DNA of 64,000 bases from NCBI GenBank assembly GCA_017557535.1, contig JAFYYM010000097.1, forward strand, positions 1 through 64,000, read 5' to 3'. The position numbers and the translations under genes are program-made. Source of the DNA: Bacteroidales bacterium. GTDB lineage: Bacteria; Bacteroidota; Bacteroidia; Bacteroidales; UBA932. Of this stretch, positions 1 to 64,000 are shown piece after piece; the stretch's first letter is position 1; each line of letters begins with the position of its first letter. A model generated the notes under the pieces. It was not told where the DNA came from, did not search any database, and worked only from the letters and a program-made list of their open reading frames with translations.

Positions 1-2019
1 GTTCTCGTCGGCATAATAGCCGCTCATCGCAATCAGGCCAAGAGCCGAAAGAAGCAGGCTCAGCAGCATGAACAGCCTGACCAGCGACAGCCTGTCCCTC
101 ACTTCTGAAAGCTGCTCTGAGATGATCGAAGGAATGTAATCGAACATATAGGGCTTGTCCTCGATCCCGTTCCGCTCGACGCAAAGATTCCTGTATAAAC
201 CATAAAGACTCTTCCGGGCTTCCTTCTTATCCCCCATCGTCTCGATCAGCAGGCCATATTGCTCCTCGGAACGACCTATTCTCACATAACTTCCGGTTCC
301 GGAGTCGTACCTCAGCACATCGTTAGGGGCGAAGTCCCCGATGATTCCTCCGATAGAGCGGCCCATGATGTGATGTTGCCCGAGATCCTCGGTGTTCCTG
401 TCCACCCCGAAGCGTGTCATCTCCTTCTCCGAGATCCACACCGTACCGACGGCAGGCTCCTCAAACTTCTCCTTGATGTCAAACCCGAACATGTCAAAAG
501 CCGCGGCATCGCAATTGAGAACCGCCAGGGTCAGTAGTTTGCCTTCGCTGTCCTCGGTGACCATTTCCTCGACCAATCCGGGAAAATAGGTGCTGTGTCC
601 GATCCTGCTGACGCAGGGCAGGGACGCCGCTTTTTCCTTGAAAGCCGCCGCAAGTCCGGGGTCAGTCAACTGGACATAGAAATCATTCTCCACATCGGCG
701 CCAAGCGGACGGTTAACCATGTGTGAGACTTGAAGACTCATTATGATTGCCAGCGCCAGGAGTATTACCGAGAACACATGCTGCAGGACAATGAAAACCT
801 TGCTGAACACATGCTTATTCTTTGCCCGGAACTCTCCTTTAACAACGGAAATCGCTGGAAATCTGGCGCTTATCCAAGCTGGAAGGCTTCCCTGAATGAA
901 CGAGACGAGAATTATGAATATGGCATATACCGCCAACCATCCCGGCGAGTACCTGATCCGGACCGGCACGCTGCCCCCGATAATCCTGTTGAACCACGGC
1001 GAAAGCGCCTCGGCAAGAAGAACAGCGAGCATGAAGCAGTTGGTCGTGAACAGGACCGATTCAAGGATCCTGTTGCCGAACAGGCTCTCTTTTGATGCTC
1101 CCAGCACCCTTCTGGTCGCCATCTCCTTGGCCCGTTTACCGGTCATGGACACGCAAAGATTGATGTAATTGAATATCGCCGAGATGAGCAGGATTATCGT
1201 AATGAGCAAGATGATCCTGGTGTAGAAGCGGCTTCCGCTTTTAAGGCTCTGGTTGTTGGCTGGTGAGTACCAGATCTCATCGTACCTGACTAATCCGCTG
1301 TCTTCCAAGAAGTTCCTGGCTCCAAAAGCGTCGAAGGCCTTTGCTGCCAGGGAATCCGCCTTAACCTCGAGCTCCGCCCTGTCGGTCCCTTTCCTGACTT
1401 TCACAAACGGAATCACATCCAGCATGTGCGGCCTGTTTTTCCTGTTGGTGAGGTTCTCGATGCTGATAATCACATCCGGTTCCCCGAATATCGGATTAGG
1501 GGTGTCTTTGATGATAGCGCCAATGGTGTATTTCCCGTCGATAACCTTGCCGATGGCGACCGATTCGCCCCCGAGCAGGTTGGCGAAAGACCTGGAAATG
1601 ATGGCGTTAGAGGCATCGTTCAGGGTTGCTGCGTTCCCCGTCTCGAAGTTGGCCGGGAATATGTCGAAAAAGTCTCCGCCGACCATGCACTCCTCAACAT
1701 GGTATTTAGCTCCGTCAATGTCGATGGTGCTCTCTTCTTGTGACATCGCTTTCCAGAACATCGCCGCCTTCTCCACCTCGGGAATATCCTCTTTCGCTTG
1801 GAGAGCGGTTCCCCAGGAAAAGCCGACGCCGGAGCTTCCGCGCATCGACCTGTAGAATGTGTACACATCCTTGTAGTCAGGCACGTTCCTAGTCATCTGC
1901 CTTTGGAGCCAGACAAAATGTCCCGTAAGCAGCACAAAGGCCAGGCTCACGATGAGCCCGGCTGCCTCGATGGCCGTGTATAATTTATTTCGACTTAAGA
2001 ACTTCAGGTAGCTTCTCAT
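1..2019 (-). CDS. FtsX/MacB-type ABC transporter permease (C-terminus cut by window edge)
   Basis: The frame is open from the ATG at 2019 to the window edge, giving 673 codons. The last visible residues are YYADEN, which align with STYFADEN in the 790-residue paralogue at 2598-4970, so about 110 C-terminal residues are missing. The protein opens with MRSYLKFLSRNKLYT, has an N-terminal membrane anchor, a large periplasmic domain, and a first FtsX core containing KRAKEMATRRVLGA, then a second periplasmic domain and the start of the second FtsX core. This is the two-module layout of MacB/FtsX-like permeases without a fused ATPase; such proteins couple cytoplasmic ATP hydrolysis to movements in the periplasm. 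It lies on the same strand as the efflux operon beginning at 10684 but is separated from it by an ORF6N remnant. Its substrate cannot be inferred. Confidence 0.9.
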   Translation of the reverse strand, partial: MRSYLKFLSRNKLYTAIEAAGLIVSLAFVLLTGHFVWLQRQMTRNVPDYKDVYTFYRSMRGSSGVGFSWGTALQAKEDIPEVEKAAMFWKAMSQEESTIDIDGAKYHVEECMVGGDFFDIFPANFETGNAATLNDASNAIISRSFANLLGGESVAIGKVIDGKYTIGAIIKDTPNPIFGEPDVIISIENLTNRKNRPHMLDVIPFVKVRKGTDRAELEVKADSLAAKAFDAFGARNFLEDSGLVRYDEIWYSPANNQSLKSGSRFYTRIILLITIILLISAIFNYINLCVSMTGKRAKEMATRRVLGASKESLFGNRILESVLFTTNCFMLAVLLAEALSPWFNRIIGGSVPVRIRYSPGWLAVYAIFIILVSFIQGSLPAWISARFPAISVVKGEFRAKNKHVFSKVFIVLQHVFSVILLALAIIMSLQVSHMVNRPLGADVENDFYVQLTDPGLAAAFKEKAASLPCVSRIGHSTYFPGLVEEMVTEDSEGKLLTLAVLNCDAAAFDMFGFDIKEKFEEPAVGTVWISEKEMTRFGVDRNTEDLGQHHIMGRSIGGIIGDFAPNDVLRYDSGTGSYVRIGRSEEQYGLLIETMGDKKEARKSLYGLYRNLCVERNGIEDKPYMFDYIPSIISEQLSEVRDRLSLVRLFMLLSLLLSALGLIAMSGYYADEN

Positions 2020-2038
2020 ATTCTTGATTGAAATGTGC

Positions 2039-2046
2039 TATATTTG
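2039..2046 (+). promoter_or_regulatory. candidate -7 promoter element (TATATTTG)
   Basis: TATATTTG matches the Bacteroidota TAnnTTTG -7 consensus and lies 27 bases before the ATG of the decayed ORF6N gene. No clear -33 element is visible at the usual spacing. Confidence 0.4.
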
Positions 2047-2073
2047 TAATGACACTATCTAAACTGATGAATT

Positions 2074-2570
2074 ATGAAAGACGAAATCATTAACAAGCTG
2101 TCAGAAGAAATATTACCCGATTTCCTCCTGACTTCATGTTTGAGTTGACTCTTGAAGAAACAAAAAAACTGTTGTATTCTTCAAGATCACAATTTGTGAC
2201 CTTGGAGAATACAGGAAGGGGATCAAATGTTAAATACAAACCTTTTGTGTTTACAGAGCAAGGTGTTGATATGCTATCCTCTGTATTGCGCAGCGAAACA
2301 GCAATACAAGCCAACATAGCCATCATGCGGGCGTTCGTCCGAGTTCGGGAGTATTTGTTAGCGGCCTCTTCCGTTGCTTTAGAATTGAATGAGCTTAGGG
2401 CTAGAGTTGACCTGCTGAAACAAGAGCAGGAAGAAAATCTGGAAGTAATGAACGACCTGTCCGAAGATCTTAGACAAGATATTGACAACCTATACTTGGC
2501 AATAGGCGAGCTCTCCTCAAAGATTGAGGGTAAAAACAATGAGCCGAGGCCCCGTATAGGTTTCAAATAA
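2074..2570 (+). pseudogene. decayed ORF6N-domain (KilA-N-like) DNA-binding protein
   Basis: From 2136 the frame reads as the C-terminal two thirds of an ORF6N protein, with the hallmark FTEQGVDMLSSVL and IMRAFVRVRE segments and a C-terminal coiled coil. The same frame continues upstream of that ATG as QAVRRNITRFPPDFMFEL, the conserved middle of the domain, but hits a stop directly before the QAV codons. The ATG at 2074 starts MKDEIINK, which resembles the usual N-terminus of these proteins, in a different frame. The simplest reading is a deletion of roughly 30 codons, plus a frameshift, across the short repeat AACAAG/CAAG. Translation from 2136 could still make a fragment. ORF6N proteins are typical of phages and mobile elements. 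The gene lies between two FtsX-type permease genes on the opposite strand. Confidence 0.75.
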
Positions 2571-2597
2571 TCTGTCATATTGAGCGTATCGAAGGAT

Positions 2598-4970
2598 TTA
2601 TTCCTTTTTGAGTTCGATTGCGGGGTTGGTGCGAGCGGCCCGGAGGGTCTGCCAGAGGACAGTTCCAAAGGCGATGGCCAGCGATATCACAATAGCCACC
2701 ACGAATACCCAGCCGTAGCCTTCGGCCCTGTAGGCAAAGCGCTGCAGGTAGAGACGGGCTGCCCAGATAGCCAGAGGGATGCCGATCAGGCAAGCCCCGC
2801 CTACCAGGAGCATATAACTGCGGACCGTTCGCCAGGTTTCCTGCGAAACATCGGATCCGAAGACCTTGCGCACAGCAATCTGCTTGGTGTTTTCGTCGGC
2901 GAAATATGTGCTCATGGCAAGCAGGCCAAGCAAAGAGATGAGTACTGCCAGCACGGCGAAGAGTTCCACAAGACGCAAGGTCCTTTGCACAGGTGCAAGC
3001 ATTTTGCGATTGATATCCTTGATGAAGCCATAGCGCCATGCGGGTTCTTCCACGCCGGAGGTCTCCAGACGGAATTCCCGGTAGGCCTGCCGAATAGCCT
3101 CATCATAAGCTTTATCTTCTCCGGTCGTACCAATCAACAGGCAGTTTGAATAGAAAAGTTCTTCGATGCGGGTAACGATGACTCCGCCATTGGGATTCTG
3201 ATTGCTCTCCGACGCTGGACGGGTGGGATAATCCGTCACCACGCCTCCGATGAACTCCGGCTGGGCGTGATTCACATTGATTCTCCGCGGGAATACAGTG
3301 GAAGTATCTGATACAGCTGCCGCATTGAAGGCACTCCGGCTCATCCAGAGCGAATGCACCAACGGATGGCCGAAGTCTTCCTCCACTTCCAGCCCAAGCA
3401 GTTGAAAATAGGTGGAGTCGCATACAATGACGGGCATATCGACGTGATGTTCTTCGTCCACCCTTATGCCCATCGTCATGTTGATTAGCCCGGGGATACC
3501 ACGACCCACCCCCGCTTTTGTCACAAAGGGCAATTGTTCGACCTTATCTTTGAAAAGTTTCATCTGGTCCAGATTCTGTGCGGAATACTCAATGTAATAA
3601 AGGTTATCCGCAGCTGCATGCATTGGTCTTGTAAGCATATGACGCATCTGCACTTCCATTACCAACGCCATTGCGATCAGAAAGACTGAAAGGACATTCT
3701 GCACCACGATGAACACTTTGCTCATTACCATTTTGTTCCGGCGCCGGAGCGTGCCCTTGATAACATCGATGGGCTGATAGTGCGAGGCGGTAAAGGCCGG
3801 GAGCAGGCCGTTGATGATACCCAGGACAAGAATGCCGGCAATGTAGGCCAGAATATACCCCGGTGTCAGCATCAGCGAAAGCCGCACACTAGTGTCGCCG
3901 ATACCCAGCATAAGTTCGTCCGGGTCGCTGGAGGAAACCAGGCTGTTCATCATCGGAACCAGCCAGTTTGCCAGTACAAGAGCCGCAACGAAGCAAACCG
4001 CTGTGAAAACGACCGATTCTCCGATGTACTTCCACAGGATGCCTGTCTTGTCAGCCCCCAGAAGGCGTCGAGTGGCCATTTCCTTGGCTCGTTTGCCCGT
4101 AAGTGCCAGGCTCAGGTTAACATAGTTGAAGACAGCCGATAAAAGCAGCAACAACACTACAACAGTAAGGAGACGCAACATCTGGAAGTTGCCCGTGCGG
4201 GTGAGCCCGTTGCTGCTACCGGTGAAAAAGAAGGCCTTGTCCATCCGGTAAGCACTCCAGGTATCCACTCTCTCCGCTCCCCAGGATGAGTCATAATTCT
4301 TGTGCAGCAAGTCTTCCACTTTGGCTTGTACATCTTCGAGGTTCGCATCCTCCCGTGCGCGGAACCAGGTTGTGTAGTTGCCGATACTGTTGAATTGCTT
4401 GCCCTGATCCACCGCCCAGGTGGCAGTGATATTCGTGATGATATCCGCAGGCATGAAGAATGCGCGGCCAAAATCGGCAAAGATGCCTTTGATTGTACGG
4501 TCTTCTTTATCCACCTTGAGGGTTTCGCCGATGGAGACGCCCACCTTCCGGGAGAAGGATTCGCTGATGAGAATGGCGTCCTTGCCGACAAAGTCTTCGA
4601 GGCTTCCTTCAAGGAGGCGATACTCCGGGAAAACGCTGAAATAATCGGCATCTGTCTCGAATCCGCTTCCCTGAAACGCCTCCTCGCCTTTTTGGATGAC
4701 GGGCTGCCACAACATAGCCACATGCGTGGCGGCCTCCACCTCCGGGATATTCATCTCCAGTTCCTCCTTGTCCCAATAGGTCAGGCCCAGGAATTCGTCA
4801 CTTCCCAGCACGAAGGTGCGTTTCCAGTTCGGAGACTCGTGAGCCACCTCATACTGCTGTACCACGTAGCTGCCAATTAGGATTACGAACGCCAGGCTCA
4901 CGGCCAGCCCCACAGCCTCTATGACCGTGTATAACTTATTGCGGGAAAGGAACTTCAGAAAACTCTTCAT
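2598..4970 (-). CDS. FtsX/MacB-type ABC transporter permease
   Basis: A 790-residue inner-membrane protein with an N-terminal anchor (about residues 12-35), a MacB-like periplasmic domain, a first FtsX core around residues 270-400 containing KRAKEMATRRLLGA, a further anchor and periplasmic domain (about 425-660), and a second FtsX core around 670-785 containing KQIAVRKVFGSDV. It lacks an ATPase domain; the separate ATPase ends 9 bases upstream of its start and should energise it. It closes the five-gene set TolC-HlyD-permease-ATPase-permease. It closely resembles the partial permease at 1-2019, which suggests a tandem duplication later separated by the ORF6N gene. By analogy with MacB it would drive export or extrusion from the periplasm; the substrate is unknown. 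Confidence 0.93.
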   Translation of the reverse strand: MKSFLKFLSRNKLYTVIEAVGLAVSLAFVILIGSYVVQQYEVAHESPNWKRTFVLGSDEFLGLTYWDKEELEMNIPEVEAATHVAMLWQPVIQKGEEAFQGSGFETDADYFSVFPEYRLLEGSLEDFVGKDAILISESFSRKVGVSIGETLKVDKEDRTIKGIFADFGRAFFMPADIITNITATWAVDQGKQFNSIGNYTTWFRAREDANLEDVQAKVEDLLHKNYDSSWGAERVDTWSAYRMDKAFFFTGSSNGLTRTGNFQMLRLLTVVVLLLLLSAVFNYVNLSLALTGKRAKEMATRRLLGADKTGILWKYIGESVVFTAVCFVAALVLANWLVPMMNSLVSSSDPDELMLGIGDTSVRLSLMLTPGYILAYIAGILVLGIINGLLPAFTASHYQPIDVIKGTLRRRNKMVMSKVFIVVQNVLSVFLIAMALVMEVQMRHMLTRPMHAAADNLYYIEYSAQNLDQMKLFKDKVEQLPFVTKAGVGRGIPGLINMTMGIRVDEEHHVDMPVIVCDSTYFQLLGLEVEEDFGHPLVHSLWMSRSAFNAAAVSDTSTVFPRRINVNHAQPEFIGGVVTDYPTRPASESNQNPNGGVIVTRIEELFYSNCLLIGTTGEDKAYDEAIRQAYREFRLETSGVEEPAWRYGFIKDINRKMLAPVQRTLRLVELFAVLAVLISLLGLLAMSTYFADENTKQIAVRKVFGSDVSQETWRTVRSYMLLVGGACLIGIPLAIWAARLYLQRFAYRAEGYGWVFVVAIVISLAIAFGTVLWQTLRAARTNPAIELKKE

Positions 4971-4979
4971 TGGTTTTAA

Positions 4980-5660
4980 TTAAAGCTCGTTCTTCACGTC
5001 GGAGACGATCTGGCCGTCGAAGAGGTCAATGGTCCTCTGGGCGACAGCCGCATCCTTCTGGCTGTGGGTCACCATCACGATGGTGGTGCCATCCTGGTTC
5101 AGCTCGGTGAGTAGATCCATAACCTCCTTGCCGTTCTTTGAATCAAGGTTACCGGTAGGCTCATCGGCGAGGATCAGCTTCGGACCTGCCACGACGGCGC
5201 GGGCGATGGCCACCCTCTGCTGCTGACCTCCGGAGAGCTGCTGCGGGAAGTGATTGGCCCTATGGCTGATAGCCATGCGTTTCATAATCTCGGTAACTTT
5301 GGCCTTTCGCTCGGAGGCGCTGATATTCAAGTAGCGGAGAGGAAGCTCAATATTCTCATAAACATTCAGTTCGTCGATCAGGTTGAAGCTCTGGAACACG
5401 AAACCGATGTTTCCCTTGCGGAACTTGGTGCGCTCCTTCTCTTTGAGCTGGCCGACCTCGGTGCCGAGAAGCTCATAGCTTCCGCTGGTCGGGTTGTCCA
5501 GCAGGCCGAGGATGTTCAGCAGGGTTGACTTGCCGCATCCGGAAGGGCCCATAATGGCGACGAATTCGCCGTCCTTGATTTCGAAAGTGACGCCGTTAAG
5601 GGCTGTGGTCTCGATCTCCTCAGTGCGGAAGATCTTGGAAAGGTTGGTAACTTTAATCAT
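4980..5660 (-). CDS. ABC transporter ATP-binding protein (MacB/LolD-type)
   Basis: A 226-residue ATPase with Walker A GPSGCGKST (about residues 38-46), Q-loop FVFQSFNL, signature LSGGQQQRVAIARA, Walker B LILADEPTGNLD and the H-loop histidine in MVTHSQ. Length and sequence fit the LolD/MacB/FtsE group that works with FtsX-type permeases. It is the only ATPase in the operon and lies between two permease genes (24 and 9 base gaps), so it probably forms a homodimer serving both permeases and perhaps the third one at the window start. Confidence 0.96.
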   Translation of the reverse strand: MIKVTNLSKIFRTEEIETTALNGVTFEIKDGEFVAIMGPSGCGKSTLLNILGLLDNPTSGSYELLGTEVGQLKEKERTKFRKGNIGFVFQSFNLIDELNVYENIELPLRYLNISASERKAKVTEIMKRMAISHRANHFPQQLSGGQQQRVAIARAVVAGPKLILADEPTGNLDSKNGKEVMDLLTELNQDGTTIVMVTHSQKDAAVAQRTIDLFDGQIVSDVKNEL

Positions 5661-5684
5661 AATGTTTTGTATTTAAAAACTTAA

Positions 5685-8024
5685 CTATTCATTTTTCAGC
5701 GAATCTACCGGGTTAGCGTTGGCTGAGCGCCAGCTCTGGAGGGTGACGACTCCAAAGGTGACCGCCGCCACGAAGGCAAGAGCCGCTATGAATATCCACA
5801 ACGGCACAGGCGACTGATAGGCGAACCCTTTCCGCCAACTAGTGATGATCAGATATGCCACTGGCGAGGCGAAAAGGAAGCTTATTCCCGCCATAATCAA
5901 GTATTTCCGGTTGATCATTCCAAGGATGCTCTCCACAGTGGCACCATTGACACGGCGAACCGCTATTTCCTTGCGGAGGAACTGAGTCTCGAAGAATACC
6001 AGGCCGATTATGCCGATGATAGCGATGAGCAGGGCCACGAACGAGGCTATGGTGATGAGTTTTCCAAGCGACTCTTCCTCTTTGTACATATTCTCGATCC
6101 ATTCGTCGAGATGGCGGACATTCACCTGGTCCGGCTCCCTGGTCTGGTCAAACTCGCAGACCGATTTCTTTATGAACTCGGAGACTTCCTTGAAGTCGGC
6201 TCCAGGCGCCATCCTGACATACATTGTGCTGAAGTCGCGCCACTGAGTCTTACCCCAGACCAAGAGCATAAGCGGTTCCATCGGATGCTGGAGACTCTTG
6301 AAATTGAAGTCCTTGACGATTCCGACAATCTCGGTTTTGTCCACATGGCCGCCAATCTGGCTTCCCAAATGGTACTGCGGGAATTTCTGGATAAAGTTCT
6401 CGTTGGCGATGAAAACACCGGTCTCAGTCTGGTTGTCAGAAGCCTGGAAATCACGACCTTCCAAGATCTGGAGGTCAAAGAACCTCAGGAAGTCATCAGT
6501 GACCGGAAGCACCTCGAAGAAGACCTGTTTCCCGTCGTCGCCCGTACGGCCCCAGCCCATCTTCTGGTTGGAGACAATCATGTTGTCAGAGAAAGTCGCC
6601 GCCTCAATCGAGGGGTTCTGCAACAGTTTGGATTCCAACGCTTCATGCTGACCTCCGGCGTAATACCCGCACCAGATTTGCAAAACTCTGGCCTGATCGA
6701 ATCCCATGTCCTTGCGGATCATATACTTGGTCTGGACCGAGACGTAAAGCGCCATGATTATGAATATGAACGACAGCACGAACTGGAGCGCCACCAGGGC
6801 GTTTCTCAATGCGCGTCCCTTGACGCTTGTCCCGTAGGAGCCTTTCAGAACAAGGGCGGCTGGTTGCGAGGTGGAATACAACGCCGGGGCTATTCCGGCC
6901 ACGACAGCGGAGACCAAAGCCACGCAAAGGGTCAGGGCGAGTATTGCTGGAATATCATTGAGCTTCAGGGAATCAGAGACGTAGGATGCCCAGGATGTCC
7001 CTGAGACAATGTGAACGGCCAGACAAGCGACTCCGAATGCCGCCAGGGCAATCAGTCCTGCGTGGGCGAGTTGACGGCCGATGAGGGACCCTCTGCCCTC
7101 ACCAAGAACCTTCCTGGTGTTGATGTTCTTAATCCTGAAAGGGATCTCGGCAAAGGCGAAGTTGATGAAGTTGATTATGGCAATAAGAATCAGCAGGATG
7201 GCGATAGCCGCCAAAGTGATGGTAATGGCTTTGTTGGCGCTGGAAACATCAGCCTTCACATCCCTTTCAAAATGGGCGTCGTGGATTTGTGAAATCCTGA
7301 ATCCTTTGCGCGATTCTACCTGGGTCTCTTCATCGGACGATATGTATTCCTTGAGAGCGGTATAAATCGCATCCTCTGTCTCCTTAGCCAGAGAAGGATC
7401 TTTCAACTTGAGGAAAGAACCGTAAGACCATTCGCTAAATTCCTCCAGATTATTGTCCCCGATGTTCGCGATAATCCCGCAATGCATACTGTAGTTGCGC
7501 GGCGTATTCTTGAATACACCAATAATACGGGAGGAGATGTCACCGGTCTGAAGCGTCTTTCCAATGGCGCTTTCTTCCCCGAATATCATTTCGGCGAAGG
7601 TCTCATTCAAAACGGCGTTACCTGGGACGGTGAAGTCCTTGGCCGAACCTTCCACCCACTCGAAAGGGAATACCGAGAACATGGTGCTATCCACAAAAAC
7701 AGCAGGAATGGTTATGGCTGATTCCTTGTCGCCCTCCTTGTAGAATATCTGATTCCCTTGGTCTGATATCGTACCCACGGCTTCGATATTCGGGTTGGCA
7801 TCACGGGCCCTTTCGATGAACGGCCGGCTGATATGTGTGCTGAAAAGCCCCTCATCGATCCAGTTGTTTTCCATCCGGAACACCTTCTCGTGGCCCTCGA
7901 AGTTCTTATTGTAAGAAGTGTCCCAGTGCACCTGCACCATCAGGATCATCGCCGCCGCTAGAGCGACCCCCATCCCGATGACGTTAATCACCGTCGAAAC
8001 CCCTGTCTTTCTGAATACTTTCAT
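5685..8024 (-). CDS. FtsX/MacB-type ABC transporter permease
   Basis: A 779-residue permease with the same two-module plan as its neighbours: anchor at about residues 10-30, periplasmic domain, first FtsX core (about 270-400, with FRIKNINTRKVLGEGRGS), second anchor near 410-430, periplasmic domain and second FtsX core (about 650-775, with LRKEIAVRRVNGATVES). It diverges more from the other two permeases than they do from each other. It follows the adaptor gene with a 3-base gap and precedes the ATPase. A heteromeric pairing with the 790-residue permease is possible but not shown by the sequence. Confidence 0.92.
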   Translation of the reverse strand: MKVFRKTGVSTVINVIGMGVALAAAMILMVQVHWDTSYNKNFEGHEKVFRMENNWIDEGLFSTHISRPFIERARDANPNIEAVGTISDQGNQIFYKEGDKESAITIPAVFVDSTMFSVFPFEWVEGSAKDFTVPGNAVLNETFAEMIFGEESAIGKTLQTGDISSRIIGVFKNTPRNYSMHCGIIANIGDNNLEEFSEWSYGSFLKLKDPSLAKETEDAIYTALKEYISSDEETQVESRKGFRISQIHDAHFERDVKADVSSANKAITITLAAIAILLILIAIINFINFAFAEIPFRIKNINTRKVLGEGRGSLIGRQLAHAGLIALAAFGVACLAVHIVSGTSWASYVSDSLKLNDIPAILALTLCVALVSAVVAGIAPALYSTSQPAALVLKGSYGTSVKGRALRNALVALQFVLSFIFIIMALYVSVQTKYMIRKDMGFDQARVLQIWCGYYAGGQHEALESKLLQNPSIEAATFSDNMIVSNQKMGWGRTGDDGKQVFFEVLPVTDDFLRFFDLQILEGRDFQASDNQTETGVFIANENFIQKFPQYHLGSQIGGHVDKTEIVGIVKDFNFKSLQHPMEPLMLLVWGKTQWRDFSTMYVRMAPGADFKEVSEFIKKSVCEFDQTREPDQVNVRHLDEWIENMYKEEESLGKLITIASFVALLIAIIGIIGLVFFETQFLRKEIAVRRVNGATVESILGMINRKYLIMAGISFLFASPVAYLIITSWRKGFAYQSPVPLWIFIAALAFVAAVTFGVVTLQSWRSANANPVDSLKNE

Positions 8025-8027
8025 AGC

Positions 8028-9284
8028 TTAGAATACTAACACGTCACTGTCGCCGTAAGTGTCATAGCCGGAGGTGATGACTTTCTCGCCGGGCTCAAGA
8101 CCTTCCAGAACCTCGTAATATTGAGGGTTTTGGCGTCCGATGCGTATCTCTCTCTTGACGGCCTTGTTGCCATCCTTGTTAACCACATATATCCATTTTC
8201 CTCCAGTCTTCTGGTAGAAGGTTCCGCGAGGGATGATGACCGCCTCCTCAGGCTGCCCGAGCTGGAGGTTCAGGTAATATGTCTGCCCGGCCCTGATGTT
8301 GTCCGGCTGCTCGCCCTCAAACTTAAAATCGGCTTTAAACTTGCCGTCACGCACCTCGGGATAAACCTTGCGGATGCTGGTGGCGTATGTCTCGCCCTGG
8401 CGCTCAAAGGTGGCCTCCAGGCCCGCGACAACACGGTCAATGTAATGCTCATCTATCTGAGCCTCAACCTTGTAGGTTCCAACGGAGTTAATCTGTCCGA
8501 TCTTGGCCCCGCTGGCGATTGTCTGGCCAAGGACCACATCCAACAGTCCAAGCTCGCCGTCAATTGGAGCTTTCACGATAAGGTTCCCCTTACGCTTGCG
8601 GATCATCTGCATATTCAGAAGCATATTCTCAAGACTCTCCTCCATCCTGTCCACCTGCGTACCACGGTATAGGCTGTCCTGGCGGGAACGCTCACGGATA
8701 AGGTCATATTTCTTGAGCGAGAGCTCGTAGTCCTCCTTAGCCTTCAAGTAGTCCTCACGGGCGATCAGCTTGTCCTCATAGAGGGCTTTCTGCTGCTCGT
8801 AGGCCCTACGGAGTTTCTCCACGTTTGTACCGTACTCAAGCTCGTTCTGACGCACGTCCAGCTTCTGCTGCTCCATCTGTATCTGCGTGTTTCTCAGGAT
8901 GTTCTCCTTCTCGGCAAGCTCGGCCTCGGCGTTCAGGATCTGCAGGTCCAGATTGTCGTTGGAAAGGATGAGGATAGGATCCCCGGCCTTGACCTTGGAG
9001 CCTTCCTCGATCAAGATTGTCTGGACCATTCCGCCTTCCTGGGAGGACAGCTGGATGGTGGTCATAGGCTGCACCCTTCCGCTGACACGGATGTAGTCGT
9101 TGAACTCACCTTTGACGGCAGCGCTGACGGTGAGCGTATCTTTGTCCACCCGCAGGGTCTTGTTGTTGGGACGGGCTATCAGATAGATGATGAATATTCC
9201 CAAAAGGGCACCCAACCACCACGGCAACGCCTTCTTAGTGAAAGCCACTCTCCAACCTGTTTTCTTCTCTAAAATCCTATCCAT
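8028..9284 (-). CDS. HlyD/MacA-type periplasmic adaptor (membrane fusion protein)
   Basis: A 418-residue adaptor. It has one N-terminal membrane span (about residues 24-42, rich in L, I and G), a split biotinyl-lipoyl domain (SGRVQPMTTIQLSSQ before, and VKAPIDGELG after, a long alpha-helical hairpin at about 110-230), a beta-barrel domain and a C-terminal membrane-proximal domain. It would link inner-membrane permeases to the TolC-like channel encoded 11 bases upstream. The large helical hairpin fits tripartite assembly with an outer-membrane channel. Order and spacing make co-transcription with the neighbours very likely. Confidence 0.93.
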   Translation of the reverse strand: MDRILEKKTGWRVAFTKKALPWWLGALLGIFIIYLIARPNNKTLRVDKDTLTVSAAVKGEFNDYIRVSGRVQPMTTIQLSSQEGGMVQTILIEEGSKVKAGDPILILSNDNLDLQILNAEAELAEKENILRNTQIQMEQQKLDVRQNELEYGTNVEKLRRAYEQQKALYEDKLIAREDYLKAKEDYELSLKKYDLIRERSRQDSLYRGTQVDRMEESLENMLLNMQMIRKRKGNLIVKAPIDGELGLLDVVLGQTIASGAKIGQINSVGTYKVEAQIDEHYIDRVVAGLEATFERQGETYATSIRKVYPEVRDGKFKADFKFEGEQPDNIRAGQTYYLNLQLGQPEEAVIIPRGTFYQKTGGKWIYVVNKDGNKAVKREIRIGRQNPQYYEVLEGLEPGEKVITSGYDTYGDSDVLVF

Positions 9285-9295
9285 AGCATTGTGTT

Positions 9296-10684
9296 TTAAT
9301 CTTGGTTGATATATTCCTCACCATTGTAGTAGCGGACCACCGCACTCTTGATGAGATATTTGTACAGCGAATTCATCTCGTCCGCTTTTGATTTCAGGTA
9401 GTTGTTGGTTGCGGTCTGAAGCTCCAAAGGAGAGATAAGCCCCTGCTCCATCTTCTTGAGATTGAGGTTGTAAGCCTCCTCTTGGACCTCAGACTTGTAG
9501 CGGGCCTGGTCGTATGCGGCCTCACTGCCGTCACGGTCCTGGATGGCCCTTCTGACCTCGCTCTCCACATCCCTGCGCTTCTGGTCAAATTCGGCTGTAG
9601 CTTTCGCCAAAGCGTTGCGCTGCTTCGCTATCCTTGACCGCTTCTGCATCTTTCCCCAGATCGGGATTGACATCGACATCTCGACATATTCTCCGCCGTT
9701 GTTCTTGAACTGGTCACGGAAAGGATTGGTCTGGGCGCCACGGTAGGTGTAATATGTCGTGCTCCAGCCGGCGTATAATCCAAGGGAAGGGAGAAGCTGC
9801 CCCTTTGTTGTGCTGAGCTCCCGCTTCGCGTTGAGCATCGTTCCCTCGGCGATTTTGATCTGTGGATTGTTCTCCAGCGCGAAGGCGACTATGGATTCGG
9901 CGGAGGGATTGCCGGTCGTAGCCGGCAATGACGACGAGCTGTCATGCCCGATTCGATCGGGCATCTTCGTATCCACCACCAGTTCCTCCTCGGGCGGCCA
10001 GAACATAAGGTCGCCGAGAGTGATCAGCTGATCCTTATAAGAGTTCCTCACATTGGTTAGGTCATATTTCCTGTCGGCCAGGTCAGCCTCCATCTGAACC
10101 ACATCAGCGTGTCCTTTCTGCCCGAGCTCCTCCTGCCTTATAGCCTTCTTGAGCGCTAACTCGGCGGCTCCGACCTGCTCGTCGTAGATGTCCGCCAAAC
10201 GCTTGTAATACACCACGTTGTAATATGCCTCCATCACGGCGAGGCAGATGTCAGCCTCGACTTGCTTCTCCTGAGATTCACTGATGGCGAGACCTGTCTT
10301 TGATATCTTGAGGTTGTTCACGGCCTGGAAGCCGTTGAAGAGATCGAAGCCGGCGCTGACGCTATAGCTGTTGTGGAATGAAGTCTGCGTGAAATAGGTG
10401 TTAGTCTGCGGGTCAATCGAACGTCCGAAGTTATAATAGGCGTATGTGCTACCGCTGAGAATCGGAGTGAAAGCCTGAAGCAGGGCGTCCCTGCGGGCTA
10501 TTCTCGCATCGCCGGAAACGGCTTGCTGGATACGTGTCTTCGTGGAGTTTGAGATAGCGTACTCCATGCACTCTTTCAAGCTCATCACTTTTGAAGACTC
10601 CTGGGCCCTGGAGTTTTCCGTAGGCCCGAGAGTCATCACTAAATACACACAAATAAAAGCTATAAAAAGGGTTCTTCTTGTCAT
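9296..10684 (-). CDS. TolC-family outer-membrane efflux channel
   Basis: A 462-residue protein with a signal peptide ending near NSRAQ and two repeats of long amphipathic helices and beta-strands typical of outer-membrane efflux proteins, including SVSAGFDLFNGF and SMSIPIWGKMQ. I chose the ATG at 10684; an in-frame GTG lies two codons upstream at 10690. It is the first gene of the efflux operon. Around residues 240-260 a Ser/Thr/Gly-rich stretch beginning MPDRIGHDSSSSLPA is encoded by two GC-rich palindromes (9908-9964), which look like an in-frame insertion of REP-like DNA. A sigma-54-type promoter and an inverted repeat lie upstream. Confidence 0.93.
   Translation of the reverse strand: MTRRTLFIAFICVYLVMTLGPTENSRAQESSKVMSLKECMEYAISNSTKTRIQQAVSGDARIARRDALLQAFTPILSGSTYAYYNFGRSIDPQTNTYFTQTSFHNSYSVSAGFDLFNGFQAVNNLKISKTGLAISESQEKQVEADICLAVMEAYYNVVYYKRLADIYDEQVGAAELALKKAIRQEELGQKGHADVVQMEADLADRKYDLTNVRNSYKDQLITLGDLMFWPPEEELVVDTKMPDRIGHDSSSSLPATTGNPSAESIVAFALENNPQIKIAEGTMLNAKRELSTTKGQLLPSLGLYAGWSTTYYTYRGAQTNPFRDQFKNNGGEYVEMSMSIPIWGKMQKRSRIAKQRNALAKATAEFDQKRRDVESEVRRAIQDRDGSEAAYDQARYKSEVQEEAYNLNLKKMEQGLISPLELQTATNNYLKSKADEMNSLYKYLIKSAVVRYYNGEEYINQD
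9908..9929. repeat. REP-like palindrome inside the tolC-like gene
   Basis: ATTGCCGG and CCGGCAAT form 8-base arms around a 6-base loop. With its flanks (GATT before, GAC after) it fits the same layout as the palindromes in the response regulator gene: AT, a GC-rich arm, TC in the loop, the reverse arm, then ATGAC. It keeps the reading frame. Confidence 0.6.
9944..9964. repeat. REP-like palindrome inside the tolC-like gene
   Basis: ATGCCCGAT and ATCGGGCAT are perfect 9-base arms around TCG. On the coding strand it is followed by GACA, as in the copies at 14103, 14889 and 15115. It lies 14 bases from the previous palindrome. Confidence 0.65.
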
Positions 10685-10719
10685 TTTCACTTTCGCTTTA
10701 CATTTTCTATTAAAAAAAA

Positions 10720-10736
10720 GAACACTTACCGTGCCA
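10720..10736 (-). promoter_or_regulatory. candidate sigma-54 (-24/-12) promoter of the efflux operon
   Basis: Read on the minus strand the site is TGGCACGGTAAGTGTTC. The -24 box TGGCACG is a perfect match to the RpoN consensus; the -12 box has TG at the right spacing but GT where GC is usual. It lies 36-52 bases before the ATG of the TolC-like gene. The match is good on one side only, so the call is tentative; a NtrC-type activator encoded nearby (13697-15115) supports it. Confidence 0.5.
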
Positions 10737-10787
10737 TTTAGGTTAATGTGTTGTTTTACAACTACTTCCGTAATAATGATGGGTGTA

Positions 10788-10835
10788 AAAAGTGTAAAGG
10801 GCTTTACACTTCCCTGTAAAGCCCTTTACACTTTT
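10788..10835. promoter_or_regulatory. paired dyad, candidate enhancer (UAS) or terminator
   Basis: Two perfect 21-base arms (10788-10808 and 10815-10835) flank CTTCCC. Each arm also contains its own near-palindrome, TGTAAAGGGCTTTACA or its complement. The element lies about 50-115 bases upstream of the sigma-54-like promoter, the usual place for NtrC-type activator sites. It could instead, or also, act as an intrinsic terminator for the minus-strand gene that ends at 10859, since on that strand the stem is followed by a short T run. The internal symmetry of each arm favours protein binding. Confidence 0.6.
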
Positions 10836-10858
10836 AATTTATGAACCAGAATCCTGGC

Positions 10859-11413
10859 TTACTTCTCCTTCGGATGCAGTTTCTTGTAAAGCTTGAGAGA
10901 GCTCAGCAAGCTTCCGAAATCATTCTTGCCGATATGGGTGGCACGAACGAGTGGCTGAGTGCCATCAGTGGGCAGACTGAACTCCATGACTTTGGTGACG
11001 AACTGCCTTCTAGTGACCTTGATAGGTATGATCTCATTGTTCGGATACGCCACGGCAAAGCAGCCTTCCAGCTCCATGGTTGATTTCCTGGGAGCTTTGT
11101 AAAAGTCCTTGATCTCCTGCATCTTCGCTATCGCCTCTTCAAGAGTGCCTCCGAGTGGGATAAACAACTCAAAGACAGGATCAAACTGAACCTGGATAAT
11201 GTCAGTGCCGATTCCGAGATGCCCAAGAGAGAGATAGTACATGCGGGGATTCTCATCATTCATGTAGAAAACTTCCAACTCTGTGGTAAAGGCCTCATCG
11301 ATTTCGGTCTCCACTTCCACAAGCTCAATCCTGGGACGGAGAACAGAGTTATTCTGTCCAAAAGAAAGAACTGTCACGCACACAAGAGCGAGAGATAATA
11401 AAACTTTTTTCAT
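10859..11413 (-). CDS. hypothetical secreted protein
   Basis: A 184-residue protein with a clear N-terminal signal peptide (MKKVLLSLALVCVTVLSFGQ) and no family I can name. The mature part is of mixed character with no membrane span and no repeats; a segment with many acidic residues (about 30-45) follows the signal peptide. It has its own promoter candidate at 11456-11463, just past the stop codon of the preceding gene, so it is probably a single-gene unit ending at the dyad at 10788-10835. Location is periplasmic or outer-membrane associated. Confidence 0.75.
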   Translation of the reverse strand: MKKVLLSLALVCVTVLSFGQNNSVLRPRIELVEVETEIDEAFTTELEVFYMNDENPRMYYLSLGHLGIGTDIIQVQFDPVFELFIPLGGTLEEAIAKMQEIKDFYKAPRKSTMELEGCFAVAYPNNEIIPIKVTRRQFVTKVMEFSLPTDGTQPLVRATHIGKNDFGSLLSSLKLYKKLHPKEK

Positions 11414-11455
11414 GCTACTTATAAAAAATTGGTTATCTGTATCTTATATTTCACG

Positions 11456-11463
11456 CAAAGATA
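11456..11463 (-). promoter_or_regulatory. candidate -7 promoter element (TATCTTTG)
   Basis: On the minus strand TATCTTTG matches TAnnTTTG and lies 42 bases before the ATG at 11413. It directly abuts the stop codon of the upstream gene. Confidence 0.5.
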
Positions 11464-13641
11464 TCATTTTTCAAGAATTCTGCCAAACAGGTAAAACTTC
11501 TGATCGCCGAACCAGAGGACACCTCTGCTATTTTGGGCCGTATAGCTGGTGTAGAAAGAATTCCCTGTGTCCCTTGGGGAGAATATTCCCTTATCAGTGA
11601 ACCATATCGGTTGATGAGCACCCTCAACGTATTCCCCGTCCAGTTTGTAAAGGGGACCACGGTTCTGATATGAAGTCAAACCATTGAAATCAAATGTGTT
11701 ATGCACCAATAGGAAATATTTCCCGCTCCTTGCCTCGGGACCTTTATAATCATAGATAGGGCAAGGTGAGCAAGGCTGCAGAATCGCCTCTCCCCCGTCT
11801 TTCATCCGGAGAATCTCAGGCCTGCTCCAAGTCTCACCATCATCAGAACTTACCGACCAGATAGGATGCCCTATCGAGGTGCGCATGACCGCGAACAGCC
11901 GCCCGTCGGGAAGCCCTGTAACGCAGGCCTCCTCAACATTAAGCCCTTCCCTCGGCAAATAATCCTCGTCTCTCACAACCTTGGAGGCATCGAACGAGTC
12001 ACCATCAGTGTTGAAGAAAGAAATATGAATATCCTTTATCTCCGGGTCTTCGTCAATGTTCTCATACCTCCAGAACTCCACACGGCTCTTTCCGTCAGTT
12101 CCATACCGGGAACAGCCAGCCAGATAGCGTCCGTCCTTCCCGAGGCGAAGAGGTCTTTGCCACATGCACCAAGTTGGAGGAATGGAAGGATCCTCAGGAT
12201 CCGCCGCAAACCTTTGGGGGAAGGGTACGATATCGGGCTCGCTCCAGGTTTTTCCCCCGTCGTCTGAATAACGCCCACACATGATTCCACACAGGTGTTT
12301 CTTCACGGTGGTCTCCTGGTTCCACAGGCAGTAGAGCCGGCCGCTACGGCTGATCATCGGCTGCTGCCACGCTGCCACAGGCTTGGGGTCGGCAAGTGTG
12401 GCGGAACCCGCTATCAGGACCGGGTCAGTCCAAGTCTTACCGCCGTCAGCACTGCTGGCGTGGACGACATGCTCATCATTCGCGGCCTCAAATGATCCTT
12501 GCGTCCAGAACGCGTGAAGAAGGCCTCGCACATTATCCTCCAAGACATGGAAATGATCGTTGAAGGTGTCGCCTGTTTTAGATAAATCCCTCTTGGACTC
12601 GTCACGGGGCTGCTTTGGCACATATACAAGAAAGTCATGAGGGACGACGTCAATGTTGGACTCAGGATAAAGATAGTGCCAATAAAAATGCTCAGGCCAA
12701 CGCTCCCGGAAGTCTTTGGTGTCACTGAAATGTCTCGCCAACGCCATGTCGGGATCGGGATATCGATGGCATGATTCAGGAGCTTTCGTGAATATTGTCC
12801 ACTGGGATTGACCGGCGGTGTCCTGATTGGGAAATCCCACCCAGATGACGGTTCCTCTCTCCGGAGGGTAGGCTGGGTTCATCGTGAATACGGTCGTGAG
12901 GGCTGTGTCATCGGTTCTTGTGGAAGGTTCCGTGAGAAGTTTAGAAACATCCCTGCGATGAATCTTCTTTTCTGGCTTATTTGAAAAAGAACCTTCAACT
13001 GACGAGGGTGTAGCTGAATAAGCTTTGGCGAAATCAAACGCCCCGTCTCCCGCTGGGCTGTACCACCCCTTTCTTTTGGCATATCTGATCAAATCCTTGC
13101 TGCCCAGGAAATTCTCCGTATCTGACAGATCCACTTTCCTGATATTGAAACAATCCCTGATGACCATTATCTCATCGTCCTGGACCCTTTGAGCCACCCA
13201 ACGTTTGCCCCCGACAACTGAGCATACCCATCCACCCTTGGAATCAGCTATCAGATAGGACCTTCCGTTCCCTTTGTATCCATGCCTACCAACCATGGCG
13301 CCGATGATTTCAACCGCTTCACGGGCGCTCCGAGCCTGATTGAACACCTTAGTCTGTATCTCATAATCGAACTTGCCACGGGCTTTATTCTCCCTGGAAG
13401 GAGTGTAGTTCGACACAAGGCAAACACCATATTCATTGATATAGCTGTCACCTATCTGACCTGGAAACTCAAACCAGAGTCCAGCCATACGGTCGGGCGC
13501 CGCAGGGACATTATAGATGTTAAGCATTTTTTCTCCAGGGATATCCTCATTATGCCCTAGATAGACATATCCGTCGGTGGTCGCCTTTGGCCCGGCGAGG
13601 ATTCCGAAACTTAATACGGTAAGCAAGAGGAAGTGACTCAT
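11464..13641 (-). CDS. C69-type peptidase domain fused to sialidase-like (BNR) domain
   Basis: A 725-residue protein. Residues 1 to about 345 read as a peptidase C69 (dipeptidase, Ntn-hydrolase) domain: GPKATTDGYVYLGHNED, YGVCLVSNYT, KRWVAQRVQDDE and KGWYSPAGDGAFDFAKAY all match that family's pattern. In C69 enzymes the catalytic Cys opens the motif CTxxLVGKKAS; here the aligned residue is Ser11 in SFGILAGPKAT. Residues 355 to 725 form a sialidase/BNR-type propeller with Asp boxes SSADGGKTW (about 396-404), YSDDGGKTW (about 458-466) and a later SSDDGETW. The N-terminal hydrophobic stretch is short and overlaps the nucleophile position, and no upstream in-frame start exists before a stop. The joint function is unknown: it may act on glycopeptides or sialylated substrates, or be a non-catalytic binder. 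Confidence 0.8.
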   Translation of the reverse strand: MSHFLLLTVLSFGILAGPKATTDGYVYLGHNEDIPGEKMLNIYNVPAAPDRMAGLWFEFPGQIGDSYINEYGVCLVSNYTPSRENKARGKFDYEIQTKVFNQARSAREAVEIIGAMVGRHGYKGNGRSYLIADSKGGWVCSVVGGKRWVAQRVQDDEIMVIRDCFNIRKVDLSDTENFLGSKDLIRYAKRKGWYSPAGDGAFDFAKAYSATPSSVEGSFSNKPEKKIHRRDVSKLLTEPSTRTDDTALTTVFTMNPAYPPERGTVIWVGFPNQDTAGQSQWTIFTKAPESCHRYPDPDMALARHFSDTKDFRERWPEHFYWHYLYPESNIDVVPHDFLVYVPKQPRDESKRDLSKTGDTFNDHFHVLEDNVRGLLHAFWTQGSFEAANDEHVVHASSADGGKTWTDPVLIAGSATLADPKPVAAWQQPMISRSGRLYCLWNQETTVKKHLCGIMCGRYSDDGGKTWSEPDIVPFPQRFAADPEDPSIPPTWCMWQRPLRLGKDGRYLAGCSRYGTDGKSRVEFWRYENIDEDPEIKDIHISFFNTDGDSFDASKVVRDEDYLPREGLNVEEACVTGLPDGRLFAVMRTSIGHPIWSVSSDDGETWSRPEILRMKDGGEAILQPCSPCPIYDYKGPEARSGKYFLLVHNTFDFNGLTSYQNRGPLYKLDGEYVEGAHQPIWFTDKGIFSPRDTGNSFYTSYTAQNSRGVLWFGDQKFYLFGRILEK

Positions 13642-13646
13642 AGCCT

Positions 13647-13654
13647 CAAATATA
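13647..13654 (-). promoter_or_regulatory. candidate -7 promoter element (TATATTTG)
   Basis: On the minus strand TATATTTG ends 5 bases before the ATG at 13641, which would place the transcription start at or next to the start codon (leaderless mRNA). Confidence 0.45.
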
Positions 13655-13665
13655 ATATTTTATAT

Positions 13666-13673
13666 TAACTTTG
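13666..13673 (+). promoter_or_regulatory. candidate -7 promoter element (TAACTTTG)
   Basis: TAACTTTG fits TAnnTTTG and lies 23 bases before the ATG of the response regulator, back to back with the minus-strand element at 13647-13654. Confidence 0.45.
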
Positions 13674-13696
13674 GCGGGATTAGCCATGCCATCAAG

Positions 13697-15115
13697 ATGG
13701 AGAAGAAGAACGGAAAGATACTGGTTGTGGACGATAACCTGGGGATTCGCCAGGCACTTAAAATCTTGTTGCCGATGTACTTCGAGGCGGTTGAGACTAT
13801 TCCCTCCCCCTCGACACTGGTCTCCACTCTGGAGAGTTTCAGGCCTGATGTAGTGCTTCTTGACATGAACTTCAACACCAGCATAAACACCGGTAATGAA
13901 GGGTTATATTGGGCTGGGGAGATCAAGAAAATGGCTCCGGATGTGGAGGTGGTGTTATTCACCGCTTATGCGGATATACAACTGGCTGTGGAGGGGATGA
14001 AGCGGGGCGCCTTTGATTTCATAGTGAAGCCATGGGATAACGACAAACTGATTGAGGTGCTGACTGGGGCGAGGGATAAGGCCAGGAAGGCGATGGGCAG
14101 GGATGCCCGATCAAAGTCGGGCATGACGGGCTGCACGTCTGAAGTGACGGCTATGTTCTGGGGCACCTCAAAGCCCATGTTGGCTATCCGCAAGACCGTT
14201 GAGAAGATTGCTCCCACTGACGCCACAGTCCTAATCACGGGAGAGAACGGAACGGGAAAGGATGTGTTGGCCCGGGAGATTCACGCCCACAGCCTTAGGA
14301 GTGAGAAACCGATGGTGGCGGTGGATGCGGGCGCCATAACTGAGACCCTCTTTGAGAGCGAGCTATTCGGCCATGTCAAAGGAGCGTTCACCGATGCGCA
14401 CACTGACCATGTGGGCAAGTTCGAGCAGGCGGACGGAGGAACATTGTTCCTCGATGAGATAGGCAATATTCCTTTACATCTTCAAGCGAAGTTGTTGAGA
14501 GTGATTCAGAATCGTAGTGTCGTCCGGGTAGGAGGCACCGAGGCCAGACCTGTGAATATACGCCTTATCTGCGCCACTAATATGGATCTGGGAGCGCTGG
14601 TTCGTGAAGGCAGGTTCCGTGAGGACCTGTATTACCGCATCAACACCGTACATATAGCCCTGCCACCTTTAAGGGAGCGTATCGAGGATATCGTCCCGCT
14701 GGCGGAGAGGTTCATAGACGAATTCTCCCTGAAATATCACCGTCAAATCTCAGGGCTGGACGACAGCGCCGCCGAAATCCTGAAGGGACAACGCTGGAGC
14801 GGCAATATACGAGAACTGCGGAACAGCATCGAGAAAGCGGTGATTTTGAGTGATTCAAAGATTCTTTCGGCAAAGGATATCCAGATAGATGCCCGATCAC
14901 AGTCGGGCATGACAGGTGGTACGTCGGGCATGACAGCTATGCACCTGGGCATCCCTGGTCATTCCCGGCTTGACCGGGAATCCATGGCCAAAGAAGATGA
15001 GCAGATGGTCCGTGACGCCATGGAACGCGCTCGGGGCAACATTTCCGCCGCGGCGAAAATGCTTGGGGTAAGCCGGCCCACGCTATATGCGAAACTAAAG
15101 AAATACGGCCTTTGA
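13697..15115 (+). CDS. NtrC-family sigma-54-dependent response regulator
   Basis: A 472-residue regulator with a receiver domain (1 to about 128, phospho-acceptor Asp56 in VVLLDMNF), an AAA+ sigma-54 interaction domain (about 155-390; Walker A GENGTGKD, the GAFTDA form of the GAFTGA loop, Walker [12 protein letters not shown], arginine-rich segment near [11 protein letters not shown]) and a Fis-type helix-turn-helix (about 430-472, [20 protein letters not shown]). It would activate RpoN promoters from upstream sites. Both interdomain linkers are encoded by REP-like palindromes, giving the similar peptides [10 protein letters not shown] and [10 protein letters not shown]. The histidine kinase follows after 47 bases. 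Its likely target is the efflux operon with the sigma-54-like promoter at 10720-10736. Confidence 0.95.
14103..14124. repeat. REP-like palindrome in the REC-AAA+ linker
   Basis: ATGCCCGA and TCGGGCAT (8-base arms, loop TCAAAG), followed by GACGG. Encodes linker residues at about 136-143 of the response regulator. Confidence 0.65.
14889..14910. repeat. REP-like palindrome in the AAA+-HTH linker
   Basis: ATGCCCGA and TCGGGCAT around TCACAG, followed by GACAGG. It differs from the copy at 14103 only in the loop. A half copy (ACGTCGGGCATGACA) follows at 14921-14935. Confidence 0.65.
14961..14981. repeat. REP-like palindrome variant, reversed orientation
   Basis: ATTCCCGG and CCGGGAAT flank CTTGA. 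Read on the minus strand it follows the same plan (GGATTCCCGGTC, then CCGGGAATGAC). It lies in the same linker of the response regulator just before the Fis domain. Confidence 0.6.
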
Positions 15116-15136
15116 TGCCTGATCAGAGTCGGGCAT
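15115..15136. repeat. REP-like palindrome between regulator and kinase genes
   Basis: ATGCCTGA and TCGGGCAT around TCAGAG, one mismatch in the arms, followed by GACAG. It begins at the last base of the regulator's stop codon and takes up part of the 47-base gap before the kinase. Confidence 0.6.
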
Positions 15137-15162
15137 GACAGACGTACACCTGACATGACATT

Positions 15163-16038
15163 ATGGAAACTTGGCAAATCATATTGCTGGTAGCTATCGT
15201 CGCGATTATCGTGGCGGTGCTGGCCATAATCCGCACACGCCAGAAGGATATCAAGAAGGTGGCCTACATGATGGACGCCCTGGAAGACGGGGAACTGAAT
15301 TTCCGCTTCCAGGACAAGAACAGGTTCAACCGGACGCTTAACCGCATCAGGACTATCTTCGAGAAGCAGCGTCAGCAGCATGAGCAGGATTCCTGGACCA
15401 AACTCATCCGGGTGCTTACCCATGAGATCATGAACACCGTCTCCCCGATCGCTTCCTTGTCCGACGCCCTTGCCAAGTCTGTGGATGAGAACGGCCATAG
15501 CGAACTTGACGTCAAGGCTGGACTAGAGACCATATCCGACTCCTCGAAGAACCTCATCGACTTTGTGAAGACCTATAGAGAACTCTCCGGAGTGGCAAAG
15601 CCAGTACGGAAGGCGCTGGTTCTGAATGATTTGATAAACAGTGTCATTGCCCTGAACAGCGAATATACGGCATCATGCGGCGCCGTCTGCTCTTATCGGC
15701 CCGAAGATGATGACCTGATGGTTTTCGCCGATGAGGGGCAGATTTCCCAGATATTCATAAACCTTATCAAGAACGCCCTGCAGGCTGGTGCGAAGCACAT
15801 AGACATAACCGCCAAAATGGGCAAGGATGATGAGGTGATCGTCGATGTGGCCAATGATGGTGAGCCTATCCCTGCAAGCAGCCAGGAGCAGATTTTCATT
15901 CCTTTCTACACGACCAAGAAGGAAGGCTCCGGAATAGGGTTGTCAATATCACGTCAGATCATGCGCAACCACAACGGCAGTATCGAACTGACGCAAAGCG
16001 ACGCCAGTCGGACTGTCTTCGAATTGATATTCAGGTAG
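15163..16038 (+). CDS. sensor histidine kinase (no obvious sensor domain)
   Basis: A 291-residue kinase with one N-terminal membrane span (about residues 6-24), a short cytoplasmic linker, an H-box with His87 in RVLTHEIMNTVSP and an ATPase domain with N-box FINLIKNALQAG, G1 box DVANDGEPI, F-box FIPFYTTKKEG and G2 box GSGIGLSISRQI. It lacks a periplasmic domain, so it must sense through its membrane span, the linker, or a partner such as the efflux complex. It is encoded directly downstream of the NtrC-type regulator, its evident phosphotransfer partner. Confidence 0.93.
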   Translation: METWQIILLVAIVAIIVAVLAIIRTRQKDIKKVAYMMDALEDGELNFRFQDKNRFNRTLNRIRTIFEKQRQQHEQDSWTKLIRVLTHEIMNTVSPIASLSDALAKSVDENGHSELDVKAGLETISDSSKNLIDFVKTYRELSGVAKPVRKALVLNDLINSVIALNSEYTASCGAVCSYRPEDDDLMVFADEGQISQIFINLIKNALQAGAKHIDITAKMGKDDEVIVDVANDGEPIPASSQEQIFIPFYTTKKEGSGIGLSISRQIMRNHNGSIELTQSDASRTVFELIFR

Positions 16039-16041
16039 TTA

Positions 16042-16662
16042 TTAGGATATCTCTACCCTCAGGTCCTTTGCCAGGGTGAGTATTTTCTTTGATGTCTCAG
16101 TGCTTTTCAGAAGCTTTGTCCGAACCTGAAGGATCGCTTTCTCTTCAGCGACAATGAACGAGTCGATTTCTATCTTCTTCGCTTTCGCGGAATCCATGAA
16201 CTCGAGAAGCCTCTCACTGGTGACCGGGGACAGGGAGACGGTAATTATACGCTCGCTGTATTTGCTAGTGATGAAATGCATGGCCTCAAGACAGATTATT
16301 GTAAAAAGCATGGCGGCCGTGGCTATGGCATACATGCCCGCTCCACAGGCCAAACCGATCGCCGCGGCTACCCAAAGACCAGCCGCGGTTGTGATGCCCC
16401 TGACCACATTTTTCTGGAAAATAATGACTCCCGCACCGATAAAACCGATACCTGACACAACCTGGGCCGCTACCCTGGCGTGGTCGAACTGACCCGTAAA
16501 GGCATACTGCGAGATAATCATGAACAAGGCACTGCCTAGCGCGACGATGAAATGGGTGCGGACCCCCGCCTCTTTTGCCCTGAACTCGCGCTCAAAACCA
16601 ATCGCTCCGCCAAGAAGGCCGGCCACGAGAAGTCTTATTATGAAATTCCACTCTATTGTCAT
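16042..16662 (-). CDS. MgtC/SapB family membrane protein
   Basis: A 206-residue protein with the family hallmark LLGGAIGFEREFRAKEAGVRTH at the N-terminus, then four to five membrane spans including RVAAQVVSGIGFIGAGVI and GLWVAAAIGLACGAG, and a C-terminal ACT-like cytoplasmic domain (about 140-206). MgtC proteins help cells cope with low magnesium, and in Salmonella MgtC also affects phosphate uptake and ATP levels. Here it is the last gene of an eight-gene operon with phosphate-related members (12-base gap), which favours a link to phosphate or ATP balance; that link is my inference. Confidence 0.93.
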   Translation of the reverse strand: MTIEWNFIIRLLVAGLLGGAIGFEREFRAKEAGVRTHFIVALGSALFMIISQYAFTGQFDHARVAAQVVSGIGFIGAGVIIFQKNVVRGITTAAGLWVAAAIGLACGAGMYAIATAAMLFTIICLEAMHFITSKYSERIITVSLSPVTSERLLEFMDSAKAKKIEIDSFIVAEEKAILQVRTKLLKSTETSKKILTLAKDLRVEIS

Positions 16663-16674
16663 ATCGTTATCGGT

Positions 16675-18285
16675 TTAAAATAATCCAGGAGTGATGTTGA
16701 GCCATTTTAGGACTGTCTGCCCGAACAGCAGGATGAGGAACCATGAGAAGGTCATCATCGTGATACCGTATTTGAAGGCATCAGTCTGGCTATATTGGTT
16801 TGTATTGTAAAGAAGCGCCGCCGGCTTGCTGTTGAAAGGAAGCACGTAGCAGTGCTCGATGAGCATGGCGACCGGGAGGGAAAGGCTCATGGGCATGAAC
16901 CCGAACCTCTGTTCCACTCCGAGAGCGATCGGTACGAAAACCATAGTGCGGATAGTCTTGCTCTGGAACACCAGTCCCGAATACATCATCAGGAACGTCA
17001 GCACCACGTACAAGACCCAGAACGGTGTGTCGGAGGTTATTCCCATCGAGTCAAAAGCGGCGTTGACCATGGTGTTCGGGAGGTCTGTCGCGTTTAGTCC
17101 GCTTCCAAGCACATATGCTCCGGCTGAGAAAAGCATCAGGTGCCATGGTATGTCCACATCGTTCCATTTCACTACCCCGATTCCAGGCAGCAAGGCCAGA
17201 ATGGCTCCGATCAAAGCCACGATGGTCTCGTCAATATTATGGAAGGTGCCTTTGGTGACCCACAGGAAGAGGACGACAAGGAATATCGAGACGGCTCTCC
17301 ACTCTTGCGCGCTCATCTTGCCCATGGAATCCAACTCGATTTTAAGGCGCTCAATACCACCCTCGATCTGTGGTTTCTGCTCTTCCTTTTTCATCGGGAA
17401 GAATACGTACATTCCGACCAAAAGACCGACGACCAGAATGATTATGCTCATTGGTCCGACAGCTATGAGCCAGTCTGAATAACCAAAGTCGCAAGAACCG
17501 AGGAAACCGGCAATCAAAGAGATGGCGAGAAGATGGGCTCCGGAACCAGTATAAAAGGCGTTTGCTCCGATATTCACCTGGAACAAATTCTGTATAACCA
17601 GATTACGTCCAAAGTTGTTCCTATTCCCGTCGGAGGCTCCATAGATCGCGCATATCACCATGAAGATGGGTAGCATGATGGTCGCCTTGACCGTGGTCGC
17701 GGATATGAAAGCCGAAAGCACCAGGTTGATCACGAGGAAACTCCAAAGCACACCTTTCGCGCTTTTCCCGAATTTGATCACGAACGCTAATGCGAGTCGT
17801 TTCGCGAATTGAGTTTTCACCAGCATGGAAGCTAGCACGAAGCTCAAGATATTCAGCCACATGACCGGATGTCCAAGCTGGGCGAGGGCCTCTTTCTGAG
17901 TGGTCACGTTGAAAAGCACCACGCCAAGCATCAAGATGAGCGAGGTGAGGTAATTGGGCAAGGCCTCAGTCATCCACAATATGAGGCTAGCCACGAATAT
18001 CGCCAACATCGCATAGTTGGCGCGAAGGAAACCGTCCATTCCCAGCACCCCGAGCCGCTTTTCAGCGGTGGAGGCCAAACCGGACGGATCCAGATTGTCG
18101 ATAAAGCCGATATGGCAGAACCAGCATATCCAGACAAAGGCGACGATAGCCAGAGGCCCTCCCAAACGGGCCATCCAAACCTCGAATTTGGATTTCCGCA
18201 TCTTGGGAAGTTTCTCAATCTTGTAGTTGTTCATGTCCAGCGGATCGAACGATGTCGCCGCCTTTGTCTCGATATCTGTCGCCAT
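16675..18285 (-). CDS. SLC13/DASS-family anion transporter
   Basis: A 536-residue polytopic protein with a long hydrophilic N-terminus (about 40 residues) and around twelve hydrophobic segments in the DASS pattern. The two family SNT signatures are altered: the first reads SATTVKATIMLPIF (Ser195-Ala-Thr) and the second lies in QSKTIRTMVFVPIAL. DASS proteins import dicarboxylates, citrate, sulfate or, in the yeast low-affinity Pho transporters, phosphate. The altered signatures and the operon (PhoU-like protein, phosphate-type porin, triphosphatase) suggest phosphate or a polyphosphate-related anion rather than a dicarboxylate; this is inference. The gene follows the CYTH gene with a 2-base gap. 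Confidence 0.9.
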   Translation of the reverse strand: MATDIETKAATSFDPLDMNNYKIEKLPKMRKSKFEVWMARLGGPLAIVAFVWICWFCHIGFIDNLDPSGLASTAEKRLGVLGMDGFLRANYAMLAIFVASLILWMTEALPNYLTSLILMLGVVLFNVTTQKEALAQLGHPVMWLNILSFVLASMLVKTQFAKRLALAFVIKFGKSAKGVLWSFLVINLVLSAFISATTVKATIMLPIFMVICAIYGASDGNRNNFGRNLVIQNLFQVNIGANAFYTGSGAHLLAISLIAGFLGSCDFGYSDWLIAVGPMSIIILVVGLLVGMYVFFPMKKEEQKPQIEGGIERLKIELDSMGKMSAQEWRAVSIFLVVLFLWVTKGTFHNIDETIVALIGAILALLPGIGVVKWNDVDIPWHLMLFSAGAYVLGSGLNATDLPNTMVNAAFDSMGITSDTPFWVLYVVLTFLMMYSGLVFQSKTIRTMVFVPIALGVEQRFGFMPMSLSLPVAMLIEHCYVLPFNSKPAALLYNTNQYSQTDAFKYGITMMTFSWFLILLFGQTVLKWLNITPGLF

Positions 18286-18287
18286 GA

Positions 18288-18764
18288 TTACTTCCAGTTC
18301 TTATAAGGATTCTTCATCAACATGGAATTGAAGTATTTGGGGTCGCCGGTGACCTCCTCTCCAAGCCACTCGGGCTTGTCGAAAGGCTCGTTCTCGTCGG
18401 CGAGTTCCACCTCGGCGACCGTAAGGCCGTCGTTGTCGCCATAGAACTCGTCAACCTCCCAAGTGTGCTTGCCATCAGTATTCTTGACAAGATAACGAGT
18501 CTTGTCAATGACACCGGGCTCGGCCAGTTCAAGAAGGGACTTAACTTCATCGACAGGGATCTCCTTCTCCCACTCGAAACGAGCCGCTCCTGAAGCGTTT
18601 CCGATACCCTTCACTGTGATGAATCCCTTATCGCCCTTGACCCTGATGCGGACAGTCCTCTCGGGGACGCTGCTCAGGTAACCCTGGGTGATGCGGGTGG
18701 CCTTGAATGCCTCGTTCTTGAAGTCACCTTTGACCAAGAACTTCTTCTCTATTTCCTGTGCCAT
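18288..18764 (-). CDS. CYTH-domain triphosphate tunnel metalloenzyme
   Basis: A 158-residue protein that reads end to end as a short bacterial CYTH enzyme. It has the ExExK signature EIEKKF (residues 4-9), basic tunnel residues in RTVRIRVKGDKGFITVKG, acidic metal ligands in FEWEKEIP and VAEVEL, and the closing segment EEVTGDPKYFNSML, which mirrors the Nitrosomonas triphosphatase type. Members of this size hydrolyse inorganic triphosphate; larger relatives include class IV adenylate cyclase and thiamine triphosphatase. In this operon a role in tripolyphosphate or polyphosphate breakdown is likely. It overlaps nothing and lies 4 bases after the divergent CYTH gene. Confidence 0.9.
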   Translation of the reverse strand: MAQEIEKKFLVKGDFKNEAFKATRITQGYLSSVPERTVRIRVKGDKGFITVKGIGNASGAARFEWEKEIPVDEVKSLLELAEPGVIDKTRYLVKNTDGKHTWEVDEFYGDNDGLTVAEVELADENEPFDKPEWLGEEVTGDPKYFNSMLMKNPYKNWK

Positions 18765-18768
18765 AATC

Positions 18769-19407
18769 TTACTCGTTAGCTAAAGGTTTATCAATCATAC
18801 CGATGACCCTCTTGATAGCCTGGAGATAATTGATATTCTCCACACCCTCGAGACCGCAGTCGGAGATGGTCTTCTTAATGTCCTCAATCTCAGTCGACTC
18901 TGAGTTGATAGTCACCACCTTGGCTCCGTTGATCAGGACATTGCCAACTTCGCATATAGTGTTGTTGACCATGTAGCCGAAACGCTGCTTGTGGACTCTG
19001 ACAGCCGCGAGATCAGGATTGGCTTTAACCATTGCGATGAACTCCTCAAAAGTGTAGGTGTCCTTTGTCAAAGCCGGCATCTCAACCATGAAAGCGGGGA
19101 AAACCTCTTTCTCAAGAACCTCTTTCGAGATAGGGAACTCGCCTTTCATGAGCGGATTCCACTGCTCGAGACCATCCACGGTCTGGACATATGTCTTGAT
19201 GTCCATCTTGCCGTCACGGATCTTGGTGTTGTTGATGTCGTTCTTAGCGGAGATGATGTAAATCTCGTCGCTTGTACGCTCCCATACCTTTTCGGGCACA
19301 GGGACGGAAAGACGGGCCATTCTCTTGTGGGCGGCGCAGAAGCACTGTCCAAAACTACGGAATTCAAAGCGAGGCTTGCTCTGCTCGCCGATTTTCAGTT
19401 CTGCCAT
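18769..19407 (-). CDS. divergent CYTH-like protein
   Basis: A 212-residue soluble protein. I recognise a CYTH-like order of charged strands: FEFRSFG near the N-terminus, EIYIIS, NTKIRDGKMDIKTY with spaced Arg and Lys, VRVHKQRFGYMVNNTICEV, and INSESTEIEDIK near the C-terminus. The ExExK motif is not clean. It may be a second triphosphate-tunnel protein that forms a pair with, or regulates, the canonical CYTH enzyme encoded 4 bases downstream; an enzyme with another phosphate substrate is equally possible. The assignment depends on structure comparison. Confidence 0.6.
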   Translation of the reverse strand: MAELKIGEQSKPRFEFRSFGQCFCAAHKRMARLSVPVPEKVWERTSDEIYIISAKNDINNTKIRDGKMDIKTYVQTVDGLEQWNPLMKGEFPISKEVLEKEVFPAFMVEMPALTKDTYTFEEFIAMVKANPDLAAVRVHKQRFGYMVNNTICEVGNVLINGAKVVTINSESTEIEDIKKTISDCGLEGVENINYLQAIKRVIGMIDKPLANE

Positions 19408-19432
19408 AATTAATTGTTATTTTAACAAGTTA

Positions 19433-20275
19433 TTAATTTTTCACATAATCATCTTCAACTGCTTCCGTTGAATTGAATGCCCCGGGAGTGGTCTTGTCTG
19501 TACGCATCCATTTGCCTGTTCCGTCGGGGACACGGCTCCATGAACCATCAAAGGCAGTAATGGAAGCGCCCCACTTACCAGCATCATCCTTATCACCTCG
19601 TTGGAAAATATCGATCTTATTACCTTTGTTGTCAAACAGCTCAAGCAGAACACTCTTCTTTGCAGAGAACCCACTCTTGAAACCTTTGGTTGGATCAGAA
19701 TCCTCTTTCTTGGTCTTGGCACCTATTATTACAAAACATCCCTTTGCGGGAGCAACGTGTCCATCAATACCAGTCCATGTTAGCTCTTCATCTTTGGTAA
19801 TGGTAACTCCTGTTAATTTAATAGGAAAATCACTACCATTGTAAAGCTCGATAAACTTGTCATCGTCAGATCCTTTGTTAGCACCAAACACCTCATTGAA
19901 CTTCAGTTTTGTCCAATCAGGGGCGGGATCACCAACCTTGAAAGAGAACTTGTCAGATGTTGTCTTGAATCCAGCCTCGTTGTCAACTGTCACAGTGAAA
20001 GATATTTCCGTTCCATCAGGCTGAGCCGGAATGGTGGCGGTGAATTGAGAACCCGAACCATTCATCGGGACACTGGTTCCATTATAGTTGAGAGTCGCGG
20101 AGGTGACGGCCTGGAGACCAGACACATTCGCAGTCACATTAATCGGAGTGATGGAGGTTGGAGCCTCTGGTGAAAAGGCCACCTTGTCTATGCTGGACGG
20201 GCCCTCGAATATCTTGTCTTCCACGCATCCGAAAAGCGCGATGAGAGCAGCGGAAAGTAAAAGTATCTTTTTCAT
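19433..20275 (-). CDS. lipoprotein with lamin-tail domain
   Basis: A 280-residue lipoprotein with signal peptide and lipobox at LIALFGC. An Ig-like region (about 30-120) is followed by a lamin-tail (LTD) fold (about 125-265) with the typical LKFNEVFGANKGSDDDKFIELYNGS and APAKGCFVII segments. LTD domains in bacteria occur on surface proteins and are thought to bind nucleic acids or other polyanions or to anchor proteins. It lies between the porin gene (21-base gap) and the CYTH-like gene (25-base gap), so a surface capture role for a phosphate polymer is worth considering. Confidence 0.8.
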   Translation of the reverse strand: MKKILLLSAALIALFGCVEDKIFEGPSSIDKVAFSPEAPTSITPINVTANVSGLQAVTSATLNYNGTSVPMNGSGSQFTATIPAQPDGTEISFTVTVDNEAGFKTTSDKFSFKVGDPAPDWTKLKFNEVFGANKGSDDDKFIELYNGSDFPIKLTGVTITKDEELTWTGIDGHVAPAKGCFVIIGAKTKKEDSDPTKGFKSGFSAKKSVLLELFDNKGNKIDIFQRGDKDDAGKWGASITAFDGSWSRVPDGTGKWMRTDKTTPGAFNSTEAVEDDYVKN

Positions 20276-20296
20276 ATCGTATTCTCTTTAAGTGGA

Positions 20297-21664
20297 TTAG
20301 AAGTCAATCTCGAAACGGAATGCAAGCATATGGTAGTCGACACCAGCCTTCCCTGTAGGGGTAGCGACTTTGGTGTAGTCCTTCGTGGGTTTACCGTTGG
20401 AGTCAAGGCCGACATTGAGTTTGCCCTTTCCGTTAGCGTAACGGTCATTGTTGTTGTACTGGTAGTTCAGCTGCATCTTGACATTCTCGTTCACCCAATA
20501 GTTGAGACCAAGGGTGTAAGCCTCTGATGCTCCGCCAAAGACATTGCCGAAGTTAAGGTTGCAGGTCTCATAGCGGGCGCAAAGCTCGATATCTCCCCAA
20601 TCATGGGCGCGCTCCACCTTGGTGTATTTGCCTCCCTTGGAATCATAACGCTGCTTTCCTCCAAAGAGCAGATATCCAGCCTGTGCGTACCAACCTCCGA
20701 AGTTCTTTGTCTCGGGATCGGCCGCGTCAGCTTTGAAATGGACATTGTCACCGACATAAGCGGCCTCATAACGGAGACCATCCCAGTGGCCGGCAAGCTC
20801 GACGGTCCACAGGTTGTTGTGGTCAAAGCCGGGGAGATTGTTGGTGTCGAGATATTTCTTACGGTTGATACTTGTGGAGTTACGGGCGCTGGCGCGGTAA
20901 GTTCCCCACTCTCCAGTGGCCAGATCGGTAGTCGTGGTCCTGTAGGAATATGCCGCACCGATGTGGAGACTGGCGTTGTCCAGCTTGTAAAGAGGACGGA
21001 GCACGAGTTTGGTCGTCCAGGCGTAACCGGAATTACGGCCGAAGTCCTTATTATTATCAGCGACATTGGTCCATTCCTCCTGTCCGGCGATCACCTGTGA
21101 GAAAGCGCCTGTTGAGAACCAGAGCCAGTTTTTGGCGTACTTGGCATTGATTCCAATATGGCGGGAAGGGGTCAAAGCGGAGCAGACCATCGGACGCTCC
21201 ATAAACTGCAGATAACGGGATGTGGTATTCCTCTGGATAGAGAAATTCTCCTTGAAGTTACCTACCTGAAGATCCAGGTCAGGGATTCCGGTGTAACGGA
21301 TGATAGCGTCTTTCAGTTCAGCGAGTCCATTGGCGAGATCCATGTCGAATTCTCCATACCATTTCTCGTCAATCTGTCCTTTGACCGCGAAACGGGCACG
21401 GCGGATCTGGGCTCCATTTCCAATGGCGTCCGCATAATCGGGAGCTCCGAAGAACACGGCCGCATCGGCTTGGGCACGGACGTCAAACCATAGCTTGTAA
21501 CCGCTTGTGGGAGACTCGAGAACCAGGATTCCATCCTGCGCCTCCACATCAAGCCTGTCGGATTTAACCTGTACGCCATACTGATTGTACTTGGCGTTCT
21601 TCTGCGCGAATGCCGCGGGCATGACCAGCAGCAACGTCGCGATTATGAAAGGTATCTTACGCAT
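20297..21664 (-). CDS. OprP/OprO-like phosphate-selective porin
   Basis: A 455-residue outer-membrane beta-barrel with a signal peptide ending near AAFAQ, many alternating amphipathic strands and an aromatic C-terminal residue (ends FEIDF). The sections SGYKLWFDVRAQAD, RRARFAVKGQIDEKWYGEFDMDLANG, DLQVGNFKENFSIQRNTTSRYLQFMERP and KMQLNYQYNN match the Porin_O_P family, which contains the phosphate and pyrophosphate channels OprP and OprO. Substrate selectivity cannot be read from the family alone, because Bacteroidota have many such porins, but the operon supports a phosphate-type anion. Confidence 0.88.
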   Translation of the reverse strand: MRKIPFIIATLLLVMPAAFAQKNAKYNQYGVQVKSDRLDVEAQDGILVLESPTSGYKLWFDVRAQADAAVFFGAPDYADAIGNGAQIRRARFAVKGQIDEKWYGEFDMDLANGLAELKDAIIRYTGIPDLDLQVGNFKENFSIQRNTTSRYLQFMERPMVCSALTPSRHIGINAKYAKNWLWFSTGAFSQVIAGQEEWTNVADNNKDFGRNSGYAWTTKLVLRPLYKLDNASLHIGAAYSYRTTTTDLATGEWGTYRASARNSTSINRKKYLDTNNLPGFDHNNLWTVELAGHWDGLRYEAAYVGDNVHFKADAADPETKNFGGWYAQAGYLLFGGKQRYDSKGGKYTKVERAHDWGDIELCARYETCNLNFGNVFGGASEAYTLGLNYWVNENVKMQLNYQYNNNDRYANGKGKLNVGLDSNGKPTKDYTKVATPTGKAGVDYHMLAFRFEIDF

Positions 21665-21688
21665 AATTTGTTGGGATAAATAATACTG

Positions 21689-23272
21689 TTATATTGCTCT
21701 TATGAATTTGATAAGGTTGTCACTTCTTTGAAGACCCAGCTTGCAGCGAAGCCGGTAACGGTTGATTTCCACACTCTTAGGAGCTATATTCATCAACGAG
21801 GCGATATATTTTGAGGAGAATCCCTGCCTGAGGAGGTTGGCGAGTTTCCTCTCGTTCTCGGTCAGATTTGGATAAGCCTCGGAGAGACGCAGGTTGAAAT
21901 CCCGGTGCAACACCTCGCTGCGGGCGTAGAAATCATTCATCTCGCTCGTGAAATACATCCTTTCCCTCATTGAAGAGAGCAGAGAGTCCGTTCTAGCGTC
22001 TTTCGCCTCACCGTCAGGCATGGCTCGCACCTCCTTGAGATCCTCGTAAAAGCTCTCCATGAATTTCTTCTGGTCCCCAATGCCAAGGGCGAAATCAACG
22101 AGTTCCTTACGCTTGATATCCAACTTGTTAAGAAGGTCTTTCTCAGTCATTTCCGTCTTGACTTCAAGGGCGGATAATGAACGTTGGGTGCTGAATAGCT
22201 GCCGTTCCCTGGCACGTAGTATCTGATTCTGGAGCTCCCTTCCGCTTTTCCAACGGAAATACAGCGCTACACCTGCCGCCATGGCTGTGAGGGTGAGCGC
22301 GAACAAGGAACCCATCACTGTCCCATCAATAACCTTCGCCAGGCAGTATGACAGAATAAAAGCAAGGATGGGAGCCAAAACCGACGAGAGAATAGTACCG
22401 GCGATGATCTTGGAATCTGTGAGAGCCCTTTGACGAGCGACACTGATCCCTGTGAGGGCTGATATGAACAACAACCCTGCGGGAAGCGGAGTAGCCGCCA
22501 TCCCTATCTTTCCCGGCAGTGGACTTGAGAACAAAACGAAAACCACTGCCATTGAGAGGATCACGGAAGATATGGATTGGGAATTGACATCAAGTTCGTA
22601 ATCCGCGATATTCCATGTGTCGATAGATATCCCCTTCCTCATCAGGAGAAACAAAAAGGCGGCACAGCCTCCAGCGACAGCCATGCGAGCCATTGAGGGG
22701 ACTGGAACGGCTCGTGTCAAAAACGTGAAAAGCAGGGAATAATTAACAGAGAACGCAACAAGAAGAATGACTGAGGTGATCATGGATACTCCTCTCTCGT
22801 TTCTCAATGTCAGGGCATATATCCGGTATATTCCCGCCGCCAGAAGGGCGCAAAGGATAGGGGCTGCCATCCATGAAAAGACAAAGGAGCGAACGGCAAC
22901 AACGCTCAAATGGCCGGTGCCGGAGAGCGAGAGGCCAGCGATAGATGCAATGAACGCAAACGGGACTGCCACATAACGACCAAAACGCCCCGCCACTATA
23001 ACAGCTATCGCCGTAGCCAGTCCCACAGGAAGGACATCCGTGGCTGTTGAAGGCTTGAATATGCTTTCAGCGGCCTCCGTGAGAGGCTCGCTGGTCAATA
23101 AACATGGGAAGACAATCCCGGCCAACAGGATAAGAGGCCATAAGTATCTGACTGACAACCTTTCTCCAGCACCGGAAGCCAAAACAGTCCCATTCACGAC
23201 AGGAAGATCCCGAAGAACCGCGAGGGAACCGGCCAGAAGGGTGGAGAATATGGCATACAGCAGGATTCGCAT
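21689..23272 (-). CDS. membrane-embedded PiT-like domain fused to LuxR-type HTH regulator
   Basis: A 527-residue protein with about ten hydrophobic segments (residues 1 to about 340), a coiled coil (about 345-400) and a C-terminal LuxR-type helix-turn-helix (about 470-527, LTENERKLANLLRQGFSSKYIASLMN). The membrane part follows the order of PiT phosphate transporters: an opening repeat with VVNGTVLASGAGERLSVRY, a FAFIASIAGLSLSGTG segment where PiT has PVSTTHxxxGAxxGxG, a SFVFSWMAAPILCALLAAGIYR segment resembling the PiT KIVLSWxxSPLLG region, and a second repeat with ALTGISVARQRALTDSKIIAGTILSSVLAPI. The PiT substrate motifs (NGxHDxxN, GANDxAN) are lost. I infer a phosphate sensor derived from a transporter. 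It follows the DUF47 gene, PiT's usual partner, by 6 bases. Confidence 0.7.
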   Translation of the reverse strand: MRILLYAIFSTLLAGSLAVLRDLPVVNGTVLASGAGERLSVRYLWPLILLAGIVFPCLLTSEPLTEAAESIFKPSTATDVLPVGLATAIAVIVAGRFGRYVAVPFAFIASIAGLSLSGTGHLSVVAVRSFVFSWMAAPILCALLAAGIYRIYALTLRNERGVSMITSVILLVAFSVNYSLLFTFLTRAVPVPSMARMAVAGGCAAFLFLLMRKGISIDTWNIADYELDVNSQSISSVILSMAVVFVLFSSPLPGKIGMAATPLPAGLLFISALTGISVARQRALTDSKIIAGTILSSVLAPILAFILSYCLAKVIDGTVMGSLFALTLTAMAAGVALYFRWKSGRELQNQILRARERQLFSTQRSLSALEVKTEMTEKDLLNKLDIKRKELVDFALGIGDQKKFMESFYEDLKEVRAMPDGEAKDARTDSLLSSMRERMYFTSEMNDFYARSEVLHRDFNLRLSEAYPNLTENERKLANLLRQGFSSKYIASLMNIAPKSVEINRYRLRCKLGLQRSDNLIKFIRAI

Positions 23273-23278
23273 GACTCG

Positions 23279-23944
23279 TCAAAGGGCTCGTTTAATGGCC
23301 ATAACTGAAAGCTGCTCCGCTACTTTGACAGCGGCCTTTGCCAAATCCTCGATATGAAGGGCGAAATATCTCAAGTGGAACTTCTCACTCAACTTGAGAT
23401 CATCGACCATATCATGAAACACCGTACGCTTGATTGATTGGGAGAGCTTAACCGCTTCCTTCTCATAAAAATAAACCCTCTCAGTGGTTTCAGCGACATC
23501 CTCTGGCTGAGTAAAATAAGATTTAGTCCCGGGAATTGTGCTCTCCACAGCCATGGAAGCCAGCTCGCTTAATTTGAGGAACTCTTTCTTCAACTCCGCC
23601 GGAATCTTAGGATTCTCAATCTCAAACTGGACCAAGTCTACGCTTATTATAGATATAATATGGTCAAAACGCTCGAGAAGACGCATTATGTCACCTCTGG
23701 AGCGGATGAGATATCCCCTTGTATACAAAGTGCTCTCAATCTCCTTGATCCTGGCCCCCGCCTCAGCCTCCAAGGAAGCCATTGAGGTGAGATTCTCAAC
23801 AAAGGCAGATTCGTCGTTGTAGAGGTAATTCTTGACACCATCCCGGAATACAAGGAGAGAGTGATCGACGATGCCGAGGAGCTTATCCATGCTTCCCACC
23901 AGCGCGCCAGCCTTCTTATTTGAGAATATATCGAAGAGTCCCAT
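23279..23944 (-). CDS. DUF47/PhoU-like phosphate transport regulator
   Basis: A 221-residue all-helical protein starting MGLFDIFSNKK. Its length and helix pattern, with charged surfaces and segments such as YLIRSRGDIMRLLERFDHI, fit the DUF47 family (PhoU-related), which is usually encoded beside PiT transporters and regulates phosphate movement. I chose the ATG at 23944; an in-frame start further upstream would run through a terminator-like hairpin and is unlikely. It is the first gene of the eight-gene operon running to 16042. Confidence 0.88.
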   Translation of the reverse strand: MGLFDIFSNKKAGALVGSMDKLLGIVDHSLLVFRDGVKNYLYNDESAFVENLTSMASLEAEAGARIKEIESTLYTRGYLIRSRGDIMRLLERFDHIISIISVDLVQFEIENPKIPAELKKEFLKLSELASMAVESTIPGTKSYFTQPEDVAETTERVYFYEKEAVKLSQSIKRTVFHDMVDDLKLSEKFHLRYFALHIEDLAKAAVKVAEQLSVMAIKRAL

Positions 23945-24011
23945 ATATGTTGTTTTCTGTTTGTAATTATAGTGTATTTTACGGTAAAAACAAAACAATG
24001 TAGAGAAACAA

Positions 24012-24040
24012 AATGGCCCGTACCAGCAGTACAGGCCATT
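24012..24040 (-). terminator. intrinsic terminator after the 24126-24854 gene
   Basis: AATGGCCCGTAC (24012-24023) pairs with GTACAGGCCATT (24029-24040) with one mismatch; on the minus strand it is followed by TTGTTT. It separates the lipoprotein gene from the DUF47 operon. Confidence 0.6.
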
Positions 24041-24063
24041 CATTTAATGGTTATATAGAGTTA

Positions 24064-24092
24064 TTGTAGAGTTTTATATAGCAACTCTACAA
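24064..24092. repeat. inverted repeat TTGTAGAGTT / AACTCTACAA
   Basis: Perfect 10-base arms around a 9-base AT-rich loop, with two further GTAGAG copies nearby (23999-24006 region and 24100-24105). It lies in the 181-base gap between the DUF47 and lipoprotein genes. It may be an operator or a secondary hairpin; no T run follows. Confidence 0.45.
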
Positions 24093-24125
24093 TCGCTTTG
24101 TAGAGGTATCAGCCGCTTCGATAAA

Positions 24126-24854
24126 CTATTTCGCAGCATCTTTGAGGGCTTTCTCAAGCTGCTTTTGGACCTCGGGATCCTCAAGTGCTTTCTCAGCCTC
24201 CTTCATGGTTTCGTCAAGGCTCTTTTGAAGCCCCTTATACATCTTGACTGAATAGCCCAGCTTGGTGTCATTCTTCTCCAGCAGGTCAACCTCGCAACGG
24301 TGCAAGACGCCATCCTTAAGGAATGACCAGCCATAACTACCGAGATAAATCTCGATACCGAGAACCTTGGTTCCATTGCCGTCCTGGATCATCTTCTCAA
24401 GATCCTTTTCGGCATAGGCCTCATCCTTATTGGATTTGTCCTCAAAGCCATAGACATTGATCCCGTTGTCAGCGACCTTTTTTGTCAGGGCATAGACACG
24501 TCGCACATTCTCAATGTGTTGTTCCTTGGTGTAGGTGTCGCCATCTTGAATCTTGAAGTTAGCCAGGACATCATGCTCATCTCCATAGTATGTGTACTTG
24601 CTGGTCTCGTTCAGTTTGTAATCAGGAGCAAGATCGGAAAGCTTGATTCCCTCGTTCTTCTTGAAATAGAACTCCGCGGCCTCCTTGGAATATTTTTCAC
24701 CCTCAAAGGCATCCTTAATCATCTTCTCGGCAACCTTCTCAAGGTCCACCTTGCCATCGCCGGAATCCTCGGCCTTCTTGCTTCCCTTTCCTCCGCAAGA
24801 GACCATGGCCAAAGCGCAGGCTACGCCAATAACTGTAAATAGAACTCTTCTCAT
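24126..24854 (-). CDS. hypothetical lipoprotein
   Basis: A 242-residue lipoprotein with lipobox LAMVSC followed by a glycine/lysine-rich linker. It is rich in Lys, Asp and Glu, ends in a helical segment rich in K, E and A (about 205-242), and has two tyrosine-rich stretches (KYTYYGDEHD). I do not recognise a family. It stands alone: a terminator hairpin follows it, and the TPR-LuxR gene diverges upstream. Confidence 0.75.
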   Translation of the reverse strand: MRRVLFTVIGVACALAMVSCGGKGSKKAEDSGDGKVDLEKVAEKMIKDAFEGEKYSKEAAEFYFKKNEGIKLSDLAPDYKLNETSKYTYYGDEHDVLANFKIQDGDTYTKEQHIENVRRVYALTKKVADNGINVYGFEDKSNKDEAYAEKDLEKMIQDGNGTKVLGIEIYLGSYGWSFLKDGVLHRCEVDLLEKNDTKLGYSVKMYKGLQKSLDETMKEAEKALEDPEVQKQLEKALKDAAK

Positions 24855-24984
24855 ATTTAATTATTTAATGGTTATTCAGATATCTTTGTAAATATCGGGA
24901 ATACGAATCTCAAAAACACTATCCTAAAGGATAGATTTATAGTGTATTACTCATTGATAATCCATTTTTTACTATATTTCAGAT

Positions 24985-26211
24985 ATGAAACGATCCTTTA
25001 TTCTCACCACAATAATCCTTTACTTCTGCCACGGAATCATCATGGGGTATTCCGACCACAGGAGAGCTAACCTCGACTCACTTGAGAACGTGGTTGTAAA
25101 ATACACTCCGGAAGCGATCGGGAAAGCCTCTGAGGAAGAACTCAAGGACCTGGTCAACGCCTATGATAACTTGATGAACGGGTATCTCCAGATCAACCGT
25201 GAGCGAAGCATGCTGTTCGCCCGCAAGCAGATAGACCTTGCCTCCAGGAAAGGGTGGCTGACGAAAAAGTCAGATGCTGAGAAAACCATTGGAAAGCACT
25301 ACTGGGGTTCAGGGCAATACGACAGCGCGATGTTCTACTTCAACCTGGCCCTCAAGGATGTGGACAGGATCGCTGAGATAGCGGCTGACCCGCAAAACCC
25401 ACAAGGATACAATCAGGAAAATGTAGATGACTCTTATTCCAGCCTTTACGGAGCCATTGGCAACTGCCTCAACATGATGGACTCCATCCCGCAGGCGATG
25501 GAATACTACCGTAAGGCCGGCGAGATATTCGAGAAACATGGCTGGAATGAGAGCAGCGCCATCCTTTACTATAACATGGGAGAGACCTGGAGGGAAGAGA
25601 AAGACTTCAAACAGGCGAAGGAGTGTTACGACACATCCCTGAAATATGCCCTAGCATCTGGCGACTCGCTCCAGATCTCATCCGCCATGAAGGGATTGGG
25701 AAATCTGTGGCTGGACCTTGGCAAGACCCGTAAGGCTTTCAAATATCTAAAGGAAGCAGACAAGTATTATTCCCTGCATGAGGATCAGGAATTCAGAGCG
25801 AGAATAGAGACTCTAGACCTCTTGGGCAAAGTGCTGTCGCAACAAAAGAAACAATTCAGAATCATTACCTTAGGCTCAATCTCCTTGGCAATACTGGCTA
25901 TAATTCTCCTCGCTGTCGGACGTAAGGCTTGGATATTCCGAAGGCAGAGGGATGCCGCCGATGCCGTGATTGACGAGGCTCTGGAAGACAGCATGGAATC
26001 CGAGGAACATGAGGTGGAATCTTTCCTCACGAAAAGGGAAGAAGAGATTCTTCCGCTTATAGCCGAAGGCATGACCAGTCCACAGATAGCGGAGAAATTG
26101 TTCCTCAGCATAGCAACCATCAAATGGTATCGGAAAAAGCTCCTTCAGAAGTTCGAGGTCGCCAATACCGCGGAATTAATCTCAAAAGCGAAGGAGAAAG
26201 GACTGATATAG
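24985..26211 (+). CDS. TPR-repeat membrane regulator with LuxR-type HTH
   Basis: A 408-residue protein with a signal sequence (about 1-21), a TPR-rich periplasmic region (about 90-285; repeats such as GQYDSAMFYFNLAL, DSIPQAMEYYRKAGEIF, KDFKQAKECYDTSLKYA and KTRKAFKYLKEADKYY), one membrane span (about 293-312) and a cytoplasmic C-terminus ending in a LuxR helix-turn-helix (about 345-405, LTKREEEILPLIAEGMTSPQIAEKL). This is a common Bacteroidota design for a membrane-bound regulator. Its targets are unknown. It has TATATTTC 4 bases before the ATG and TATCTTTG at 24881-24888, so its promoter is not certain. Confidence 0.9.
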   Translation: MKRSFILTTIILYFCHGIIMGYSDHRRANLDSLENVVVKYTPEAIGKASEEELKDLVNAYDNLMNGYLQINRERSMLFARKQIDLASRKGWLTKKSDAEKTIGKHYWGSGQYDSAMFYFNLALKDVDRIAEIAADPQNPQGYNQENVDDSYSSLYGAIGNCLNMMDSIPQAMEYYRKAGEIFEKHGWNESSAILYYNMGETWREEKDFKQAKECYDTSLKYALASGDSLQISSAMKGLGNLWLDLGKTRKAFKYLKEADKYYSLHEDQEFRARIETLDLLGKVLSQQKKQFRIITLGSISLAILAIILLAVGRKAWIFRRQRDAADAVIDEALEDSMESEEHEVESFLTKREEEILPLIAEGMTSPQIAEKLFLSIATIKWYRKKLLQKFEVANTAELISKAKEKGLI

Positions 26212-26235
26212 CCGAAAATACACTATATTAGCGAT

Positions 26236-26658
26236 ATGGCAAAAATCTACGTGGCGTCAAGTTGGCGCAACCCCTATCAACCAGAAGTGGTGAGGCGTCT
26301 CCTTGATGCCGGACATGAAGTGTATGATTTCCGTAACCCTGTCGCCAACCCCGGCGGTTTCCACTGGTCAGACATTTCCGATGACTGGCAAGAATGGGAC
26401 GTTGAGAGTTACATCGGCAACCTTGACCATCCGATAGCCGAGAAAGGTTTCAAGGCGGACTTCGACGCGATGCTCTGGGCGGACACATGCGTGCTGGTGC
26501 TTCCATGCGGCCGCTCGGCTCACACTGAGGCCGGATGGTTCGCCGGAAAGGGCTTTAAGACAATTGTTTACATCCCCGAGAAACAGGAGCCGGAACTGAT
26601 GTACAAATTATTTGACAAGGTCGTGGGCTCAATAGACGACCTGCTTGAGGCAATATAA
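26236..26658 (+). CDS. nucleoside 2-deoxyribosyltransferase-like protein
   Basis: A 140-residue Rossmann-type protein: MAKIYVASSWRN, LLDAGHEVYDFRNP, FDAMLWADTCVLVLPCGRSAHTEAGWFAGKG and KTIVYIP match the nucleoside 2-deoxyribosyltransferase fold, with the family's D-x-x-x-x-A-D and S-x-x-x-E-x-G elements. Such enzymes swap or remove bases on deoxynucleosides; several small relatives have other N-glycosidic substrates. It starts 24 bases after the TPR regulator and is followed by the GH92 gene with a 19-base gap, so co-transcription is possible. Confidence 0.85.
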   Translation: MAKIYVASSWRNPYQPEVVRRLLDAGHEVYDFRNPVANPGGFHWSDISDDWQEWDVESYIGNLDHPIAEKGFKADFDAMLWADTCVLVLPCGRSAHTEAGWFAGKGFKTIVYIPEKQEPELMYKLFDKVVGSIDDLLEAI

Positions 26659-26677
26659 TAACACAAATACAAACCAA

Positions 26678-29383
26678 ATGATTTTTAAGTCTTTAAGGAA
26701 GACGGTCCTATCGGCGCTGGTCCTCCTTCTTTTGCCCGCGGCCGTCGTGGCGGCACCCGGTAATATCGCTCAAAAAGCCAAAGTCACATCCTCAGGAAGC
26801 CTTTCCGAGGCTTTCGACGCAAGTAATGTGACTGACGGGAGAGTCATGTGGGAAAACACCGGGGAATGGGCCTGCAAAGGTCATGTGACAAGCTGGGGCG
26901 AAATGTACTTGCCCTGGGTCAGGCTCGACTGGGACGAAGATGTCACAGTGAGCAGGGTAGTCGTTTATGACCGCCCCTCCATGGAAGAACACCTTTCCGG
27001 AGGAACCCTGCTGTTCAGCGACGGAAGCCGTCTCAGTGTGACGGCCATTCCCAATGACGGCAGCCCGAAAGAACTTGTATTCGAGCCCAAAAACATTCGG
27101 TGGATCCGTTTCGACGCCACCGACGGTAATGGCAAGAACATAGGCCTCAGCGAGATCGAGGTCTTCCCTTATGAGCCGGAAGAAGGAGACTTCACAAATT
27201 GGGTTGATCCCCTGATCGAAACCACCAGAGGCAGATGGTTTTACTGCACCCCCGGAGGACGGCCCATGGGAATGGTCGCGGCTCATGCTTTCAACAGGGT
27301 GAAAAACCAAGGTGGAGGCGGCTACAATTATAATTTCCCCTATATTCTCGGATTCTCACAAATCAACGACTGGATGATCTCCGGACTGAATATCATGCCT
27401 ATCGAGGGTGAAGTGAACCCTCTCCTTGGGATGGAAGGATGGAAGTCAGGCTTCAGTCACGAGAGCGAGACCATACATCCTGGGTACCATAAGCTTTATT
27501 TGGACAGGTACAAGACATGGGTAGAGTACACAGCGACCGACAGGGTGGCTTTGTACAGGCTTTCCTATGCTCCAGGGAGCCGTCCAGGACTGCTGGTTGA
27601 CGCAGGCAGCGTCCTCGGGAGTTGCACCATGCGGGACGCCGTTTTGAACAAGGTGGACGAACATACCGTAGAGGGCCATTTCATGACAACTGACAGGTTC
27701 TGGGGAGGTCCTGACGAGATAGGGCTATATTTCGTTTTGAAGTCAGACGCTCCGATCACGGATGCCGAGAGTTGGACCGCGAAATGGAGGGAACCTGACC
27801 CTTGGATTGTGACAGGTGATGGAGCCGGGATTCTTCTCCGATTCGACAAGGATGTGGTAAACGTGAAGATAGCCATGTCCTACACAAGTGTCGAGAATGC
27901 GAGAGAAAACCTGGCAGCTGAGGCTCCCGGATGGGATTTTGACGCCGTGGCGAAGGAGAGTGAGGCCATCTGGAACGAGGCCTTCGGAAAGATAGAGGTC
28001 AGTGGCGGCACCCATGAGCAAAAAGTCAAGTTCTACACTGATCTTTGGCACGTGCTGCTCGGAAGGCATAAGATAAACGATGTCAATGGGTTCTATCCGG
28101 ATTATACCCACGGGAAATATGTCAACAACCGTACTTCGGCTCCAATGAGGGTATTGAGACTGCCTTTGAAAGAGGATGGAACTCCCGTACACAATATGTA
28201 CGGTTTCGATTCGCTCTGGCTCAGCCAGTGGAACCTCAACACGCTCTGGGGCTTGGCGTGGCCGGAGATATTGGATGACTTCTCCGCTTGTCTTGTCCAA
28301 TACGCAGCCAACGGAGGACTTCTGCCGAGGGGCGCATGTGCCGGAGGCTATTCATTCATAATGACAGGCTGCCCTGCCAGCAATATGATAACCAGCACTT
28401 TCCTGAAAGGAATTCTCACTAAGACAGATCCCGAGGAAGCCTTCCAGGCTGTGAAACGCAATCATCTTCCTGGAGGAATGATGAGTTTCGACAGCTCCTC
28501 CAACCTGGAGTTCTACATTGAGAAAGGTTGGTGTCCGGACAACGCCGGAAAAACCCTTGAGTGGGCTTTCCAGGACTGGGGACTCAGCCGTATGGCGAAA
28601 AAACTCGGCCACGAAGACGACGCTCGGGAATTCGAACGCCGGTCGCACGGATGGACAGCCCTATTCGACCCTGAGGAAAGTCTCGTTTTCCCGAAAGACA
28701 AAGACGGTAATTGGGTTCATAAAGAACCTCTCAACGGAAAAGGATGGGTTGAGGCCAATGCCTGGCAGGCCACTTGGTCAGTTTCCCACGACATCGGCAC
28801 TCTCGTGAAGCTCATGGGAGGTAAAGACAGGTTCTGCGACAAATTGAACGAGGCTTTCGAGAAGTCCAAGGACTTTGATTTCGTCTACGCCTACAGCAGC
28901 GGTTATGTCAGCTACGCCAACCAGCCCGGCTGCTCAAACGCTCATGTCTTCTCTCATGCGGGGAAACCATGGATGACCCAGTATTGGGTACGGAGGGTTA
29001 ACGAGCAAGCCTACGGGGGTACCACTCCTGATCTTGGCTATGGAGGTCATGACGAGGACCAGGGCCAAATGGGTGGTATCAGCGCCCTCATGTCCATAGG
29101 CCTCTTCAGTGTGACCGGAACAGAGACCGACACTCCTTGCTACGACATCACATCGCCTGTGTTCGACAAGGTGGTCATACACCTGAACCAGGACTACTAT
29201 CCCGGGAAAGAGTTCGCAATCAAGGTGAAAGGCAATCCTGACTGTTACATCCAGAACGCCCGCCTGAACGGCCGGAACTGGAAATGGTCACAGTTCAGCC
29301 ATGAGGAATTCGCCAAGGGCGGCGTCCTTGAACTCACCCTTGGTCCAAAACCAGCGACCTCTTGGGGAAGCCTGAAATATTAA
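26678..29383 (+). CDS. GH92 family alpha-mannosidase
   Basis: A 901-residue secreted enzyme with a signal peptide (about 1-25), an F5/8 discoidin-like carbohydrate-binding domain (about 30-170) and a GH92 domain from VDPLIETTRGRWFYCTPGGRPMGM onward. GH92 enzymes are calcium-dependent exo-alpha-mannosidases, mostly acting on N-glycans or yeast mannan. The region usually read as GNEDxGQMSAW is here GGHDEDQGQMGG, still with acidic residues, so this is a divergent subgroup and its linkage preference is open. I chose the ATG at 26678 because it starts the signal peptide. The isomerase gene follows after 4 bases. Confidence 0.9.
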   Translation: MIFKSLRKTVLSALVLLLLPAAVVAAPGNIAQKAKVTSSGSLSEAFDASNVTDGRVMWENTGEWACKGHVTSWGEMYLPWVRLDWDEDVTVSRVVVYDRPSMEEHLSGGTLLFSDGSRLSVTAIPNDGSPKELVFEPKNIRWIRFDATDGNGKNIGLSEIEVFPYEPEEGDFTNWVDPLIETTRGRWFYCTPGGRPMGMVAAHAFNRVKNQGGGGYNYNFPYILGFSQINDWMISGLNIMPIEGEVNPLLGMEGWKSGFSHESETIHPGYHKLYLDRYKTWVEYTATDRVALYRLSYAPGSRPGLLVDAGSVLGSCTMRDAVLNKVDEHTVEGHFMTTDRFWGGPDEIGLYFVLKSDAPITDAESWTAKWREPDPWIVTGDGAGILLRFDKDVVNVKIAMSYTSVENARENLAAEAPGWDFDAVAKESEAIWNEAFGKIEVSGGTHEQKVKFYTDLWHVLLGRHKINDVNGFYPDYTHGKYVNNRTSAPMRVLRLPLKEDGTPVHNMYGFDSLWLSQWNLNTLWGLAWPEILDDFSACLVQYAANGGLLPRGACAGGYSFIMTGCPASNMITSTFLKGILTKTDPEEAFQAVKRNHLPGGMMSFDSSSNLEFYIEKGWCPDNAGKTLEWAFQDWGLSRMAKKLGHEDDAREFERRSHGWTALFDPEESLVFPKDKDGNWVHKEPLNGKGWVEANAWQATWSVSHDIGTLVKLMGGKDRFCDKLNEAFEKSKDFDFVYAYSSGYVSYANQPGCSNAHVFSHAGKPWMTQYWVRRVNEQAYGGTTPDLGYGGHDEDQGQMGGISALMSIGLFSVTGTETDTPCYDITSPVFDKVVIHLNQDYYPGKEFAIKVKGNPDCYIQNARLNGRNWKWSQFSHEEFAKGGVLELTLGPKPATSWGSLKY

Positions 29384-29387
29384 AGAC

Positions 29388-31097
29388 ATGAGAACGCCTA
29401 ATTACGACAAAACCCCAGCGACACCGGTAGAAGGCAACATCTTCATCGGATGGGAGAATATAATTCCGGAAATCCAAGCTGTAGCGGCCGGACGGCAAGT
29501 CATAGTGGAGACTTATCCCGGAGTTTATGAAGATGAGATAATCAAGGTGTTTTCCGAGGCTTTAGGTCCCGTGGTGAATACAAGGTCCTTGATGAGAAGC
29601 GAGGAGGATATTCGTTCCATGACCCAACCCTTCATGACTGACGATGTCCTGTTCGGGTACCTCACCTCGCTGAGAATCAACGACTTCTTTAACGAAGCCA
29701 AACTCACCGCCGCCAGGAACTCAACCCCTAAGGTGATAGTCGGCGTCGGAGCGTCTTTAGTGGCTGGAGAGAACGCCCTTATAGTCTACACCGACATGGC
29801 GAGGTGGGAGATACAGCGCAGGATGCGCCTCCATGAGGTCAAGGGTATCGGGGTGGACAACCATTCCGACGCTGTCAGCATCCAGTATAAAAGAGGATTA
29901 TTCATAGACTGGAGGATAAGTGACATCCACAAGGACAGTCTGTTCGGCAAGGTGGACTTATGGCTCGACACAAACGATCCGACCAGGCCGAAAATGATTG
30001 ACAAAGAGACTTTTATCCAAGGCATAGACAAGACAGTGGGCTCACCTTTCAGAGTGGTTCCTTTCTTCGATCCCGCTCCTTGGGGAGGACAATGGATGAA
30101 AGAGGTATGCGACCTCAATCCGGATAAACCCAACTACGGTTGGTGCTTTGACTGTGTCCCTGAGGAGAACAGCCTACTATTTAATGTCAGTGGCGAGTTG
30201 TTTGAGATTCCATCGCAAGATCTTGTCTTACTACGAAGCAGAAAACTGCTCGGTGGGCCTGTGGAAAGCCGTTTCGGGAAAGATTTCCCGATCCGGTTCG
30301 ACTTCCTGGACACCATCGGGGGAGGTAACCTGAGTCTTCAGGTTCACCCTACCACCCAATTCATCAAGGAGAGTTTCGGTCTGCCTTACACTCAGGATGA
30401 GAGTTACTACCTGATGGACGCCAATGAGGATGCCGTGGTGTACCTTGGACTCAAAACCGGGATAAATCCGGAGGAAATGCTCTCCGACTTAAGAGCTGCC
30501 CAGAGAGGGGAGATGGTATTCGATGCGGAGAAATATGTCAACAAGATTCCGGCGAGCAAACACGACCACTTCCTCATCCCTGCCGGGACGATACACTGCT
30601 CAGGGGCTGGAAGTATGGTACTTGAGATAAGCGCCACTCCTAACATATTCACTTTCAAACTATGGGACTGGGGGCGGCTTGGCTTGGACGGAAAACCGAG
30701 ACCCATCAACATCGAGAGGGGCTCAAAGGTCATCCAATGGGACAGGGACACAGATTATGTGGAAAAGAATCTCCACAATCATTTCGAGCCGATATCAAAA
30801 GGAGATGGATGGGAAGAAATACGCACAGGTCTCCATCCATACGAGTTTATTGAGACAAGAAGGACACTGTTCTCATGCCCGGTGACTTTCAACACGGGAG
30901 GAGGAGTGAATGTGCTCAACCTGGTTGAAGGAGAAGAGGCTATGGTCACCAGCCCTTCCTGCGCCTTCCCTCCCTTCGTCGTCCACTACGCCGAGACTTT
31001 CATCATCCCCGCTTGGCTCGGGGAATATGTGATCGCCCCATCAGGAGCCGCCAAAGGCGGGTCGTGCATGGTCATTAAAGCCAATGTCAGGTTCTAA
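29388..31097 (+). CDS. manA: class I mannose-6-phosphate isomerase with N-terminal extension
   Basis: A 569-residue protein. The C-terminal two thirds (about 200-569) is a class I phosphomannose isomerase with the zinc-site segments NLSLQVHPTTQF, AGTIHCSGAGSMVLEI and downstream FTFKLWDWGR. Ahead of it is a domain of about 190 residues with a nucleotide-kinase feel (VIVETYPGVYEDEI); this longer form is common in Bacteroidota. The reaction converts mannose 6-phosphate to fructose 6-phosphate in the cytoplasm. It sits between the GH92 mannosidase and a ROK kinase: mannose is released, phosphorylated and isomerised by these three gene products. Confidence 0.88.
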   Translation: MRTPNYDKTPATPVEGNIFIGWENIIPEIQAVAAGRQVIVETYPGVYEDEIIKVFSEALGPVVNTRSLMRSEEDIRSMTQPFMTDDVLFGYLTSLRINDFFNEAKLTAARNSTPKVIVGVGASLVAGENALIVYTDMARWEIQRRMRLHEVKGIGVDNHSDAVSIQYKRGLFIDWRISDIHKDSLFGKVDLWLDTNDPTRPKMIDKETFIQGIDKTVGSPFRVVPFFDPAPWGGQWMKEVCDLNPDKPNYGWCFDCVPEENSLLFNVSGELFEIPSQDLVLLRSRKLLGGPVESRFGKDFPIRFDFLDTIGGGNLSLQVHPTTQFIKESFGLPYTQDESYYLMDANEDAVVYLGLKTGINPEEMLSDLRAAQRGEMVFDAEKYVNKIPASKHDHFLIPAGTIHCSGAGSMVLEISATPNIFTFKLWDWGRLGLDGKPRPINIERGSKVIQWDRDTDYVEKNLHNHFEPISKGDGWEEIRTGLHPYEFIETRRTLFSCPVTFNTGGGVNVLNLVEGEEAMVTSPSCAFPPFVVHYAETFIIPAWLGEYVIAPSGAAKGGSCMVIKANVRF

Positions 31098-31114
31098 ACA
31101 GCAGATCGCCGGAT

Positions 31115-32215
31115 ATGAACGATAATACAAACAGGGTCATAATGACCCTTGACGCGGGAGGCACGAACTTCGTTTTCTCAGGGATGGAAGATGGGAGAGA
31201 GATTGTGCGGCCAATGACCATTCCCGCCGTGTCAGACAACAGTCAAGCCTGTCTGGAATTAATAGCAGAGGGATTCTCACGCGTAAAGAAAGAGTGCCCT
31301 TCAGCCCCAGTGGCCATCAGTTTCGCATTCCCGGGACCGGCGGACTATGAGCATGGGATAATCGGTGATCTGCCCAACTTCCCTGGCTTCAGGGGAGGTG
31401 TCGCGCTTGGACCCTATCTGGAAAACCGATTCAAGATCCCGGTGTTTATCAACAACGACGGAAACTTGTTCGCTTTAGGAGAGGCGGCATTCGGAATATT
31501 ACCGGAAATCAATGCCGCACTCGAGGCCGCCGGATCGGAAAAGCGTTACAAAAACCTGCTCGGAATCACGCTGGGGACGGGTTTTGGCGCTGGAGTCGTA
31601 ACAAACGGCACTTTATTGACCGGAGACAATGGCTGTGGTGGAGACGTTTGGCTTATGCGCCACCCGGATGAGCCGGAACTCATCTTAGAGGAAGATGTTA
31701 GCATAAGGGCCGTCATACGATCCTACGGTCTCATGTCCGGAGAAGACACTTCCGGTCTCACTCCGAAGGACATCTTCGATATCGCCAAAGGAATACACCC
31801 CGGAAACGTCGAGGCTGCCAAAGAGAGTTTCGCCTCACTTGGCCGTCACGCCGCCCATGGCATAGTCCACGCCCTCGACATCGTCGATGGAATCGTGGTG
31901 ATAGGAGGTGGGTTGTCAGGAGCATCTGAATTCTTCATGCCGTCACTGATCCAAGAAGCGCGCAGGTCTGTAGCGACAAGGTCCGGAGCCAAATTCCCTT
32001 GCCTTCAGAGCGAGTTGTTCGACTTGACCGACAAAAACGGAAGGGCTGGATTCCTGAAAGACGAGTCCACGGTCGTGACTGTTCCCGGAACAGATAAGAC
32101 AACCCGATACGACTCGGTTAAGAAAACAGGAATAGCCATATCAAGGCTCGGAGCGAGCCGGGCCATATCCCTGGGAGCCTATGCCTTCGCGATGAAAGCT
32201 TTGGGGATTGATTAG
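31115..32215 (+). CDS. ROK-family sugar kinase (probable mannokinase/glucokinase)
   Basis: A 366-residue kinase with the phosphate-binding loop LDAGGTNFVFSG, the catalytic segment FINNDGNLFALGEAAFG, the GITLGTGFGAGVV motif and VVIGGGLSGASEF. The usual ROK zinc motif (CxCGxxGCxE) is absent; at its place is GCGGDVWLMRHPDEPELILEED. It is longer than typical ROK kinases (about 300-320). From its neighbours I infer mannose as substrate. It ends exactly where the convergent gene at 32216 ends. Confidence 0.88.
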   Translation: MNDNTNRVIMTLDAGGTNFVFSGMEDGREIVRPMTIPAVSDNSQACLELIAEGFSRVKKECPSAPVAISFAFPGPADYEHGIIGDLPNFPGFRGGVALGPYLENRFKIPVFINNDGNLFALGEAAFGILPEINAALEAAGSEKRYKNLLGITLGTGFGAGVVTNGTLLTGDNGCGGDVWLMRHPDEPELILEEDVSIRAVIRSYGLMSGEDTSGLTPKDIFDIAKGIHPGNVEAAKESFASLGRHAAHGIVHALDIVDGIVVIGGGLSGASEFFMPSLIQEARRSVATRSGAKFPCLQSELFDLTDKNGRAGFLKDESTVVTVPGTDKTTRYDSVKKTGIAISRLGASRAISLGAYAFAMKALGID

Positions 32216-34069
32216 CTACTCAACTTCGATAATCGAATATATCTCCAAGGATGGCACCTTGAAGATGGCTTTGCCACCTTTATACTTGAATCTCAACTCC
32301 TTCCCTTCTGGCTGGCAGACTATCCGGGAAGGTTTCTCGGGAAGTGTCAAGGAAACTTCGATGTCTTTTACCGGATCGATAGAATCGAGGATGGGGATAT
32401 TTCTATGGTCGCCCGAGGTATTTACAAGATGAACCTGAAGAGTCCCATTCAACCGCCTCAAAGAGACATCCACGTAAGGAGAGGAAAGAACTTCCACCAT
32501 AGGCTCTGGAAACAACTCATTCACAAGCACATTGACTCTGGCCCTGATACCGTCAGAGCCCTTTCCGGACTCATAATCACCGGCGATCTCCGTGGGTATG
32601 AATCCGATCTTTCCAGAGCCTAGACCTGAGCTGAACCATTCGGATTCCTTCAGCCCTATTCCGGAAGCCGAGGAGAAGAACTCCGCCATGCTATTGCCCA
32701 CGACAAGAAGGGACCCTCCCTCCTTGACATATTGCAGAAGATCATCCCTGAACACCTCAGAGAGTGTCTCGCACTCGGGGACGACAATGAGCGGGAAGCG
32801 GCTCAAATCCGGAAGCAGGGAAGCTTCCCCGAGAAGATCCACACTGTACTGAGCCTCCAACAGACAATTCATTATCCCTGCGGCACCGCCCGTGAAATTG
32901 GGGAACAACGCTCCAGGATTGCCAGGGATATTCCTGTGTTGATAGTCGTAAGTGGACAGAAGAACGGCAACCTGGGGAACCGAGACAGAATGGTGGCAAT
33001 ACTTCTGTCTTGCCCTGGCGAAAACAGCCACGTCCGCCATCGAGGTCAGTTTGTCCAAATTAAGCGACCCATCTTTATTTTGGGTGTAATATGCCTGAAA
33101 ACCACCACCTTGCGAGAGAGTAACAGCAGCCTCTCTCATCAGTTGGACTGAAGTTTTCTGCCTGCGGGCCTCTCCGTTTCCGGCGAAACTCCAAGCCATC
33201 AAGTCCCATGGAACGCCTTGCCATGCGAGATATCGCGCGGCCACTCTCGCCGAATTAACGCTGTTTGTGGGAGAGTAATCACCGGACAGGAAATCCACGG
33301 GAGACGACACCGGTTCTGCCATGTGATGGGTATAAGCCCAGTTGCTGCATATTTGGAAATCAGGATATTCGCTCCGGACAGCGGCGATATAATGACGGAG
33401 ATATTTACGGAAAGCTTCCCTGCAGAACTGTTTCCACTCGTACCAATGGGGTTCCTCGGGAGAGGTAGGAGCGCCATAGCCAGTCTCCTCCTTAAAGAGC
33501 CTGACAGCCTTCTCGCTATAATCAAGAGTGGTGGCCCAGCACTCGCCATCGACCCATATGCCATCGACTTGATACTTTCCGGCCAGTTCCTTAAGCTGTG
33601 GGATAAGCAATTTGTCCACATACGGCCCAAAAACGGAAGTTATTCCGTCACTGGGATTTCCAGCCGGATCTTTGATGGCCCATTCAGGATGGAGCTCGAC
33701 CGACCTGGAATCCCACACCCCGGAGTAATGCATGTACAAGCCTACACCCCTTTCAGCAGTCACTTTTCTCCAGACAACGAGAGGATCGTTAACAAGTCCC
33801 GGCGCCGGATTCCCGACCGTTGTCGGATAGCTTGAATACCCGGGATGGCCCTTACAGTCCACCTGGATGTAATCAGGATGGACCATGTCAAGGATTGTCC
33901 CGACCATCTCGGGCGTGGTGTTGGCGCCTATATTCTTGTTGGCCGCACCAGCATGGAAATCGAAATGAATACCGAGAAAACTCTGATCACGGCGAAGCCG
34001 CTCCTGGCCGGAGACTAAACCGGAGCTTAGGAGTATTGTGAGAAAATAAAGAAAAATCCTCTGTTTCAT
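32216..34069 (-). CDS. putative glycoside hydrolase (GHL6/beta-galactosidase-trimerisation type)
   Basis: A 617-residue secreted protein with a signal peptide (about 1-21). Residues about 30-340 look like a TIM barrel of the GHL6/fucosidase-like kind (LGIHFDFHAG, GVGLYMHYSGVWDS, KYQVDGIWVDGECWATT, AWSFAGNGEARRQKTS), where Asp and Glu of VDGECW are the best candidates for catalysis. Residues about 360-510 form a flavodoxin/amidotransferase-like domain as in beta-galactosidase trimerisation domains (LIVVPECETLSE, GGSLLVVGNS), followed by a beta-rich C-terminus. The substrate is not known; location next to the GH92 module suggests host or plant glycan. Confidence 0.75.
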   Translation of the reverse strand: MKQRIFLYFLTILLSSGLVSGQERLRRDQSFLGIHFDFHAGAANKNIGANTTPEMVGTILDMVHPDYIQVDCKGHPGYSSYPTTVGNPAPGLVNDPLVVWRKVTAERGVGLYMHYSGVWDSRSVELHPEWAIKDPAGNPSDGITSVFGPYVDKLLIPQLKELAGKYQVDGIWVDGECWATTLDYSEKAVRLFKEETGYGAPTSPEEPHWYEWKQFCREAFRKYLRHYIAAVRSEYPDFQICSNWAYTHHMAEPVSSPVDFLSGDYSPTNSVNSARVAARYLAWQGVPWDLMAWSFAGNGEARRQKTSVQLMREAAVTLSQGGGFQAYYTQNKDGSLNLDKLTSMADVAVFARARQKYCHHSVSVPQVAVLLSTYDYQHRNIPGNPGALFPNFTGGAAGIMNCLLEAQYSVDLLGEASLLPDLSRFPLIVVPECETLSEVFRDDLLQYVKEGGSLLVVGNSMAEFFSSASGIGLKESEWFSSGLGSGKIGFIPTEIAGDYESGKGSDGIRARVNVLVNELFPEPMVEVLSSPYVDVSLRRLNGTLQVHLVNTSGDHRNIPILDSIDPVKDIEVSLTLPEKPSRIVCQPEGKELRFKYKGGKAIFKVPSLEIYSIIEVE

Positions 34070-34123
34070 GGTTTCAGTTTGTTCTTTTCATACAATATAG
34101 TGACTTTTTGTGAATTATCTGTG

Positions 34124-34131
34124 TAACTTTG
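34124..34131 (+). promoter_or_regulatory. candidate -7 promoter element (TAACTTTG)
   Basis: TAACTTTG matches TAnnTTTG and lies 5 bases before the ATG at 34137, so the efflux transcript may be leaderless. Confidence 0.45.
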
Positions 34132-34136
34132 GAGTC

Positions 34137-34502
34137 ATGCGTTTAAGTGGAACAAAGTTGAAGAGTGTGATTTCGGCGGTTTTCGTCGGGATCCTGCTGT
34201 TTAATTATGTCAGTTCCACAATGTTCTGGCATTGTCATGTAATTGACGGCCAGATCATTACCCATTCGCATATATATTGGGATGACCATACAGGAAGTAA
34301 TTCAGATAGTGGGCACACCTACAATCAGCTAAAGCTTCTGGACATCCTGAGCCACATCGTATATACCGACTCCATCATTCCGGATCTCGGCATCTCCAGA
34401 ATTGATGTCCTGGAATACGTCTTCGCGGAGGCTCCGGTCAAGGTTTTCGACGCGATCCCGGCAAATAGCTTCCACCTTCGCGGACCACCGTCCTTGATAT
34501 GA
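34137..34502 (+). CDS. small His-rich membrane-anchored protein preceding metal efflux genes
   Basis: A 121-residue protein with an N-terminal membrane span (about residues 9-27) followed by a His-rich periplasmic stretch: His32, Cys33 and His34 (WHCHV), His43 and His45 (THSHI), His51 (DDH) and His60. The C-terminus ends LRGPPSLI. I chose the ATG at 34137; the upstream in-frame GTG at 34110 lies before the -7 element. It starts the RND metal efflux operon, so it may bind or sense metal ions, in the manner of CusF or a sensor lipoprotein. No known family was recognised. Confidence 0.65.
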   Translation: MRLSGTKLKSVISAVFVGILLFNYVSSTMFWHCHVIDGQIITHSHIYWDDHTGSNSDSGHTYNQLKLLDILSHIVYTDSIIPDLGISRIDVLEYVFAEAPVKVFDAIPANSFHLRGPPSLI

Positions 34503-34562
34503 TTATGCCATGCGCTTTGTCAAGCGCGCACCCCTATTTAATCATATCAACAAGAGAACTTA

Positions 34563-35669
34563 ATGAACAAGAGATATTTAGTGCTGATGCTTTGCGCATC
34601 AGTCATTCTTGGATGCAAATCCAAGAGCAATTCAGCGGAATACAACGCTTCAGCCGGTTTCGTAGCGGACGGAGAGCTGGTGACGGTTGATGAGACATCA
34701 GCCCTTGCCCAAAAACTGGTCCTCGAGACAGTGCGACCCCAGGATATCAGCAGCAGTTTCATCGCGACCGCATCAGTCAGCCCCAGACCCGACTCTTATG
34801 CCGAGGTCGCCTCTCCTTTCGGAGGGAGGGTAAGCCGCATCCTGGTCCGCCTGGGAGACAGGGTTTACAGGGGACAGGCCTTGTACGAGATCACCTCCGC
34901 GGACTTCATGGAAGCCGTCAAGGAATATGTTGAGAATAGTAATGCTGTCTCGGTCGCGACTTCCGATCTCAGGCGAAAAACAGCCCTGCATGAGTCTGGA
35001 ATAGTCTCCGACAAGGACCTGGAAGAAGTCCAAAGCGCCTGCTCAGACGCCGAGGCGGCTCTCGCGTTGTCTAAACAAGTTCTCTCTACATTCGGGGTAA
35101 ATCCATCTTCGGCAAAGGTCGGTCAGCCGTTACGAGTCCTTTCCCCAATCTCCGGAGTTGTGGTGAGGAACAACCTGGTGCTGGGTAAGATTCTCTCAGA
35201 TGAGGAAGAAGCCCCTGTAGCCGTGGCTGATTTATCGTCAGTATGGGTAACCGCTAATGTCAAGGAGTCATTGGTCCAAGGAATAATGAAGGGGCAAAAT
35301 GTGGAGATAGAGGCAGCAGGCCAATCCGTCGGTCAAGGCTCCGTGAGATATGTCGGTGAGATGCTGGACATGAAGACACGCACCGTCCCGGTAGTGATCG
35401 AATGCGGCAATTCCGAGAGAACCCTGAAGCCGGGAATGTTCGTTTCCGCCATTTTCGCCAAAGCGACCCGCAACGCCATCACAGTGCCTTCTTCCGCCGT
35501 TTTCCAGGGGAATGGATCCAAGTTTATCTATGTTTGCCAAGACGGGTTCGTATTCAAGAAAGTACCTGTGGAAACGGAAAACATCGATGGAGAAGTCGCA
35601 TTGGTCACAGAGGGTCTTGACGGTGGTGAGACTGTGATCACCAAGGGTGGAATCTACCTCAGCCATTAG
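34563..35669 (+). CDS. CusB-type RND periplasmic adaptor lipoprotein
   Basis: A 368-residue adaptor with lipobox LCASVILGC and lipoyl/barrel domains (VASPFGGRVSRILVRLGDRVYRGQAL; LSPISGVVVRNNLVLGKIL; VPSSAVFQGNGSKFIYV). The helical hairpin is shorter than in MacA-like adaptors, as in CusB/CzcB metal exporters. It would connect the RND pump to the outer-membrane channel. The gene lies 60 bases after the His-rich small gene and 3 bases before the pump gene. Confidence 0.92.
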   Translation: MNKRYLVLMLCASVILGCKSKSNSAEYNASAGFVADGELVTVDETSALAQKLVLETVRPQDISSSFIATASVSPRPDSYAEVASPFGGRVSRILVRLGDRVYRGQALYEITSADFMEAVKEYVENSNAVSVATSDLRRKTALHESGIVSDKDLEEVQSACSDAEAALALSKQVLSTFGVNPSSAKVGQPLRVLSPISGVVVRNNLVLGKILSDEEEAPVAVADLSSVWVTANVKESLVQGIMKGQNVEIEAAGQSVGQGSVRYVGEMLDMKTRTVPVVIECGNSERTLKPGMFVSAIFAKATRNAITVPSSAVFQGNGSKFIYVCQDGFVFKKVPVETENIDGEVALVTEGLDGGETVITKGGIYLSH

Positions 35670-35672
35670 CCT

Positions 35673-38600
35673 ATGGACCGCTTCATCACTTATATTCTCA
35701 GGCGCAGATGGCTGATAGCCTCGATATTCTTCGTGCTGTGCCTTTTTGGAGTGTATTCATGGACCAGGTTGTCCATCGACGCCTATCCCGACATCGCTGA
35801 TGTGACTGTACATGTGGTGACCCAGGTCCCCGGTCTAGCCGCCGAGGAAATGGAACAGCAGATCTCAATCCCTCTTGAGAGGGCGCTGAATGGCATCCCT
35901 TCTCTCACTATGATGCGAAGCAAAAACGCATTCGGTCTTTCCATTATTGTTCTTGTGTTTGAAGACGGAACCGAGGACTATTGGGCGAGACAGAGAGTGA
36001 TGGAGTGCATTGGCTCGGTGGAGTTGCCTTACGGCGCGGTACCAGAACTCAATCCATTGACATCTCCCACCGGCGAGATATATCGATATGTCCTGGTTGG
36101 CGATGACAACGTTTCCCTTAGGGAACTGACAGACCTCAACCAGTGGACCGTGATTCCCGCCTTGCAGAAAGTCCAGGGTGTTGCCGCGGTCAGCAACTTC
36201 GGCGGACTCACCACGCAGTATCAAGTGGAATTGGATCCCGCCGCATTGGCCGCCTACGATCTTTCCCTCTCTGAAGTCACAGAAGCCATAGAAAGCAATA
36301 ATGCAAATGCTGGAGGCAGTATGGTTTCCATGGGAGAAGTCAGCTATGTCATCCGTGGAGTTGGTCTTATCCGGGATCTCGAGGACATGGGCAGGATCGT
36401 TGTCAAGAATGAAGACGGAGTGCCCGTGTTCCTCCGCGATCTGGGGGAACTCAAATATGGCAACTTGGAACGCAAAGGAATCCTCGGATATGTGGATGAC
36501 GACCTGTCGTTCAGCGATGGAGTAGAAGGAATCGTACAGATGCTGAGATACCAGAATCCTTCCAAGGTCCTGGAGCGGGTGCACAAAGTGGTTGACGACC
36601 TTAATGAAAACGAGCTTCCGGATAATGTCAAGATCCACATGTTCATGGACCGAACGCAGTTGGTAGGAACCACCCTGCATACTGTGGAACACACATTGCT
36701 TTTCGGAATGCTTCTGGTCGTCAGTATCCTGTTGATATTTCTAGGAAGCATCAAGAGCGCCATGGCGGTCGCCATCACGATTCCTATCTCGCTCCTCGTG
36801 GCGTTCATATTGATGAATATCACGGGCATTCCGGCGAACCTGCTGAGCCTCGGAGCGATAGACTTCGGAATACTCGTGGACGGAGCCATCGTTATGATGG
36901 AGACTATCCTCAAATTGAGAGAGGAAGACACCAGCCTCCCGCTCAAAGGTAAGGAAACCGCAGCCAGAATCAAGGAAGTCGCGAAACCGATATTCTTCGC
37001 CACGATTATCATCATCGTTGCCTACATGCCATTGTTCGCCTTTGAAAGGATCGAGAAGAAGCTCTTCACTCCCATGGCTTTCACAGTCGGCTATGCCCTA
37101 TTGGGAGCTCTCGCCACTGCCCTGATCCTGATTCCGGGACTGTCATACTCGATTTACCGCAAACCAGGGAAAGTCTATGACAACAAGGTGATACGGAACC
37201 TGACGTCTTCCTATAAAGAATGGACTAAAGGTCTTATCGAAAGACCTAAAAGGGTATTCATGGGAATGGCTATCGTGCTTGCGGCCGTTTGTGTGATGGT
37301 AATCACTGTCGGAAAGGACTTCCTGCCCAATCTTGATGAAGGCGGTATCTGGATCCAGGTCCAGACCCCACCCGGCATTTCCCTGGAGAAGTCAAAGGGA
37401 ATGGCGGATGATCTGAGAAATGTGCTGAAGGATGAATTCGAGGAAGTGACCTATGTGATGACCCAAGTCGGCAGGGATGACGAGGGTACGGAGGAATTCA
37501 CATCATCTCACATCGAGGTTTGCGTCGGCTTGAAGCCGTATTCCAAGTGGAAAATGGGGAAGACCAAGGACGACCTTATCGATGAAATGTCCGACAGGAT
37601 AGCTCAGATGCCTGGCTACAAGGTTGGCTTCTCCCAACCAATCATCGATATGGTGATGGACCAAATCGCCGGATCACACAGTGACTTGGCGATGAAGATA
37701 TACGGAGACGACCTTGACGAGGCCCGACGGATAGCGGAGGACGTGGAGAAGGTTATCAAGGATATCAAGGGTGCCACCGATGTGACCATTGACCAGGAAC
37801 CACCTCTTCCCCAACTCAAAATCTCCGTTGACAGGGAAAAGGTCGCATATTACGGAATCAATGTCGCCGACGTGGCTGATTTGATTGAGACCGCTGTTGG
37901 CGGCAGGGCTGTATCACAGGTGTTCATAGGAAGCAAAGTCTACGATGTGACCTGCCGTTTCAAGGAAGACAGCAGGGATACACCGGAAAAAATAGCAGAT
38001 CTCCCTCTTGTTACCGCTTCGGGTGACAGGATCCCGCTCTCTGCCGTCGCGGAAGTGTCCTCTGTCCTTGGTGCCAGCACCATCGTCCGGGAGATGGGAC
38101 GCCGTAACCTCATCATCAGGGTCAATCTCCGAGGCAAAGACCTGACCGCTTTCCTTAATGAGGCCAACTCCAAGATAGCGCGTGAAGTCAATTACGACCA
38201 CTCCGCTTTTTCCTTGAAATGGGACGGCCAGTTCGAGAATCAAAAGAGGGCATATTCACGACTTGGGATTGTCATTCCTTTCGTGCTGGCGTTGATGTTC
38301 CTGCTTCTGTTCGGTGCCTTTGGCAATTTCAGGCAAGCCGCTCTCCTGATCTCATTGCTGCCTCTTGCCTTGTTCGGAGGGCTATTGGCTCTCAATGTCA
38401 GGGGAATGACTTTCAATGTGTCTTCCGCTGTCGGATTCATAGCGCTGTTCGGATTGACGATACAAAACGGAGTCATCATGATTTCCCATATTAACGGACT
38501 CAGGATCAAGGGTATTCCTCTTAAAGAGGCGGTGACGGAAGGCGCTTCGCACCGTCTGAGGCCAGTCTTGATGACCGCCACTGTGGCAATCCTCGGACTG

Positions 38601-38763
38601 CTCCCCGCATCTCTTGCCACGGGCGTGGGTTCAGATGTGCAGAGGCCTTTGGCGACGGTGATTGTCTACGGATTGCTGTTTTCGACTATAATAACCTTAT
38701 TCGTACTTCCCACCCTCTACTATCGCATGGAGAAACGAAGGGGCGAAAAAACCGTGAAGAATA

Positions 38764-38780
<17 letters not shown>
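35673..38780 (+). CDS. CusA/CzcA-family heavy-metal RND efflux pump
   Basis: A 1035-residue inner-membrane pump with about twelve membrane spans and two large periplasmic loops. The HME-RND proton-relay segment is LGAIDFGILVDGAIVMMETIL (Asp and Asp on the fourth span), and the C-terminal core has FNVSSAVGFIALFGLTIQNGVIM. Such pumps export copper, silver, zinc, cobalt or cadmium; the metal cannot be told from the sequence. It forms a tripartite system with the adaptor upstream and the TolC-like protein encoded from 38764 (17-base overlap). Confidence 0.95.
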
Positions 38781-41369
<2,589 letters not shown>

Positions 41370-41385
41370 GACCTTACTGCAAAAT

Positions 41386-41417
41386 GAAAAGCGGTGGCCC
41401 GAGGGTCACCGCTTTTC
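41386..41417. terminator. bidirectional intrinsic terminator between eno and beta-helix gene
   Basis: GAAAAGCGGTG (41386-41396) pairs with CACCGCTTTTC (41407-41417), with further pairing of CCC and GGG inside. A runs on one side and T runs on the other allow termination from both strands. It ends at the base next to the stop codon of the minus-strand gene. Confidence 0.85.
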
Positions 41418-42767
41418 CTAATGAATATATTCCATGTCCAAGACAATGCGTACAGGCTTCAGTTTGGCCGGGCATTGGAAGGATACTTCCCCCGAAGGCT
41501 CAACAAGTACCGGAACAGAAACCGTTTCACCCTTGGATCCGACGACCGTCGAGAGTCCGTATTGGTCGGAAGCTGGAGCATAATCCCCAGGAATCACGCA
41601 TACTGCCACCTTGCCCTTGGCAGGGGATTCGATGTCAGCGTCCACATACAGCTTGTTTGCATCGCTGAGCGGTGAGGCGAACCGGGTGTTGTCCCCCATG
41701 GAACCATATGCCCTGCGGAAGGTGACCCCAGAAGCGGCGGTCAGGTTGAACTTGCCTACGTTACCGCTTATTACCGGGTCGAAATAGCAATTATTGGCCT
41801 GGATATGGTGATTCTCCTCATTGCTTATCCTGACGTCCAGATTACCAGTGTTGAAACTGGAACCTTCAATGGAAATCGTAGCCTGTCCGGTCAACTCCGG
41901 CTTGGTGAAGTAGAATATCACGGGAGGGTTCTTGCTGTCGTAGCAACGGGGATTGTTGAAATAATAACAATCGGTCAGCCTCAGCACGGAAGGACCGTCG
42001 ATGACGTATCCTTTTTCAGCCGTGTCACAATAAGACTGCCCGAAATGGGCGAGGCCATCCACCAAGTGAACGAACACACTCCCTTCCACGTTTTTGGACA
42101 TCCATGCGTGTATATTGTCGTAAAAATTGATACTGGTCAACTGGAATATGGCCGTGTGGGCGTTGACGATAACGATATTGTCGAAGTGGCAGTCTCCGGT
42201 GTCCATATATATGCCGTAACTCTCCGGACCCGTCGTGCAATGGATGTGGGAGTTGCTTAGGATTACCTCGGATCCTCTCTTGATCCTGAAGGCCTTAAGG
42301 CTGCAGTTGCGTATCATAAGGGAATTGAAGGTTACCTTGCAGGCACAGGTGCAATATATTCCTCCACTCATCGAATTGCAGTCCAAGACAAGATTGTAGA
42401 CCGTGCTGCTATGAGCTATCCTGTCCGGGATATCAAGATTGTCGAGGTCAATAATATGCTCCATAGGTTTGACGGCCATTATTATCGCTCCGCCGAAATC
42501 CACCTGGATATCGGATTGCGTATTAACCATTATAGTTTTCGACACCGCATAAATCTTTCCTTTTTGGGAACGCAACAGACGGTTATGTGTCTTGCAGTAG
42601 TCGAAAGCTTTCTGCAGACCCTCGGTATCATCGGTGATTCCGTCTCCAACGCATCCGAAGACTTCCGGTGTAATCTCCAAGGTATCCTTCCGGTCAGTCT
42701 CAGGGCAAGCAGCCTGGAGGGCAAAGCACGCCGTCATGAAAAAGAGAATAGTTATCAGTCGTTTCAT
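41418..42767 (-). CDS. secreted right-handed parallel beta-helix protein (pectate lyase-like)
   Basis: A 449-residue protein with a signal peptide (MKRLITILFFMTACFALQA) and the opening segment FGCVGDGITDDTEGLQKAFDYC, typical of the pectate-lyase superfamily (Pfam Pectate_lyase_3) that includes GH28-like and phage tailspike proteins. Rung-like repeats rich in N, I, V and S follow. I chose the ATG at 42767. A polysaccharide lyase or hydrolase role is probable, but no catalytic residues can be named. It lies 31 bases after aspA on the same strand, so they may share a transcript. Confidence 0.82.
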   Translation of the reverse strand: MKRLITILFFMTACFALQAACPETDRKDTLEITPEVFGCVGDGITDDTEGLQKAFDYCKTHNRLLRSQKGKIYAVSKTIMVNTQSDIQVDFGGAIIMAVKPMEHIIDLDNLDIPDRIAHSSTVYNLVLDCNSMSGGIYCTCACKVTFNSLMIRNCSLKAFRIKRGSEVILSNSHIHCTTGPESYGIYMDTGDCHFDNIVIVNAHTAIFQLTSINFYDNIHAWMSKNVEGSVFVHLVDGLAHFGQSYCDTAEKGYVIDGPSVLRLTDCYYFNNPRCYDSKNPPVIFYFTKPELTGQATISIEGSSFNTGNLDVRISNEENHHIQANNCYFDPVISGNVGKFNLTAASGVTFRRAYGSMGDNTRFASPLSDANKLYVDADIESPAKGKVAVCVIPGDYAPASDQYGLSTVVGSKGETVSVPVLVEPSGEVSFQCPAKLKPVRIVLDMEYIH

Positions 42768-42798
42768 AAATATGCAAGATACAGTATTGTTCACCTTG

Positions 42799-44190
42799 TC
42801 AACCTATCATGTTCTCCGGATCGAGAGCCTTGTCAAGGGCTTCTTTCGTCATCACTCCCTGCTCGAGGACAATGTCATAAACGGAGCGGTTGGTCTCAAG
42901 AGCCTCCTTCGCTATCTTGGTGCTGGCTTTGTAGCCTATGATCGGGTTGAGGGCGGTGACGATACCGATGCTGTTCTTGACCATATCGTAGCAACGCTCC
43001 TTATTGACGGTTATGCCTTCGACACACTCTGTACGAAGAGTGTTCATCGCATTGGTCAGCCAAGTAATGCTTTCCATAATCGATTCAGCGATAACAGGTT
43101 CCATCACATTGAGCTGAAGCTGTCCAGCCTCGGCGGCGAAAGAAACAGTCGTATCGTTGCCTATAACCTTGAAGCATACCTGATTGGTAACCTCGGGAAT
43201 GACAGGATTAACCTTACCTGGCATAATCGATGATCCGGGAGCTTTCGGAGGGAGATTGATCTCATTCAAACCGCAACGAGGTCCTGAGGCCATGAGCCTC
43301 AAATCGTTACATATCTTGGAGAGTTTCACGGCAAGCCTCTTGAGGGCCCCGGAATAGCTCACATAAGCACCTGTGTCAGGAGTGGCTTCAACAAGGTCGG
43401 GGGCGGCGATGAACTTCTCCCCCGTGAGCTCTGTCAGATTGGCGGCGCAAAGGGTGGCGAAACCAGGCTTCGCATTCAACCCTGTTCCGATGGCCGTACC
43501 TCCCATATTAATCTCATATAAAAGATTGACATTCCTCTCAAGATTGGCGATTTCCTCCTCAAGGTTCGTGGCATAGGCGCGGAACTCCTGGCCAGAGGTC
43601 ATCGGGACAGCATCCTGCAACTGCGTGCGCCCCATCTTGATCACATCTTTGAACTCCTCTCCCTTTGCCCTGAAAGCGTCAATAAGATCCTTCAGGCTCT
43701 TCTCAAGTTTACGGTTCATCCTGATAAAAGCGTAACGAAACGCTGAGGGATACGCGTCATTGGTTGACTGGGCACAGTTGACATGGTCGTTGGGAGAACA
43801 ATATTTGTACTCACCTTTCTGGTGTCCCATGATCTCGAGGGCCCTGTTGGCTATCACCTCATTAGCGTTCATATTGACAGAGGTTCCGGCTCCTCCCTGC
43901 ATCATGTCGACAGGGAATTGGTCATGGAACTTGCCGTCAATTATCTCCTTACTCGCCTGCATGATGGCATCGGCGATCTCGGGAGACAAGGCATCCAACT
44001 GCTTGTTGGTCTTCGCGGCGGCATACTTGATACATGCCATCGCTATGACATAATCAGGATAATGACACATCCTGGTTGTTGATATCTTGTAGTTATTCAA
44101 TGCCCTTTGGGTCTGCACACCGTAATAGGCGTCGGCCGGGACTTGAAGCTCGCCGAGCAGGTCGGATTCAATACGGAATTTTTCGCTCAT
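42799..44190 (-). CDS. aspA: aspartate ammonia-lyase
   Basis: A 463-residue member of the fumarase/aspartase superfamily. Specific features are the N-terminal FRIESDLLGELQVPADAYYGVQTQRA, the TSVNMNANEVIANRALE segment, and the signature GSSIMPGKVNPVIPE with the catalytic serine loop. The full pattern matches aspartase rather than class II fumarase. It makes fumarate and ammonia from aspartate, feeding the fumarate-respiring anaerobic metabolism common in this phylum. Confidence 0.96.
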   Translation of the reverse strand: MSEKFRIESDLLGELQVPADAYYGVQTQRALNNYKISTTRMCHYPDYVIAMACIKYAAAKTNKQLDALSPEIADAIMQASKEIIDGKFHDQFPVDMMQGGAGTSVNMNANEVIANRALEIMGHQKGEYKYCSPNDHVNCAQSTNDAYPSAFRYAFIRMNRKLEKSLKDLIDAFRAKGEEFKDVIKMGRTQLQDAVPMTSGQEFRAYATNLEEEIANLERNVNLLYEINMGGTAIGTGLNAKPGFATLCAANLTELTGEKFIAAPDLVEATPDTGAYVSYSGALKRLAVKLSKICNDLRLMASGPRCGLNEINLPPKAPGSSIMPGKVNPVIPEVTNQVCFKVIGNDTTVSFAAEAGQLQLNVMEPVIAESIMESITWLTNAMNTLRTECVEGITVNKERCYDMVKNSIGIVTALNPIIGYKASTKIAKEALETNRSVYDIVLEQGVMTKEALDKALDPENMIG

Positions 44191-44218
44191 GATGAAAAAA
44201 GTGTTGATTTAAAACGTA

Positions 44219-44226
44219 CAAATGTA
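44219..44226 (-). promoter_or_regulatory. candidate -7 promoter element of aspA (TACATTTG)
   Basis: On the minus strand TACATTTG fits TAnnTTTG, 28 bases before the aspA ATG. Confidence 0.55.
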
Positions 44227-44249
44227 GCTTTTTCTATAATCATAAACAA

Positions 44250-44279
44250 GAGAGCGCCGCCCCTGAGGACGACGCTCTC
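44250..44279 (-). terminator. intrinsic terminator after secDF
   Basis: GAGAGCG (44250-44256) pairs with CGCTCTC (44273-44279), with more GC pairing inside; TTGTTTAT follows on the minus strand. It lies between the secDF stop at 44304 and the aspA promoter. Confidence 0.75.
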
Positions 44280-44303
44280 AACAATAAATATTCGCTTGAA
44301 GAA

Positions 44304-47300
44304 TTAATTCTTTGAAGACTTCTTGGCTCCCTTGGCAGGCTCCGCGGCGGCGAGCTTCTTCTGACGAGCGATGGTGGCATCGTACATCACCGGAGTACCG
44401 ATGAAGATGGAAGCGTAAGTACCGATCAAGATACCAAGGATGAGAGCGACCGCGAGACCCCTGATGGACTCACCGCCCCAGATCGCGATAGCGAGCATGG
44501 TCACGAGAGTGGAGACAGAGGTATTGACCGTACGGGTGAGGGTCGCATTGAGAGCCTGGTTCGTGTTGGTCTTAATGTCCGTATTCGGATGCAGTGTCCT
44601 GTACTCACGGATACGGTCGAAGATAACCACGTTATCGTTGATGGCATATCCGATGATCGTCAGGATAGCCGCTATAAACGTCTGGTCAACATCAAGGTTG
44701 AACGGCAGAATGCCGGAGAACAATGAGAAGAAACCGATGACAATGATAGCGGTGTGAGCAAGAGAGACAACACCACCAAGACCCCATGTCCAGCCTCTGA
44801 ACCTGAAGGCTATGTAGGCGAAGATCACGATAAGGGCGAGGATGACAGCGATAACAGCGTCCCTCTTGATGTCGTTGGCGATGGTAGGACCGACCTTGTC
44901 GGATGAGATGATACCGTTGGCGTTCCCGAGAGTTGACTTGAATTCATCAATCGTCAACTTCTCAGCGAAGAACGGAGCGAGAGCGTTGAAGAGCTTGCCC
45001 TCGACCTCAGCGTCAACCTCAGAGGATTCCTCATCATTCTTATACTGGGTCGTGATCTTCATCTGGCTCTCACCACCGAACTGCTTAACCTCGACAGCTC
45101 CGTCGAACTCCGCGATAGCGGCCTGACGGATCTCCTCAGCTGTGACCGGCTTGTCGAAGCGGACGACATAGGTACGACCACCGGTGAAATCGACACCATA
45201 GGTGAAGCCCTTGGTGAAGATGGACACGAGGGAGATGAGGATCAAAGCGCCGGAGACAATGTAAGAGACCTTGCGGGCGCTGATGAAATCGAAGTGGGTG
45301 TTCTTGAGGAAGTTTCTCGTGAGGCTGTTCTCGAACGTGATGTTCTTGCCCTTCTTGATACGGTCGTCGAAGATAAGACGGGTGATGAAGATGGAGGTGA
45401 GAACAGAGGTGATGATACCGATGATGAGCGTGGTGGCGAAGCCCTGGACAGGACCGGAACCGAAAACGAAGAGAACGATACCGGTGAGGAGGGTCGTGAC
45501 CTGACCATCGATGATGGCGGAGTAAGCGTTCTTGTAACCGTCGGCCACAGCCTTGCTCAGGCCCTTGCCTGCGGCGAGTTCCTCTTTGATACGTTCATAT
45601 ATAATAACGTTGGCGTCAACAGCCATACCCATTGTCAAGACGAGACCGGCGATACCGGGCAGAGTCAAGACAGCTCCGAATGACACAAGGACTCCGAAGA
45701 GCAACAGGACGTTGCAAAGAAGAGCGATGTCAGCCGCGATACCGGCTCCCTGATAGAAGAATATCATGTAGAGCAGGACAAGGAGGAAAGCGATCAGGAA
45801 GGAGATCATACCAGCCTTGATCGACTTGGCTCCGAGGGAAGGTCCGACAACCTGCTCCTGGATGATGGTCGCGGGAGCGGGAAGCTTACCGGACTTGAGG
45901 ACATTCACGAGGTCAGTGGCCTCATCAGGAGTGAAATGACCTGTGATAGAGGAGTTTCCACCAGTGATGGCGCTGTTGACGTTAGGATAGGAATAGACCA
46001 TTCCATCGAGGACGATGGCTATCTGCCTACCAACATTGTCACCAGTCATGCGGGCCCAGACATTAGCGCCCTCGGCGTTCATGCTCATGGAGACTGAAGG
46101 CTCTCCGTTGGTGCCATGGTCGTAGACCACGCGGGCGTCTGTGACGACACCACCATCCAACTTGGCCTTTCCGTTACGGGAAGTGGACTTGATGGCGACG
46201 AGCTCATAGATGTTGTCAGAATCGAACATCTCAGAGGGCTTGACGGTCCACATGGGGATGAACTCGGCCGGGAATATCTCGGCGATCTGAGGCATAGCGA
46301 GATACCTGTTGACCTTCGCGGTGTCGATTCCGGAAGCGAAACCTATGCAAGCGTTGCCGGTGTACTGTGAAGGGGTAAGGACAGCGTAGAGGGGGTTCTG
46401 CTTCTTGTAAGCCTCAAGATCAGCGTCGGAAGACTGATTCTGGGCAATCTCGGCATTAAGGACAGAGTCGTCACCCTCGGGCTTGGCCTCGTTGGCTTCC
46501 TCAGCCTCGACGGGAGTTTCGGTGTTCTCACCGGCGAGAATCTCAGCCAGCTTGGCATTGGCCTCGGCGAGGTATCCAGAGATCTCCTGGTTTGTGAAAG
46601 TCTCCCAGAACTCGAGGGAGGCTGTTCCCTGGAGGAGTTTCCTCACACGCTCAGGCTCCTTGACACCAGGGAGCTCGACGAGGATACGTCCGCTGTTTCC
46701 GAGCTTCTGGATGGAAGGCTGGGTCACACCAAAGCGGTCGATACGGTTCCTCAACACATTGAAGGAATTGGCGACTGCGCTCTCGGCCTCACTGCGGATC
46801 ACTGTCAAGACCTCAGCGTCTGTTGACTCGGGCTTAACCTTGTCCTTCATCTCGTATGTTCCGAAGATCTGGGCGAGTCTCTGACCGCCGGCGACCTCTT
46901 TCCAAGCGTTGCCGAAGAGGGTAATGAAATCATCCCTGGAGTTGACGCTACGCTCCTTGGCGAGAGCGAGAGCCTTCTGGAATGACGGATTGGGATTGTC
47001 TCCTGAAAGAGCCCTGACAAGATCCTGCAACTGGACCTGGAGCATGACGTTCATACCTCCCTTAAGGTCCAGACCAAGATTGATCTCCTTGGCCTTGCAG
47101 TCCTTGTAGGTGTTCCAGAGATAAACCTTCTTCGAAGAGATGGAATCAATGTAGACCCTGTTCTGGTCTTTTCTTATGGAGTCCAGATAGTAAGCCTGGC
47201 TCTCCGGGGAAACCTTGGCGAACGCGGCGGTGTTCATGGCCACCTGGGCGGCTTTCTCCGCGAACTTGTCCGCTTTCCTTTCCTGGATGGTTGTCACCGC

Positions 47301-47375
47301 TGTGAAAGATAGCTGCCAGATCGAAGCGATGGCGAGCAAGATGGCGACAAGCCTTATCCAACCTTTACTTTGCAT
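44304..47375 (-). CDS. secDF: fused protein translocase subunit SecDF
   Basis: A 1023-residue protein joining SecD and SecF, the form found across Bacteroidota. The SecD half has the first membrane span (about 8-26), LGLDLKGGMNVMLQV, a large periplasmic domain and AIVLDGMVYSYPNVNSAI; GMAVDANVIIYERIKEEL marks its membrane core. The SecF half begins near residue 700 (SYIVSGALILISLVSIFTKGFTYGVDFTGG) and has GYAINDNVVIFDRIREY. Positions about 285-330 hold an Asp/Glu/Ala-rich insert. It uses proton flow to help SecYEG export proteins. Single-gene unit with its own promoter and terminator. Confidence 0.98.
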   Translation of the reverse strand: MQSKGWIRLVAILLAIASIWQLSFTAVTTIQERKADKFAEKAAQVAMNTAAFAKVSPESQAYYLDSIRKDQNRVYIDSISSKKVYLWNTYKDCKAKEINLGLDLKGGMNVMLQVQLQDLVRALSGDNPNPSFQKALALAKERSVNSRDDFITLFGNAWKEVAGGQRLAQIFGTYEMKDKVKPESTDAEVLTVIRSEAESAVANSFNVLRNRIDRFGVTQPSIQKLGNSGRILVELPGVKEPERVRKLLQGTASLEFWETFTNQEISGYLAEANAKLAEILAGENTETPVEAEEANEAKPEGDDSVLNAEIAQNQSSDADLEAYKKQNPLYAVLTPSQYTGNACIGFASGIDTAKVNRYLAMPQIAEIFPAEFIPMWTVKPSEMFDSDNIYELVAIKSTSRNGKAKLDGGVVTDARVVYDHGTNGEPSVSMSMNAEGANVWARMTGDNVGRQIAIVLDGMVYSYPNVNSAITGGNSSITGHFTPDEATDLVNVLKSGKLPAPATIIQEQVVGPSLGAKSIKAGMISFLIAFLLVLLYMIFFYQGAGIAADIALLCNVLLLFGVLVSFGAVLTLPGIAGLVLTMGMAVDANVIIYERIKEELAAGKGLSKAVADGYKNAYSAIIDGQVTTLLTGIVLFVFGSGPVQGFATTLIIGIITSVLTSIFITRLIFDDRIKKGKNITFENSLTRNFLKNTHFDFISARKVSYIVSGALILISLVSIFTKGFTYGVDFTGGRTYVVRFDKPVTAEEIRQAAIAEFDGAVEVKQFGGESQMKITTQYKNDEESSEVDAEVEGKLFNALAPFFAEKLTIDEFKSTLGNANGIISSDKVGPTIANDIKRDAVIAVILALIVIFAYIAFRFRGWTWGLGGVVSLAHTAIIVIGFFSLFSGILPFNLDVDQTFIAAILTIIGYAINDNVVIFDRIREYRTLHPNTDIKTNTNQALNATLTRTVNTSVSTLVTMLAIAIWGGESIRGLAVALILGILIGTYASIFIGTPVMYDATIARQKKLAAAEPAKGAKKSSKN

Positions 47376-47430
47376 AATGTTTTACTTTATATTTTTATTG
47401 TTTTTGCTTTCGGGCATAAAAATAAGGGTA

Positions 47431-47438
47431 CAAATTTA
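47431..47438 (-). promoter_or_regulatory. candidate -7 promoter element of secDF (TAAATTTG)
   Basis: On the minus strand TAAATTTG fits TAnnTTTG, 55 bases before the secDF ATG. Confidence 0.5.
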
Positions 47439-47479
47439 GCATTTTTTTCTAAGAAAGAAATTATCTGCCAAGTATTTCT

Positions 47480-47487
47480 TATTTTTG
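47480..47487 (+). promoter_or_regulatory. candidate -7 promoter element (TATTTTTG)
   Basis: TATTTTTG fits TAnnTTTG and lies 26 bases before the ATG at 47514; diverges from the secDF promoter. Confidence 0.5.
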
Positions 47488-47513
47488 CAGATGCATTGAC
47501 TCCGATTTTCGGA

Positions 47514-49352
47514 ATGAAAAAGATAACTCTTTGTTTATTCATCATATTCTCTTCATTGCTGATTACCGTGCCTGAAGCGGGGGCCCAGACAATTGTCGAC
47601 AGAATCATCGCCCAAGCGGACTCAGCCAGACAAGCTTATGACTTCCCATTAGCAGTATCCCTCTGCCAGAAAGTGGCTGAGATCGACTCGACTTCGATTG
47701 ACAAAGTTGAGGACATGATGATCATCTGCGGTAACGGCCTGTCAATGATGGACTTCTGCAGCCGACCGGTGGTTGTCGCCAGACAAGATTTTCCACTCAA
47801 GGACTTTTTTCTTTATTACCCTTTGGTGAATCACGGATGGAGAAAAACTCCCAACCAGCTGGACTCACTTGGAGGGACTGGTCTCTCACAAGCGATATAC
47901 TTCCCGGAAGGGACCAAGGATCTCTATTATTCCGCCGCTGACGAAAACGGGATAAGGAACATCTACAGAACAGTTCTGGAGGACTCTTTGTGGGCAGCTC
48001 CCATGCTGATCAACGAGCAGCTGACAAGTTCCTCCGACGAGATTTATCCCATGCTTTCCCCAGACGGAGAATCCTTGTTCTTCGCCTCAAAGGGTCTGTA
48101 TGGCATGGGTGGATACGACCTGTATGTCTCTCATTGGAACAGCGAGACCGGAGACTGGGACATCCCTGTCAACATGGGATTCCCATATTCCTCGCCTTAC
48201 GACGACTTCCTGTTCATGAATACGGAGGACGGGAAGTATTCCATTTTCGCCTCCAACCGCGATTGCGGCAAGGATAGCGTGCGTATATACGTGCTCGAGT
48301 ATGACAGTATGCCTGTGCGCGAGGCTGTCACCGACATAAGCGCCCTCAGGGAACTGGCTTCCTTGATTCCGGCCAGGGACCCGGCCAGAATGGATAACGG
48401 AGCGGCTACCGGAGACAAAGACATGTCGGGAGAGGAAGCAAGGAGATATATGGACAAGATGAGGGAAGTCCGTTCTCTTCGCGACTCCGTCTCAAGGTTC
48501 AGCAAGGGGATTGAGAACTTGAGGGCTGAGTTTTCCTCCGCCACCGAGGAGAGGAAAGCCGCCCTTTCGGAAGAGATCCTGGGCAAAGAGCTCCAGCTCC
48601 CGGTTCTCAACGACTCGCTCCAGAAAGCGATGAAAGGCCTGCAAGCTCTGGAAATGGAGTTTCTGGCTAATGGCATAGTCCTGGATATCAGCAAATTACA
48701 AGCAAGGGCGGACAAGGATGTGGTCGGTGCGTCTTCCGGCTACACTTTCACCCGCAACAGCTTCGGCCCGTCTCCCTCCTTGGCCATGAAGGAGCCCGAA
48801 AGGAAATTCGACTATTCGTTCATGATCCTGCCTGAAGGTCGCTTCGCTGAGGATAACACTTTGCCGGAAGGCATTGTGTATCAGATTCAGATGTTCACCC
48901 AGTCAAGGAAAGCGACAGTGGCGGACTTGAAGGGTTTGAGCCCGGTCTTTGAGAAGAAGTCAGGAAGCAGGTACATCTGCTCAGCGGGTCTGTTCAGGAC
49001 CTATGCCGACGCTCTCTCCAACCTCAACAAGGTCAAAAAGCAAGGCTTCCGTACAGCGGAGATCAAGGCATATAAAGATGGGGAACCCATCAGCGTCACT
49101 TCCGCCAGGAAACTTGAGTCTGAACGCCTTTATCTCGTGGTATTCTATCCGGGAAATGGACAATCCCTGCCAGACGGGGCGATGGACGCCATACGTAAGA
49201 CAGGGATGGATGTCGCCAAGAGCGTGGAGAACGGCGCTGTGGTGTTCAAGGTCGGTCCTTTCCACGACAAAGCCGAGGCTGAGGCTCTCGTTGTGGCCTT
49301 GAAAGCCCTCGATGCCGGAGACTGCTCGCTAACGCTTTCTGGGAGCGAATGA
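47514..49352 (+). CDS. PD40 beta-propeller / SPOR-like envelope protein
   Basis: A 612-residue protein with a signal peptide (ending near PEAGAQ), a PD40-type propeller region (about 100-260: DEIYPMLSPDGESLFFASKGLYGMGGYDLYVS), a coiled-coil region (about 300-400, SGEEARRYMDKMREVRSLRDSVSRF) and a C-terminal SPOR-like region (about 455-610, GIVYQIQMFTQSRKATVADLKG and RYICSAGLFRTYADALSNL). SPOR domains bind denuded peptidoglycan at division sites, and PD40 proteins in this phylum occur in envelope complexes. I chose the ATG at 47514, which starts the signal peptide and follows the -7 element. Its 3' end overlaps the convergent phosphoesterase gene by 24 bases. Confidence 0.85.
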   Translation: MKKITLCLFIIFSSLLITVPEAGAQTIVDRIIAQADSARQAYDFPLAVSLCQKVAEIDSTSIDKVEDMMIICGNGLSMMDFCSRPVVVARQDFPLKDFFLYYPLVNHGWRKTPNQLDSLGGTGLSQAIYFPEGTKDLYYSAADENGIRNIYRTVLEDSLWAAPMLINEQLTSSSDEIYPMLSPDGESLFFASKGLYGMGGYDLYVSHWNSETGDWDIPVNMGFPYSSPYDDFLFMNTEDGKYSIFASNRDCGKDSVRIYVLEYDSMPVREAVTDISALRELASLIPARDPARMDNGAATGDKDMSGEEARRYMDKMREVRSLRDSVSRFSKGIENLRAEFSSATEERKAALSEEILGKELQLPVLNDSLQKAMKGLQALEMEFLANGIVLDISKLQARADKDVVGASSGYTFTRNSFGPSPSLAMKEPERKFDYSFMILPEGRFAEDNTLPEGIVYQIQMFTQSRKATVADLKGLSPVFEKKSGSRYICSAGLFRTYADALSNLNKVKKQGFRTAEIKAYKDGEPISVTSARKLESERLYLVVFYPGNGQSLPDGAMDAIRKTGMDVAKSVENGAVVFKVGPFHDKAEAEALVVALKALDAGDCSLTLSGSE

Positions 49353-50690
49353 CACCTGATCCTCAACCTGTCCGGTGAAGATATTGTGGACAGTGACATT
49401 AAGTCTGCCTCCCTCCACCTTTCCTTCGATAACAGTGGGGAAATGCTTCTCCTCCAATCTTGGACCGCCACCGACGAGCTGGGTCCAGCTTCTTCCTGGA
49501 GCGGGATCATCACGGCGATACTCGTGCTGATGGGCGGTGATAATCAACTGGCAATGAGCTTTTTCCAGAAGCGGAGTCCATAGTTCGGCGCATGTGCGCT
49601 GCCAGATGGCGAAATCAGGGGAGTAGCGAGGATCCTTGTCTGCCGGGGCGAGATCTCCAGGATTGGCCTTCGGATCGGAATCAAAAAGAGGAATATGGCA
49701 GAAGGCCACCAGGTAAGGGGCCTTGGCGATGTCTTTTCTCTTCAAAGCGTCACGCAGCCAAGCTACCTGCGCTCGACGATAAGCGTCGCTGTTGAACAAT
49801 CCGGCGAAAAGAGGGTTGGTGTCCATCTTATCTTCCGCGGTATCTAGTCCAATAAGGGCGATATCCCCCATCCTAACGGCGAAATTCCGGCCCAGATCCC
49901 AGTCCCTCGGAGCCCTCTCCTCTGGTTGGCGGTACATCCAGACCCTCTCCAGATGGCGGTTGGCCATTCCTCGGGAATCGTGGTTGCCGGGGCTGAACAA
50001 ATATGGTATCCGGGAGGCGTAATCCTTCGCCGAGATTTTAGGATCGAGGAATATCTCTATCTGACTCTCGATGGTCTCCTGAGTGTTTGAGGCGTCTCCA
50101 TTCCAGATCACACAGGACGGAGCCAGTGAATTGACTTTGGTGATTGTCTTCTCAAGTCCCGGCCAATGCACGTGAGTATCGTTGATAACGCAGAAGTGAG
50201 CATCAGAACCCTTACCTGCCGTGGTGAAGCTGTAGACGGCCGGATCCTCCTCATTACCAAGTATTTTCATGTCGTAGCCGCCACCGTAATGTATCCTGTC
50301 GGCCCCAATCTTATAGTAATACTTTGTCGAAGGCTTGAGACCGGTGACCCGAATCTGGCTGACCTTGTCACTGATCTCGGTCAGGCGGTAGCCTCCGCAT
50401 TTGATCTTCCTCGCGCCGCTCATGTCGGGACTCTCGCTGACCAGCACATATCCATTGGCCATGGCACCGACAGCGAAGGCCACTCCTATGGATTCCTCCG
50501 CATAGTTCTGCAGCATCGGGGCAGAGGTTATCAACTTCCCCTCAACATCCGCGCTAGCGCTTTCAGAATTACCATCCTGGCTGGGTAGTCCGGTCTTATC
50601 TGTCACCTTCCCGGCAGCCTTCAAGGCATTTCCCGCACCAACTGCCGCCACCAACATGGCGGTATCCTTGATAAAAGTCCTTCTTTTCAT
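49329..50690 (-). CDS. secreted metallophosphoesterase (calcineurin-like)
   Basis: A 453-residue protein with a twin-arginine-like signal (MKRRTFIKDTAMLVAAVGAG), an N-terminal fibronectin-type domain (about 60-150, RVTGLKPSTKYYYKI) and a calcineurin-like catalytic domain. Metal-site motifs are VINDTHVHWPG, WNGDASNT, FSPGNHDSRG, AFCHIPLFDSD and ITAHQHEYR. The layout resembles purple-acid-phosphatase-like enzymes. I chose the ATG at 50690; three codons upstream another ATG exists. It follows the thioredoxin-like gene after 13 bases. Confidence 0.9.
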   Translation of the reverse strand: MKRRTFIKDTAMLVAAVGAGNALKAAGKVTDKTGLPSQDGNSESASADVEGKLITSAPMLQNYAEESIGVAFAVGAMANGYVLVSESPDMSGARKIKCGGYRLTEISDKVSQIRVTGLKPSTKYYYKIGADRIHYGGGYDMKILGNEEDPAVYSFTTAGKGSDAHFCVINDTHVHWPGLEKTITKVNSLAPSCVIWNGDASNTQETIESQIEIFLDPKISAKDYASRIPYLFSPGNHDSRGMANRHLERVWMYRQPEERAPRDWDLGRNFAVRMGDIALIGLDTAEDKMDTNPLFAGLFNSDAYRRAQVAWLRDALKRKDIAKAPYLVAFCHIPLFDSDPKANPGDLAPADKDPRYSPDFAIWQRTCAELWTPLLEKAHCQLIITAHQHEYRRDDPAPGRSWTQLVGGGPRLEEKHFPTVIEGKVEGGRLNVTVHNIFTGQVEDQVSFAPRKR

Positions 50691-50703
50691 GATAATCAAT
50701 TAT

Positions 50704-51210
50704 TTACTCACCTAAATACTTCTTCACAGTTTCCCAGAGAGCATCCCCTCTAAGGTCCCGAGCAAGGATTGTCCCGTCAGGGCCGATGAGGATAATGTAA
50801 GGGATGTAGTCAAAGCCATATGCCACCGGGACAGACTCCGGCACTCCCAGAATCTGCTTCCACGGGACTTTCAATTCCCCAACAGCCTCCAGGGATTTCT
50901 CCGGTTTGTCATAAACCGGTGCCCCTACAATGTCGAAAGCTTTGTCTTTATATTGATAAAAAATATCTTTCAAACGAGGAATCTCTTCCCGGCAAGGTCC
51001 GCACCAGGACGCCCAGAAATCCACCAGGACATATTTCCCTTTACCAACGAAGTCGGACAATCTCAAGACCTTGCCATCTGGCTGGACCGCCTCGAAATCA
51101 ATGAACTTCCCAGTTTTGCCATCAGACTTGGCCTGTCCGGAAGCGGTCATGCAGCAAAGCGCCGCCAGAGCCGCCGCCAGTATAATCTTGGTTCCAATAA
51201 TCCCTTTCAT
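50704..51210 (-). CDS. TlpA/ResA-type periplasmic thioredoxin
   Basis: A 168-residue protein with signal peptide and the active site FWASWCGPCREEIP; VAYGFDYIPYIILIGPDGTIL has the cis-proline region in a TlpA-type setting (the residue before proline is Ile). It would reduce or rearrange disulfides in the periplasm or reduce peroxides. It is the middle gene of the 52451-49329 operon, 5 bases after the previous gene. Confidence 0.93.
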   Translation of the reverse strand: MKGIIGTKIILAAALAALCCMTASGQAKSDGKTGKFIDFEAVQPDGKVLRLSDFVGKGKYVLVDFWASWCGPCREEIPRLKDIFYQYKDKAFDIVGAPVYDKPEKSLEAVGELKVPWKQILGVPESVPVAYGFDYIPYIILIGPDGTILARDLRGDALWETVKKYLGE

Positions 51211-51215
51211 CCCAC

Positions 51216-52451
51216 CTATTTCCAGTCTGTTATCTCGCGGGTGTCCATACCGAGGCCGCGGAAAGTCCAGCTCCCGAAGGACCCGCCTCCGGTGGCCGGC
51301 TGCTTGAAGCTGACCTCACTCATGTAGGTCTTCCCTCCCTCCTTGTAGATGACATAGGTGCCCTTCCAGCGAGCAGTGACTCTGCCACCGGCGTCCTTAT
51401 CGTAATTCCACCCGGCATCACGGATTATGACTTTCACCACATTGGCTCCGTTAAGGGCCGTCACGGCCGCTGCCTTGAGCTTTGACTCCATGGCGGCATC
51501 GCTCATGCCAGCCTTGGGAATCTGGGACATCGTCATCCCGGAAGCGGCGGAACCGGCCTTGGATTGATTTGATTTATAGAACACATCCCTGTCATAATCC
51601 ACATTCTCAAGCTGCCTGTCGTGCTTTTTCAACACATCCGCATGTTTTTCGGCGTCGGGATGCATATGCAGCAGATTCACCGCCTCCTTATATTCAACGA
51701 AGTCAAAATAGACAAACTGACCTTTAGCCTTCCTATCCTCGTAACGCTTGTAAATGTAGTCCGCCATGAATTCAAGGGCGTTGAAAGGTGCCCCTTGGCG
51801 TATGTCGTCTTCAACTTCGAGAAGAAGACGGCGAAGACGGCCCAACCTTTCCGTGTCCGACTCCACCAGACGGATGGTCTGGTCCTTCGCCTTCACGATC
51901 TTGTCATTGGAGTTGCGGCTCGAATATGGGGAAATGGCGGCCTGGGCGTGCACCTCCATAATGGCGACCGAACGGAAAAAATGAAGGAGTGGCATCGCCT
52001 CGGCCGGATCGGCAACCACCTCTGCGAAACCCGCCATTATGGTCTCCTCTCCGTATGGGACCTGCCTGTCCCCCTGTCCGGGAATATTCCCGATAAAGTT
52101 CGTAATAGCCGTATAGCCCTTGCCATATTCCTCTTGGGCCTTCATCAGGAAAAACGCGTAGCTATTGTCATGGACTTTCGTGTTCTCATCATCTCCAAGA
52201 TAATAGAAAACAGTGTTCATCCCCTCGTAATAAGGCTTGTACAGGAAATACTCATCAGGATAATTCTCATAAAACGCCCTGAACTCCGCGGGAGACTTGG
52301 TGTAGCCGGTTTTCACTTCCCAGTCAGATGCGGCCGGGTCAGCGGCGATGGCGGCCGCGGAGGGCTTAAGCCGGGTATTTTGAGCGAAAAGGGACGATGC
52401 GGCGGCAAGGAAAAGCACTGCCGAGAGGATCAGATGATGAATACTTTTCAT
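51216..52451 (-). CDS. hypothetical secreted protein
   Basis: A 411-residue protein with a signal peptide ending near SLFAQ. The first two thirds is largely helical with many charged residues and a run resembling LRRLLLEVEDDIRQGAP; the last 90 residues (about 320-411) look like a separate beta-rich domain (VVKVIIRDAGWNYDKDAGGRV and KGTYVIYKEGGKTYMSEVSFKQ). No family recognised. First gene of the operon with the TlpA-like and phosphoesterase genes. Confidence 0.75.
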   Translation of the reverse strand: MKSIHHLILSAVLFLAAASSLFAQNTRLKPSAAAIAADPAASDWEVKTGYTKSPAEFRAFYENYPDEYFLYKPYYEGMNTVFYYLGDDENTKVHDNSYAFFLMKAQEEYGKGYTAITNFIGNIPGQGDRQVPYGEETIMAGFAEVVADPAEAMPLLHFFRSVAIMEVHAQAAISPYSSRNSNDKIVKAKDQTIRLVESDTERLGRLRRLLLEVEDDIRQGAPFNALEFMADYIYKRYEDRKAKGQFVYFDFVEYKEAVNLLHMHPDAEKHADVLKKHDRQLENVDYDRDVFYKSNQSKAGSAASGMTMSQIPKAGMSDAAMESKLKAAAVTALNGANVVKVIIRDAGWNYDKDAGGRVTARWKGTYVIYKEGGKTYMSEVSFKQPATGGGSFGSWTFRGLGMDTREITDWK

Positions 52452-52490
52452 GATTATATCGGGTCAGTTGATGAATTCAAGAATTCCTTA

Positions 52491-52522
52491 CCAATATAAA
52501 CATTATCGGAAACAATTCAAAA
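52491..52522 (-). promoter_or_regulatory. candidate promoter (-33 TTTTG, -7 TATATTGG)
   Basis: On the minus strand TTTTG (52522-52518) and TATATTGG (52498-52491) are separated by 19 bases, within the usual Bacteroidota spacing, 39 bases before the ATG at 52451. Confidence 0.45.
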
Positions 52523-52543
52523 CGCCCCCCTGTGTCCCGAAGG

Positions 52544-52592
52544 GAGTTTCATCTATTCCCGGTTCGACTAGAACTGGAAATAGATGAAACTC
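52544..52592. repeat. long nested inverted repeat at the 3' end of the MBOAT gene
   Basis: Perfect 14-base arms (52544-52557 and 52579-52592, GAGTTTCATCTATT and its complement) enclose a second, shorter stem (GGTTC/GAAC). The MBOAT stop codon lies inside the loop, and one arm encodes the last residues. It could be a terminator or processing hairpin. Confidence 0.6.
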
Positions 52593-54466
52593 TGTAGGTC
52601 TGCTGTTATGAACTGGCAAATGATGAAGATAGCGACCATGCAGGCGAGGACCATAAGCGCCAGAGGCATCTTGGCGAACCAAATACGATAACGACGCTTG
52701 AAATTGTCCGGAAGCCAATGGATCAACATGCCAACGATGAACACAAGAATAATGCTCCTGTGCTGCCATGCCATCTGAGGCACCAGCGACCAATCCCACT
52801 GCCCGCCGATCTGATTAACCATGCTCTTGGCCGTGCTCCATGCCTTCTCATTGGCCTCCGCCGGATCAAGATTCGATCCGCTGCGGAAGAAAAGACGGGT
52901 GAACGTGATGAATATGAACGTCATCAGAACCGACCAAGCCCCGCTTATCCAGGACACGACCTTTCCCTTTCGTACTTTGTGGAAAATCATCCCGACCAAG
53001 GCGCCGAATGAGATGATCACCGTCCACCAGAAGAACATGTTGAACACCGGTGCCCCGAAGAAGTATTTCAGAACCCCGAAAACCGCTGTGATGAGACCTA
53101 TTACCAACGCCTTGAAATATGCGTTGCAACTGGCCCAGAAGCGGTAAATCAACATTCCGAGACCATTCAGTCCTCCCCAGATCATGAAGTTCCAGCTGGC
53201 TCCGTGCCAAAGACCTCCAAGGAGCATGGTGTCCATCCTGTTGATGTCGGAAATCAATTCCTTACGCCAACTCTTCTTGAATGCGATCAGGCAAGCGATA
53301 ATGACGGTCAAAACCAGTACGCTTCCAAACACCCACCAACTACCTGCCAAGGCGGAGGCCAGGAACGCTATCCCGAGAATGATCGCATAAGACCCGAAAG
53401 TGCCGTTGCGGTTGCCTCCCAATGGAATATACAAATAATCCTGTAGCCACTTGGAGAGCGATATATGCCACCTCTTCCAAAATTCTCCGGCATTCTTGGC
53501 CTTATAGGGAGAGTTGAAGTTCTTGGGAAGGTAGAAGCCCATCAGCATCGCCACTCCGGTGGCTATGTCGGTATATCCCGAGAAGTCGGCGTAGACCTGA
53601 AGGGAATACCCGAATAAGGCCGTAAGATTCTCAAATCCCGTGTAAAGCAGCGGGTTCTCGAAAACCCTGTCGCAGAAATTGACGGCCAGGTAGTCGCTGA
53701 GAACCAGTTTCTTGGCAAGTCCGTTCAGTATCCAGAAGACCGCGAAGCCAAATTGAGTCCTGCCGAGGAAAAAGGGTTTTCGCAACTGTGGGATGAATTC
53801 CTTCGCCCTGACGATAGGGCCAGCGACGAGTTGCGGGAAGAAGCTCAGATAGAACCCGAAATCCAGGAAATTCCGAACCGGCTTGATCCCGTATTTATGT
53901 TTAGACGTTTCTGTGGCGGAAACGCCGCGGGATACGTCGACGACATAACTGATGGCCTGGAAGATGAAGAACGAGATACCTACCGGAAGGAATATCGAGT
54001 CCACACTGAAGGTTCCGGATCCGACCACGGAATTGCCCCAGGTCGCTATCCAGTCTTTTACGACGAATGACGTTCCGAACAAGTTGTTCAAGACGTCCGT
54101 TATGAAATAGGCGTACTTATAGTAACACAGGAGCGACAGATCCACGACGACACTCAACGCGACCACCGTCCCGCGCCAGAAAGACCTTTTGCAATGGGGA
54201 AGGAGCAAACCGGCCAAATAGTTATACACTATCACGAAGCCGAGGAGCATCAGGAAGAGCCCGCTGGTCTTGTAATAGAAAAACAGGCTCACGAAGAACA
54301 GGAAGGCGTTCCTAAGCAGCACCTTGTTCTTGAATACGCAGAGGAAAGCCAGGACAATGGCGAAAAAGGCCCAGAAATAGAACTGGGTGAACAACAGCGG
54401 GTGAGCCTGATCGAAAGCGAACAGGTCTCTCAAAAACCGCAGTGACACTTCCCTCAAGCCAGCCAT
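52568..54466 (-). CDS. MBOAT-family membrane O-acyltransferase (AlgI/DltB-like)
   Basis: A 632-residue polytopic protein with the MBOAT core: PVGISFFIFQAISYVVDV, FPQLVAGPIVRAKEFIPQL, YADFSGYTDIATGVAMLMGF, FWKRWHISLSKWLQDYLYIPLGGNR and the active-site histidine in LLGGLWHGASWNFMIWGGL. It is about 130-150 residues longer than typical AlgI proteins, with three or four extra membrane segments at the C-terminus. It would move acyl groups across the membrane to a periplasmic glycan. The two SGNH genes directly upstream overlap in translation and probably finish the transfer, as AlgJ/AlgX or PatB do. Confidence 0.94.
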   Translation of the reverse strand: MAGLREVSLRFLRDLFAFDQAHPLLFTQFYFWAFFAIVLAFLCVFKNKVLLRNAFLFFVSLFFYYKTSGLFLMLLGFVIVYNYLAGLLLPHCKRSFWRGTVVALSVVVDLSLLCYYKYAYFITDVLNNLFGTSFVVKDWIATWGNSVVGSGTFSVDSIFLPVGISFFIFQAISYVVDVSRGVSATETSKHKYGIKPVRNFLDFGFYLSFFPQLVAGPIVRAKEFIPQLRKPFFLGRTQFGFAVFWILNGLAKKLVLSDYLAVNFCDRVFENPLLYTGFENLTALFGYSLQVYADFSGYTDIATGVAMLMGFYLPKNFNSPYKAKNAGEFWKRWHISLSKWLQDYLYIPLGGNRNGTFGSYAIILGIAFLASALAGSWWVFGSVLVLTVIIACLIAFKKSWRKELISDINRMDTMLLGGLWHGASWNFMIWGGLNGLGMLIYRFWASCNAYFKALVIGLITAVFGVLKYFFGAPVFNMFFWWTVIISFGALVGMIFHKVRKGKVVSWISGAWSVLMTFIFITFTRLFFRSGSNLDPAEANEKAWSTAKSMVNQIGGQWDWSLVPQMAWQHRSIILVFIVGMLIHWLPDNFKRRYRIWFAKMPLALMVLACMVAIFIICQFITADLQSFIYFQF

Positions 54467-55719
54467 GACTTCCTTCTCAAATGCTCTATATATTTAGCCA
54501 TGAAGGCGTTAAACAACAAATCCCCCAAGATCGTGTAGCCCTCGTCGGTGAAATGGATCTTATCTCTTCGAGCCAGTCCCGCTTCTTCCCAATGCTTCAT
54601 CGACCCAAGGCCACCCATGATGCCGAACATGTCCCAATAGCCCCCGCCACAATCTTGGCAAAGGCGGAAAAAAGCCTCCTGCGCTTCAAGGCCATTGCGG
54701 TTCACCGAATAAACCCTGCGGCGTACTCGCCTGAAGCTGTCGTTATTGGTAACGAAAAGCAAGGCGCAATCCGGATTGACTGCGCGAACCCTGGACACAA
54801 GGACCTTGTACTTTGCTATAAAATCCTCCTGGGTGAAATCTTTCCCGGAGGCATCGTTTATACCGATAGCGAATATCACCAAATCCGGATTGACCATCCT
54901 CAAATCCCTCTCCAGATCCTCGCAACGAAGATAGGAAGGCACGGCGGCGCCGTTGACGCCAATCCCTGTCACGGAAATACCTGGGGAAGGGTTGTCAAGG
55001 TATATTCCCGTCAAGGTCAGTTCACCCCTTTTACCGGCCACGGCGACCTTGACGGAATCCTGAGACTCCGGAAGCAAAAAGGACCAGCAGGATTTATCCT
55101 CGACCCTAACCCCCTGAAGGGTGTCTCCGGAATCCAGTACAACAACCGGAAACCGCTCACCATCAGTAGCATATCCCAAAATATTCAACCTGTCGAACTT
55201 GAAATCAGGATCCTCCGGAGTGGCGTTTCTCGCCTTAAGGACTATCTTCACTGAAGCGGTAGAGTCGGAGGTGGTGACGGCCATGCCTGTCAGACCAAGT
55301 CTCCTAGGCAGATCCCTCTTCACGTTCCTGGTAGCCTCCCATTCCCCTTCATACCGGGAACGGTAACTGCTGGGTGTATTTGTTTTAGCGGCGGTGAAAG
55401 GAAAGACCATTCCGCGGCCGCCTTCTATTCCGTCACCAAGCGCGAGAAGATCGTTGCGGAACTGCCTCGTGAGTGTGCCACCCTGTACATGAGAGCCACC
55501 TATGTGCAGAATTCTGAAGTTCCCTGACCCCGTCAACAAGGCTCCGTCCATTTTAGCGAACGCTTTCTCGAAAGCCGAGCTGTCCCCGAGGAAAATAATC
55601 TTGTTGCGTTCGAAACTGGCGAATTCCAGGTCTGGCACCTCCTTCCGGACCGTCTGCCCAAGCAGGATCGACGGAATCAGCAGGAGCGTCGCCAATGAAT
55701 ATGCCGCCAACTTTCTCAT
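54454..55719 (-). CDS. SGNH/GDSL-type hydrolase, probable O-acetyltransferase partner
   Basis: A 421-residue protein with a signal peptide (ends near LLGQ). SGNH blocks are ILHIGGSHVQGG (serine block), the IFAIGINDASG block, and DKIHFTDEGY with the Asp-x-x-His pair; YSVNRNGLEAQEAFFRLC lies between. It overlaps the MBOAT gene by 13 bases. The combination with MBOAT points to acyl transfer onto, or removal from, an extracellular polysaccharide. Confidence 0.88.
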   Translation of the reverse strand: MRKLAAYSLATLLLIPSILLGQTVRKEVPDLEFASFERNKIIFLGDSSAFEKAFAKMDGALLTGSGNFRILHIGGSHVQGGTLTRQFRNDLLALGDGIEGGRGMVFPFTAAKTNTPSSYRSRYEGEWEATRNVKRDLPRRLGLTGMAVTTSDSTASVKIVLKARNATPEDPDFKFDRLNILGYATDGERFPVVVLDSGDTLQGVRVEDKSCWSFLLPESQDSVKVAVAGKRGELTLTGIYLDNPSPGISVTGIGVNGAAVPSYLRCEDLERDLRMVNPDLVIFAIGINDASGKDFTQEDFIAKYKVLVSRVRAVNPDCALLFVTNNDSFRRVRRRVYSVNRNGLEAQEAFFRLCQDCGGGYWDMFGIMGGLGSMKHWEEAGLARRDKIHFTDEGYTILGDLLFNAFMAKYIEHLRRKSWLA

Positions 55720-57209
55720 AAAGTATCACTTATGACAAGAGTATCTCTTCTATCCGGGAGCGAGTCAAGGTATTCTCTGACAACAGTTTCGGACAAGTTT
55801 GAACGAAGCCTGCGGAAATCGTCATAAAGAAGAAGGGACTTCGCCAGGGCGCTTCCCACCTCAGCGGCTCCCTTGGTTGTGAAATGGATATAGTCGGGCC
55901 CGGCCAACTGCGGACTGTGGTTGACCCACTCCTTCATGGAGCCCACTCCGCCCATCATATTAAATGTGTCCCAATAGGCAATGCCGTTCTGGAGACAATG
56001 TACTTTGAGCGAGTCGTTCAAATCCGGGAGCAACGGCCAGGTCACCAGGCTGCCATTTACGCTCTTGCTCATGTCTGCCGGCCCGACAAATAAGAGTTTC
56101 GCCCATGGAGCGACTTTCTTGAAAAACTCAAACTGTGTCTCCAACTTGTTCATATAGATGGAAATCGCCTTCCTCGAGCTTATTCCCGGCATGGCGTTGC
56201 CTCCGAACTGGAGTATGATCAACCGGGTGTCCGTCTTCTCGTAAGAATCCCTTAACACAACCGAGTCAATCCCTGACAGGATTGTTCCCGAGCAACCTCG
56301 CAGAGCCACGTTATCAACCGCAACCCCCGGACCTCCATCAAGCATAATCCCGTATATCTCAGCCGTTCCTTTCAAGGTGAGATATCCTTGCTTCACGCCA
56401 TGGGGAAGATCCCATGACACGACAGAGACCCCATTTATCGGCTTATCAACCGACTCTGTCATCACGGACAAAGTGTCACATTTAAGGCTCATAATGAGCC
56501 CCGGGCTACTATGTCCGAAAAGAACGGAGACTTTGGAAATGGACTTCACCCTCTCCTGGGCATAGCGGTTCTCCGCCCGCCTGAAACTGAAACGAGCCTC
56601 TCCGGAGAGAATGGCATATCTGGCCAGAGGACCGTATCGATGGGTGGGAGACCTCTTCGAGAGAGTGTCTGAGACAAGCGCATATCTAGTCAGGCTTCCG
56701 GAGGTACTCTGGGAGACAGATACCGAAGACATCGGTTTCAGGATGGGAACCATCCCGGGACCTGATCCGCCGAAACGCTCTTGCAGCATCTGTCTGAGCA
56801 TCGAGGAAATGCGGTCCATCTCAAGCTGCGAGTCTCCGTAATGGACAATCCTGACAACATGCCCGGAAGACTCGGCTGTGTCCAAGCCCGCGAAAAGTTG
56901 ATCAAAGAATGTGTAATCATCCCCGGGGAGATGTATCCTGTTGGGGTTGGATGCAAGATATTCTTTATAAAAAGCGAGAGTGTCTCCTTGCTCCCTGACC
57001 ATCTCATAGCTTTTGCGGACCGCCAACAGCACGGAGTCAACATCAACGGCAGATCCTTCATTCTCAAGGTCCTGAAGAGCGGATTCGTAGGAGGGAAACC
57101 TCAACTTGACGCCAGCCACCTCCACCCCTTCAGAGGGGAAGAAGTACCAACAGGCGAACATCAGCGCGAACAGCGCCAGGAAAAACAAAACTATCTTGTG
57201 AGGTTTCAT
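55716..57209 (-). CDS. SGNH/GDSL-type hydrolase, membrane-anchored
   Basis: A 497-residue protein with an N-terminal membrane span (about 5-24) and SGNH blocks VRIVHYGDSQLEMDRI, LIILQFGGNAMPG and DYIHFTTKGAAEVG (Asp-x-x-His). It overlaps the following SGNH gene by 4 bases (ATGA), so the two are translationally coupled; the pair is divergent in sequence. Its first position in the acylation operon and its own promoter suggest it is the lead subunit. Confidence 0.88.
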   Translation of the reverse strand: MKPHKIVLFFLALFALMFACWYFFPSEGVEVAGVKLRFPSYESALQDLENEGSAVDVDSVLLAVRKSYEMVREQGDTLAFYKEYLASNPNRIHLPGDDYTFFDQLFAGLDTAESSGHVVRIVHYGDSQLEMDRISSMLRQMLQERFGGSGPGMVPILKPMSSVSVSQSTSGSLTRYALVSDTLSKRSPTHRYGPLARYAILSGEARFSFRRAENRYAQERVKSISKVSVLFGHSSPGLIMSLKCDTLSVMTESVDKPINGVSVVSWDLPHGVKQGYLTLKGTAEIYGIMLDGGPGVAVDNVALRGCSGTILSGIDSVVLRDSYEKTDTRLIILQFGGNAMPGISSRKAISIYMNKLETQFEFFKKVAPWAKLLFVGPADMSKSVNGSLVTWPLLPDLNDSLKVHCLQNGIAYWDTFNMMGGVGSMKEWVNHSPQLAGPDYIHFTTKGAAEVGSALAKSLLLYDDFRRLRSNLSETVVREYLDSLPDRRDTLVISDTL

Positions 57210-57228
57210 CTTTCGGCGAAAACGGCGT

Positions 57229-57236
57229 CAAAGTTA
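57229..57236 (-). promoter_or_regulatory. candidate -7 promoter element (TAACTTTG) of acylation operon
   Basis: On the minus strand TAACTTTG fits TAnnTTTG, 19 bases before the ATG at 57209. Confidence 0.55.
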
Positions 57237-57245
57237 CAAATTTAT

Positions 57246-57253
57246 TATCTTTG
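57246..57253 (+). promoter_or_regulatory. candidate -7 promoter element (TATCTTTG)
   Basis: TATCTTTG fits TAnnTTTG, 22 bases before the ATG at 57276; divergent from the acylation operon promoter. Confidence 0.55.
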
Positions 57254-57275
57254 TCATATTGACAACCATGTTATT

Positions 57276-59795
57276 ATGAGAAAATACATCCTGCTCATCA
57301 TTTCACTAGCGATCTTTTCCTCATGCGAGGTACGTCACTTGATCAGCAACCCTGAATATCGCCACCAGATGGAAAAAGACCTCCAAGCCAGATTGGATGG
57401 AGAAGGTAATCTCAAGGCGTTTTACGAAGTGGACGACCTGATCATCACGACAGAAGAGAGAGAGGCTCTGCAGTTCTTTTACGCCTACATGCCTCTCGCG
57501 GACTTTACAGATTACTCGACAGACTATTACCTGTCAAACATAAAGTCCTCTCTCGACACACGTGATGAGATGGGATGGAATGTTCCTGAGCGGGAATTCA
57601 GGCACTTTGTCCTGCCGATAAGGGTGAACAACGAGGATCTGGACTCTTCGAGGGTGGTGTTCGCGAGGGAGATTAAGCCCAGGATAAAAGGCATGCCGAT
57701 GAAAGACGCCATCCTCGAAGTCAATCACTGGTGCCATGAGAAACTGACCTACAAACCTTCCGACGCCAGGACCCTGTCCCCTCTCTCCAGCGCCAGGAGC
57801 TCATTGGCCCGCTGCGGGGAGGAATCCACTTTCACGGTCGCCGCCCTGCGTTCTGTCGGAATTCCGGCTAGGCAGGTATACACGCCCCGCTGGGCCCACT
57901 CAGACGACAACCACGCATGGGTGGAGGCATGGGCTGACGGTACTTGGTATTTCCTAGGGGCCTGCGAGCCTGAGGCCGTGCTCAATCTCGGATGGTTCAA
58001 CACACCTGCGAGCAGGGGCCTCCTGATGCACACAAGGGTGTTCGGACGTTATGATGGTCCTGAGGAGAAAGTGATGGAAGGATCCAATTTCACAGAGATA
58101 AACCTGATCGACAACTACGCAAAGACCGCCAGGGTGGACTTTGTGGTCAAATACGAGGACGGTGCCCCTGTCGACAGCGCCCTCGTGGACTTCGAAATAT
58201 ATAACTACGCCGAGTTCTATCCCGCTCTGGCGAAATACACCGACAAGGATGGCAAGACCTTCCTCACTGCGGGAATGGGAGACATGCTCGCATGGGCATC
58301 TAAAGACGGGTTCTATGGACACTCAAAGGTTTCCTTCGGGAAGGACTCCCTTGTCACTATAGTTATAAAGAGCGGCCACCCGGACGAGTCCGAGAGCATG
58401 ATGATCGTCCCTCCCGCAGGAGGAGCGAATATTCCGGAAGTCACGGAGGAGCAAAGGAATGCCAATAACTTACGAACCGCCCAAGAAGACCTCATACGAA
58501 AGAATTACATGGCCACATTCGCCAAGGATGACGGGACTCCCAAAGGCGGATTCCTTGCCAAGGCGGCAGGCAACCACGAGGTGATCGAGGGCTTCTTGGC
58601 GGCACATCCCGATCAGAGGGCGCTTGACCTACTCGGCTCGCTTTCCGACAAGGACATGGTCGATGTAACACGGGAGATATTGGAGGACAGTTATCAGGAC
58701 ACGGAGGCCATTCTCTGCCCTAGGGTCGCCAATGAGTTCCTCACCCCGTATAAAGGATTCTTCAAGGGCGCCTTATCCGAGAGCGAGAGAGCCTCTCTAT
58801 CCGACCCGGCCAACCTCATCAAATGGGTAAAGGACAACATCACATTAGTCAACGACACCAAATCCTGGAGAATAACTATGTCTCCTATCGGCGTGTTCAA
58901 GTCGAGACTGGCCGACCCTAACTCCCGGGAAATATTCTTCGTCTCCCTCGCCAGGACCTTAGGCATCGACGCCAGGAAAGATCCCGTTACAGGAAAAGTG
59001 CAGTATAACTCAGACGGATGGATCGATGTAGATTTCGAAGCCGCCAAGGAAAGCGTAACCCCGAAAGGAACCCTGGTCCTCAAGTACATCCCCACGCCCA
59101 AACTTGCCAACCCCGGTTATTACAGCAACTTCACTATCAGCAAGATTCAGGACGGCCGCACCAATCTGCTGGCATTCGATGAGGGCCAGGTGGACATGGG
59201 CGGAGGAGTCAGCTGGGAGAATGTGTTCAGGAAAGGCGCTGAGATAGACACCGGAGAATACATTCTGGTGAGCGGCAACCGCCTTTCGGACGGCAGTGTT
59301 CCCGTGACTCTCAAGAAGTTCTCGGTAAAGGAAGGCGAGACGACAACGATCGATCTCGTTATTGAGATCCCCGACAATAAGCTCAGCGTGATCGGAGAGT
59401 TTGACTCCGAGACAAGGTATTGGAAAACAGCTGGTTCCGAACCCGTCTCTGTACTCTCGACCACAGGCCGGGGAGTATTCGTCATAGGCTTCCTGACTCC
59501 TCGCCATGAGCCGTCAGTCCATGCCGTCAACGACCTTATCTCCGCCAAAGACGGTCTAGAGAAATGGGGCAGGCCAATCTTGCTGCTGACTTCAGAAGAC
59601 GGACTTGAATGGGTAAAGGACTATTCCGGTAAGCTACCTTCAAATGTCAGTTACGGAATAGCACCGAAAGAAATGCTGGAAGGCTCAATGCCCAGAGTCA
59701 TGATAGCCGACACATTCAACCGGGTGTTCTTCCAGACCGAGGGATATACAATCGGTCTTGGTGACCAGCTACTGGGAGCCGTCGCCAAATTGTGA
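57276..59795 (+). CDS. transglutaminase-like lipoprotein
   Basis: An 839-residue lipoprotein (lipobox LAIFSSC, Cys17). The transglutaminase core has Cys180 in SSLARCGEEST and His213 in DNHAWVEAW; at the usual third triad position the sequence is GACEPE, giving Glu231 rather than Asp, a form I believe is common in this phylum's proteins. A prealbumin/carboxypeptidase-like segment (about 290-370) and long beta-rich C-terminal domains follow. I chose 57276 because it starts the lipoprotein signal and follows the -7 element; the frame is open further upstream through the divergent gene but this is not coding. A peptidase or cross-linking role at the cell surface is possible. Confidence 0.88.
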   Translation: MRKYILLIISLAIFSSCEVRHLISNPEYRHQMEKDLQARLDGEGNLKAFYEVDDLIITTEEREALQFFYAYMPLADFTDYSTDYYLSNIKSSLDTRDEMGWNVPEREFRHFVLPIRVNNEDLDSSRVVFAREIKPRIKGMPMKDAILEVNHWCHEKLTYKPSDARTLSPLSSARSSLARCGEESTFTVAALRSVGIPARQVYTPRWAHSDDNHAWVEAWADGTWYFLGACEPEAVLNLGWFNTPASRGLLMHTRVFGRYDGPEEKVMEGSNFTEINLIDNYAKTARVDFVVKYEDGAPVDSALVDFEIYNYAEFYPALAKYTDKDGKTFLTAGMGDMLAWASKDGFYGHSKVSFGKDSLVTIVIKSGHPDESESMMIVPPAGGANIPEVTEEQRNANNLRTAQEDLIRKNYMATFAKDDGTPKGGFLAKAAGNHEVIEGFLAAHPDQRALDLLGSLSDKDMVDVTREILEDSYQDTEAILCPRVANEFLTPYKGFFKGALSESERASLSDPANLIKWVKDNITLVNDTKSWRITMSPIGVFKSRLADPNSREIFFVSLARTLGIDARKDPVTGKVQYNSDGWIDVDFEAAKESVTPKGTLVLKYIPTPKLANPGYYSNFTISKIQDGRTNLLAFDEGQVDMGGGVSWENVFRKGAEIDTGEYILVSGNRLSDGSVPVTLKKFSVKEGETTTIDLVIEIPDNKLSVIGEFDSETRYWKTAGSEPVSVLSTTGRGVFVIGFLTPRHEPSVHAVNDLISAKDGLEKWGRPILLLTSEDGLEWVKDYSGKLPSNVSYGIAPKEMLEGSMPRVMIADTFNRVFFQTEGYTIGLGDQLLGAVAKL

Positions 59796-59993
59796 TTTTT
59801 ACCGGAGACAAACCGGCGTTAACGCATGGGTGTAGTATCTGATATTTTATCAAATCGATTAAATAAATTATCTTTTAGATGAAAATATTACGAAAGCCGC
59901 ATATAAAATCGAGAAAAAAACTTAACTTAGAGCGTTTTAATAACACTATTGAGCTGAATAATCAGTTTTATACAAACCATTCACCATTGTTTT

Positions 59994-62900
59994 ATGCTTA
60001 AATCAACACTCAAAGCTGGACTGTTGCTAGCCATGGCAGCGATAGTCTCAGGAGGGTGGTTGTTCCAGGCGCAGGCCTCTGAAGCCGATTCCCAAGTGCT
60101 GGCTCAACAGAACCAGACTTGCTCGGGAGTCGTCGTTGACGAGGCGGGTATTCCTGTCATCGGAGCAGCTGTCCTTATCAAAGGAACACTAAAGGGAACA
60201 TCCACTGATGTCAATGGACATTTCTCGCTCCCGCAGGCCAAGACTGGGGACATCCTTGAAGTTTCCTCTGTCGGCTACCTCCCTACTGAGGTGGTCTGGA
60301 ACGGAAGTCCACTCAACGTAATCCTTAAGGAAGACAAGCTTTCCATTGAGGAGTCTGTGGTTGTAGGTTACGGTGTCCAGAAGAAGGTGAACGTGACCGG
60401 TGCTGTCAGTATGGTGGATTCCGACGTTTTCGAATCCCGTCCTGTGCAGACCGTATCCCAGGCCCTCCAGGGCCAGATTCCGGGCCTTAACTTCAACGTC
60501 ACGACCGGTGGTGGTGAGCTCAACCAGAACATGACCTTCAACGTCCGTGGTACAGGTACCATCGGTTCCGGTTCCACAGCAGCTCCGCTTGTGCTCATCG
60601 ACGGAATCGAGGGTGACATGAACACCATCAACCCGAACGACATCGAGACGATCTCCGTCCTCAAGGATGCCGCCTCATCCTCCATCTACGGAGCAAGGGC
60701 CGCCTTCGGTGTGATCCTGATCACCACCAAGAGCGGAAAGGCCGGCAAGACCCATGTGTCCTACACCGGCAACCTTCTGTTCAACAGCACCCTCCATCTC
60801 CCGGAGATGATGCGTTCCGACCAGTTCGTTCAGTATTGGAACAGGGCGAGGATTAACGACGGTACCGCCGCCTACTTCACACCTGAGGTCATCCAAAATG
60901 TTAATGATTACCTTGCCGGCAAGATCACCTATGGTACTACTGAACAGTCCAACGGACGCTGGGGAACTTACGCCGTCGGTAACGCCAACACCGACTGGTT
61001 CAAGGTACACTACGCTGACAACGTTCCCTCCCACAACCATAACGTGAGCGTGAGCGGAGGAAACGACAGGGTCAATTACCGTGTCAGCGGCTCGTTCATG
61101 AACCAGAACGGTCTCTTGCGTATGGGTAAGGACCAGATGAACCGCTACACCGTCGACTCGAAGATCAGCGCCAAACTCACCGACTGGGCAAGGCTGGATT
61201 ACACCAACAAGTTCGTCCGGGAGGACTACGAGCGTCCGAGCTACCTTACCTACCAGGGCCGTCTTTTCATGCACAACATCGCGCGCCGCTGGCCGAATAT
61301 CCCGGTCTATGACCCCAACGGCCACCTCATGCCGAGCATGGAAACCATCGCAATTAAAGAAGGAGGAAAGCAGACTACCCAGAAGAACTACTACACCAAC
61401 CAGCTGGCCCTCGTTTTCGAGCCTATCAAGAACTGGCACATCAACCTCGAAGGAAACATGAGGACCTACACCAACCGAGACCATCAGGTGATCGTCCCCA
61501 TCCAGGCCTACGATGCCAAGAATGAGCCTTACTATATCGAATGGGACGCCGGCGTCGGCTCGATTCCGGCCGGAGTGAGCAGGATATATGAATACCGCTA
61601 CACCCAGGATTACTTCACGACCAACCTCTATTCCGATTACAGCTGGACCCTCGGCGGACTCCATAATTTCCATGTCCTTGGCGGTTTCAACGCCGAGCTG
61701 ACCAAGTACGACGAGATGAGCGGACGCGGAGACACCCTCGTGGACTTCTCCGTTCCTTACCTAAGCCAGACTACGGCCAACCCCATCGTCAAAGGTGGAC
61801 GCGAGCACAACTCGGTGGCCGGTTTCTTCGGAAGGTTCAACTACAACTACGCCGACAAGTACATGCTCGAGTTGAACGGCCGCTACGACGGATCCTCCCG
61901 ATTCATCGAGGACAAGAGATGGGCTTTCTTCCCTTCTGTCTCCGTAGGTTGGAACATCGCGAAGGAGCCCTTCTTCGGATCGCTCGCCGATGACATCAGC
62001 ACCCTGAAGCTCCGCGCTTCCTACGGACGTCTCGGAAATACCAACACCAACAGCTGGTATCCGTTCTATCAGACTATGCCGGTTTCCACGGCCGCTGGTT
62101 TGTGGCTTATCGACAACGCCAAACCTAATGTGGCTTCAATGCCGGGAATCCTTTCCACCATCATGACGTGGGAAACCATCGAGACCTGGGATGCCGGTAT
62201 CGACGTCACCGCATGGAACGGAAGGTTCAACCTCACATTCGACTACTTCCTGCGCAACACCCTCAACATGGTCGGTCCCGCCCCCGAACTTCCCGCGGCC
62301 CTTGGAGCCAGCGTTCCTAAGGTCAACAACGCGGATATGAAGTCCCACGGTTGGGAACTCGAGGTTTCCTGGCGCGACCAGATCGGCAAGGACTTCTCCT
62401 ACGGGATCCGCGCCGTCGTCTCTGACGCTATCCAGGAAATCACCCGCTATCCCAACAAGACCAATTCCCTCTCGACCTATTATGTGGGACGCAAGATCGG
62501 TGAGATCTGGGGTTACCAGGCCGACAATCTCGCCCAGTCACAGGCTGAGATGGACGCCTGGCTGCAGAGCAACCGTCCTTCCTGGGGATCAGGCTGGAGC
62601 GCCGGTGACTTGATGTACAAGGATATCAATGGGGACGGAAAGGTCACCCAGGGTTCCAACACCCTCGACGACCACGGCGACAAGTCCATCATCGGAAACA
62701 GCACTCCGAGATACAACTTCGGTATAACCCTCGATGCGGCTTGGAAGGGCATAGACCTCAGGGCTTACTTCCAAGGTGTCGGCAAGCGCGACTACTGGTG
62801 CTCCGGTCCGTACATGTTCGGAACGAGTGGCGGTATGTGGCAATCCGCCGCCTTCGTTGAGCACTGGGATTTCTGGCGTCCGGAAGGGGATGAACTCGGA

Positions 62901-63215
62901 GCCAACACCGATGCATACTATCCGAGGCCCACGTTCAACGGCAACTCAAAGAACCAGGAGGTTTCCACAAGGTATCTCCAGAACGCAGCCTATATACGTC
63001 TGAAGAACATCCAGCTCGGTTACACCCTTCCAAGGAAATGGACCGATTCAGTCGGAATATCCTCTGTCCGTATTTACACATCCGCTGAGAACCTCTTCAC
63101 CCTGACCAAGATGACGAAGATCTTCGATCCTGAGACAATCGGTGGAGACTGGGGAGACGGAAAGGTCTATCCTCTCATGAAGACCTATTCTTTCGGAATC
63201 AATATCAACTTCTAA
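59994..63215 (+). CDS. SusC/RagA-family TonB-dependent outer-membrane transporter
   Basis: A 1073-residue protein with signal peptide, a carboxypeptidase-like beta domain (about 40-115, CSGVVVDEAGIPVIGAAVLIKGT), the TonB-box-like ESVVVGYGVQKKVNVTGAVS, a plug domain (APLVLIDGIEGDMNTINPNDIETISVLKDAASSSIYGARA) and a 22-strand barrel ending NINF. It imports oligosaccharides or peptides with the SusD lipoprotein encoded next. No carbohydrate enzyme is visible downstream in this window, so the substrate is open. The 198 bases ahead are AT-rich with no clear TAnnTTTG element. Confidence 0.96.
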   Translation: MLKSTLKAGLLLAMAAIVSGGWLFQAQASEADSQVLAQQNQTCSGVVVDEAGIPVIGAAVLIKGTLKGTSTDVNGHFSLPQAKTGDILEVSSVGYLPTEVVWNGSPLNVILKEDKLSIEESVVVGYGVQKKVNVTGAVSMVDSDVFESRPVQTVSQALQGQIPGLNFNVTTGGGELNQNMTFNVRGTGTIGSGSTAAPLVLIDGIEGDMNTINPNDIETISVLKDAASSSIYGARAAFGVILITTKSGKAGKTHVSYTGNLLFNSTLHLPEMMRSDQFVQYWNRARINDGTAAYFTPEVIQNVNDYLAGKITYGTTEQSNGRWGTYAVGNANTDWFKVHYADNVPSHNHNVSVSGGNDRVNYRVSGSFMNQNGLLRMGKDQMNRYTVDSKISAKLTDWARLDYTNKFVREDYERPSYLTYQGRLFMHNIARRWPNIPVYDPNGHLMPSMETIAIKEGGKQTTQKNYYTNQLALVFEPIKNWHINLEGNMRTYTNRDHQVIVPIQAYDAKNEPYYIEWDAGVGSIPAGVSRIYEYRYTQDYFTTNLYSDYSWTLGGLHNFHVLGGFNAELTKYDEMSGRGDTLVDFSVPYLSQTTANPIVKGGREHNSVAGFFGRFNYNYADKYMLELNGRYDGSSRFIEDKRWAFFPSVSVGWNIAKEPFFGSLADDISTLKLRASYGRLGNTNTNSWYPFYQTMPVSTAAGLWLIDNAKPNVASMPGILSTIMTWETIETWDAGIDVTAWNGRFNLTFDYFLRNTLNMVGPAPELPAALGASVPKVNNADMKSHGWELEVSWRDQIGKDFSYGIRAVVSDAIQEITRYPNKTNSLSTYYVGRKIGEIWGYQADNLAQSQAEMDAWLQSNRPSWGSGWSAGDLMYKDINGDGKVTQGSNTLDDHGDKSIIGNSTPRYNFGITLDAAWKGIDLRAYFQGVGKRDYWCSGPYMFGTSGGMWQSAAFVEHWDFWRPEGDELGANTDAYYPRPTFNGNSKNQEVSTRYLQNAAYIRLKNIQLGYTLPRKWTDSVGISSVRIYTSAENLFTLTKMTKIFDPETIGGDWGDGKVYPLMKTYSFGININF

Positions 63216-63227
63216 TCCGCGAAAGAC

Positions 63228-64000
63228 ATGAAAAAGATATTTATACTTATAGTATCCGCCGCGACCCTTCTTCTCTCAGCAGGTTGTAATGACTTCCTCG
63301 ACAGGCAGCCTATCACCAACATCACGCCTGAGAAGTACTTCAAGTCAGCCGATGAGCTGGCGGCTTACACCGTAAACTATTATGAGACATTCTTGACCAC
63401 ATACCGAGGCAACTGGAATGTCGGTCCCATCTGGGAAGACGCTTATACTGACAACCTTGTAAGGGGCGGTTCAGACAACGGCACCACCCTTCAGTATTTC
63501 TCTCCCAGCAACGGTCGTTTCCTTGTTCCTGCCGGCCAGAACACATCCACCGCATTCTCCAGGATAAGGATCTGCAACTATTTCTTCGAGCAGGTTCTTC
63601 CCAAGGTGGAGGCGGGTACTCTTTCCGGCAGCGACGTCAATCATTATATCGGCGAGATGTATGTGATGAGGGCTTTGGCCTATTTCTATGCCCTTCGCAA
63701 CTTCGGAGATTTCCCGATCATCGAGACTGTTCTTCCTGACGACAATGATGTCCTGGTCGAGGCCAGCAAACGCGCTCCCCGCAACGAAGTCGCCCGTTTC
63801 ATAATCGCCGACCTTGACAAGGCTATCAGCCTTCTCAGCAATGGCAACAAGCATAGGATCAACAAGGATGTCGCCCTTCTGCTCAAGTCCCGCATCGCTT
63901 TGTTTGAGGGAACCTTCGAGAAATACCATAAGGGCTCGGGACGTGTCCCGGGTGACTCCAACTGGCCAGGCGCCTCCAGGAATTCTGGTAAGTCATTCGA
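63228..64000 (+). CDS. SusD/RagB-family lipoprotein (C-terminus cut by window edge)
   Basis: 257 codons are visible from the ATG at 63228. The lipobox is SAGC, followed by the family opening NDFLDRQPITNITPEKYFKSADEL, then an ExMYVMRALAYFYALRNFGDFPII segment and the start of the TPR scaffold (RFIIADLDKAISLLSN, DVALLLKSRIALFEGTFEKYH). It pairs with SusC, starting 12 bases after its stop codon, and captures the substrate at the surface. Confidence 0.96.
   Translation, partial: MKKIFILIVSAATLLLSAGCNDFLDRQPITNITPEKYFKSADELAAYTVNYYETFLTTYRGNWNVGPIWEDAYTDNLVRGGSDNGTTLQYFSPSNGRFLVPAGQNTSTAFSRIRICNYFFEQVLPKVEAGTLSGSDVNHYIGEMYVMRALAYFYALRNFGDFPIIETVLPDDNDVLVEASKRAPRNEVARFIIADLDKAISLLSNGNKHRINKDVALLLKSRIALFEGTFEKYHKGSGRVPGDSNWPGASRNSGKSF

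Follow-up and report, generated by a model that had tools for sequence, protein, structure and literature searches.

A gene in the window (the whole stretch of 64,000 nucleotides of Bacteroidales DNA analysed here) probably encodes a membrane-embedded transcription factor that is derived from a PiT phosphate transporter, works with a DUF47 protein, controls its own operon, and arose in place within that operon. The protein, PiT-HTH, joins a degenerate PiT-like membrane domain to a LuxR-type helix-turn-helix (HTH). Its open reading frame is unbroken and encodes 527 amino acids. Table 1 lists its parts and those of the surrounding operon.

Table 1. Features of the PiT-HTH operon, from its upstream region onward (positions are those of the window)
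Feature	Position	Strand	Basis
Upstream region with CTCTACA boxes, putative operator/promoter	23945..24125	-	comparison of upstream regions
Two facing CTCTACA boxes: 24099-24105 (- strand) and 24085-24091 (+ strand)	24085..24105	.	box search
Tandem box CTCTACA-ATAA-CTCTATA, 11-bp period	24054..24071	-	box search
CTCTACA box just upstream of TTTG, putative -33 element	23999..24005	-	box search
DUF47 (PhoU_div) protein, 221 aa from the likely start MGLFDIFS; listed ORF reaches 24043	23279..23944	-	Pfam, alignment
PiT-HTH protein, whole gene	21689..23272	-	ORF; Pfam GerE; PiT homology
Degenerate PiT/SLC20-like membrane domain, aa 1-312	22337..23272	-	hhalign aa 20-326, motif columns, hydropathy
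Extra transmembrane segment, aa 319-337	22262..22318	-	hydropathy peak
Coiled-coil-like linker, aa 340-466	21875..22255	-	alignment; homologous stretch in other LuxR proteins; coiled coil by eye
LuxR/GerE-type helix-turn-helix, aa 467-527	21692..21874	-	PF00196 at 469-519
Porin O/P outer-membrane protein, the operon's next gene	20297..21664	-	PF07396 3.9e-40
Lamin-tail-domain (LTD) protein	19433..20275	-	PF00932 1.7e-9; same place in relatives
Conserved 212-aa protein, no family match	18769..19407	-	homologues in relatives
CYTH-domain protein, close to 3typ and NE1496 (2fbl)	18288..18764	-	PF01928 2.8e-15; PDB 3typ 4.3e-18, 2fbl 8.9e-18
DASS/SLC13-type symporter	16675..18285	-	PF00939 6.6e-52

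The membrane domain and the helix-turn-helix

The sequence-only reading described a ten-span N-terminal part that follows the PiT fold but has lost its substrate motifs, with a LuxR-type HTH at the C-terminus. The HTH is recognised in the window protein alone, where the Pfam family GerE (PF00196) matches residues 469-519 with 29.1 bits, over the cut-off of 23.5. Its other Pfam matches all lie below the cut-off, and PHO4 is not matched at E<=1. Scanned one by one, all 30 aligned family members match the LuxR HTH at E<=0.1. The ten spans appear as ten hydropathy peaks in the PiT-like region, and an eleventh peak follows at 319-337, ahead of the linker. This extra helix would place the C-terminal HTH part in the cytoplasm, judging from the predicted topology. 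In the intact PiT-HTH forms (those that keep the transporter motifs), alignment and hydropathy give a linker and then an extra hydrophobic stretch. PiT relatives without an HTH carry C-terminal extensions of varied length past the last PiT helix.

Since a Pfam search with the single protein finds only the LuxR HTH over the cut-off, the PiT ancestry was tested through the relatives. At E<=0.1, 11 of the 30 aligned members match PHO4, the strongest with 1.8e-11, and the window protein is not one of them. Every other transporter family has a match in one member at most. A profile of 29 membrane domains was compared by hhalign with 31 broadly sampled PiTs, giving a probability of 97.6% and an E of 3e-12 over residues 20-326. 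The internal repeat is visible in a second alignment (79%). The profile consists of the window and 28 other rows, two of which duplicate other rows; L008, L013, L014, L037, the shortened forms, the DUF47-HTH proteins and other LuxR proteins were kept out of it.

As controls, reversing the alignment gives 0.19%, and 20 shuffles of its columns stay at or below 1.54%. Ten block shuffles that keep stretches intact give 19-96%, which counts against the match. Narrow PiT sets from the genus, eight short and nine long proteins (about 750 aa), are not matched significantly by hhalign. In most of the long proteins (L052-L060) the PHO4 match is split in two stretches. In a profile search of the PDB, the first entry is 6l85 (TmPiT, named “Phosphate transporter”) with an E of 1.4e-7 for the whole sequence. 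This score comes from two stretches of about 0.003 each, one in either half of the chain, and both times it is the first half of the family profile that matches. Compared as profiles with PF01384 and PiT structures, the domain therefore has a significant PiT match at the level of the family, and it would have the PiT-like fold that was read from the letters.

The fate of the substrate motifs can be followed column by column in a joint alignment of nine PiTs without an HTH, four intact PiT-HTH proteins, two shortened forms and 36 degenerate full-length members (L135, L137 and L138 are left out of the motif table). No whole motif of the GANDxAN type or of the PVST/PVSS type is kept in any of the 36, which agrees with the loss noted in the window protein. 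None keeps the glycine of the first GAND, the second asparagine of GANDxAN, or the proline and threonine of the first PVST. Other positions are retained. The aspartate of the first GAND is always acidic (Asp in 23, Glu in 13; D22 in the window), and all 36 keep the first asparagine of the second motif (N177 in the window). In the alignment, D22 stands at the retained residue of the first GAND/GANN-type motif and N177 at that of the second. The proline of the second PVSS is kept in 33 of the 36 and serine positions are kept in part (12 and 13 of 36), while the landmarks P301, G275, P262, S133 and P138 are kept in 31-35.

The ratio dN/dS of the membrane domain is 0.09-0.20 in nine degenerate pairs and 0.03-0.04 in two intact pairs. 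For the HTH it is 0-0.07 where defined, with synonymous change near saturation in some pairs. By these ratios, the degenerate membrane domain is under purifying selection. Its derivation from a PiT/SLC20 carrier, and its maintenance by selection, are well supported by the comparisons above.

A protein that retains parts of a transport site might still move phosphate or an ion, so that the transport activity itself is signalled to the HTH. Such a transceptor is plausible for the intact PiT-HTH forms, which keep the motifs checked, and the window form retains D22 and N177. A precedent is the sensor kinase CbrA, for which the available text of PMC8871633 reports histidine uptake. The same text reports that CbrA signalling is independent of transport, and in the 36 degenerate members no whole motif is left. 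For the window protein, a transceptor is highly improbable.

One operon slot and its occupants

The operon was surveyed with one script in 48 loci, the window included and near-duplicates kept. Porin O/P lies downstream in 46 of them, and the other two are cut by contig ends. In the longer loci the order DUF47, PiT-HTH, porin O/P, LTD protein, 212-aa protein, CYTH protein and SLC13-type symporter recurs, with small exceptions such as L166, which has no LTD match. The porin family is called phosphate-selective by Pfam. The CYTH protein resembles NE1496 (2fbl), which we take to be a tripolyphosphatase. Ahead of the operon in L005, L009 and L110, the genes scanned encode unrelated enzymes.

The 212-aa protein is highly conserved, with 88-97% identity in full-length matches within the genus; its operon neighbours are far more variable. 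It has no Pfam match, and its best PDB match has an E of 0.73. In the class it is found in two of 247 genomes, the window's own and G270, and in distant Bacteroidota its homologues have CYTH and SLC13-type genes as neighbours. The idea that it is a second CYTH-like enzyme was dropped, as hhalign against the operon's CYTH family gives 0.3% and the PDB search the same E of 0.73. A gene of the MgtC family (16042-16662, minus strand) directly follows the SLC13-type symporter. Beside the 3' end of the operon, on the opposite strand, lie a sigma-54-type response regulator (13697-15115) and a histidine kinase-like gene (15163-16038, both plus strand).

DUF47, the usual partner of PiT, had been placed directly upstream of the PiT-HTH gene. 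This arrangement recurs in 44 of the 48 loci. In two more DUF47 is fused (L120, L171) and in one it is joined via an assembly gap (L008), which brings the loci with an adjacent or joined DUF47 to 47 of 48; the remaining locus, L121, has no upstream sequence. The window copy scores 18.8 bits with PF01865, below the cut-off of 24.4 (the DUF47 part of L120 reaches 27.9), and aligns lengthwise with the DUF47 partners of PiT. Alignment also places its likely start at 23944 and not at 24043, which makes the listed start probably 33 codons early. With the start at 23944, one of the promoter boxes overlaps the listed open reading frame.

Motifs of the ExxAD/ExxSD type are metal sites in PhoU. The first such motif is present in the DUF47 partners of PiTs without an HTH and of intact PiT-HTH proteins. 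It reads EAEAG in the window, and its aspartate is replaced in several relatives and kept in L113. The second reads EKEAD or EREAD in partners of intact PiT-HTH and EKEAV in the window; it varies in partners of PiTs without an HTH too (KKETN, ESESD). These changes are hints, no more, that DUF47 and PiT-HTH drifted from transport roles together.

An origin from a transporter was proposed from the sequence of the window alone, and candidate intermediates are found in the same operon slot. In seven of nine distant loci, from six other families of the phylum, a PiT without an HTH lies between DUF47 and the porin. The SLC13-type gene precedes in seven of the nine, and the CYTH gene with a homologue of the 212-aa protein in six. 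As to exceptions, L194 is cut by a contig end, L190 has a weak porin match (31 bits), and L189 and L197 hold DUF47-PiT alone. In the two whose motifs were checked, these read GANDAAN (L175) and GANHAVN (L178).

An intact PiT followed by linker and HTH occurs in five genomes of the family (L145-L149) and in L129 (genome G270, of another family), with the motifs GANDAAN, PVST and PVSS. The five intact loci whose flanks were read have the same operon; the sixth, L147, stands outside the flank and box readings, and its motifs come from one alignment. Degenerate PiT-HTH is found in the window and in 15 more of 199 family genomes, three of them assigned by a low PiT score only. The membrane domain is shortened in L032 and L033. 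In L120 (5680-6648) and L171 (6219-7202) it is absent: DUF47 is fused to the HTH, and the same porin comes next. The fusion in L120 contains no gap; that in L171 (the L150 gene) has a run of X within the DUF47 part, not at the junction. An apparent DUF47-PiT-HTH fusion in L008 spans an assembly gap (a run of X) and was dropped as evidence of fusion. Finally, in L126, L127 and L128 the operon runs from the porin onward without DUF47 and HTH ahead, in genomes that have no PiT-HTH match.

A quick tree of PiT domains groups the intact fusions with the extended PiTs, with an SH-aLRT of 100 against other PiTs. In a tree of linker and HTH, made by a quick method with SH-aLRT only and after four near-duplicate rows were dropped, one family group holds the intact forms of the family, the shortened forms and the DUF47-HTH proteins. 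The linker and HTH of L129 form a long branch with other LuxR proteins, apart from the family of the window. Its PiT domain falls among the intact PiT-HTH forms and the extended PiTs, which this tree does not separate. The fusion of PiT and HTH may thus reflect one or two events.

The distribution of PiT-HTH and the loss of motifs suggest the direction in which the series would have run. On the boldest reading, which we hold at a little under even, a single operon preserves the passage from a working transporter, through a transporter joined to an HTH and a transport-dead membrane factor, to a soluble DUF47-HTH protein, and Bacteroidota control phosphate or polyphosphate by a separate route that acts through CTCTACA boxes.

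A search of other Bacteroidota finds PiT-HTH in the genus, in the family and in G270 of another family. The genome collection of the species contributes 13 loci. In the genus, 23 of 61 genomes, many of them incomplete, have any match. The HTH family is present in 21 of the 61, with a PiT-like membrane domain in 18, a shortened one in two and a DUF47-HTH in one; the two further genomes match through the HTH part alone. In the family, 57 of 199 genomes have any match at E<=1e-10, 21 along the full length. PiT-HTH occurs in one genome (G270) of 396 in the class, and in none of 392 genomes of the phylum at E<=1e-60, where 14 are matched by the PiT part. A plasmid search gives six records, none of which covers 80% of the query; among the five records listed, all matches lie in the linker and HTH part.

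A true PiT over the cut-off is found in 17 of the 61 genus genomes. The genomes give no support to the idea that PiT-HTH and true PiT exclude each other, as four of the 21 genomes with the HTH family also carry a PiT. The window's own genome (assembly given as 95% complete) has no match to PHO4 or PBP_like_2, and has one Na/Pi cotransporter-type protein of 654 aa.

The forms without a complete membrane domain raise another explanation, in which DUF47 is the sensor and passes the phosphate or polyphosphate status on to the HTH, the eroding PiT-like part serving as no more than an anchor or scaffold. The shortened domains of L032 and L033 and the absence of the domain in L120 and L171, where DUF47 is fused straight to the HTH, show that the membrane domain is not strictly needed, and the near-constant company of DUF47 points the same way as this explanation. 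Several observations speak against it. The membrane domain is under purifying selection in the nine degenerate pairs, and it keeps an invariant asparagine and an always acidic position. In addition, the ExxxD-type aspartate is lost in the DUF47 of the window and several relatives (L113 keeps one), which speaks against a simple metal or phosphate site in DUF47. DUF47 as the sole sensor is unlikely, although it is the strongest of the alternatives considered here.

CTCTACA boxes upstream of DUF47

The region upstream of DUF47 was compared in 42 loci (L008, L013, L030, L118 and L121 were left out). In the window it holds four exact CTCTACA boxes within 161 bp. One of them is immediately upstream of TTTTG, and the TTTG beside it (box 23999..24005) is presumably the -33 element of Bacteroidota promoters. 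The facing boxes and the direct repeats are distinct arrangements: CTCTACA-N6-TGTAGAG occurs in L163 and CTCTACA-N7-TGTAGAG in the window.

Of 38 loci with degenerate, shortened or DUF47-HTH forms, 32 have CTCTACA, on one strand or the other, in the 150 bp ahead of DUF47. This count omits the intact loci L167-L170, which are reported separately with L129; in four of these five (L168, L169, L170 and L129) a box lies at -105. The exact box is missing in six of the 38 loci and in the intact L167, and the six stayed without it when the stretches read were lengthened as far as contig and neighbouring gene permitted. In a non-redundant set of 30 loci, which drops eight more near-duplicates, CTCTACA is the commonest 7-mer, with 24 of 30. 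Over 200 shuffles, any 7-mer reaches at most 14 loci and CTCTACA at most two. Upstream regions of control open reading frames have it in 13 of 347, some of these sharing an intergenic stretch and many lying inside operons. In 1.35 Mb of loci, a set with redundancy, the tandem CTCTAYA-N4-CTCTAYA occurs, judged by position, only upstream of the pair of DUF47 and PiT-HTH.

The boxes are largely absent where the HTH is absent. CTCTACA is missing upstream of the porin in all three operons without DUF47 and PiT-HTH (L126-L128). In eight loci with a PiT without an HTH, it is absent from 13 of 14 regions (first-gene regions 6/6, regions upstream of DUF47 7/8). The distribution of the box thus follows the HTH, which supports binding of the boxes by the HTH. 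That PiT-HTH regulates its own operon through CTCTACA boxes is supported by this comparison of upstream sequences.

The tandem box also allows a different assignment. Its direct-repeat geometry resembles that of a Pho box, in which 7-bp direct repeats follow each other every 11 bp. The boxes could then belong to another regulator, such as a PhoB-like response regulator, with the HTH acting elsewhere; the available text of PMC3547664 reports PhoRB for Bacteroides fragilis. Such a regulator would not account for the absence of boxes in L126-L128, which lack the HTH protein, or in 13 of the 14 regions from loci with an HTH-less PiT, nor for the box at the intact PiT-HTH locus of another family (L129). 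This assignment is improbable.

A wider regulon was searched for with the pattern CTCTACAN{2,5}TTTG. It gives nine matches in the window's own genome, two of them in the DUF47 promoter region, against seven for the control, so that a regulon beyond the operon is not supported.

A proposed mechanism and known systems

In the mechanism that we favour, the PiT fold, presumably transport-dead, and DUF47 would form a sensory unit at the inner membrane. This unit would read phosphate or polyphosphate status, either through the residual D22/N177 site or via DUF47. Phosphate is plausible as the signal. The anatomy of the protein suggests that a change would travel along the additional membrane helix and the linker and so reach a paired LuxR-type HTH. 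The HTH would bind the boxes ahead of DUF47 and, as one of them is placed like an activator site, would activate the operon. In a group of gut Bacteroidota the protein would have arisen in place, because the slot between DUF47 and the porin holds a PiT without an HTH elsewhere and an intact PiT-HTH in nearer relatives.

The sequence-only reading called the protein a one-component membrane sensor. Its regulatory part fits the finding that the box tracks the HTH. “One-component” is too simple. DUF47 lies next to the protein or is joined to it in 47 of 48 loci, and in L120 and L171 it is fused to the HTH without a membrane part, so that DUF47 probably takes part in the sensing or does it itself.

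The change from a carrier to a sensor is usually inferred from its end points, and here candidate intermediates share one operon slot. They could be tested side by side for the residues lost as transport stops and for the needs of signalling. The system would offer a phosphate-linked regulator without a kinase and with a defined candidate operator, and it would give DUF47 a role as a transcriptional partner.

Receptors derived from transporters, which sense rather than carry, exist in eukaryotes as Snf3, Rgt2 and Ssy1, and to our knowledge these have no DNA-binding domain. The three yeast receptors are named in the available text of PMC8871633, which describes the CbrA-type sensor kinases as an SLC5 transporter domain joined to a histidine kinase. 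Like CbrA, PiT-HTH joins a solute-carrier fold to a signalling output. In CbrA this output is a kinase and the carrier belongs to SLC5 (PMC8871633), whereas in PiT-HTH a DNA-binding domain is joined directly to an SLC20 carrier.

The statement that no system of this type is described is too strong for the general kind, as regulators with 10-12 transmembrane segments and a LuxR domain are reported in Eggerthella in the available text of PMC9734109. For the PiT-HTH architecture itself, no description appears in the literature titles and opening abstracts covered, a scope that mostly excludes subscription papers. The closest described kind are these LuxR regulators of the Coriobacteriia, such as DadR, CadR and HcdR; the three characterised ones answer to catechols (PMC9734109). 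They share with PiT-HTH a many-spanning N-terminal membrane domain, a C-terminal LuxR HTH and genes near their targets (PMC9734109). With 11 hydropathy peaks and GerE, the window protein fits the pattern of 10-12 spans and a LuxR HTH, a likeness in architecture. It differs in that its membrane domain is derived from PiT, DUF47 is a constant partner and intermediates with an intact transporter exist; the word “transporter” is absent from the available text of PMC9734109.

Two kinds of relatives complete the comparison. The DUF47-PiT loci with a C-terminal extension (L173-L186) have a PiT of the subclade that also holds the intact PiT-HTH forms, and occupy the same slot in seven of nine loci. 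They differ in having no HTH and in carrying CTCTACA in one of 14 upstream regions, counted over eight such loci. A similar linker and C-terminal LuxR HTH are found in further membrane LuxR proteins that these genomes encode (L035, L036, L038-L043). The N-terminal parts of those inspected look, by eye, like TPR or propeller-type domains and not like a carrier.
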